Assembly: GCF_029258315.1 (NCBI RefSeq)
Contig: NZ_JARHZE010000065.1
Coordinates: 1-34,306, forward strand
Direction of reading: 5' to 3'
Source: Fusobacterium sp.
GTDB lineage: Bacteria; Fusobacteriota; Fusobacteriia; Fusobacteriales; Fusobacteriaceae
DNA length: 34,306 nt
Shown: positions 1-34,306 of the stretch, piece by piece
How the letters are laid out: each line of letters opens with the position of its first letter
Numbering within the stretch: the stretch's first letter is position 1
Notes under the pieces: generated by a model
What the model saw: only the letters and a program-made list of their open reading frames with translations
What the model was told of the DNA's origin: nothing
Database searches by the model: none
Translations under genes and position numbers: made by a program

Positions 1-27
1 TTTAACAAAAAAAATTTTTTTGTTAAA
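1..27. repeat. 13-bp perfect inverted repeat (A8T7 tract)
   Basis: Positions 1-13 are the exact reverse complement of 15-27, with a single central base. The core is C-A8-T7-G. It lies just upstream of the purC promoter. It could be the remains of a terminator from a gene outside the window, or an intrinsically bent UP-like element. No T tract follows on the plus strand, so terminator function is uncertain. Confidence 0.5.
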
Positions 28-32
28 AAAAT

Positions 33-60
33 TTGAAAAATAAAAAAAAAGTGATATAAT
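33..60 (+). promoter_or_regulatory. purC promoter
   Basis: TTGAAA at 33-38 and TATAAT at 55-60 are separated by 16 bases. The -10 box is preceded by TG plus one base (extended -10). This gives a leader of about 100 bases before the purC start. No purine riboswitch-like structure was recognised in that leader. Confidence 0.7.
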
Positions 61-166
61 ACTGCATATGGATTTTTTCGAAGAAAATTTAATAAAAAAG
101 AATGCTTGAATAAAAGGTTCTAAATGATATTTGCCACTAATTTTATTTTAATATATGGAGGACAAA

Positions 167-847
167 ATGGAGAAAGTTTATCAAGGGAAAACAAAGAATG
201 TTTACAAATTAGAGAATGGAAACTTCTTATTAGAGTTTAAGGATGACTGTACTGGAAAAGATGGAGTATTCGATCCAGGTGAAAACGCAGTTGGTTTAAC
301 AATCGAAGGAATTGGAAAAGCTAACTTAAAAATGTCTGAATATTTCTTTGAAATTCTTAACAATGCTGGAGTAAAAACTCATTACATATCAGCTGATTTA
401 GACAAGGGAACAATGGAAGTTGTACCAGCTAAACCTTTTGGAAAAGGATTAGAAGTAATTTGCCGTTTTAGAGCTGTTGGAAGTTTTTATCGTCGTTATG
501 CTGAATACATTAAAGAAGCAGGTGAACTTTCTGCATATGTAGAAACTACATTTAAAAATGATAAGCTAGGAGATCCATTAGTAACAAAAGATGGTTTAGT
601 AGCATTAGGTGTTATGACTGCTGAGCAATATGATTCTATGAAAGAGAGAACTCAAAGAATCTCTACAATAGTAAAAGATGAACTAGCTAAAAAAGGTTTG
701 GACCTTTATGATATTAAATTTGAATTCGGAATAGACAATGCTGGAGAGGTAATCTTAATAGATGAGATCGCTTCAGGAAATATGCGTGTATATAAGGATG
801 GAGTAATTGTTAATCCAATGGATTTAACAGAAATGTTCTTCGCATAA
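167..847 (+). CDS. purC: Phosphoribosylaminoimidazole-succinocarboxamide synthase (SAICAR synthetase)
   Basis: This enzyme ligates aspartate to CAIR with ATP hydrolysis in de novo purine synthesis; it is cytosolic. The N-terminus ([13 protein letters not shown]) and the segments [18 protein letters not shown] and [15 protein letters not shown] are typical of the family. The product is 226 residues, within the usual 220-240 for the bacterial single-domain form. An ATG at 155 is also in frame, but GGAGG at 157-161 overlaps it and sits five bases before the ATG at 167, so 167 is the start. No other pur gene is adjacent. It has its own promoter and terminator and is therefore probably monocistronic. 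Confidence 0.95.
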
Positions 848-863
848 GATAAAAGATTAAATT

Positions 864-893
864 AACAGAGGGATTTTTTCTCTCTGTTTTTTT
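864..893 (+). terminator. Intrinsic terminator after purC
   Basis: AACAGAG (864-870) pairs with CTCTGTT (882-888), followed by a T tract to 893. It begins 17 bases after the purC stop. Confidence 0.85.
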
Positions 894-1101
894 ATTATAA
901 AGTTATGGATTTAATAATTTAAAAGAATTTTTAAAAGATAATAAAAATAAGAAAAAATTTTTAAGTTTTTTATTAATTAGGATTATAAAATTATCTTTAA
1001 TATTAAATTGTAGTGAAATAAAAAAATTTTTATATTAAAAATAAATAGGATTTAAATCTATATTTTTATAAAAAATTAATTTTCTAGAGATATTAAAAAT
1101 A
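894..1101. other. A+T-rich intergenic stretch, no gene seen
   Basis: Within the roughly 300-base gap between purC and the HTH-S24 gene, only the two terminators at its ends are supported. The interior is almost pure A/T with frequent stops in all frames, and no ribosome binding site, promoter pair or stable hairpin was recognised. Confidence 0.5.
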
Positions 1102-1130
1102 AAAAAAGATGCAATCAATGCATCTTTTTT
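1102..1130 (-). terminator. Intrinsic terminator after the HTH-S24 gene (bidirectional shape)
   Basis: AAAAAAGATGCA (1102-1113) pairs perfectly with TGCATCTTTTTT (1119-1130) around a 5-base loop. Read on the minus strand it follows the stop of the HTH-S24 gene. The A/T flanks let it work in both directions. Confidence 0.8.
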
Positions 1131-1150
1131 ATCTATATTTATAGATAAGT

Positions 1151-1843
1151 TTAAATATCAGAAAGAACTTTTATAACTTTTCCAACAACATTAAAATTTT
1201 CTCCCGGACCGATATAGATAGGGGAATAATTTGGATTATCACTAACAAGAGCGATATAATTTTTAGTTATTTTTAATCTTTTTACATAGGCTTGATCATC
1301 TATGAAAAAAGCTCCAATTTCTCCATTTTTAACAGTCATATTTTTTTTACAAATAATAATAGAACCATTTTTTATAGTAGGTTCCATAGAATCTCCAACA
1401 ACATTTACAGCAAAAATATTTTGGCTTGAATTATTTAACCCAGGTAACATAATATAATCTTCAATATCATTGTCTGTAAAAGCTCCTAAACCAGCAGAGA
1501 TTCTTTCAAAAAGTGGGATAGCATTATCAGATATTTCAGTAAGTTGTTTTGCACTATTTTTTTTATTAGTTTTAATTTCAGTTTTTAATTTTTCGATTTT
1601 ATCAACTATAATTTTAGGTGTTCTTTCAATAGCAGCTAAGTAAAGCATATATTCTTGTTCTTCAGGGCTAAGATTTAAACAACTAGCCATTCTAAAAAGA
1701 ATATCTTCACTAGGTGGATTTTTTACCTCTCCTCTTTCAATAGAGTTGAAATATGATTGAGTTATATTTATCATTTTAGCAAATTTATTTTGACTTATTC
1801 CCAAAGATTCTCTTTTTTCTTTTAAATATTCTGTAAAGGTCAA
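1151..1843 (-). CDS. HTH (XRE)-S24 peptidase transcriptional regulator, LexA/CI-like
   Basis: This is a predicted self-cleaving repressor. Residues 1-65 form an XRE helix-turn-helix (SLGISQNKFAKMINITQSYF). Residues 110-230 form an S24 domain with the nucleophile in GDSMEPT (Ser152), a general-base Lys in AYVKRL (Lys188) and a likely Ala117-Gly118 cleavage bond in SAGLGAF. The full set of catalytic residues suggests RecA-stimulated autocleavage, as in LexA or phage CI; that role is inferred. The start is TTG, fixed by AGGAGG at 1851-1856 seven bases upstream. The gene is divergent from a 74-residue orphan, and the gap carries a repeated 7-bp motif over both promoters, suggesting autoregulation. 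No prophage genes are nearby. Its targets beyond the neighbour cannot be told from this window. Confidence 0.85.
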   Translation of the reverse strand: MTFTEYLKEKRESLGISQNKFAKMINITQSYFNSIERGEVKNPPSEDILFRMASCLNLSPEEQEYMLYLAAIERTPKIIVDKIEKLKTEIKTNKKNSAKQLTEISDNAIPLFERISAGLGAFTDNDIEDYIMLPGLNNSSQNIFAVNVVGDSMEPTIKNGSIIICKKNMTVKNGEIGAFFIDDQAYVKRLKITKNYIALVSDNPNYSPIYIGPGENFNVVGKVIKVLSDI

Positions 1844-1882
1844 GATAGTACCTCCTTTTTAATTTATAATTTCTTATAAATA

Positions 1883-1911
1883 ATTATACTATATTTTTAG
1901 ATAGAATGCAA
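1883..1911 (-). promoter_or_regulatory. Promoter of the HTH-S24 gene
   Basis: On the minus strand TTGCAT (1906-1911) and TATAAT (1883-1888) are separated by exactly 17 bases. An ATAGAAT motif (1901-1907) overlaps the -35 box. Confidence 0.7.
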
Positions 1912-1961
1912 TAAGATTAAAATTCTATTGACAAAAATAGATAAGTATATTATAATTCTAT
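1901..1961. promoter_or_regulatory. Candidate operator set: three copies of ATAGAAT/ATTCTAT
   Basis: ATAGAAT at 1901-1907 and ATTCTAT at 1922-1928 form an inverted repeat with a 14-base gap. A third copy (ATTCTAT) lies at 1955-1961. The copies overlap or abut the minus -35, the plus -35 and the plus -10 respectively. The likely ligand is the adjacent HTH-S24 protein; this is inferred from position. Confidence 0.5.
1928..1956 (+). promoter_or_regulatory. Perfect-consensus promoter for the 74-residue orphan
   Basis: TTGACA (1928-1933), a 17-base spacer and TATAAT (1951-1956). This is the only promoter in the window that I found matching consensus at all 12 positions with optimal spacing. Confidence 0.85.
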
Positions 1962-1999
1962 TATAGATAATTATAGTTAAACTTAAAGGGGGAATTTTT

Positions 2000-2224
2000 A
2001 TGAAAATACTTATAAAAAATAAAAAATGGAATGTCTTTTTAGGAAATACAGTATTAGAATGTGATGTAAATCAAAAAGAGGGAATATTTTTTATAAAATT
2101 TGAGTATGGAAATAAAATTGTGAAAATAAAAAGTAAGAATATAGATAATACTTTAAGACACCTAGAAGAAGTTTTTAATGAAATGGAAATACACAAAGAA
2201 TTAAAAGAAAGAATAGCAATATAA
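2000..2224 (+). CDS. Small orphan protein, 74 residues, unknown function
   Basis: I do not recognise this protein. It is lysine-rich and appears soluble, with no signal peptide or membrane segment. Alternating hydrophobic positions in residues 1-47 suggest beta strands, and the final 25 residues (LRHLEEVFNEMEIHKELKER) look like an amphipathic helix. GGGGG at 1987-1991 precedes the ATG. A consensus promoter drives it and candidate operators of the divergent HTH-S24 repressor cover that promoter. It may therefore be silent until the repressor is inactivated. A role in a stress or DNA-damage response is a guess from context only. Confidence 0.65.
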   Translation: MKILIKNKKWNVFLGNTVLECDVNQKEGIFFIKFEYGNKIVKIKSKNIDNTLRHLEEVFNEMEIHKELKERIAI

Positions 2225-2251
2225 AAAACCACTTAAAATTAATTAAGTGGT
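2223..2251 (-). terminator. Terminator between the orphan gene and cobQ
   Basis: ACCACTTAA (2228-2236) pairs with TTAAGTGGT (2243-2251). On the minus strand the hairpin is followed by TTTTTT, so it terminates cobQ. On the plus strand it lacks a T tract and would be weaker for the orphan gene. Confidence 0.75.
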
Positions 2252-2260
2252 GAAGTAAAT

Positions 2261-3760
2261 CTATTTTAAAATTTCATATATTTTTTTCAAATCAAGATTA
2301 AGACGCATTAATTTAGCAAGTTTTTTTAGTTCGGTTTCTTGATGAGTTTCCATATTTACATAATCTAAAATTGGTTCTAGTCCTTTTTTTGATCTAAGTT
2401 TATTTAAAAACTTTCTAGTAAATTTAGGGGAGTTAAATAATCCGTGAATATAAGTTCCAATAATATTATCTTTACAAATAAGGGCAAAATTATCTTCACC
2501 AGTAACAGAAAACTTAGAATCTTCACCAGTTGTGACTCCTTGGTGAATTTCACAACCACTTACTGTAATACCATCAAACCCTTCTAAAATACCAGTACAA
2601 TTAGTTAAAGTTTTAGTAACTTGTTTTGTATATTTTTTTTCTTTCATATTTGTTGTCATATTAAGGATTCCTAAAGTTTCAGCTTTTATAAAAGAACTTT
2701 CAACTTGTTTTAAATCTTTTATAGCTTTACCAAGCATTTGGAAACCACTGTGAATAGCCACAACAGGAGTTCCTTTGTTTATATAATCAACAATTCCTTG
2801 AGTGATTTTTCTTGCTTCTATAAGAGTATAATCATAAATAGCATTTTTACTTCCTGGTAAAATAATAAGATCAAAATCTCCAGTAAGTTGCTCTTTTGAA
2901 TTTATATATGTTAAATTAACATCTTCATAAACTAGAAGTGAGGTAAAATCAGTGGAATTTGATAATTTTTCAAAATTAATAACTGCTATATTTAAATCTT
3001 TTTTAGCCTTTTCGTCCTTTGGAGAAAAATTATAGCTGTCTTCATTTTCTAAATCTAAATCAATATATGGTAAAATTCCAAGACAAGGGACATTAAGATT
3101 ATTAGATTTTAGTTTTTCTTCTAGTAGACTGACCCCTTCTATTAATAAAGAGGTATCTCCTCTAAATTTATTTAAAATATATCCTTTTATCCTATCTCGA
3201 TCAGCCTTATCTAAAAGCATAAGAGTTCCAAAGATAGATGCAAAAACTCCCCCTCTTTCAACATCGGCCACTAAAATAACATTTGAGTCAGCAATTTCTG
3301 CCATTCCCATATTGACAATATCATTTTTTCTAAAGTTTATTTCGGCAGGACTTCCAGCCCCCTCAATTACTCCAATTTCAAAATTTTCTTTTAAAATATT
3401 ATAGTTTCTAACAATTATTTCTCTAAATAGAGGGTTATTTTTATAATATTCTTTTGCTTGCATATTTTTAAAAGGAATACCTTCTAGTATAACTTGAGAA
3501 GAATTATTATCACCAGTCGGTTTTAAAAGAATCGGATTCATAAAAGCTTTAGGTGTTGTATTGGCAGCTTCGGCTTGAATAACTTGAGCTTTACTCATTT
3601 CCTTTCCATCTTCATCAACAAAAGAGTTTAAAGCCATATTTTGCGACTTAAAAGGTGCTACTTTATAGCCATCTTGAGAAAAGATTCTACATAAGCCGGC
3701 AGTTAAAACAGATTTTCCAACTGATGAACCAGTTCCTTGTAACATAATTTTTTTGTGCAT
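2261..3760 (-). CDS. cobQ: Cobyric acid synthase, amidotransferase Cys replaced by His
   Basis: CobQ amidates four carboxylates of adenosylcobyrinic a,c-diamide in cobalamin synthesis. Residues 1-240 carry the ATP-dependent synthetase part: P-loop GTGSSVGKS (9-17), the signature APFKSQNMALNSFV, and VIEGAGSPAEIN. Residues 255-480 form the class I glutamine amidotransferase part, with GCEIHQG and the family His in GTYIHGLF. The family motif GICGGxQMLG reads AIHSGFQMLG here, with His337 where the nucleophile Cys is expected (Salmonella CbiP Cys333). Length 499 is normal and the frame is intact. Glutamine hydrolysis may thus be lost, leaving ammonia-dependent activity or a changed role. No other cob gene is near, and the 118-base upstream gap is too short for a cobalamin riboswitch. 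GAGG (3770-3773) precedes the ATG. Confidence 0.88.
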   Translation of the reverse strand: MHKKIMLQGTGSSVGKSVLTAGLCRIFSQDGYKVAPFKSQNMALNSFVDEDGKEMSKAQVIQAEAANTTPKAFMNPILLKPTGDNNSSQVILEGIPFKNMQAKEYYKNNPLFREIIVRNYNILKENFEIGVIEGAGSPAEINFRKNDIVNMGMAEIADSNVILVADVERGGVFASIFGTLMLLDKADRDRIKGYILNKFRGDTSLLIEGVSLLEEKLKSNNLNVPCLGILPYIDLDLENEDSYNFSPKDEKAKKDLNIAVINFEKLSNSTDFTSLLVYEDVNLTYINSKEQLTGDFDLIILPGSKNAIYDYTLIEARKITQGIVDYINKGTPVVAIHSGFQMLGKAIKDLKQVESSFIKAETLGILNMTTNMKEKKYTKQVTKTLTNCTGILEGFDGITVSGCEIHQGVTTGEDSKFSVTGEDNFALICKDNIIGTYIHGLFNSPKFTRKFLNKLRSKKGLEPILDYVNMETHQETELKKLAKLMRLNLDLKKIYEILK

Positions 3761-3841
3761 ATATTAATACCTCATAATTTTTTATTTATCAATCAATTAT
3801 AGTATATTATAAAATTAGAAAAAAATAAATATTTTTTATAT

Positions 3842-3876
3842 AATAAGTGATTAAATTCGGAATAAGGTCACTTATT
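3842..3876 (-). terminator. Hairpin after the araC-family gene
   Basis: AATAAGTGA (3842-3850) pairs with TCACTTATT (3868-3876) around a 17-base loop, starting just after the regulator's stop. The T run is on the plus-strand side, so termination of the minus-strand gene is plausible but not strong. Confidence 0.4.
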
Positions 3877-3878
3877 TT

Positions 3879-4742
3879 TTATTTTGTTATATTTTGTTGT
3901 TTACAATAATTTCTAGGAGTCATATTAGTATATTTTTTAAAAACTTTTGTAAAATGACTTAAATCATTAAAACCACAATCATAAGCAATTTCTGTAATAG
4001 ATAATTGAGATTCTTTTAATTTTTCTTTAGCGCATTCAATTCTATAATAATTTAGATATTCAATAGGACTAGTTTGAGTAATTTCTTTAAAAAATTTACA
4101 AAAATAATTCATATTTAGATCTAGAGAGTCTGCTAAATCTTTTAATGATATATCATACATATATTTTTGTTGGATAAATAAAATAACTTTTTTTATTTGT
4201 AACAATTTTTTTTGATCCTTAGATTTAAATTCTAAATTGTTAGTAAATAAATTAAGTTCTTTAACAATTCCAAGAAAGTAATAAAAAAGTCCATAAAACT
4301 TTAGTTTATATCCTGGAGCTTGATTTTTTATTGTTTGAAAAATATTTTCTAAAATAGCATGAGAGGTTTTATCCTTTTCAGAATATAATATTTGAATTTC
4401 CTTCTTAAAACTAATAATACTATTAATAAAAGTATTAGAAAAATTAATTTCTTTTCTAAAATAAGATAGATCAAAAACAAGACATTCATAGGCACAATTT
4501 TTAGGAATTCCAGAATGAATGAATCCACTGTTAATAAAGGCTATGTCTCCTTTGCTTAAATAATAAGTTTCAGCATTAATATTTAATTCAAAACTTCCCT
4601 GTAAAATTCTAATAAACTCACATTCGTTATGCCAATGAATATCCATATTATATCTAGGGTGAGTATAATTTACAGGATAATAGGCAACAGGAAAAGCTTT
4701 TGTTCCATGAGAGATTTTTTCTTTGAATTCGATATTTTTCAT
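3879..4742 (-). CDS. AraC-family transcriptional regulator, probable fucose operon regulator
   Basis: Residues 20-100 form a cupin sugar-sensing domain (HWHNECEFIRILQGSFEL, then YYLSKGDIAFINSGFIHSG). Residues 185-285 form the twin helix-turn-helix AraC domain: SLKDLADSLDLNMNYFCKFFK, then LSITEIAYDCGFNDLSHFTK. Length (287) and domain order match sugar-responsive activators of the AraC/RhaS kind. It is divergent from the fucU-to-fucA operon across a 270-base gap, which suggests it activates that operon with L-fucose or a derivative as ligand; this is inferred from position. GGAGG lies a few bases before the ATG. Confidence 0.85.
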   Translation of the reverse strand: MKNIEFKEKISHGTKAFPVAYYPVNYTHPRYNMDIHWHNECEFIRILQGSFELNINAETYYLSKGDIAFINSGFIHSGIPKNCAYECLVFDLSYFRKEINFSNTFINSIISFKKEIQILYSEKDKTSHAILENIFQTIKNQAPGYKLKFYGLFYYFLGIVKELNLFTNNLEFKSKDQKKLLQIKKVILFIQQKYMYDISLKDLADSLDLNMNYFCKFFKEITQTSPIEYLNYYRIECAKEKLKESQLSITEIAYDCGFNDLSHFTKVFKKYTNMTPRNYCKQQNITK

Positions 4743-4914
4743 ATTTTACCTCCAGTTCAAATAATAATGTTTAACAAAAATATTTAAGCTTTTAAATTTT
4801 TCTTCATAATAAATTATATATTTATTTTAATAAAAAAAATAAAAAAGTGAAAAAAAGACGAATTAATACTAATATATCACAAGAAAAAAACAAAAATCAA
4901 GTATAAAATAAAAA

Positions 4915-4920
4915 TATAAT
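4915..4920 (+). promoter_or_regulatory. Probable -10 box of the fuc operon, no clear -35
   Basis: TATAAT at 4915-4920 has no recognisable -35 at the usual spacing (4892-4897 is nearly all A). This is typical of a promoter that needs an activator, fitting the divergent AraC-type gene. It would give a leader of about 90 bases before fucU. Confidence 0.4.
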
Positions 4921-5016
4921 AAATATTTTTAAAAAGAAATAACTAGAATCAGTATTAAGTATTCTCTTATAGTGCACATTTTAAGAAGAAGTTCAAAAAA
5001 GTTTAAGGAGGAGAAA

Positions 5017-5448
5017 ATGTTAAAAAACGTACCAAAAATTATTTCACCTGAATTATTAAAAGTTTTATGTGAGATGGGACACAGTGATTATTTAGTTATT
5101 GCTGATGGAAATTTTCCAGCTGAAAGTATTGGAAAAAATTGTAAAGTAATAAGAATGGATGGTCATGGAACTCCAGAAGTATTAGATGCAATACTACAAT
5201 TATTTCCTTTAGACAAGTATGTAAAATCACCAGTTGGTTTAATGGAAGTTATGAAAAATGATCCAGTGGAAACACCTATTTGGGATGAATACAAAAAAAT
5301 AGTAAAAAAATACGAAGACAGGGGCGATGTTTTCGAAGAAATAGAAAGATTTAAATTTTATGAAAAAGCTAAAGGAGCTTATTGCATAGTAGCAACTGGC
5401 GAGAGTGCTTTATATGCAAATATAATATTACAAAAGGGCGTAATTTAA
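5017..5448 (+). CDS. fucU: L-fucose mutarotase
   Basis: RbsD/FucU family enzyme that interconverts the alpha and beta anomers of L-fucose so that the isomerase can use imported sugar. ISPELLKVLCEMGHSDYLVIAD carries the catalytic His22 in the family MGH(G/S)D motif, and IADGNFPA, RMDGHGTPEVLDA and the C-terminal ALYANIILQKGV are further family segments. Length 143, against about 140 in E. coli. An upstream GTG at 4972 is in frame, but AAGGAGG at 5005-5011 points to the ATG at 5017. It is the first gene of the fucose operon. Confidence 0.9.
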   Translation: MLKNVPKIISPELLKVLCEMGHSDYLVIADGNFPAESIGKNCKVIRMDGHGTPEVLDAILQLFPLDKYVKSPVGLMEVMKNDPVETPIWDEYKKIVKKYEDRGDVFEEIERFKFYEKAKGAYCIVATGESALYANIILQKGVI

Positions 5449-5470
5449 AATAATATAAGGAGGATTTAAA

Positions 5471-6820
5471 ATGGGGTTTGAAAATACAGGGGCAGTAATT
5501 AATGAAAATATAGTAGTAGAAAAAAAAGAAAAAGTAGAAGTAGTAGAAAAAAAATATAGATTGACTTTTATAATGTTGGTTTCTTGTTTCATATTATGGG
5601 GGCTTTTAAATAATATGACAGATAACTTGGTTCCAGCATTTGGAAAGATTTTTATGATGTCAGCAGTTGACTCATCACTTGTACAGTTTGCCTTCTATGG
5701 TTCTTATGCAGTTCTAGCAATTCCAGCAGCATTAATAATTAAAAAATATACATTTAGACATGGAGTTTTGATAGGATTAGGATTTTATATAATAGGAGCC
5801 TTAGGATATATCCCAGCAGCAATATTACAAAATTATAATATATTTTTAGTTTCTATCTTTATACTTGCAGGAGGATTATCAATACTTGAAACAACTTGTA
5901 ATCCATTTGTAATATCTTTAGGTGATGAAGAGACAAGTATAAGAAGAATAAATTATGCACAAGCATTTAATCCTTTAGGATCTTTAGTTGGACTATTTAT
6001 GGCTAAGTTTTTAATCTTAGGAAATTTAAATCCAGCAGATTACAATGAGAGATTACTAATGGAACCTAAAGTTTTAGAATCAATAAGAGTAAAAGAATTA
6101 TTCTGGGTTTGTGTTCCATATGTAGGACTTATAATAATAGCTTTTATCATTTGGGTATTTTTCTTAAAAAATAAATCTTCACAAAAAGATGAAGATGGAG
6201 AGTTAAATTTTGGACAATCTTTAAAAACATTATTAGCAAATAAAAGATATGTATTTGGTGTAATTGCACAGTTCTTCTATGTAGGAATGCAAATAGCTGT
6301 ATGGACTTGGATGACAAAATATGTAATGACTTTAACAAATTGTGATGAAGCAACAGCAGTAAATAAATATTTATATGCAATGTTCTTATTTATTGGAATG
6401 CGTTGGTTATGTACTTACTTAATGAAAATATATATGCCAGCAAGATTGATGACAGGAATTGCATTATTAGGAATATTAATAACTTTTGGAACAATTTATT
6501 TACCAAGTAATTTATCAATAATTTGTTTAATGTTAATTTCAGGTTGTATGTCACTAATGTTCCCAACTATTTATGGAATAGCTTTAAGAGGATTAAAAGA
6601 AGAAGTAAAATTAGGAGCAGCTGGTCTTATTATGGCTATATTAGGTGGAGCAATAATAACACCTTATATGGGAAAAGTAATAGATAAAGCAAGCTTTTCA
6701 TCTTTAGCTCCAATGTATTCAGGAGTTGAGGCAGCAGTAAGAACAAGTTACTATGTTCCATTAGTATGTTTTGTAGTAGTATTTTTATATGGACTTTTCA
6801 ATAGTAAAAAAAATAATTAA
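5471..6820 (+). CDS. fucP: L-fucose:H+ symporter (MFS, FHS family)
   Basis: Inner-membrane permease of 449 residues with about 12 hydrophobic segments, starting with LTFIMLVSCFILWGLLNNMTDNLVPAF, whose N and D residues are typical of FucP. Other family features are the ETTCNPF segment in helix 4 to 5 and the central cytoplasmic loop near residue 240. An N-terminal Lys/Glu/Val-rich tail (residues 8-27) precedes helix 1. AAGGAGG at 5457-5463 fixes the ATG. It sits between fucU and fucO, with a 22-base gap after fucU, and is presumably cotranscribed. Confidence 0.9.
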   Translation: MGFENTGAVINENIVVEKKEKVEVVEKKYRLTFIMLVSCFILWGLLNNMTDNLVPAFGKIFMMSAVDSSLVQFAFYGSYAVLAIPAALIIKKYTFRHGVLIGLGFYIIGALGYIPAAILQNYNIFLVSIFILAGGLSILETTCNPFVISLGDEETSIRRINYAQAFNPLGSLVGLFMAKFLILGNLNPADYNERLLMEPKVLESIRVKELFWVCVPYVGLIIIAFIIWVFFLKNKSSQKDEDGELNFGQSLKTLLANKRYVFGVIAQFFYVGMQIAVWTWMTKYVMTLTNCDEATAVNKYLYAMFLFIGMRWLCTYLMKIYMPARLMTGIALLGILITFGTIYLPSNLSIICLMLISGCMSLMFPTIYGIALRGLKEEVKLGAAGLIMAILGGAIITPYMGKVIDKASFSSLAPMYSGVEAAVRTSYYVPLVCFVVVFLYGLFNSKKNN

Positions 6821-6855
6821 TATATAAGTTAATAGTTTATAAAAGGAGTACAGAG

Positions 6856-8004
6856 ATGGCTAACAGAATAATATTAAATAATGTTTCATATCACGGAAAA
6901 GGAGCAATACAAGCTATACCAGAAGAGGTAAAATCAAGAGGATTTAAAAAAGCATTTGTTTGTAGTGATCCAGACTTAGTAAAATTTAATGTAACTAAAA
7001 AAGTAACAGATTTATTAGATGCAAATAATTTAGAGTATGTTTTATACTCAAATATAAAACCAAATCCAACAATAGAAAATGTTAAAACAGGAGTTGCGGA
7101 ATTTAAAAAATCGGGTGCAGATTATATTATATCAGTTGGTGGTGGATCATCAATGGATACAGCAAAAGCTGTGGGAATAATTATTAATAACCCTGAGTTT
7201 GAAGATGTTAGAAGCTTAGAAGGTTGTGCGCCTACTAAAAACCCAACAGTTCCAACAATAGCAGTAGCAACAACTGCAGGAACAGCAGCAGAAGTAACAA
7301 TAAACTATGTTATTACTGATGTAGAAAAAGAAAGAAAATTTGTATGTGTTGATCCACATGATATGGCTATGATAGCAATATCAGATCCAGATATGATGGC
7401 AACAATGCCAAAAGGTTTAACTGCAGCAACAGGAATGGATGCATTAACACATGCTATTGAAGGTTATACAACAAAAGCAGCTTGGGAAATGACAGATATG
7501 TTCCACGTAAAAGCTATTGAACTTATTGCTAAAAATTTAAGAGGTTCTGTAAATAATGAGGATAAAGGAAGAGAGGGAATGGCTCTAGCACAATATGTAG
7601 CAGGAATGGGATTCTCAAATGTTGGATTAGGAATTGTTCACTCAATGGCTCATCCTTTAGGAGCTTTATATGATACACCACATGGAGTAGCAAATGCTAT
7701 TATTTTACCAACAGTAATGGAATACAATGCTGAGTATACAGGAGATAAATATAAAACAATAGCAAAAGCATTTGGAGTAGAAAATGTTGACTCAATGACT
7801 CAAGAGGAGTATAGAGTAGCAGCAGTAGAAGCAGTAAAAAAATTATCAGAAGATGTAGGAATTCCTAAAAACTTAAAAGGAATAGTAAAAGAAGAAGACT
7901 TAGACTTCTTAGCAAAATCAGCATTTGAAGATGTGTGTACAGGTGGAAATCCAAGAGATACATCAATAGAGGAGATAAAAGAGCTTTATAGATCATTAAT
8001 TTAG
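6856..8004 (+). CDS. fucO: Lactaldehyde reductase (iron-dependent alcohol dehydrogenase)
   Basis: Reduces L-lactaldehyde, released by the FucA aldolase, to (S)-1,2-propanediol with NADH under anaerobic conditions. GGGSSMDTAK (95-104) binds the nucleotide. Fe2+ ligands are Asp195 and His199 in GMDALTHAIEGY, and His262 and His276 in HSMAHPLGALYDTPHG. Length 382 equals the E. coli enzyme and the N-terminus (MANRIILN) aligns with it. AAGGAG lies eight bases upstream of the ATG. Its presence implies a fermentative route ending in propanediol. Confidence 0.93.
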   Translation: MANRIILNNVSYHGKGAIQAIPEEVKSRGFKKAFVCSDPDLVKFNVTKKVTDLLDANNLEYVLYSNIKPNPTIENVKTGVAEFKKSGADYIISVGGGSSMDTAKAVGIIINNPEFEDVRSLEGCAPTKNPTVPTIAVATTAGTAAEVTINYVITDVEKERKFVCVDPHDMAMIAISDPDMMATMPKGLTAATGMDALTHAIEGYTTKAAWEMTDMFHVKAIELIAKNLRGSVNNEDKGREGMALAQYVAGMGFSNVGLGIVHSMAHPLGALYDTPHGVANAIILPTVMEYNAEYTGDKYKTIAKAFGVENVDSMTQEEYRVAAVEAVKKLSEDVGIPKNLKGIVKEEDLDFLAKSAFEDVCTGGNPRDTSIEEIKELYRSLI

Positions 8005-8018
8005 TGATGGAGGAAAAA

Positions 8019-9416
8019 ATGAAATATTCTTTGGCTTTTGATTTAGGAGCTACATCAGTAAGAGGAATACTAGGTCATATAGAAGATGGAATTTTAAAAA
8101 CAGAAGAAGTTTTAAGATTTTCTCATGACAGAATAAAAGGCGATGGGCGTAGTCGTTGGGATTGGGAAAAAATAATAGGAAATATAGAAGAAACAATATT
8201 AAAATATGGAGAAAATATTGAAAGTATAGGGATTGATACATGGGGTGTTGATTTTGGAATAATAGATAAAGAGGGAAATTTATTAGAAAATCCAGTTTCA
8301 TATAGAGATATTTATAATGGTGAAGGATTTAAAGAAGCTCAAAAAACGATGAGTTTAAAAGATATCTTTATGGAAACAGGAAATCAAATAATGTCAATAA
8401 ATACTCTGTTTCAACTACTATATTTAAAAAAAGAGAATAAAAATTATAATAAAATTTCAAAACTTTTAATGCTACCTGATTTAATAAACTATTATTTAAC
8501 AGGAAAAACTTTTACAGAGATGACAATAGCTTCAACTACACAAATATTTGATTTAAATAAAAAAGAATTTAATAAAAATTTATTAGAAAAATATAAAATA
8601 AATGAAGATATTTTTCCAGAGGTTATAGAGCCAGGAAGGGTAGTAGGAAGTACTAAAAATTCAAAATTAGAATCTTTAAGAAAATTTGATATACCTGTAA
8701 TATCAACAGCTTCTCATGATACAGCTAGTGCAGTTCTTTTAACAAAAGCATACACAGATAGAGATACATTATTTTTATCTTGTGGAACTTGGTCTTTAAT
8801 TGGATGTCTTTCTGACAATCCAATAATATCAGAAGAGGTTTATGAAAATTCATTAACAAATGAAACAGGTTACAATCTTTCAAATATGTTCTTTAAAAAT
8901 ATAACAGGGTTATATATTTTAGAAAAATTAAAAACACAACTTGAAAAAAAATTAGGTTTAGAGATTTCTTTTGAAGAAATTAGTGATTATGTAACGAAAT
9001 GTGAAGTAACTGATATAGTAGATGTAGATAATGAGGTTTTCCAACAGGATGAATTTGATGCTATAACTGAAATTGATAATTTAATTGGAAGACCACTAGA
9101 TAATGATTTTGATTATTTTAAAGTTATTTATGAAAGTTTAGTTGAAAAATATTTACAAACTATAGAAAAAGTAAAATTATTTGTAAAAAAAGATTTTAAA
9201 AGAATTCATATGATAGGTGGAGGAGCAAAATCAAAACTATTATGTCAGTTAATAGCTGATAAAACAGGATTAAATATAATAGCTGGACCTTTTGAAGCTA
9301 CTGCTTATGGAAATTTAATAATACAGAAGATGAATTTGGGCGAGATAAAAAATCTAGAAGAAAGTTTTAAGATAATAGAAAAAACATCAGAAGTATTTAA
9401 TTATAAAAAAAATTAG
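8019..9416 (+). CDS. L-fuculokinase of the rhamnulokinase (RhaB-like) type
   Basis: FGGY-family sugar kinase, 465 residues. [10 protein letters not shown] is the N-terminal phosphate loop. [36 protein letters not shown] and the C-terminal [17 protein letters not shown] are characteristic of rhamnulokinase rather than of E. coli FucK. Between fucO and fucI its substrate is most likely L-fuculose, giving L-fuculose 1-phosphate. L-rhamnulose cannot be excluded as an additional substrate. A GTG at 8004 overlapping the fucO stop is in frame, but GGAGG at 8009-8013 serves the ATG at 8019. The SD sits just after the fucO stop, so the two are likely translationally coupled. Confidence 0.85.
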
Positions 9417-9427
9417 GAGGAATTACC

Positions 9428-11203
9428 ATGAATTATCCAAAAATAGGAATTAGACCAACAATAGACGGAAGAAGAGGAGAAATAAAAGTTAGAGAATCTT
9501 TAGAAGAGCAAACAATGAATATGGCAAAATCAGCTGCTAAATTATTTGAAGAAAATCTAAGATATTCAGATGGAACACCAGTTCAAGTTGTAATAGCAGA
9601 TACAACAATTGGACGTGTTAATGAAGCAGCAGCTTGTGCGGAAAAATTCAGAAGAGAGAATGTTGATATTACATTAACAGTAACTCCTTGTTGGTGTTAT
9701 GGTTCAGAAACAATGGATATGGATAAAATGACTATAAAAGGAGTATGGGGATTTAATGGTACTGAAAGACCAGGAGCTGTATATTTAGCAGCTGTTTTAG
9801 CAGGACATGCTCAAAAAGGATTACCAGCTTTTGGAATTTATGGACATGAGGTTCAGGATGCTGATGACACATCTATACCAGAAGATGTAAAAGAAAAATT
9901 ATTAAGATTTGGTAGAGCAGCATTAGCAGCAGCACAAATGAGAGGAAAAAGTTATTTACAAATAGGTTCTATATGTATGGGAATTGCTGGTTCAATAATC
10001 GATCCTAACTTTATAGAAGAATATTTAGGAATGAGAGTAGAATCAGTAGATGAAGTTGAAATCATAAGAAGAATGACAGAAGAAATTTATGATAAAGAAG
10101 AATTTGCAAGAGCAATGGAATGGACTAAAAAATATTGTAAAGAAGGATTCGATAAAAACCCTGAAAAAATGCAAAATCCTCGTGAAATAAAAGATGAGCA
10201 ATGGGAATTTGTAGTTAAAATGATGATAATCATTAAAGATTTAATGAAAGGAAATAAAAATTTACCAGAAGGAAGAGAGGAAGAAATGTCTGGACACAAT
10301 GCAATTGCTGCAGGATTCCAAGGACAAAGACAATGGACAGACTTCTATCCTAATGGAGACTTTGCTGAAGCATTATTAAACTCAAGTTTTGACTGGAACG
10401 GAACTCGTGAACCAATGGTATTAGCAACTGAAAATGACGTTTTAAATGGAATAGGAATGTTATTTGAAAAATTATTAACAAATAAAGCTGCTTTATTCTC
10501 AGATGTAAGAACTTATTGGAGTGGAGATGCAGTAAAACGTGTTACTGGATATGAACTAGAAGGAGTTGCTAAAGAAGCAGACGGATTCTTACACTTAATA
10601 AACTCAGGGGCATCAGCACTTGATTATGCTGCTGAAGCAAAAGATGAAAATGGAAATAGATGTATAAAACCTTTCTATGAAATGACAGATGAAGATGTAG
10701 AGAATAGTTTAAAAGCTACAACTTGGAACCCAGCAGATTTAGGATACTTTAGAGGTGGAGGATATTCTTCTAGATTTTTAACAGATGCAGAAATGCCTAT
10801 GACAATGATCAGACTATGTTTAGTAAAAGGATTAGGACCAATGCTTCAAATTGCTGAAGGATACAGTGTAAAATTACCTACTGAAGTAACAGAAAAATTA
10901 TGGAAAAGAACAGATTATACTTGGCCTTGTACATGGTTTGCACCAATTTGTAATGGTGAAAAAGGAATGTTTAAATCAGCTTATGATGTAATGAATAACT
11001 GGGGAGCAAACCACGGAGCAATAGTACATGGACATATTGGAGCAGATTTAATAACTCTAGCTTCTATTTTAAGAATACCAGTAGCTGCTCATAATGTACC
11101 TGAAGAAAAAATATTTAGACCTGCGGCTTGGAATGCATTTGGAATGGATAAAGAAGGACAAGACTACAGAGCATGCCAAACTTATGGACCATTATTTAAA
11201 TAG
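9428..11203 (+). CDS. fucI: L-fucose isomerase
   Basis: Converts L-fucose to L-fuculose using Mn2+. The length of 591 residues equals E. coli FucI. The N-terminus ([20 protein letters not shown]) and the substrate-site segment [14 protein letters not shown] are family hallmarks. Metal ligands are visible as Glu335 (TENDVLNG), Asp359 (FSDVRTYW) and His529 ([10 protein letters not shown]). AGGAGG precedes the ATG and the gap from the kinase is 11 bases. Confidence 0.95.
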
Positions 11204-11230
11204 AAATTAAGCAAAAAAGGAGTCAAAATT

Positions 11231-11881
11231 ATGTTAATGCAAGAAGCTCGTAAAGAGATAGTAGAATATGGAAAAAAATTAGTTACATCAAATCTTACAA
11301 AAGGAACTGGTGGAAATCTAAGTGTTTTTGATAGAGAAAAAGGATATATGGCTATAACTCCATCAGGAATAGATTTCTTTGAAATAAAAGAAGAAGATAT
11401 CGTTATACTTGATTTAGATGGAAATATAGTTGAGGGAGACAGAACACCATCAAGTGAATGGGAAATGCACCTTCTACAATATAAAGAAAGAACAGATTTA
11501 GATGCAGTAATTCATGCCCATACAACATATGCAACAGTATTGGCTTGTTTACGTCAAGAGCTACCAGCAACTCATTATATGATAGCTGTAGCTGGAAAAA
11601 ATGTTAGATGTGCAGAATATGCTACTTATGGAAGTCATGAATTAGCTGTAAATGCAACTAAAGCAATGAAAGATAGAAGAGCTGTTATTTTAGCAAATCA
11701 TGGAATACTAGCTGGAGCAAATGATTTATTAAATGCTTTTAATATAATAGAGGAGATAGAATATTGTTCTCAAATTTATTATATGGCTAAAAGTATAGGA
11801 GAACCAGTAGTTTTACCAGATGAAGAAATGGAATTAATGGCAGAAAAATTTAAAACTTATGGTCAAAGAAAAAAAAGATAA
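11231..11881 (+). CDS. fucA: L-fuculose-1-phosphate aldolase
   Basis: Class II aldolase that cleaves L-fuculose 1-phosphate to dihydroxyacetone phosphate and L-lactaldehyde. The active-site Glu76 (SSEWEMH) and Zn2+ ligands His95 and His97 (IHAHTTYAT) and His157 (ANHGIL) are all present. THYMIAVAGKNVRCAEYATYG and the C-terminal EKFKTYGQR match E. coli FucA; length 216 against 215. AAGGAG at 11217-11222 suits the ATG at 11231 better than the one at 11237. It is the last gene of the operon. Confidence 0.94.
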   Translation: MLMQEARKEIVEYGKKLVTSNLTKGTGGNLSVFDREKGYMAITPSGIDFFEIKEEDIVILDLDGNIVEGDRTPSSEWEMHLLQYKERTDLDAVIHAHTTYATVLACLRQELPATHYMIAVAGKNVRCAEYATYGSHELAVNATKAMKDRRAVILANHGILAGANDLLNAFNIIEEIEYCSQIYYMAKSIGEPVVLPDEEMELMAEKFKTYGQRKKR

Positions 11882-11906
11882 CTAGCCCTTGACAAAATAT
11901 AATACA

Positions 11907-11943
11907 AAAATGCTAACAAGAAAAAACTTGTTAGCATTTTTAT
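11907..11943 (+). terminator. Strong terminator closing the fuc operon
   Basis: AAAATGCTAACAAG (11907-11920) pairs perfectly with CTTGTTAGCATTTT (11927-11940) around an A6 loop, followed by more T. It begins 25 bases after the fucA stop. Confidence 0.92.
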
Positions 11944-12001
11944 TTTATAAATAATAATTTATTATAAAGTCTAGAATAGTATTTAATTTTAACTAAATAA
12001 T

Positions 12002-12033
12002 AAAAAATGAGAGGAGAATAATTTTCTCCTCTC
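12002..12033 (-). terminator. Terminator after ptsH
   Basis: GAGAGGAGAA (12009-12018) pairs with TTCTCCTCTC (12024-12033). On the minus strand it is followed by a run of T from 12007 down to 12002. It lies just after the HPr stop codon. Confidence 0.9.
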
Positions 12034-12047
12034 AATTAACTAATCAA

Positions 12048-12311
12048 TTAATCTTTTAAATTAGCAAGAAGATCAGCTAGTTTATCAACAGCTTCTTGTT
12101 CGTCTTCTCCAGTAGCATAAACAGTAACTTGAGTTCCTTTTTTTATACCTAAAGAAAGAAGTTTTAAAAGAGATGTTCCTTTAACTTTTTTTCCTTCAGC
12201 ATTTTCAACTTCAATAGCTGATTTGAAAGTTTTAGCTAAGCTAACAAATTCATTTCCAGGTCTAGTATGAAGTCCAGTTTCATTTGTAATTATAACAGTT
12301 TTAGATAACAT
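12048..12311 (-). CDS. ptsH: Phosphocarrier protein HPr
   Basis: Carries phosphate from enzyme I to the sugar-specific enzymes II of the phosphotransferase system. The phosphorylated His15 lies in ETGLHTRPGNEFV, which has TRPG where most families have ARPA. Ser47 in KGTSLLKLLSLG is at the place of the regulatory Ser46 of Gram-positive HPr, shifted by one residue, so HPr kinase control is possible but unproven. Length 87 is standard. GGAGG (12318-12322) precedes the ATG. No ptsI is next to it, and it has its own promoter and terminator. Confidence 0.93.
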   Translation of the reverse strand: MLSKTVIITNETGLHTRPGNEFVSLAKTFKSAIEVENAEGKKVKGTSLLKLLSLGIKKGTQVTVYATGEDEQEAVDKLADLLANLKD

Positions 12312-12378
12312 ATTTAACCTCCAGATATAAATAAATATTCTATTTATGATTGAATAAAATAAATCCTGTACTATAAAT

Positions 12379-12407
12379 ATAATATATCATAACAAAAAAA
12401 TTGTCAA
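12379..12407 (-). promoter_or_regulatory. ptsH promoter
   Basis: On the minus strand TTGACA (12402-12407) and TATTAT (12379-12384) are 17 bases apart, giving a leader of about 60 bases before ptsH. Confidence 0.75.
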
Positions 12408-12468
12408 TGAAAAAATATTTTAACTTAATGAAATAGCTAGAAAAAATACAGTTAGTATCAAAATTAGA

Positions 12469-14280
12469 TTAGTCTTTTTTGAAGTGCTTTCTTCTTTCTG
12501 CATCAGTTAAATATTTTTTTCTAAGTCTTATAAAGTTAGGTGTAACTTCAACATATTCATCATCAGATATATAATCTAATGCTTGCTCAAGAGTTAATTT
12601 TCTAGGAGGAGCAAGTTTAACTGCATCGTCTGTTCCGGAAGCTCTTGTATTTGTTAATTTTTTAGTTTTACATGCGTTTACAATAAGGTCATTTTCTTTA
12701 GCGTGTTCCCCAACGATCATACCTTCATAGATATCAATACCAGGAGCTATAAATAATTCTCCTCTTTCTTGGATAGCATTAAGAGCATAAGCAATGGAAA
12801 CTCCAGTTTCAGTAGCTATAAGAACACCTTTCTTTCTACTTGCAATAGGTCCTTTGTATGGCTCGAAGTCATAGAAAGAGTGGTTTAATATTCCAGATCC
12901 TTTTGTATCAGTTAAAAATTCATTTCTATATCCAATGATTCCTCTTGAAGGAATTTTGAACTCAAGACGAGTGTATCCATCTTGACCTGGAGTCATAGAA
13001 ACAAGTTCTCCTTTTCTAGAACCTAATTTTTCAATAACAATTCCAGTGAAAGAGTCTTCAACATCTATAAGAGCCATTTCGATAGGTTCATAAGTTTTAC
13101 CATCTATTTCTTTGTAGATAACACTTGGTTTAGAAACTTGAACTTCATAACCTTCTCTTCTCATATTTTCAAGAAGTATAGATAATTGAAGTTCTCCTCT
13201 ACCTTTTACAACGAAAGCGTCAGGAGAGTCAGTAGCTTCTACTTTCATACTTACGTTCTTTTGTAATTCTTTTTGAAGTCTATCCCAGATATTTCTAGAA
13301 GTTACATATTTTCCATCTTTTCCAGCAAATGGAGAAGAGTTTACCATAAATGTCATAGAAAGAGTAGGCTCATCTATATCTATTAAAGGAAGAGCAACTG
13401 GTTCGTTTATATCAGCAACAGTTTCTCCAATATCTATATTAGAAAGTCCTGCTATTGAAACGATCTCTCCACAGTAAGCTTCTTCAACTTCAACTTTATT
13501 AAGTCCTTCATATCCATAGATTATAGATATTTTACTTCTTACCATAGATCCATCTCTTTTTATAAGCATAACATCTTGGTTTCTTTTCATTTTTCCATTG
13601 TGAACTTTTCCAACTGCTAATTGTCCAACATAGTTGTCATATTCAATATTAGTGATTAAGAATTGAAGTGGTTTATTAACATCTCCACTTGGATCGTCAA
13701 CTTCACTTAAAATAGTTTCAAATAAAGGGATCATATTTGTATCAGTATCTTCTAGTTCTCTCTTAGCAAATCCACCTTTTCCTGAAGCATAAAGAACAGG
13801 GAATTCTAATTGGTGCTCATTTGCATTAAGTTCGATAAATAGATCATAAACCATATAAAGAACCTCTTCAGGTCTTGCATTTGGTTTGTCAACTTTGTTA
13901 ACAACAACGATAGGTCTGTGTCCTTGCTCAAGAGCTTTCTTTAAAACATATTTTGTTTGAGGCATTGGACCTTCAAAAGCGTCAACAAGTAGAATAACAG
14001 AATCTACCATTTTCATAATTCTTTGTACTTCTCCACCAAAGTCAGCGTGCCCTGGAGTGTCGATTATGTTGATTTTATAATCTTTGTATTTAACAGAAGC
14101 ATTTTTAGAGAAAATAGTAATTCCTCTTTCACGCTCAATATCGTTAGAGTCCATAACTCTTTCAGAAACTTTTTCAAGTTCATGAGCTCCAAAAACACCA
14201 GCTTGTTTTAAAAGACAATCAACAAGAGTAGTTTTTCCATGGTCAACATGGGCAATAATTGCAATATTTTTGATTTTCAT
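12469..14280 (-). CDS. typA: Ribosome-associated GTPase TypA/BipA
   Basis: Translational GTPase of the EF-G/LepA group involved in ribosome assembly and stress adaptation. G1 is HVDHGKTT (11-18), G3 is [12 protein letters not shown], and G4 is NKVDK. The rest follows the family order of beta-barrel domain, two EF-G-like domains ([20 protein letters not shown]) and the BipA-specific C-terminus. Length 603 is usual. GGAG sits four bases before the ATG. It starts 21 bases after truB and is probably transcribed from the truB promoter. Confidence 0.96.
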
Positions 14281-14301
14281 AAATCTCCATCCTTATATAA
14301 T

Positions 14302-15168
14302 TTAATAATATTTATAACCTTTTAATCTCTCAGAAATAACATTTCCAAGTCCTAAAAATTCTTTAGAATCTTTATAATAAATTTTATAAAAACCGTCTGA
14401 ATTTTCTTTTGAAATAAGGGTATTTCCATTTAAAAATAAAGTTTTATTTTTTTCACCCTCTATCTCAATAGAAGGAAAATTAAAATAATCTTCAACAGTT
14501 CTAGCAAATGAAAAATCATTTTTTGAGTGCATATCTTCAATCTCTTCTAAAGTAAAACTTTTTTCTAATTTTTCATTTCCAACAGATGTTCTTTGTAATG
14601 ATGTCATTGTGGCAAAAGTTTTTAACTCCATTCCTATATCAAATATAAGAGAACGAATATAAGTCCCTTTTGATACTTTACAAGAAATTTTTCCATTGAC
14701 TCCATCAAAAGATAATAGTTTTAAAGAAAATATATTAATATCTCTAGCTTCTCTTTCAATAGTTTCTCCACGACGAGCTAAATCATAAAGTTTTTGTCCA
14801 TTTATTTTTATAGCTGAGTACATAGGAGGGACTTGTTTTATATTTCCAGTAAATTTTTTCAAAACATTTTCAATTTCTTCAGAAGTAACATTAAAATTTT
14901 CAACAGATTCAATAACTTTTCCCTCAATATCATAGGTATCAGTAGCAAATCCAAGCTTAAATTCAGCAATGTATTCTTTCTCAAGTTTTTCAATATCTTG
15001 AACAAGTCTTGTAGCTCTTCCAGTACAAATGACCAATACTCCAGTAGCTAAAGGATCAAGAGTACCAGTGTGTCCTATTTTTTTTATTTTTAAAATTTTT
15101 CTAAGTCTTCTAACAACATCAAATGATGTAATACCAGAAGGTTTATTGATATTAATAATTCCGTCCAA
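14302..15168 (-). CDS. truB: tRNA pseudouridine(55) synthase
   Basis: Makes pseudouridine 55 in the T loop of tRNAs. The N-terminal DGIININKPSGITSFDVV and GHTGTLDPLATG (catalytic Asp38) are diagnostic. A short C-terminal PUA-like region follows. The reading frame is open to 15198, but its upstream TTG would fall at about the transcription start. The TTG at 15168 has GGGG (15177-15180) eight bases upstream and gives the family start (M)DGIININKPSG, so I place the start there with 288 residues. Forms a probable operon with typA. Confidence 0.92.
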   Translation of the reverse strand: MDGIININKPSGITSFDVVRRLRKILKIKKIGHTGTLDPLATGVLVICTGRATRLVQDIEKLEKEYIAEFKLGFATDTYDIEGKVIESVENFNVTSEEIENVLKKFTGNIKQVPPMYSAIKINGQKLYDLARRGETIEREARDINIFSLKLLSFDGVNGKISCKVSKGTYIRSLIFDIGMELKTFATMTSLQRTSVGNEKLEKSFTLEEIEDMHSKNDFSFARTVEDYFNFPSIEIEGEKNKTLFLNGNTLISKENSDGFYKIYYKDSKEFLGLGNVISERLKGYKYY

Positions 15169-15199
15169 CTTATCAACCCCACATTTAATCTTACACAAT

Positions 15200-15228
15200 A
15201 TTATATCATAAAAATCAAAATATGGAAA
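15200..15228 (-). promoter_or_regulatory. truB-typA promoter (extended -10)
   Basis: On the minus strand TATAAT (15200-15205) is preceded by TGA (extended -10). TTTCCA (15223-15228) is a weak -35 at a 17-base spacing. Confidence 0.6.
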
Positions 15229-15230
15229 AT

Positions 15231-15258
15231 AAAAAATAGAGAGATTTTCTCTCTATTT
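15231..15258 (-). terminator. Terminator after the M16 protease gene
   Basis: AAATAGAGAG (15234-15243) pairs with CTCTCTATTT (15249-15258). On the minus strand it is followed by a T-rich run. It lies between the protease stop and the truB promoter. Confidence 0.88.
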
Positions 15259-15287
15259 CTTAATTGTATTATTTAAGTTAAAAAAGT

Positions 15288-18044
15288 TTACTTTTGATTC
15301 TCAGGATAAAGGATAACCTGTGTATAACTATCAGATTTTATAAAAGTTTTTTCAAAATTTTGAATATTTTCTTTCGTAATTAATTGATTGTATTCTTTAG
15401 GAGTAAGAGTTTTGTAATCATCTCCCTCAATAATTTTTTTAGTTAAGTAATTAATCCAATAATCATTTATTTCTTGATTACTTTCATAAGAAAGTTTGTA
15501 ATTTTTTAATATGCTATTGAAAGCACCCTCATTAATATATCCATTTAAAACTTTATCAATCTCAGAGTGTATCTTATCAAGAACCAATTTTTCTTTTTTA
15601 GGATCTGTTGAGAAATAAATATCTAAATATCCCTTTTCATATTTAGAGAAATGTGAGTTTACACCGATTCCATAAACTCCGGAAATTTTTTCTCTTATTT
15701 CTTCTGTGAATGTTATTCTTAAAATCTTTGTTATTGCAGAAAGTATACGCTGATTTTCTAAAGAATAGTCTTTATATATAGGGTATTTAATATTGACAGT
15801 TATTTTTTTATCATTTCCCTTTGTGACAGATCCAGTAACGATATTTTCAGGGTAAGATATATCTAAATTTTTCCAACTTTCTTCATAAGGAATATCAGTT
15901 GGAAGAGAGGCAAAATATTTTTCAAGAATAGGAGTAAGTTCAGATTCTTTTATATTTCCTATTACAATACCAGAATATCCATTGAAATTTTTAAATTTTT
16001 TAGAGAAAAGATCAAGCATACTCTCTTCAGAAAAATATGCAATATCTTTATCAGAAAGATTTTTTTTATACGGATGATTATTATAAAAAAGTTCTGTAAT
16101 CTTGTCATCAAAAACAATGGAAGGATTATTATTTTTATTTTTTATTAAAAGTTTTAAACTTCTCATATTGATATCATAAAGATTAGATGATAATTTAGGA
16201 TTTCTTACAAGGTATGAGAAATATTTTAAAGCCTCATCTAAATTAGATTTTTCAGATGCTATATCTATTTCTTCAGAATAATTATTTATTTTCGGAGAAA
16301 TTCTGAAATTTTTTCCTTTAAAGTATGCATCTAAAGTTTCAACACTGATATTTTCAACTCCAGAAGAATTAATTAACTCACAAGCTAAATAAGAGTTTAT
16401 CATCTCTGAATAAGAAAGATTTGAAATTCCCCCTTCTCTAAATAATTTGAAATAAATAGTATCTTCTTTTAAGTTTGTATATTTATAAAGGAATTTTATA
16501 TTATTAGATAGTATAATCTCCTTATAATCCCCTTTGTTTTTTATAGATTTTATATGTCCAACAGGTAAAAGAGGATCTTTTAATGTTAGATTTAGTTCTT
16601 TTTCTTCATCTTTAGTTATTGATGAATTTTTAGCCTCAGTAACCATTTTTTCAAACTCTTCTTTTGAAACATTTTGATTCTCAGGAAGTAATAAAACAAA
16701 ACGAGTATTATCATTATAAAGTTTATTAGCTATATTTTTTATATCTTTAGTTGTTATAAGAGGAGAATATTTTTTATATAATTTGTAAGAATCTTCAACA
16801 TTTAAGAATATATCATTATTAATAAAAGCTTTTGAAATATCTTTTACTAAAAGACTATTAGAGAAAGACTCTTTATTTTTAACTTCATTTTCAAGATTCT
16901 TTAAAATATTTTCTTTTTCAAGAGAAAGATCAATATTTGAAACCTCAAAATCTTTAAAATATTTTAAAACATTTATTGTTTCTTTTATACCTTCAGAGAT
17001 TTTATTTTCTTCTATCATAGAAGAGATAGAAACTAAGTTATCTTTAATGTATAGATCACTACCTGATGAACCAGAAAGAATATTCTTAGAAGGTTCTAAA
17101 GATTTTTTAGTAAGTCTATTATTTATTAAACTTTTTAAGATTTTTAAAGAAATAGATTCTTTTATAGATTCGTCTGTGTAGTTAGGACTATTATCTAGCC
17201 TAAAGAACATATTAAATTCAGGAATTATAATCTCTTTATCTTTAAATATCAAATAATCAGTTGGTAACTCTTTTAAACCATAAACTTGAGGTTTTGTGTA
17301 TTTTTTATCATCTGAAAAATCAAAATATTTTTTTACAATTTTTTCAGCATATCTTTCATTTACATCACCAACTATAATCACTCCGATATTTTCAGGTCTA
17401 TACCACTTATCATAATAAGATTTTACAAGATTGTGGTCAGATCCTCTGACAATATCCATATCACCAATAGGAAATCTTTCATTGTATCTAGAGTCATCAT
17501 ATATAACTTTTTTCCAAAAAGAAGTCATTCTCTCTCTAAATCCTTGAGAAAGTCTCCATTCTTCTACAACGATTTCCTTTTCTTCATTAATATCTTCATC
17601 AGTAAGAGTAGCGTCAAATACCATCTCCTTTAATATTTTAACCCCCTCTTCAAACTTTCCTTTGTCATCACTAGGAAGTTGAAGTTTATAAACAGTTTCA
17701 TAAAAAGATGTATGAGCATTTAAATCTCCACCAAAAGAAAGTCCAATCGACTCAAAATATTTCACTATTCCATTTTTTTTATAACTTTTAGTACCATTGA
17801 AAACCATATGTTCAAGGAAGTGGGCTATCCCTTTTTGATTCTCTTCCTCTTGTAGAGAACCAGATTTTACAACAACATTTATTGAAACCCTATCTTTTAA
17901 TCTTTGATTGTTATAGTAGTAGTAAGTTATACCATTGTTTAATTTTTTAATTTTTAAATCTTTTGAATTTTCTATATTTTTAGAAAATGAAAAGACAGAA
18001 ACAAAAATAAAAAATATAAAAAAAAGTTTTTTTGAAAAATTCAT
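15288..18044 (-). CDS. Exported M16-family zinc protease (pitrilysin/PqqL-like)
   Basis: Predicted periplasmic metallopeptidase of 918 residues. Residues 1-22 form a signal peptide (Lys-Lys followed by a Phe-rich core, ending VSVFSFS). The inverted zinc motif HFLEHMVFNGT gives His75, Glu78 and His79, and the distal Glu ligand lies in NEEKEIVVEEW (about residues 153-163). The length fits two active-like plus inactive M16 repeats, as in bacterial PqqL-type proteases. The substrate is unknown; degradation of periplasmic peptides is the usual suggestion. AGGTGATC precedes the ATG. It is monocistronic by its own promoter and terminator. Confidence 0.9.
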   Translation of the reverse strand: MNFSKKLFFIFFIFVSVFSFSKNIENSKDLKIKKLNNGITYYYYNNQRLKDRVSINVVVKSGSLQEEENQKGIAHFLEHMVFNGTKSYKKNGIVKYFESIGLSFGGDLNAHTSFYETVYKLQLPSDDKGKFEEGVKILKEMVFDATLTDEDINEEKEIVVEEWRLSQGFRERMTSFWKKVIYDDSRYNERFPIGDMDIVRGSDHNLVKSYYDKWYRPENIGVIIVGDVNERYAEKIVKKYFDFSDDKKYTKPQVYGLKELPTDYLIFKDKEIIIPEFNMFFRLDNSPNYTDESIKESISLKILKSLINNRLTKKSLEPSKNILSGSSGSDLYIKDNLVSISSMIEENKISEGIKETINVLKYFKDFEVSNIDLSLEKENILKNLENEVKNKESFSNSLLVKDISKAFINNDIFLNVEDSYKLYKKYSPLITTKDIKNIANKLYNDNTRFVLLLPENQNVSKEEFEKMVTEAKNSSITKDEEKELNLTLKDPLLPVGHIKSIKNKGDYKEIILSNNIKFLYKYTNLKEDTIYFKLFREGGISNLSYSEMINSYLACELINSSGVENISVETLDAYFKGKNFRISPKINNYSEEIDIASEKSNLDEALKYFSYLVRNPKLSSNLYDINMRSLKLLIKNKNNNPSIVFDDKITELFYNNHPYKKNLSDKDIAYFSEESMLDLFSKKFKNFNGYSGIVIGNIKESELTPILEKYFASLPTDIPYEESWKNLDISYPENIVTGSVTKGNDKKITVNIKYPIYKDYSLENQRILSAITKILRITFTEEIREKISGVYGIGVNSHFSKYEKGYLDIYFSTDPKKEKLVLDKIHSEIDKVLNGYINEGAFNSILKNYKLSYESNQEINDYWINYLTKKIIEGDDYKTLTPKEYNQLITKENIQNFEKTFIKSDSYTQVILYPENQK

Positions 18045-18077
18045 AAGATCACCTATTATAATTTATTTTATATAAAG

Positions 18078-18106
18078 AACGTATCATTTTTTTTTATTTA
18101 AGTCAA
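18078..18106 (-). promoter_or_regulatory. Promoter of the M16 protease gene
   Basis: On the minus strand TTGACT (18101-18106), a 17-base spacer and a weak TACGTT (18078-18083). Confidence 0.45.
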
Positions 18107-18119
18107 GGCATATTTTGAA

Positions 18120-18147
18120 TAAAAAACCACAGAAAAACATCTGTGGT
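18120..18147 (-). terminator. Terminator after the acyltransferase pair
   Basis: ACCACAGA (18126-18133) pairs with TCTGTGGT (18140-18147). On the minus strand it is followed by a T run. It lies nine bases after the acyltransferase stop. Confidence 0.9.
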
Positions 18148-18156
18148 AGAATAAAT

Positions 18157-19104
18157 TTATTTAAATGTTTTAACAAAGTTCATAAGTTTAGGACTAAGTA
18201 ATCCCTTTTTATATTTACTATGAAGTTTCCACCTGTCATAAGACCACATCCATTGCTCAGGATATTCTTTCATAACAATCTCCATCTCATCAAACATATT
18301 TTGCACAGTTTTTTGTACGTTTTCTTTAAATGAAAGAGAAGTGTCTTCAGATTTAGGAACTTTTTTAATATGAACTTCAGTTGTATTATCCTCTTTTAAG
18401 ATACAGTACATAAGATATAAAGGTCTTTCATATTTTAGAGCAATACTTGCAACACCAGTAGGAGCTGTTGTTTCCTCACCGAAAAACTTAATATCAGTTC
18501 CATTACTATCTCTATGATCTGTTAAAAGAATTGGTGTCATACCATCTTTAGCACATTTTATTAACTCTCTACTTGTAGTTTTATTTTTCTGAAGAAGAGT
18601 TATATTAAAACGAGTTCTGTTTTTTATTACAAGATCATTTATATATGGGTTTGTTCTATCTTTTGCCACAGTAACAATAGGAAATCTATTGGCTAATTTA
18701 ACAGGAGCCTCCATATTTCCAAAGTGCATAGCACCAAAAACAACAGGACCATTTTTTATAGCCTCATTTAAAAGTTCTTCATCAGCAATTTTAAAATTAT
18801 CATCATTTTCTAAATATTTATCAAGCCACATATTTACAAAAAATGCTCTACTCATAGTTTTACAAGATTCAATACCTAATCTTTTTATTTCTTCATTTGT
18901 TTTTTCTGGGAAAGCTAGTTTTAAATTTAGAATGGTAATATTTCTAACCTCTCCTACAAGTTTAAAAGCTAAAACTGCCACACTTTCACCTATTTTAAAT
19001 CTAGTTTTTTCAGGTAAAAGCATAAATATTTTTTCTAAAAATCTAATAATTAAAAATTGAATATAATATATCCCTCTTTTAAAAAAATTTATATTTCTCT
19101 CCAT
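18157..19104 (-). CDS. LpxL/HtrB-like lysophospholipid acyltransferase (second of a tandem pair)
   Basis: Membrane-associated acyltransferase of the lipid A late-acylation group, which transfers an acyl chain to the lipid A precursor or a related acceptor. An N-terminal hydrophobic segment (about 12-30) is followed by catalytic His127 in MHFGNME (the HX4D/E motif, with Glu132), then DRTNPYINDLVIKNR, LTDHRDSNGTD and a C-terminal EYPEQWMWSYDRW. Length 315 is normal. The GGGG-type SD lies 11 bases from the ATG, within the end of the upstream paralogue, so translation may be coupled. The 18-base gap implies one transcript with the paralogue. Confidence 0.87.
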   Translation of the reverse strand: MERNINFFKRGIYYIQFLIIRFLEKIFMLLPEKTRFKIGESVAVLAFKLVGEVRNITILNLKLAFPEKTNEEIKRLGIESCKTMSRAFFVNMWLDKYLENDDNFKIADEELLNEAIKNGPVVFGAMHFGNMEAPVKLANRFPIVTVAKDRTNPYINDLVIKNRTRFNITLLQKNKTTSRELIKCAKDGMTPILLTDHRDSNGTDIKFFGEETTAPTGVASIALKYERPLYLMYCILKEDNTTEVHIKKVPKSEDTSLSFKENVQKTVQNMFDEMEIVMKEYPEQWMWSYDRWKLHSKYKKGLLSPKLMNFVKTFK

Positions 19105-19122
19105 ATATTATTAATCCCCTTA

Positions 19123-20046
19123 TTACTTTATCAGTTTAGCAAATTCTGTTAAATCTTTTCTTAAAGTTCCTTTTTTATATTGTCTGTAAAAAGTCCATCT
19201 GTCGTGCATCCACATCCATTGTTCAGGATACTCTTTGATAACTTTTTCAATTTCATTTATAGTATTTTGAGTAGTGATTTGAACTTTTTCTTTGAAAGAT
19301 AAAGTTTCATCTTCACATTTTTTAACCTCTTTTATAAAAGCTAAAGTAGAAAAATCTTTTTCATATATACAATAGATTAGATACAAAGGACGATCAAACT
19401 TACAAGCTATACTTGTTATACCAGTAGGAGCGATAGTAGGCTCTCCAAAAAATACCACATCAGTTCCACTACCTTTTTGATCTGTTAAAATAGCAATATT
19501 TCTATTTTCTTTTGCATATTTGATAAGATCTCTACTTGTACTTCTACTTCTTTGTAAAAGAGTGATATTAAAACATTCCCTATTTTTTACAATTTCATTA
19601 TTGACATATGGGTTGTTTTGAGTTTTTCCAACTGTAACAATGTTAAATTTTTCACCTATCTTAAGTAAACCTTCCATATTTCCAAAGTGCATATTAGCAG
19701 ATGCAAAAGGTTGATTTTTTTCTAAGGCCTCAATCATTTCAGGATTTGCTAACTTAAAGTTTCCCTCTTTATTAACATATTTATCAAGCCAAAGAGTTCC
19801 GATAAAAGCCTTTCCAATAGTTTTATAAGATTCAATAGCTATTTTTTCCAACTCTTCTAAAGATTTTTCAGGAAAAACTAATTTAAGATTTAATAGTGTT
19901 GTAATTCTTCTTGATTTTAAAATTTTATAAGAAAGAACTGAAAGTTTTTCTGCAAATTTGAAACGAGATTTTTCAGGAAAAAGCATAAGTATTGACTTTA
20001 AAATTTTAAATAAAATATATTGAATAAAAAATACAAAATTTTTCAT
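19123..20046 (-). CDS. LpxL/HtrB-like lysophospholipid acyltransferase (first of a tandem pair)
   Basis: Paralogue of the downstream gene with the same layout: N-terminal membrane segment, His120 and Glu125 in MHFGNME, NNPYVNNEIVKNR, LTDQKGSGTDVVFFGEP and EYPEQWMWMHDRW. The two align over their full length, so this is a tandem duplication. They may use different acyl donors or acylate different positions, as LpxL and LpxM do in E. coli. The sequence alone does not say which. GGAGGG precedes the ATG. The gene implies a lipid A outer membrane. Confidence 0.87.
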   Translation of the reverse strand: MKNFVFFIQYILFKILKSILMLFPEKSRFKFAEKLSVLSYKILKSRRITTLLNLKLVFPEKSLEELEKIAIESYKTIGKAFIGTLWLDKYVNKEGNFKLANPEMIEALEKNQPFASANMHFGNMEGLLKIGEKFNIVTVGKTQNNPYVNNEIVKNRECFNITLLQRSRSTSRDLIKYAKENRNIAILTDQKGSGTDVVFFGEPTIAPTGITSIACKFDRPLYLIYCIYEKDFSTLAFIKEVKKCEDETLSFKEKVQITTQNTINEIEKVIKEYPEQWMWMHDRWTFYRQYKKGTLRKDLTEFAKLIK

Positions 20047-20063
20047 TTAATCCCTCCAATCAA

Positions 20064-20085
20064 AATAATAACGCTTATTATTATA
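20064..20085 (-). promoter_or_regulatory. Acyltransferase promoter with overlapping 19-bp inverted repeat
   Basis: AATAATAA (20064-20071) and TTATTATT (20075-20082) are perfect inverted arms around CGC. The minus-strand -10 TATAAT (20080-20085) overlaps the repeat, which would cover the transcription start. No good -35 is visible. The size and form resemble an operator of a dimeric repressor; a Fur-type protein is one possibility. Confidence 0.5.
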
Positions 20086-20131
20086 CCATATTTTTTAAAA
20101 ACAATATAGAGAATATGAAAAATATTTGACC

Positions 20132-20160
20132 TTGACATAAAAGTTTAAATAAACTATCAT
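20132..20160 (+). promoter_or_regulatory. glpP promoter
   Basis: TTGACA (20132-20137), a 17-base spacer, and TATCAT (20155-20160). The transcript would start about 25 bases before the ATG. Confidence 0.75.
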
Positions 20161-20192
20161 ATAAGAATAATGACAAATGAAGGGAGAATACT

Positions 20193-20753
20193 ATGAATAT
20201 TAGAGAAATACTTGAAAGAAATCCAATAATACCAGCCTTAAAAAATGAGGAGAATATCGAAGAGGCTATAAAAAGTGGAAGTGAAATTGTATTTATAATA
20301 ATGTCAAATCTTATGAATATAAAAGATATAGTTTCAAGATTAAAAAGTGAAGGAAAAATAGTATTTGTTCACGCTGATATGGTGGAAGGATTATCAAGTT
20401 CAAATTATGGGAAAGAGTTTCTTGTAAATACTATAAGACCAGATGGAATAATAACTACAAAACACAATATGGTTTCATTTGCTCGTAAAAATAATATCTC
20501 TGTTATTCAAAGATATTTTATACTAGATTCATTTTCATTTAAAAATACTATCGCACATATTCGTGAAAACAAACCTGATGCAATAGAGATATTACCAGGA
20601 TTAATGCCTAAGATAATAAAAAGAATCTGTAATCTTGTAAATCTTCCAGTTATAACAGGTGGACTTATAGAGGATAAAGAAGATGTAATGAATGCATTAA
20701 AGTCTGGTGCAGAGGGAGTATCAACAACAAAAGTAGAAATATGGTCAATGTAA
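20193..20753 (+). CDS. glpP: Glycerol-3-phosphate responsive antiterminator GlpP
   Basis: TIM-barrel RNA-binding antiterminator that, with glycerol 3-phosphate, lets transcription pass leader terminators of glp genes (known in Bacillus). The family segments NPIIPALKN, VHADMVEGLSSSNYG, DGIITTKHNMVSFAR, QRYFILDSFSF, IEILPGLMPKI and TGGLIEDKEDV are all present. Length 186 is typical. GGGAG (20182-20186) lies six bases before the ATG. No glp gene is adjacent, so its target is elsewhere. Confidence 0.92.
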   Translation: MNIREILERNPIIPALKNEENIEEAIKSGSEIVFIIMSNLMNIKDIVSRLKSEGKIVFVHADMVEGLSSSNYGKEFLVNTIRPDGIITTKHNMVSFARKNNISVIQRYFILDSFSFKNTIAHIRENKPDAIEILPGLMPKIIKRICNLVNLPVITGGLIEDKEDVMNALKSGAEGVSTTKVEIWSM

Positions 20754-20761
20754 GATTAATC

Positions 20762-20797
20762 GTCAGTCCTAAATTTTAAGGATTGACTTTTTTTATT
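20762..20797 (+). terminator. Terminator after glpP
   Basis: GTCAGTCCT (20762-20770) pairs with AGGATTGAC (20779-20787), one G-U pair, followed by a T7 run and more T. Confidence 0.9.
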
Positions 20798-20813
20798 TTT
20801 TGAATAAAAAATA

Positions 20814-20822
20814 TGATATAAT
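20814..20822 (+). promoter_or_regulatory. recG extended -10 promoter
   Basis: TGA followed by TATAAT (20817-20822). No -35 of quality is visible at the proper distance. Confidence 0.5.
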
Positions 20823-20856
20823 TTATCTATATTAAAAATAAAAAATGGAGAATTTT

Positions 20857-22911
20857 ATGGAAGATAATTACGATTTAATTTTTAAAAGTATAGAAAATTT
20901 AGATAATATAACAGTAAAAGAGTTAAAAAATTTGGAGTCTTTAGAAATTGAAAATATAAAAGATTTATTATATTATTTTCCAAGAGCCTATGATGATAGA
21001 ACGAATATAAAAAAGATAGAGGAGCTAAGGGGAAATGAATATGTTGTCTTAAAAGTTCAATTTTTAACTGTATCAAATCCTTTTTTACCTTCAAGAGTAA
21101 AGATGACAAAAGCAAGGGCTACTGATGGAACAGGGGTAATAGATGTGGTTTGGTTTCAGATGCCATATCTTGCTAAAAGTTTAAAGATAGGTGATGAATA
21201 TATTTTAATTGGACAGGTAAAACCAGGATATAATTTTCAGATGACAAATCCTGAATTTAAAAAATTAACAAATCAAAAAGAGATGGAAAAGGGAGAAATC
21301 TTACCTATATATAGTACAACTAAAAATTTTACTCAAAACTCACTTAGAAAAATTTTAAAGAAAACTTTAATAAATTATTCTAAATATTTAGAGGAAAATA
21401 TTCCAGATGAAATTGTGGAAAAATATAAGATTCTTTCTAGGAGAGAGGCTTTAAAACAGATACATTTTCCAGAAAATAAAAAATATTTAGAGGAGAGTAA
21501 GAGAAGATTTGCAATAGAGGAACTTTTAGTTCTTGAGATGGGAATCTTACAAAATAAATATCTAGGTGGAGATATATTTGAAAGAAAATATAATTTAATA
21601 GGAAATAAAGAACTTGTAAAAAAATATTTAAAAAGTTTAAATTTTGATTTAACCAATGCACAAAAAAAAGTTGTAACTGAAATATATAAAGAATTAAATA
21701 ATGGAATTTATATAAATAGACTTATCCAAGGGGATGTTGGAAGTGGAAAGACAATAGTTGCTATGACTCTACTATTATATATAGTAGAAAATGGATACCA
21801 AGGGGTTATAATGGCACCTACTGAGATACTAGCTACACAACACTATCTTTCTATAAAAGATGACTTTGAAAATTTAGGAGTTAGGGTAGAACTTTTAACT
21901 GGAAGTGTAAAAGGAAAGAAAAAGGAGAAACTTTTAGAAGATATAAAAAATGGTGAGGTAAAATTAATAATAGGAACTCACGCTCTTATAGAAGATAATG
22001 TAGAGTTTAAAAATCTAGGACTTATAGTTATAGATGAACAGCATAGATTTGGTGTTGTTCAAAGAAAAAAATTAAGAGATAAGGGGATATTATCAAACCT
22101 TTTAGTAATGAGTGCCACACCTATTCCAAGATCTTTAGCTTTAAGTATATATGGAGATTTAGATGTATCAATAATTGATGAACTTCCTCCGGGAAGAAAA
22201 CCTATAAAAACTAAATGGATCAATAATGACAGTGATCTTCAAAAAGTTTATGATTTTATAGAAAAAAAATTAAACGAGGGAAGACAGGCTTATTTTATAG
22301 TTCCTTTGATAGAGGATAGTGATAAAATATCTGCTAAATCTGTTGAAGAATATAAAAGTGAAATAGAAAATGTATTTTCTGATAAGAGAATTGGTATCTT
22401 ACACGGAAAAATGAAAAATGCTGAAAAAGATCAAGTAATGCAAGATTTTAAAAATAAAAAATTGGATATTTTGCTTTCGACAACTGTTGTAGAGGTTGGA
22501 GTAAATGTTCCCAACGCCTCAATAATTACTATAATAAATGCTGAGAGATTTGGGCTTTCATCACTTCATCAATTGAGAGGAAGGGTAGGAAGAGGGGAAT
22601 ACCAGTCTTATTGTTTTTTAATATCTCATAGTGATAATGATAATACAAAGGCTCGTATGAGAATAATGGAGAAAACAAATGATGGATTTGAGATAGCTGA
22701 GGAAGATTTAAGACTTAGAAAAGCTGGAGAAATTTTTGGAGTAAAGCAGTCTGGAATAAGTGATTTAAAATTTATAGATATTACTCAAGATGTAAAAACT
22801 ATAAAAATGGTAAAAGAGATTTGTATAGAATACTTAAATAAAACTAATGGTATTATAGAAAATAAATATTTGATAAAAGATATTAAAGATAAGTTTAAAG
22901 AAACTATTTAA
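20857..22911 (+). CDS. recG: ATP-dependent DNA helicase RecG
   Basis: Branch-migrating helicase that remodels stalled forks and Holliday junctions. An N-terminal wedge/OB domain (about residues 60-160; RATDGTGVIDVVWF, then YSTTKNFTQNSLRK) precedes the helicase core: Walker A GDVGSGKT (292-299), Walker B DEQHRFG, motif III MSATPIPR, motif VI QLRGRVGRG. The C-terminal RKAGEIFGVKQSG segment is RecG-specific. An ATG at 20845 is in frame but overlaps GGAG (20847-20850), which serves the ATG at 20857, giving 684 residues. Its own promoter lies after the glpP terminator. Confidence 0.95.
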   Translation: MEDNYDLIFKSIENLDNITVKELKNLESLEIENIKDLLYYFPRAYDDRTNIKKIEELRGNEYVVLKVQFLTVSNPFLPSRVKMTKARATDGTGVIDVVWFQMPYLAKSLKIGDEYILIGQVKPGYNFQMTNPEFKKLTNQKEMEKGEILPIYSTTKNFTQNSLRKILKKTLINYSKYLEENIPDEIVEKYKILSRREALKQIHFPENKKYLEESKRRFAIEELLVLEMGILQNKYLGGDIFERKYNLIGNKELVKKYLKSLNFDLTNAQKKVVTEIYKELNNGIYINRLIQGDVGSGKTIVAMTLLLYIVENGYQGVIMAPTEILATQHYLSIKDDFENLGVRVELLTGSVKGKKKEKLLEDIKNGEVKLIIGTHALIEDNVEFKNLGLIVIDEQHRFGVVQRKKLRDKGILSNLLVMSATPIPRSLALSIYGDLDVSIIDELPPGRKPIKTKWINNDSDLQKVYDFIEKKLNEGRQAYFIVPLIEDSDKISAKSVEEYKSEIENVFSDKRIGILHGKMKNAEKDQVMQDFKNKKLDILLSTTVVEVGVNVPNASIITIINAERFGLSSLHQLRGRVGRGEYQSYCFLISHSDNDNTKARMRIMEKTNDGFEIAEEDLRLRKAGEIFGVKQSGISDLKFIDITQDVKTIKMVKEICIEYLNKTNGIIENKYLIKDIKDKFKETI

Positions 22912-22936
22912 AAAACTTTTAAAAAATAAAAAAGTA

Positions 22937-22945
22937 TGCTAAAAT
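22937..22945 (+). promoter_or_regulatory. Possible proS extended -10
   Basis: TGC followed by TAAAAT (22940-22945), about 40 bases before proS. The -35 is weak. Readthrough from recG is also possible since no clear terminator separates them. Confidence 0.35.
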
Positions 22946-22985
22946 GAATAGTACGATTTGAAAATTTTAAGGAGGAAACGGGAGA

Positions 22986-24701
22986 ATGAGATTTAGTAAA
23001 TATTATGTAAAAACTCTAAAAGAAACTCCAAAAGAGGCAGAAGTAGTTAGCCATAAATTATTATTAAGATCTGGAATGATAAAAAAATTGGCTAGTGGAG
23101 TTTATTCATATTTACCACTAGGATACAGAACTCTTAGAAAAATAGAAAATATTGTAAGAGAAGAGATGGAGAGAGCTGGAGCAGTTGAGGTATTTATGCC
23201 AGTTTTACAACCTGCTGAGATTTGGCAAGAATCTGGTAGATGGGATGTTATGGGAGAAGAAATGATAAGAATTAAGGACAGACACGAAAGAGATTTTGTC
23301 CTTGGACCAACTCACGAAGAAACTATAACAGACATAGTAAGAAATGATATATTTTCTTATAAGGCATTACCAATAAACCTATATCAAATTCAAACTAAAT
23401 TTAGAGATGAGAGAAGACCTAGATTTGGACTTATGAGAGGAAGAGAGTTTCTTATGACTGACGGATATTCATTCTCAGTTGATAGAGCTGGACTTGATAA
23501 AGAATTTGAAAATATGCAACAAGCTTATTCAAAAGTATTTGAAAGATGTGGATTAGACTTTAGAATAGTTGATGCAGACTCTGGAGCAATCGGAGGAAAT
23601 GGATCAAGAGAATTTCACGTTATGGCAAACTCAGGAGAAGATGAATTAATATTCTGTGACTCTTGTCACTATGGTGCTAACGTAGAAAAAGCAACAAATA
23701 AATTAACTTCTCTACCTAAAGAGGAATTAAAAGAGCCTGTACTTGTACCAACACCAAATATTGCAAAAATAGAGGATGTTGTAGCTAACTTAGGTGTAGA
23801 AATAGAAAGAACTGTAAAAGCAATAATGTATAAAGATGTTGTTACAGATGCTCCTTATATGGTATTAATCAGAGGAGATATAGAAGTTAACGAAGTAAAA
23901 GTTAAAAATTTAATCAATACAATAGATATAGTTATGTTAACAGATGAAGAAATATCAAAATTAGGATTATTTAAAGGATTTATTGGACCATATGGAATGG
24001 ATCTAAAATCAAAAGGAATAACTGTTATAGCTGATGAATCTGTTGTAGAGATAACAAACCATACAGCTGGAGGAAATCAACCAGATACTCACTATTTAAA
24101 TGTTAACTATGGTAGAGATTATACAGTTGATATAGTTGCAGATGTAAGAACTGTTAAAGAGGGAGATATCTGCTCAATCTGTGGAAAACCATTAAGAGTT
24201 GCTAGAGGAATTGAGTGTGGACACATATTCAAACTTGGTAAAAAATATTCTGAGCCAATGCACGCAGTTGTTTTAGATGAAAATGGAAAAGAAGTTGTTA
24301 TGGAAATGGGATGCTATGGAATAGGAGTTTCAAGAACTATGGCAGCATCTATTGAACAAAATAATGACGAGAACGGAATTATATGGCCAGTTTCAATAGC
24401 TCCATATGTAGTAGATGTAATTGCTACTAATATGAAAGATGAAGATCAAGTTAATTTAGCAGAAGAATTATACGGAGCATTAACAAATAATGGAGTAGAA
24501 ACAATCTACGACGATAGAAACGAAAGAGCTGGATTTAAATTTAAAGATGCTGACTTAATTGGATTCCCATTCAAAGTTGTTTGTGGAAAAAAATCAGCAG
24601 AAGGAATTGTTGAATTAAAAATAAGAAGAACTGGAGAAACTATGGAGATCGGAAAAGATCAAGTAGTTGAAACAGTAAAAGAATTAATGAAAAAATATTA
24701 A
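22986..24701 (+). CDS. proS: Proline-tRNA ligase (bacterial type, with editing domain)
   Basis: Class II aminoacyl-tRNA synthetase. The class II motifs (FMPVLQPAEIWQESGRW, then FRDERRPRFGLMRGREFLMTDGYSF) come first. The inserted editing domain follows (about residues 225-400; HTAGGNQPDTHYLNVNYGRD). The motif 3 segment MGCYGIGVSRTMAA and the C-terminal anticodon-binding domain (DDRNERAGFKFKDADLIGFP) complete it. Length 571 is standard for the bacterial form. AAGGAGG at 22969-22975 lies 10 bases before the ATG. Confidence 0.97.
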   Translation: MRFSKYYVKTLKETPKEAEVVSHKLLLRSGMIKKLASGVYSYLPLGYRTLRKIENIVREEMERAGAVEVFMPVLQPAEIWQESGRWDVMGEEMIRIKDRHERDFVLGPTHEETITDIVRNDIFSYKALPINLYQIQTKFRDERRPRFGLMRGREFLMTDGYSFSVDRAGLDKEFENMQQAYSKVFERCGLDFRIVDADSGAIGGNGSREFHVMANSGEDELIFCDSCHYGANVEKATNKLTSLPKEELKEPVLVPTPNIAKIEDVVANLGVEIERTVKAIMYKDVVTDAPYMVLIRGDIEVNEVKVKNLINTIDIVMLTDEEISKLGLFKGFIGPYGMDLKSKGITVIADESVVEITNHTAGGNQPDTHYLNVNYGRDYTVDIVADVRTVKEGDICSICGKPLRVARGIECGHIFKLGKKYSEPMHAVVLDENGKEVVMEMGCYGIGVSRTMAASIEQNNDENGIIWPVSIAPYVVDVIATNMKDEDQVNLAEELYGALTNNGVETIYDDRNERAGFKFKDADLIGFPFKVVCGKKSAEGIVELKIRRTGETMEIGKDQVVETVKELMKKY

Positions 24702-24734
24702 TTACTGATTAAAAATTTTCATAGAAAATAAAAT

Positions 24735-24763
24735 AAAGAACGACTTATTTAAGTCGTTCTTTT
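24735..24763. terminator. Bidirectional terminator between proS and the symporter gene
   Basis: AAAGAACGACTT (24735-24746) pairs perfectly with AAGTCGTTCTTT (24751-24762) around ATTT. T follows on the plus strand and A precedes, so it serves both convergent genes. Confidence 0.92.
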
Positions 24764-24790
24764 ATAAATTTTAGATATTTTTAATTTGTG

Positions 24791-25975
24791 TTATTTTTCT
24801 TCTTTTTTATTAAGAGAAAATCCAGCAAATTTATTTATAATAAGAGATAGAGCTCCATCTCCAGTTACATTACAAGCAGTACCAAAACTATCTTGAGCAA
24901 GATAAAGTGCTATCATCAAAGATGTAAGTTCAGGAGAGAAACCTAACATAGATTTAAGAAGTCCTAAAGCAGCCATAACAGCTCCACCAGGAACTCCAGG
25001 AGCAGCAACCATTGTAACTCCTAGCATTAAAATAAATCCAATATAAGAACTAAATGAAAAGTTCATTCCTTCAAGCATCATTATAGCAAGAGAACAACTT
25101 GTAAGAGTTATTGTACTTCCAGATAAGTGGATAGTTGCAAATAAAGGTACAGTAAACTCTGCTATTCCATCATTCGCTCCATTCTTTTTAGTTTGAGCTA
25201 AAGTAACAGGGATTGTAGCTGCAGATGATTGAGTTCCAACAGCTGTGAAATATGCAGGAAGCATAGTTCTTAATAGTGAGAATGGATTTTTTCCATTTAA
25301 ACCACCAGCGATAGTATATTGGAATAATAATATTGTTAAATGAAGAAGGATGATAACAACAAAAACTTTAGCAAAAACACTTATGATAATTTCAACTTTA
25401 CCAGCATAAGTCATATTTGCAAATATACCAGCAATATGAAGTGGTAAAAGAGGAATGATAATAGATTTTATTGTTCCTTCAACAATAAGTTGAAATTCAT
25501 CCATAAATTTTTTAATTGTATTTTCTTTTAAGTAGGCTATACCAAGACCAATTAAAAATGCAAATACAAGTGCAGTCATAACATCCATAAGAGGTGGTAT
25601 CTTTACATCAATAAGAGATTTTATCAAAGCCTCTTCAGGATTTGTAGTATCATTAAGAACTAAAGAACCAACTTTTAAAAAACGAGGAAAAATATTAGTA
25701 TCTACAAAATAAGCGAAACTACCAGCAATTATAGTAGAAACATATGCAAGTAGAGTAGAACCCCCTAATAATTTTCCAGCTCCTTTACCAAGGTTTCCAA
25801 TACCAGGAGCAACAAATCCTACAATAATAAGTGGAATGATAAATCCTAAGAAGTTTCCAAAAATATTATTAAATGTAGCAAGTAGTTCAACAACAAATAA
25901 GAATTTCATTTTTCCAATAGCAATACCTAAAACGATTCCTAGAATAAGTCTAGGAAGTAAACCAAATTTTTTCAT
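24791..25975 (-). CDS. Dicarboxylate/amino acid:cation symporter (DAACS family)
   Basis: Secondary transporter of 394 residues with about eight hydrophobic segments. The serine-rich hairpin region (QSSAATIPVTLAQTKKNGA) and the substrate and Na+ site residues in HLSGSTITLTSCSLA and QDSFGTACNVTGDGA are family signatures. The substrate (glutamate/aspartate, serine/threonine or another amino acid) cannot be settled by reading. A TTG at 25990 is in frame, but GGGAGGGG (25981-25988) points to the ATG at 25975. Convergent with proS and divergent from hflX. Confidence 0.9.
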   Translation of the reverse strand: MKKFGLLPRLILGIVLGIAIGKMKFLFVVELLATFNNIFGNFLGFIIPLIIVGFVAPGIGNLGKGAGKLLGGSTLLAYVSTIIAGSFAYFVDTNIFPRFLKVGSLVLNDTTNPEEALIKSLIDVKIPPLMDVMTALVFAFLIGLGIAYLKENTIKKFMDEFQLIVEGTIKSIIIPLLPLHIAGIFANMTYAGKVEIIISVFAKVFVVIILLHLTILLFQYTIAGGLNGKNPFSLLRTMLPAYFTAVGTQSSAATIPVTLAQTKKNGANDGIAEFTVPLFATIHLSGSTITLTSCSLAIMMLEGMNFSFSSYIGFILMLGVTMVAAPGVPGGAVMAALGLLKSMLGFSPELTSLMIALYLAQDSFGTACNVTGDGALSLIINKFAGFSLNKKEEK

Positions 25976-26006
25976 AAAAACCCCTCCCAAAATTGTTTTT
26001 TAATCA

Positions 26007-26035
26007 GATACAATTGTATGTAAAGATGATACAAT
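26007..26035. promoter_or_regulatory. GATACAAT repeats and hflX extended -10 in the divergent gap
   Basis: GATACAAT occurs at 26007-26014 and 26028-26035, 21 bp apart. The first forms the palindrome ATACAATTGTAT (26008-26019). The second is contained in TGA-TACAAT (26027-26035), the likely extended -10 of hflX. The set could be an operator for the divergent symporter and hflX genes. Confidence 0.4.
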
Positions 26036-26076
26036 ATTTGGAAGGAAAAATCAAGTAAAATTTTTAAGGAGGTAGT

Positions 26077-27864
26077 ATGATCGGTGGAAATACCTTGGGA
26101 ATCAAGGATTATTTATTAAAAGAATTAGAAAGTTTATTAGAAGAAAAAATAGAAAAGGGAAAATTTTTAAGAGAAGATATATTTTTAAAAATAGTAGAGA
26201 TAAGCTACAATATAAATAAAGAGATAAGTGTAGCGATTGATAGAAATGGAAAAATTTTAGATATAAACATTGGGGATAGTGGAAGTGCAACTCTTCCAAA
26301 GGTGGAGTACAAGGATAGAAAACTTTGTGGAGTGAGAATTATCCATACCCATCCAAGTGGAAGTGCTAGACTTTCTGATGTAGATATTTCAGCTTTGATA
26401 GAACTTAAACTAGATGCTATGTCAGCCATAGGGATAAATAAAGATGGAAGTATCAATGGAATATCAATGGGATTTTGTAAGGTTCAAGACAATAATATTC
26501 TTCATGAAGAGTATCTTTCAAAAAATCTTATGACAGTTGAAAATTATAATTTTTTAGCAAAGATTCAAGAGATTGAAAAAGAATTAAGAGCTAGAATAAT
26601 AGATGAAGATTATAAAGAGTATGCTATACTTGTTGGAAGAGAGAGCCAAGAAAGTTTAGAAGAGTTAAAAGAACTTGCAAGTGCTTGTGACATAGAAACA
26701 GTTCATATAATGTTACAAAAAGGAAGTAAGATTGATAAAAGTTTCTATATAGGTAGTGGAAAGGTAGTGGAACTTGCAAGAGCTAAACAGATAAGAGCAG
26801 CTAATCTGATAATTTTTGATGAGGAGCTTTCAGGTATTCAAATTAGAAACTTAGAGGATAATATAGGATGTAGAGTAATAGATAGAACATCTCTGATTTT
26901 AGAAATATTTGCAAGAAGAGCTAGAACAAAAGAGGCAAAGATTCAAGTAAAATTAGCTGAATTAAAATATAGAGGAACAAGACTTATTGGATTTGGAACT
27001 GAACTTTCAAGAATAGGTGGAGGACTTGGAAATAGAGGACTTGGAGAAACTAAACTTGAACTTGATAGAAGAAAAATAAAAGACGAGATTTCAAATTTAA
27101 GAGATGAACTTGAAAAAATAAAAAAAATAAGAGGAACTCAAAGAGAGAGAAGAGAGAAATCAAATATGGGAAAAATCTCTTTGGTTGGGTATACTAATGT
27201 TGGAAAATCAACTCTTAGAAACTTAATAGTTAAAAATTATTGTAAAGATAATAGCCCAAAGACAGAAGATGTTTTTGCAGAAAATATGCTTTTTGCTACT
27301 TTGGATACCACTGTTAGAGTTGTAGAATTAAAAGATAAAAAAGAGGTAGCAGTAATAGATACAGTTGGATTTATTAGAAAATTACCTCATGATTTAGTCG
27401 AGGCTTTTAAATCTACATTGGAAGAGGTTATTTTCTCAGATGTTTTAATTCATGTGGTAGATGCTTCCAGTGAAAATTTATTTAAAGAGATATCTGTTGT
27501 AGAAGGAGTATTAAAAGAACTTGGTTGTGAAAATAAGCCAACAATTTTAGCTCTTAATAAGACAGATAAAATCTCAGAAGAAAAACTAGAAGAGGTAAAA
27601 GAACAGCTTTTAAATTATGAAATAGTAGAGATAAGTGCTAGGGAAAATATAAATATAGATTTATTACTTGATAAAGCTGTGGATAAGTTACCAGAACAGC
27701 TAAAAAAGGCTGAATATTTAATTCCTTATTCAGATACAGCTATGTCAGCTTATATTCATAGTAATTCTTCAGTATTATCAGAAGAGTACTTAGGTGAGGG
27801 TATAAAATTAGTGGCTATGGTAGATGATAAGGTTTATAACAAATGTAAAAAATATATGAAATAA
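26077..27864 (+). CDS. hflX: Ribosome-associated GTPase HflX with N-terminal JAMM/RadC-like domain
   Basis: HflX rescues and splits stalled ribosomes. Residues 180-360 form the HflX N-terminal domain with the glycine-rich RIGGGLGNRGLGETKLELDRR segment and a coiled linker. The G domain has G1 GYTNVGKST (371-379), G3 DTVGF (428-432) and G4 NKTD (494-497). An extra domain of about 170 residues precedes it and contains HTHPSGSARLSDVD: His90, His92, Ser100 and Asp103 in the exact HxH-x7-S-x2-D spacing of JAMM/RadC metal sites. Glu49 (KEISVAIDRNG) is placed as the JAMM glutamate. Typical HflX is about 370-430 residues; this is 595. AAGGAGG at 26066-26072 fixes the ATG. A role of the extra domain in ribosome rescue is unknown. 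Confidence 0.92.
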   Translation: MIGGNTLGIKDYLLKELESLLEEKIEKGKFLREDIFLKIVEISYNINKEISVAIDRNGKILDINIGDSGSATLPKVEYKDRKLCGVRIIHTHPSGSARLSDVDISALIELKLDAMSAIGINKDGSINGISMGFCKVQDNNILHEEYLSKNLMTVENYNFLAKIQEIEKELRARIIDEDYKEYAILVGRESQESLEELKELASACDIETVHIMLQKGSKIDKSFYIGSGKVVELARAKQIRAANLIIFDEELSGIQIRNLEDNIGCRVIDRTSLILEIFARRARTKEAKIQVKLAELKYRGTRLIGFGTELSRIGGGLGNRGLGETKLELDRRKIKDEISNLRDELEKIKKIRGTQRERREKSNMGKISLVGYTNVGKSTLRNLIVKNYCKDNSPKTEDVFAENMLFATLDTTVRVVELKDKKEVAVIDTVGFIRKLPHDLVEAFKSTLEEVIFSDVLIHVVDASSENLFKEISVVEGVLKELGCENKPTILALNKTDKISEEKLEEVKEQLLNYEIVEISARENINIDLLLDKAVDKLPEQLKKAEYLIPYSDTAMSAYIHSNSSVLSEEYLGEGIKLVAMVDDKVYNKCKKYMK

Positions 27865-27879
27865 ATAATAAAAATAATC

Positions 27880-27908
27880 TTGATTAAATAAAAAAAATGT
27901 GATATAAT
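27880..27908 (+). promoter_or_regulatory. pyr operon promoter (extended -10)
   Basis: TTGATT (27880-27885) and TATAAT (27903-27908) are 17 bases apart, and TGA precedes the -10. Transcription would begin near 27915, giving a leader of about 200 bases before pyrB. Confidence 0.8.
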
Positions 27909-27950
27909 CTCTGAAATTGTGAAAAAATAAAAGGGGGTATTGCAAAAATA

Positions 27951-28073
27951 ATGAAAAGATTTTATGAGAAGCCTGTAAATATATTTAATTTAAAAAATCT
28001 TTTTTCTTTTTTTATTTTTTCAAAAACCATTTATAATTATTTTAATATATCAGGAATAAGAATTGCAGTATAA
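27951..28073 (+). CDS. Putative pyr leader peptide, 40 residues (PyrL-like in role)
   Basis: An ATG-started reading frame in the pyr leader. AAGGGGGT (27931-27938) is a Shine-Dalgarno match with a rather long spacing (about 12 bases). Codons 17-24 (LFSFFIFS) are encoded by an extreme T-rich tract, 28000-28020, with 19 T of 21. The UAA stop at 28071-28073 lies in the loop of the intrinsic terminator. The sequence is not similar to E. coli PyrL, but the arrangement is that of the pyrBI leader, where UTP-dependent pausing lets the ribosome catch up and block the terminator. The peptide itself need have no function. Confidence 0.6.
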   Translation: MKRFYEKPVNIFNLKNLFSFFIFSKTIYNYFNISGIRIAV

Positions 28074-28096
28074 TTGCAATTTTTATTCCTTTTTTT
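28052..28096 (+). terminator. pyr attenuator terminator upstream of pyrB
   Basis: AGGAATAAGAATTGCA (28052-28067) pairs with TGCAATTTTTATTCCT (28075-28090), 16 bp with one G-U, loop of seven bases, then T6. It lies between the promoter and pyrB, so it must be bypassed for operon expression. The left arm encodes the last codons of the leader reading frame, so a ribosome on these codons would prevent the hairpin. Confidence 0.85.
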
Positions 28097-28116
28097 ATGA
28101 AGGAAGGGATAGGTAT

Positions 28117-29181
28117 ATGAATTTTGTTTCAATGAAAGAATTTGATAGGGAAGAAATTTTAGAAATTTTAAAAAGAGCTGAGGAATTAGAAAATAATCCT
28201 AATCAGGATTTAATAAAAAACAAAATAGCAGCTACACTTTTTTTTGAACCATCAACTAGAACAAGATTATCATTTACTTCAGCATGTTTTAGAATAGGAG
28301 CAAAAGTTTTAGGGTTTGATAGTCCAGATGCAACTTCTTTAAAAAAGGGAGAGAGCTTAAGAGATACTACAAAAATGATAAATGGGTATTCTGACATAAT
28401 AATAATGAGACATTTAAGAGATGGAGCAGCAAAATTTGTTGGAGATGTTTCAGATATACCAGTTATCAATGCTGGAGATGGAGCTAATGAACACCCAAGC
28501 CAAACATTACTAGATCTTTATACAATAAAAAAAGAATTTGGAACTTTAGATGGACTTGTAACAGCTTTTGTTGGAGATTTAAAATATGGAAGAACTGTCC
28601 ATTCATTATCAAAGGCACTTTCAAAATTCAAATGTAAAAAATTCTATTTCGTAGCTCCAGATGAGTTACAAATTACAAAGGAAATCTTAGATGAATTAGA
28701 TGAAAAAGGAATTGAGTATGAATTAGTAAAAGATTATAAAGAGATCTTAAAAGAGGTAGATGTTCTTTATATGACTAGAATTCAAAAAGAGAGATTTGAA
28801 GAGCCAGAACTTTATGAAAAATTAAAAAATGTTTATATAATCTCAAAAGAAACAATAGTTGGAAAATGTAAAGAGAATATGATAATTTTACATCCACTTC
28901 CAAGAGTTAATGAGATAAATATAGATTTAGATGAAACAAAACACGCTTTATACTTTAAGCAAGCTAAAAATGGAGTTCCTGTGAGAGAGGCAATGATAGG
29001 AATAGCTTTAGATAAATTACAATTAAACTACAAAGAAAAAGCAAAAAATGAAATAATAAAATCAGAAAAACCTCTATGTAGTAATAATAATTGTATTACA
29101 AAATTTGAGGAGACTGACAACAAAATAGAGATAAAAAATGGTAAAAAATACTGCTACTACTGTGGAAGAGAAATAAAATAA
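28117..29181 (+). CDS. pyrB: Aspartate carbamoyltransferase with fused PyrI-type zinc domain
   Basis: First committed step of pyrimidine synthesis: carbamoyl phosphate plus aspartate gives carbamoyl-aspartate. FFEPSTRTR (42-50) binds carbamoyl phosphate; HPSQTLLD and HPLPR are further active-site motifs. The catalytic part ends near residue 305. A tail carries Cys321, Cys326, Cys346 and Cys349 (C-x4-C-x19-C-x2-C; CSNNNC and CYYCGRE), resembling the zinc domain of the PyrI regulatory chain (C-x4-C-x23-C-x2-C) without its nucleotide-binding domain. The reading frame is open back to 28063, but that lies inside the terminator hairpin. The ATG at 28117 after GGG (28106-28108) fits the family N-terminus, giving 354 residues. 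Confidence 0.95.
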   Translation: MNFVSMKEFDREEILEILKRAEELENNPNQDLIKNKIAATLFFEPSTRTRLSFTSACFRIGAKVLGFDSPDATSLKKGESLRDTTKMINGYSDIIIMRHLRDGAAKFVGDVSDIPVINAGDGANEHPSQTLLDLYTIKKEFGTLDGLVTAFVGDLKYGRTVHSLSKALSKFKCKKFYFVAPDELQITKEILDELDEKGIEYELVKDYKEILKEVDVLYMTRIQKERFEEPELYEKLKNVYIISKETIVGKCKENMIILHPLPRVNEINIDLDETKHALYFKQAKNGVPVREAMIGIALDKLQLNYKEKAKNEIIKSEKPLCSNNNCITKFEETDNKIEIKNGKKYCYYCGREIK

Positions 29182-29200
29182 TATAGGAGGATAGGAATAG

Positions 29201-30007
29201 ATGTTTTTAGAAGATTGTAAAGTCTTAGAAAATAAACAAGTTTTTGGAACTTACTATTTAATGAAATTAAAGGGAGAGAAATCAATAAATGTAGCAAAAG
29301 CAGGGCAATTTTATATGCTACAATGTAAAGGACAAGGAACAATTCTTAGAAGACCTATAAGTTTACACTATATTGATAGAGAAAAAAATATTATAGAATT
29401 TTACTATGAAGTAAAAGGATTAGGAACTGAGGAGTTTAAAAATTTAAAAGAGGGGGATACTCTAAATCTTCAAGGACCTTTAGGAAATGGATTTACTACT
29501 GATGTAAAAGATAAAACAATAGTTGTAGTTGGTGGGGGAATGGGAATAGCACCAATAAAATTATTGATAGAAAGATTAAAAGAAAATGGAAATAAGGTTA
29601 TATTTATCTGTGGTGGAAGAAATCAAGGGGCTGTTGAAATCATAAAAAATATAAACTTAGATGGAATAGAAACATATATTACAACAGATGACGGTTCTTG
29701 TGGTGTAAAAGGAAATGTAACATTACCACTTAGAGAAATTTTAGGAAAAGGTGGAATAGATGCTGTTTACACTTGTGGACCTCATAAAATGTTAGAGTTT
29801 GTTGGAAAAGTTGCACAGGAGTTTGGAGTTTACTGTGAAGTATCTTTAGAAGAGAGAATGGCTTGTGGAGTAAAAGCTTGTGTAGGATGTTCTATTTTAA
29901 CTAATGAAGGAATGAAAAAAGTTTGTCATGATGGACCAGTATTTGATAGCAGAATAATAATAGATATCAATCCAAAAAATCCACTACCTTGTGATTGTAA
30001 TAAATAG
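29201..30007 (+). CDS. pyrK: Dihydroorotate dehydrogenase B, electron transfer subunit
   Basis: FAD and 2Fe-2S protein that passes electrons from dihydroorotate (via PyrD FMN) to NAD+. LRRPISLHYID (FAD), VVVGGGMGIAPIK (nucleotide) and four iron-sulphur cysteines, Cys222, Cys227, Cys230 and Cys242 (C-x4-C-x2-C-x11-C; CGVKACVGC), are all present. AGGAGG (29185-29190) precedes the ATG. It sits 19 bases after pyrB and 9 bases before its partner pyrD, confirming the two-subunit class 1B enzyme. Confidence 0.95.
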   Translation: MFLEDCKVLENKQVFGTYYLMKLKGEKSINVAKAGQFYMLQCKGQGTILRRPISLHYIDREKNIIEFYYEVKGLGTEEFKNLKEGDTLNLQGPLGNGFTTDVKDKTIVVVGGGMGIAPIKLLIERLKENGNKVIFICGGRNQGAVEIIKNINLDGIETYITTDDGSCGVKGNVTLPLREILGKGGIDAVYTCGPHKMLEFVGKVAQEFGVYCEVSLEERMACGVKACVGCSILTNEGMKKVCHDGPVFDSRIIIDINPKNPLPCDCNK

Positions 30008-30016
30008 GAGGAAACA

Positions 30017-30943
30017 ATGAGTAATAGATTAAAAGTTAATTTTTTAGGAGTTGAATTTGACAATCCAATAGTTACATCATCAGGATGCTTTGGATTTGGT
30101 TTAGAATATAAAGATTATTTCGATCCAAATGAATTAGGAGGAATAACTTTAAAAGGTTTAACACTGGAACCAAGAACAGGAAATATGGGGCCAAGAATAG
30201 CTGAAACACCTTGTGGTATTTTAAACTGTGTTGGACTTGAAAACCCTGGAATAGAAGTTTTTGAGAAAGAGATTATTCCTAAATTAAAAAAAGAGGGAGT
30301 AACAACAAAACTTATAGCTAACATAAATGGAAGTACAGTAGATCAATATGTAGAGATAGCTAAAAGAGTAAATGAAATTGAAGAAATAGATTTAGTAGAA
30401 TTAAATATTTCTTGTCCAAATGTAAAAGATGGAGGAATGGCCTTTGGAGCAAATCCAGAAGTTGCAGGAAGAACTACAAGAGAGGTTAAGAAAGTTTTAA
30501 CAAAAAAACCATTGATAGTAAAACTTTCTCCAAATGTAACAAACATTGTTGAAATTGCTAAAATTGTAGAGGCTAATGGAGCTGATGCAATATCAATGAT
30601 AAACACATTACTTGGTATGAGAATAGATATAAAATCAGGAAAACCAATCTTAGGAAATACTATGGGAGGAATGTCTGGACCAGCAGTAAAACCAATTGCA
30701 GTTAGAATGGTTTATCAAGTTGCTCAAAATGTAAATATTCCTATAATTGGAATGGGAGGAATAAACTCTTGGGAAGATGCTGTTGAATTTATTATGGCAG
30801 GAGCTACAATGGTATCAATAGGAACAGGAATATTCCCTAATCCAGTTTTACCAGTAGAGGTTAAACAAGGACTTCAAAAATATGCTGAGGATAACAATTT
30901 AGAAAATATCCAAGATATAAGAGGAATAGCTTTTAGAAAATAA
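30017..30943 (+). CDS. pyrD: Dihydroorotate dehydrogenase B (NAD+), catalytic subunit
   Basis: FMN-dependent class 1B enzyme that oxidises dihydroorotate to orotate. The catalytic base Cys133 is in LNISCPNVKDGG, as in the Lactococcus class 1B enzyme. SSGCFGFGLEYKDYF, NCVGLENPG and the FMN-phosphate segments GMGGINSWEDAVEF and GATMVSIGTG are family features. Length 308 is normal. AGGAGG precedes the ATG. Confidence 0.96.
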   Translation: MSNRLKVNFLGVEFDNPIVTSSGCFGFGLEYKDYFDPNELGGITLKGLTLEPRTGNMGPRIAETPCGILNCVGLENPGIEVFEKEIIPKLKKEGVTTKLIANINGSTVDQYVEIAKRVNEIEEIDLVELNISCPNVKDGGMAFGANPEVAGRTTREVKKVLTKKPLIVKLSPNVTNIVEIAKIVEANGADAISMINTLLGMRIDIKSGKPILGNTMGGMSGPAVKPIAVRMVYQVAQNVNIPIIGMGGINSWEDAVEFIMAGATMVSIGTGIFPNPVLPVEVKQGLQKYAEDNNLENIQDIRGIAFRK

Positions 30944-30971
30944 TTAAGAAATATTTAAGGAGAAAAAGATT

Positions 30972-31700
30972 ATGATAAACTCAAAAGATAGATTAATAAT
31001 AGCATTAGATTTTCCTACAATGGATAAGGCTGTTGAATTAGTAGAGAGATTAGGAGATACAGCAATATTTTATAAAGTAGGATTAGAGTTATTTTTAAAC
31101 TCAAAAGGAAAAATGGTAGAATACTTAGCTGAAAAAGGTAAGAAAATATTTTTAGATTTAAAATTCCACGACATACCAAATACGACAGCAATGGCATCTG
31201 TTTTTGCTGCTAAAGAAAATGTATTTATGTTCAATGTACATTCAACTGGTGGGAAAAAAATGATGGCAAAAGTTGTTGAAGAGGCTAAAAAAATAAATGA
31301 TAAATCTCTTTTAATAGCTGTAACAATACTTACAAGTCTATCAGAAGAGGAAGTGAAAGAAACTTTCTTAACAAATGCAAGTATAAAAGAGTTGGCTATG
31401 AACTTAGCAAAACTTACAAAAGAAGCAGGAATGGACGGGGTAGTTTGCTCACCTTGGGAAGCTAAATATATAAAAGAAGCTTTAGGAAAAGAGTTTAAAA
31501 CAGTATGTCCAGGTGTAAGACCAGCTTGGTCAGCAACTAATGACCAAACAAGAATAATGACTCCTAAAAATGCAATCTTAAATGGTTGTGATTTCTTAGT
31601 AGTTGGAAGACCTATAACTAAAAATGAAGATCCAGTAAATGCTACAAAATTAGTTTTAGCAGAAATTGAAGAGGGATTAAAAGAAGGCGGTCTATGTTAA
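30972..31700 (+). CDS. pyrF: Orotidine 5'-phosphate decarboxylase
   Basis: Final step to UMP. The active-site DLKFHDIPNT (Asp62, Lys64, Asp67) is complete and ALDFPTMDKA opens the barrel; CPGVRPAWSATNDQTRIMTP and LVVGRPIT form the phosphate site. Length 242 is standard for the bacterial group I form. GGAG precedes the ATG. Its last 7 bases overlap pyrC. Confidence 0.96.
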   Translation: MINSKDRLIIALDFPTMDKAVELVERLGDTAIFYKVGLELFLNSKGKMVEYLAEKGKKIFLDLKFHDIPNTTAMASVFAAKENVFMFNVHSTGGKKMMAKVVEEAKKINDKSLLIAVTILTSLSEEEVKETFLTNASIKELAMNLAKLTKEAGMDGVVCSPWEAKYIKEALGKEFKTVCPGVRPAWSATNDQTRIMTPKNAILNGCDFLVVGRPITKNEDPVNATKLVLAEIEEGLKEGGLC

Positions 31701-32890
31701 TTAAAAACGGACTTATAACTTTAGAGGAAAAAGTAGTACTTAAAGATATTCTTGTAGAAAACGGAAGGATAAAAGAGATTTCGGATGAAATTAATTTAGA
31801 TGACCAAGAAGTAATAGATGCTAATGGAAAATATGTTTTGGCAGGAATAATAGATCCTCATGTTCATATGAGAGATCCAGGGCTTACTCATAAAGAAGAT
31901 TTTGGAACAGGAAGTATGGCTTGTGCTAAAGGTGGAGTTACTACATTTTTAGATATGCCAAATACTGTACCAAATACAATAACAGAGGAGGCTCTTTTAA
32001 ATAAAAAAAGGGATGCTCAAGGAAGAAGTTATGTAGACTATGGATTTTATTTTGGTGGAAGTAAAAATAATAACTCTGAAGAGGTAAGAAAAGTAAAAGA
32101 TATGGCAGTGGCTACAAAAGTATTTATGAATGTTTCAACAGGAAATATGCTTGTAGAAGATGAAAAAATATTAGAGGATATTTTTAGATCATCAAATTTA
32201 GTTGCTGTTCATGCTGAAGGGGAAATGGTAGCAAAAGCTATTGAACTTTCAGAAAAAACAAAAGTTCCAGTATATCTTTGTCACTTATCTACTAAAGAAG
32301 AGATCCAAATGGTAAGAGAGGCTAAAGCTAAAGGACTTAAGATTTATGCTGAAGTAACACCTCATCATTTATTTTTAAATGAAAGCTATGTAAAAGAGGG
32401 AAGCTTCCTTAGAATGAAACCAGAGTTAAAAACTAAAGAGGATAATGAAGCTCTTTGGGAAGGGATAATAGATGGAACTATTGATACAATAGGAACAGAT
32501 CATGCCCCTCATACTTTACAAGAAAAACAAGAAAAATTAACTTTTGGAATACCAGGAGTGCAATTTTCTTTAGAGATAATGTTAAAAGCTGTTGATGGCG
32601 AAAAAATTTCATTAACAAAACTTAGTGAAATAATGAGTAAAAATCCAGCAGAAATTTTTGGATTAAAAAATAAAGGAAAAATTGAAGTTGGTTATGACGC
32701 TGATTTAGTTATAGTTGATTTAGAAACAGAAGCAAAAATAACTAATGAAGAGGTTGTATCGAAATGTGGTTGGACACCTTATAATGGAATGTCAAAAGGT
32801 GGAGAGGTTGTAACTACAATAGTAAGAGGAAACATAGTATATAATAATAAAAAGTTTATAAATAAAAAAATTGGTAAGGAAGTGATGTAA
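31694..32890 (+). CDS. pyrC: Dihydroorotase (carboxylysine type)
   Basis: Cyclises carbamoyl-aspartate to dihydroorotate. Metal ligands are visible: His56 and His58 (DPHVHMRDPG), Lys142 as the likely carboxylated lysine (TKVFMNVSTGN), His173 (VHAEGE), His197 (LCHLS) and Asp269 (GTDHAPH). The Lys-containing FMxxSTGN motif sets it apart from Bacillus-type PyrC, where an Asp stands there. Length 398. It begins inside the end of pyrF (7-base overlap) after AAGGCGG, so the two are translationally coupled. Confidence 0.94.
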   Translation: MLIKNGLITLEEKVVLKDILVENGRIKEISDEINLDDQEVIDANGKYVLAGIIDPHVHMRDPGLTHKEDFGTGSMACAKGGVTTFLDMPNTVPNTITEEALLNKKRDAQGRSYVDYGFYFGGSKNNNSEEVRKVKDMAVATKVFMNVSTGNMLVEDEKILEDIFRSSNLVAVHAEGEMVAKAIELSEKTKVPVYLCHLSTKEEIQMVREAKAKGLKIYAEVTPHHLFLNESYVKEGSFLRMKPELKTKEDNEALWEGIIDGTIDTIGTDHAPHTLQEKQEKLTFGIPGVQFSLEIMLKAVDGEKISLTKLSEIMSKNPAEIFGLKNKGKIEVGYDADLVIVDLETEAKITNEEVVSKCGWTPYNGMSKGGEVVTTIVRGNIVYNNKKFINKKIGKEVM

Positions 32891-32893
32891 CAA

Positions 32894-33517
32894 ATGGATA
32901 GAGCAAGAGGAGTAGCACATTCATTATTATCAGTAGGAGCTGTAAAATTAAATGTAGGAGAGCCATTTACTTTTGTATCTGGAATAAAAAGTCCAATTTA
33001 TTGTGACAATAGAAAAATGATAGGATATCCAGAAGAGAGAAAAGTTGTAGTAGATGGATTTATCGAAATATTAAAAGATAAAGAGTTTGATGTAGTAGCA
33101 GGAACTGCAACAGCAGGAATTCCTTGGGCAGGATTTATAGCTGAAAGATTAAACGTACCAATGGCTTACATTCGTTCAGCTAAAAAAGATCACGGAGCAG
33201 GAAGACAAATTGAAGGAGCAGATTTAGAAGGAAAAAAAGTTATAGTTATAGAAGACTTAATTTCTACTGGTGGAAGTTCTATAAAAGCTGTTGAAGCTGC
33301 AAAAGAAGCAGGAGCAAAAGAAGTAGAAGTAGTAGCTATATTCTCATACCAATTCTTAAAAGCTGAAGAGAATTTTAAAAATGCAGGAATAAAATTAACA
33401 AATATTTCTGATTTTACAACTCTAATTGGACTTGCAACTGAGCAAAAATATTTAACAGAAGAAGAAAAAGAGATTGCTTTAAAATGGAATAAATCTCCTA
33501 ACACTTGGGGAGTTTAA
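32894..33517 (+). CDS. pyrE: Orotate phosphoribosyltransferase
   Basis: Joins orotate to PRPP to form OMP. The PRPP motif VIVIEDLISTGGS (116-128) and the flexible-loop AYIRSAKKDHGAGRQIEG are both intact. Length 207. It starts three bases after pyrC. The nearest SD-like GGA is about 13 bases upstream, so translation probably relies on coupling to pyrC. It is the last gene of the operon; carAB and pyrR are not in the window. Confidence 0.95.
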   Translation: MDRARGVAHSLLSVGAVKLNVGEPFTFVSGIKSPIYCDNRKMIGYPEERKVVVDGFIEILKDKEFDVVAGTATAGIPWAGFIAERLNVPMAYIRSAKKDHGAGRQIEGADLEGKKVIVIEDLISTGGSSIKAVEAAKEAGAKEVEVVAIFSYQFLKAEENFKNAGIKLTNISDFTTLIGLATEQKYLTEEEKEIALKWNKSPNTWGV

Positions 33518-33537
33518 TAAAAGTTTTTAATAACATA

Positions 33538-33577
33538 TTTATGACACATTTATTTTTTATAATAAAGTTGTCATAAA
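33538..33577 (+). repeat. 9-bp inverted repeat in the 3' region of the pyr operon
   Basis: TTTATGACA (33538-33546) and TGTCATAAA (33569-33577) are perfect inverted arms with a 22-base A/T-rich loop. It lies between the pyrE stop and the terminator. It could be a 3' stability hairpin or an operator; no function is shown. Confidence 0.4.
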
Positions 33578-33608
33578 ATTACCCCATAATTTATAGAGTA
33601 AATAAACG

Positions 33609-33640
33609 AAGAGGCTATTGAAAAATAGCTTCTTTTTTTT
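33609..33640 (+). terminator. Terminator of the pyr operon
   Basis: AAGAGGCTATT (33609-33619) pairs with AATAGCTTCTT (33624-33634), one G-U pair, followed by T to 33640. It is about 90 bases after the pyrE stop. Confidence 0.9.
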
Positions 33641-33815
33641 TACAAAAAATTTGTTTTTCTATTAGTTATATTTTCATATTATATTTTATAAAAAAATCAC
33701 AAAAAATAAAAAGGAAAAATATTTTTATTAGAGTAGTATATTGTAAAAGAAAGTGTTAAAAAAATGAGACTAAAATATACAAAAAAAATTTTTTTATGTC
33801 GCAAATAAAAAAAGT
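33641..33815. other. A+T-rich intergenic stretch, no gene seen
   Basis: Between the pyr terminator and the next promoter I find no reading frame with a ribosome binding site. The only structure of note is C-A8-T7 at 33780-33795, identical to that at 6-21. Confidence 0.5.
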
Positions 33816-33817
33816 GC

Positions 33818-33826
33818 TGATATAAT
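33818..33826 (+). promoter_or_regulatory. Extended -10 promoter of the surface-protein gene
   Basis: TGA followed by TATAAT (33821-33826). The -35 position (GTCGCA, 33798-33803) is poor, and an A8T7 tract lies just upstream. The leader is about 120 bases. Confidence 0.6.
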
Positions 33827-33863
33827 AAGATTAAAATAAATAAAAGACTTATTTTATATAAAA

Positions 33864-33928
33864 GTGGGGGGTGGTGATTTAAAAGTTTTGGATCTATTAT
33901 TTGAAATTTACTTTATTTCGAATAATAG
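33864..33928 (+). promoter_or_regulatory. Structured leader: G-rich SD-like tract plus 14-bp hairpin
   Basis: GTGGGGGGTGGTGATTT (33864-33880) is strikingly G-rich for this DNA and contains a Shine-Dalgarno-like GGTGAT. CTATTATTTGAAAT (33894-33907) then pairs with ATTTCGAATAATAG (33915-33928), 14 bp with one G-U and a 7-base loop. It ends 15 bases before the SD of the surface-protein gene. A regulatory role is inferred. Confidence 0.45.
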
Positions 33929-33954
33929 AAATATTTTTATTATAGGAGGTTCTT

Positions 33955-34306
33955 ATGAAAAAAGTATTAATATTGTTGATGTTTTTACTTAATTTAGTTG
34001 TTGCTTATGCCAATATTGATTTTAATCTATCAGTAGAAAAGTTAGAAATGAAGAATGGTGTAGTAACAATGATGGATGTGAAAGATGCAAACCCAGGGGA
34101 TACATTAGTTTATACATTAAAAATTACAAATAATGGGGAAGAAAAGGTAACAAATATAATGCCGAGTATACCAATACCTGAGTATACAACATTAATCCCA
34201 ACTTTAGTGGCTCCAACAACATCATATGTAGTTTCAACAGACAATAAAAACTACAAAAAATATCCTTATTTAAATAATGATGGTAGCCCAGTTTCTGATT
34301 CTATGT
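33955..34306 (+). CDS. Exported DUF11-like surface protein, 5' part only
   Basis: Truncated by the window end after 117 codons. Residues 1-19 form a signal peptide (MKKVLILLMFLLNLVVAYA, cleavage after AYA). The mature part begins with a beta-rich segment, then VKDANPGDTLVYTLKITNNG, which is the pattern of DUF11-type immunoglobulin-like repeats of surface proteins. It is probably a large cell-surface or outer-membrane protein, but its full domain content cannot be known here. AGGAGGT (33944-33950) lies four bases before the ATG. Confidence 0.75.
   Translation, partial: MKKVLILLMFLLNLVVAYANIDFNLSVEKLEMKNGVVTMMDVKDANPGDTLVYTLKITNNGEEKVTNIMPSIPIPEYTTLIPTLVAPTTSYVVSTDNKNYKKYPYLNNDGSPVSDSM

Follow-up and report, generated by a model that had tools for sequence, protein, structure and literature searches.

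The window analysed here, a stretch of 34,306 nucleotides from Fusobacterium sp., carries on its forward strand an open reading frame of 595 aa, whose ATG is preceded just upstream by the SD sequence AAGGAGGT. Its product is an HflX GTPase with the ND1, helical and GTPase architecture of this family, and all curated cut-offs are exceeded: TIGR03156 (432 bits, cut-off 216.75, residues 189-534), PF13167 (104 bits against 25.4, starting at residue 192) and PF16360 (94.8 against 29.5). The GTPase motifs GYTNVGKS, DTVGF and NKTD are found in the part of the core that corresponds to PF01926, and the nearest solved structures, the ribosome-bound HflX proteins 8a57, 5ady and 8vio, align over residues 188-593. 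Since ND1 (PF13167) begins at residue 192, about 175-185 N-terminal residues are additional. The features of the gene are the following:

26077..27864, + strand: hflX with a fused N-terminal JAB domain, 595 aa, matching TIGR03156 (GTP_HflX)
26077..26601, + strand: JAB/MPN+ (JAMM) domain, residues 1-175, from profiles, AlphaFold2, Foldseek and residue invariance
26221..26223, + strand: codon of Glu49, which opens strand 49-55 and is predicted to act as the catalytic base, invariant in 62/62 sequences
26344..26352, + strand: codons of His90-Thr91-His92, with the predicted zinc ligands, at the end of strand 86-92, invariant in 62/62
26374..26385, + strand: codons of Ser100 to Asp103, predicted to supply the oxyanion Ser and a third zinc ligand where helix 101-109 begins, invariant in 62/62
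26602..26649, + strand: short linker between JAB and HflX ND1, residues 176-191, with pLDDT <50 at 176-188 in the domain model
26650..27861, + strand: HflX core, comprising ND1 (PF13167), helical domain (PF16360), GTPase (PF01926) and C-terminal region

Further downstream, at 28052-28097 (+) and just before pyrB, lies what resembles a terminator or attenuator in the leader of the pyr operon, a strong hairpin of 18 bp (-20.6 kcal/mol, z -6.9) with a run of T behind it; no Rfam match was obtained within the 34,306-nt window.

The first-pass annotation of this DNA had proposed, for 26077-26620, an HflX fused to a JAMM/RadC-like metalloprotease domain that ordinary HflX lacks. The frame and the residues on which it relied (Glu49, His90-x-His92, Ser100, Asp103 and the HTHPSG motif) read exactly as described, its range matches that of the domain, and canonical HflX indeed starts only at about residue 188. 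The segment in question reads INKE49ISVAIDR...RIIH90TH92PSGSARLS100DVD103ISAL, so that the E plus H-x-H-x7-S-x2-D catalytic constellation of JAMM enzymes is present with its spacing.

With the single sequence, no Pfam family reaches its gathering cut-off in the N-terminal domain, and none scores better than Prok-JAB (PF14464, 15.7 bits, E=0.014, gathering score 25 bits) and RadC (PF04002, 14.0 bits, E=0.049, gathering score 22.1 bits). Prok-JAB is also the commonest family among 43 relatives (20/43, best E=2e-4, weak but in register), followed by RadC (11/43). In a profile-profile comparison, as the annotation had suggested, hhalign aligned the domain to the JAB of RadC-like DinG (P=7e-6), all five site residues being in register and Glu49 facing the E of GNEVFF, and to RadC (P=5e-5), and none of 200 column permutations used as a control reached the score for either. 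A search of the PDB with the single sequence gave chance matches only. In the corresponding profile search, the AMSH/AMSH-LP deubiquitinases were among the weak matches with HTHP..LS..D in register (E ~0.4, alone not significant), and the top two matches were chloroplast ribosomal protein S19.

An AlphaFold2 model of the domain built on 43 sequences is compact (pLDDT 84.8, pTM 0.79) and places helices at 11-20, 33-46, 101-109 and 159-177 and strands at 49-55, 59-66, 86-92, 114-120, 126-137 and 140-148. In this model, E49 opens strand 49-55, HxH closes strand 86-92, and S100 and D103 lie at the start of helix 101-109, which are the elements expected for these residues. In the PDB, MPN subunits of the COP9 signalosome took all 14 top ranks of the Foldseek search, CSN5 accounting for 12 (E=4e-4 to 2e-2, probability <=0.99), and a viral structure library returned proteins named MPN family, metalloprotease, RadC-like JAB or JAB domain (best E=2e-5). 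The predicted topology and these matches are those of a JAB fold, though TM-scores are low (0.3-0.43). In a full-length model, JAB appears as a separate domain that is poorly placed relative to the core (pTM 0.56).

The sub-threshold Pfam scores and low TM-scores are what could be held in favour of HTHPSG..S..D being a chance motif in a domain unrelated to JAB. This explanation is highly improbable in view of the hhalign scores against permutation controls, the structure matches mostly to JAB/MPN proteins and the strict invariance of the site described below. Profile matches, the invariant ligands, the predicted fold and the structure searches together support the JAMM/JAB part of the original proposal, and the N-terminal domain is almost certainly a JAB/MPN+ (JAMM) domain. 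The RadC-like part reduces to distant kinship: membership of RadC itself was rejected on the score (14 bits, below 22.1), the motif HTHP[S/N]G in place of HNHPSG, and a different N-terminus.

The residues of the site do not vary freely among homologues, which is the behaviour that would have spoken against the assignment. E49, H90, T91, H92, S100 and D103 are identical in 22/22 fusobacterial homologues and in 43/43 sequences from Fusobacteria and Clostridia. They are likewise identical in 62/62 after addition of 19 of the 20 most divergent clostridial members, these 19 having been gathered by the HxH..D pattern, which the 20th (L198, genome G243) failed. L198 is a fused HflX in which YFYP replaces HTHP and the site is degenerate; it is the single exception, a natural dead variant, and thus catalysis was dispensable at least once. 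The JAB domain is under purifying selection: two close pairs gave dN/dS of 0.06-0.12 for it and of 0.05-0.06 for the HflX core (L006 being left out for an indel frame offset); these values are rough because dS is ~0.8-0.95.

In JAMM enzymes, the invariant Glu and Ser serve catalysis and not metal binding. Their invariance here argues for an active hydrolase, and we consider it likely, from the conservation pattern, that the JAB domain of HflX is one. The domain could instead be a metal-bound, non-hydrolytic module that tunes HflX, serving as a zinc sensor or as a wedge on rRNA or the ribosome. A structural role is common among JAB/MPN proteins, L198 retains the domain without HxH, and the N-terminal extension of mycobacterial HflX acts without catalysis by disordering H68-H71, according to a 2025 review (PMC12493154). 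But a scaffold should lose E49 and S100 repeatedly, and these two residues are as invariant as the metal ligands, with one loss seen; a non-hydrolytic role is therefore unlikely.

Fusions of this kind, whose distribution the annotation had asked to examine across Fusobacteria and Clostridia, occur in both groups. In Fusobacteriota, the domain is present in 45/98 genomes and HflX in 63/98; every one of the 45 JAB domains lies next to HflX, and the remaining HflX genes are short (frames of 356-450 aa). Of 245 sampled clostridial genomes, 179 carry HflX and 73 the JAB domain. The fused form thus accounts for ~40% of HflX-bearing sampled Clostridia (73 vs 179) and for most HflX-bearing Fusobacteriaceae, and many relatives carry a short HflX. 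Both parts are present in 20/20 of the most divergent clostridial members, and a scan of genome contigs revealed more fused genes across Clostridium, Oceanirhabdus and Hathewaya. No free-standing copy was seen among the fusobacterial and clostridial ORFs read, the domain being always joined to HflX. A 596-aa frame (L224) is a read-through extension without the JAB domain.

Two paralogous JAB-HflX genes each were noted in Clostridium manihotivorum and Oceanirhabdus (pairs L120/L087, L126/L086 and L129/L100). In a Leptotrichiaceae MAG (L072, genome G067), the frame stops at ~370 aa within the HflX core, owing to a truncation or an assembly error.

In a tree of the HflX core, the group of the source genome and other fused Fusobacteriaceae fall within the fused Clostridiaceae (SH-aLRT 99-100), and the short fusobacterial HflX proteins form a distant clade. 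This placement makes a transfer probable: a Clostridium-like donor probably passed the fused gene to Fusobacteriaceae, where, as the tree suggests, it replaced the native fusobacterial hflX. At least eight changes between fused and short forms are needed on the tree, a count that includes one unreliable short call at a contig start (L208), indicating that the domain was gained or lost several times in Clostridia. A mobile origin was sought and rejected: phages and viral contigs gave no match, and the two matches in a plasmid collection are Fusobacterium records, one of them chromosome-sized.

HflX proteins bind and split stalled 70S ribosomes, and the bonds that JAMM enzymes are known to cleave are peptide bonds, isopeptide bonds and related amides. 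From the fusion we infer a role of the JAB domain in ribosome rescue. Joined to the N-terminus through a short linker, the JAB/MPN+ (JAMM) metallohydrolase would be brought by HflX, as a predicted zinc peptidase or isopeptidase, to the 50S intersubunit face of stalled ribosomes. At that site, a ribosome-bound protein, or a nascent chain exposed by stalling or splitting, would be cleaved at a peptide or amide bond; we favour such a substrate because of the bonds JAMM enzymes are known to cut. The domain would lie near the site of the mycobacterial HflX extension (uL16, H38, H69-H71; PMC12493154). Taken as a whole, an active zinc (iso)peptidase delivered by HflX to the 50S interface of stalled ribosomes is the explanation to which we lean, and for the narrower designation of JAB-HflX as a ribosome-associated peptidase the balance is about even. 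We propose only tentatively that in many Clostridia and Fusobacteria HflX splits ribosomes and, coupled to this, cleaves a ribosomal protein, a bound factor or a stalled nascent chain in a zinc-dependent manner.

A further explanation is that JAB acts on a nucleic acid or a nucleotide adduct, within a wider set of JAB domains carried by nucleic-acid motors (RadC, RadC-like DinG and HflX). RadC and a RadC-like DinG helicase, each with HNHPSG, are both present in the source genome and are the best-aligning relatives of those tested; in addition, RNA helicase activity has been reported for HflX (Dey et al. 2018, as cited in PMC8632094). However, JAMM chemistry is known for amide bonds, and RadC-like DinG is structurally similar to metalloproteases only, not to nucleases (PMC11981726), so that we regard this as rather improbable and retain cleavage of a peptide bond at the ribosome as the preferred reading.

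Candidate substrates and partners of JAB-HflX were also considered. N-terminal processing of bL27 was rejected, since Prp, the protease dedicated to that step, occurs in 47/47 near-complete Fusobacteriaceae, fused or not, and leaves no evident need for it. A link to RqcH and Ala tails was likewise set aside: 61/61 Fusobacteriaceae have RqcH, so its presence is uninformative. The analysis revealed no ubiquitin-like partner, and no conserved partner gene is shared between the Clostridium and Fusobacteria neighbourhoods. As judged from names assigned by reading the sequences, the upstream genes are phosphoribosyltransferase-like and large penicillin-binding-protein-like in Clostridium and a symporter in Fusobacteria, and an operon partner was dismissed.

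JAB-HflX is a real, conserved domain fusion with, by its sequence, an intact catalytic site, and it is widespread but apparently unremarked: database annotation names these proteins HflX only, and no report linking HflX with JAMM, JAB, MPN or metalloprotease was found in the open-licence full-text literature. Work on HflX has concerned ribosome splitting and antibiotic resistance, and neither family models nor annotation distinguish JAB-HflX from an ordinary HflX. If active, the domain would add a proteolytic step to bacterial ribosome rescue, of which no prior report was found, and would offer a route to function for the poorly understood JAB domains of the RadC/DinG type.

Compared with canonical HflX (TIGR03156; E. 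coli HflX, Listeria HflX/HflXr), JAB-HflX has the same ND1, helical domain, GTPase and C-terminal region, continuous over residues 188-593, whereas the canonical protein begins at about residue 188 and is without the JAB domain. Mycobacterial HflX also has an extra segment at the same end, which touches uL16 and H38 and extends as far as the junction of H69-H71 in the 50S subunit; it is of 39-58 residues and not an enzyme domain, and the review passages on it note N-terminal extensions in HflX of several Clostridium spp., describing a JAMM site for neither (PMC12493154). The JAMM/MPN+ deubiquitinases CSN5 and AMSH-LP, together with the small archaeal and bacterial JAMMs, share H-x-H-x7-S-x2-D and the upstream Glu and provided Foldseek and profile matches, but they act on ubiquitin-like conjugates, none of which was identified for JAB-HflX. 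RadC (PF04002) shares the JAB fold, a site of the HxHPSG..PS..D type and weak profile similarity, and differs in HNHPSG, its own N-terminal region ahead of JAB and the lack of an attached GTPase. An 863-aa frame of the source genome (L234, G000:C51), whose JAB domain reads HNHPSG..SD, represents RadC-like DinG, a family of no known function for which a 2025 paper described the same E, H, H, D site and a resemblance to JAMM proteases by DALI (PMC11981726). RadC-like DinG is the best profile match among those tested and likewise carries JAB, with its E, HxH, S and D, at the N-terminus of a nucleic-acid motor, but its partner is an SF2 DNA helicase, its motif is HNHPSG and it is without the N-terminal 40-residue helical segment of JAB-HflX. 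JAB-HflX is thus not a member of that family, its JAB being carried by HflX and not by an SF2 helicase and the DinG-JAB being a separate gene in the same genome; it parallels RadC-like DinG as a JAB domain fronting a nucleic-acid-handling NTPase.
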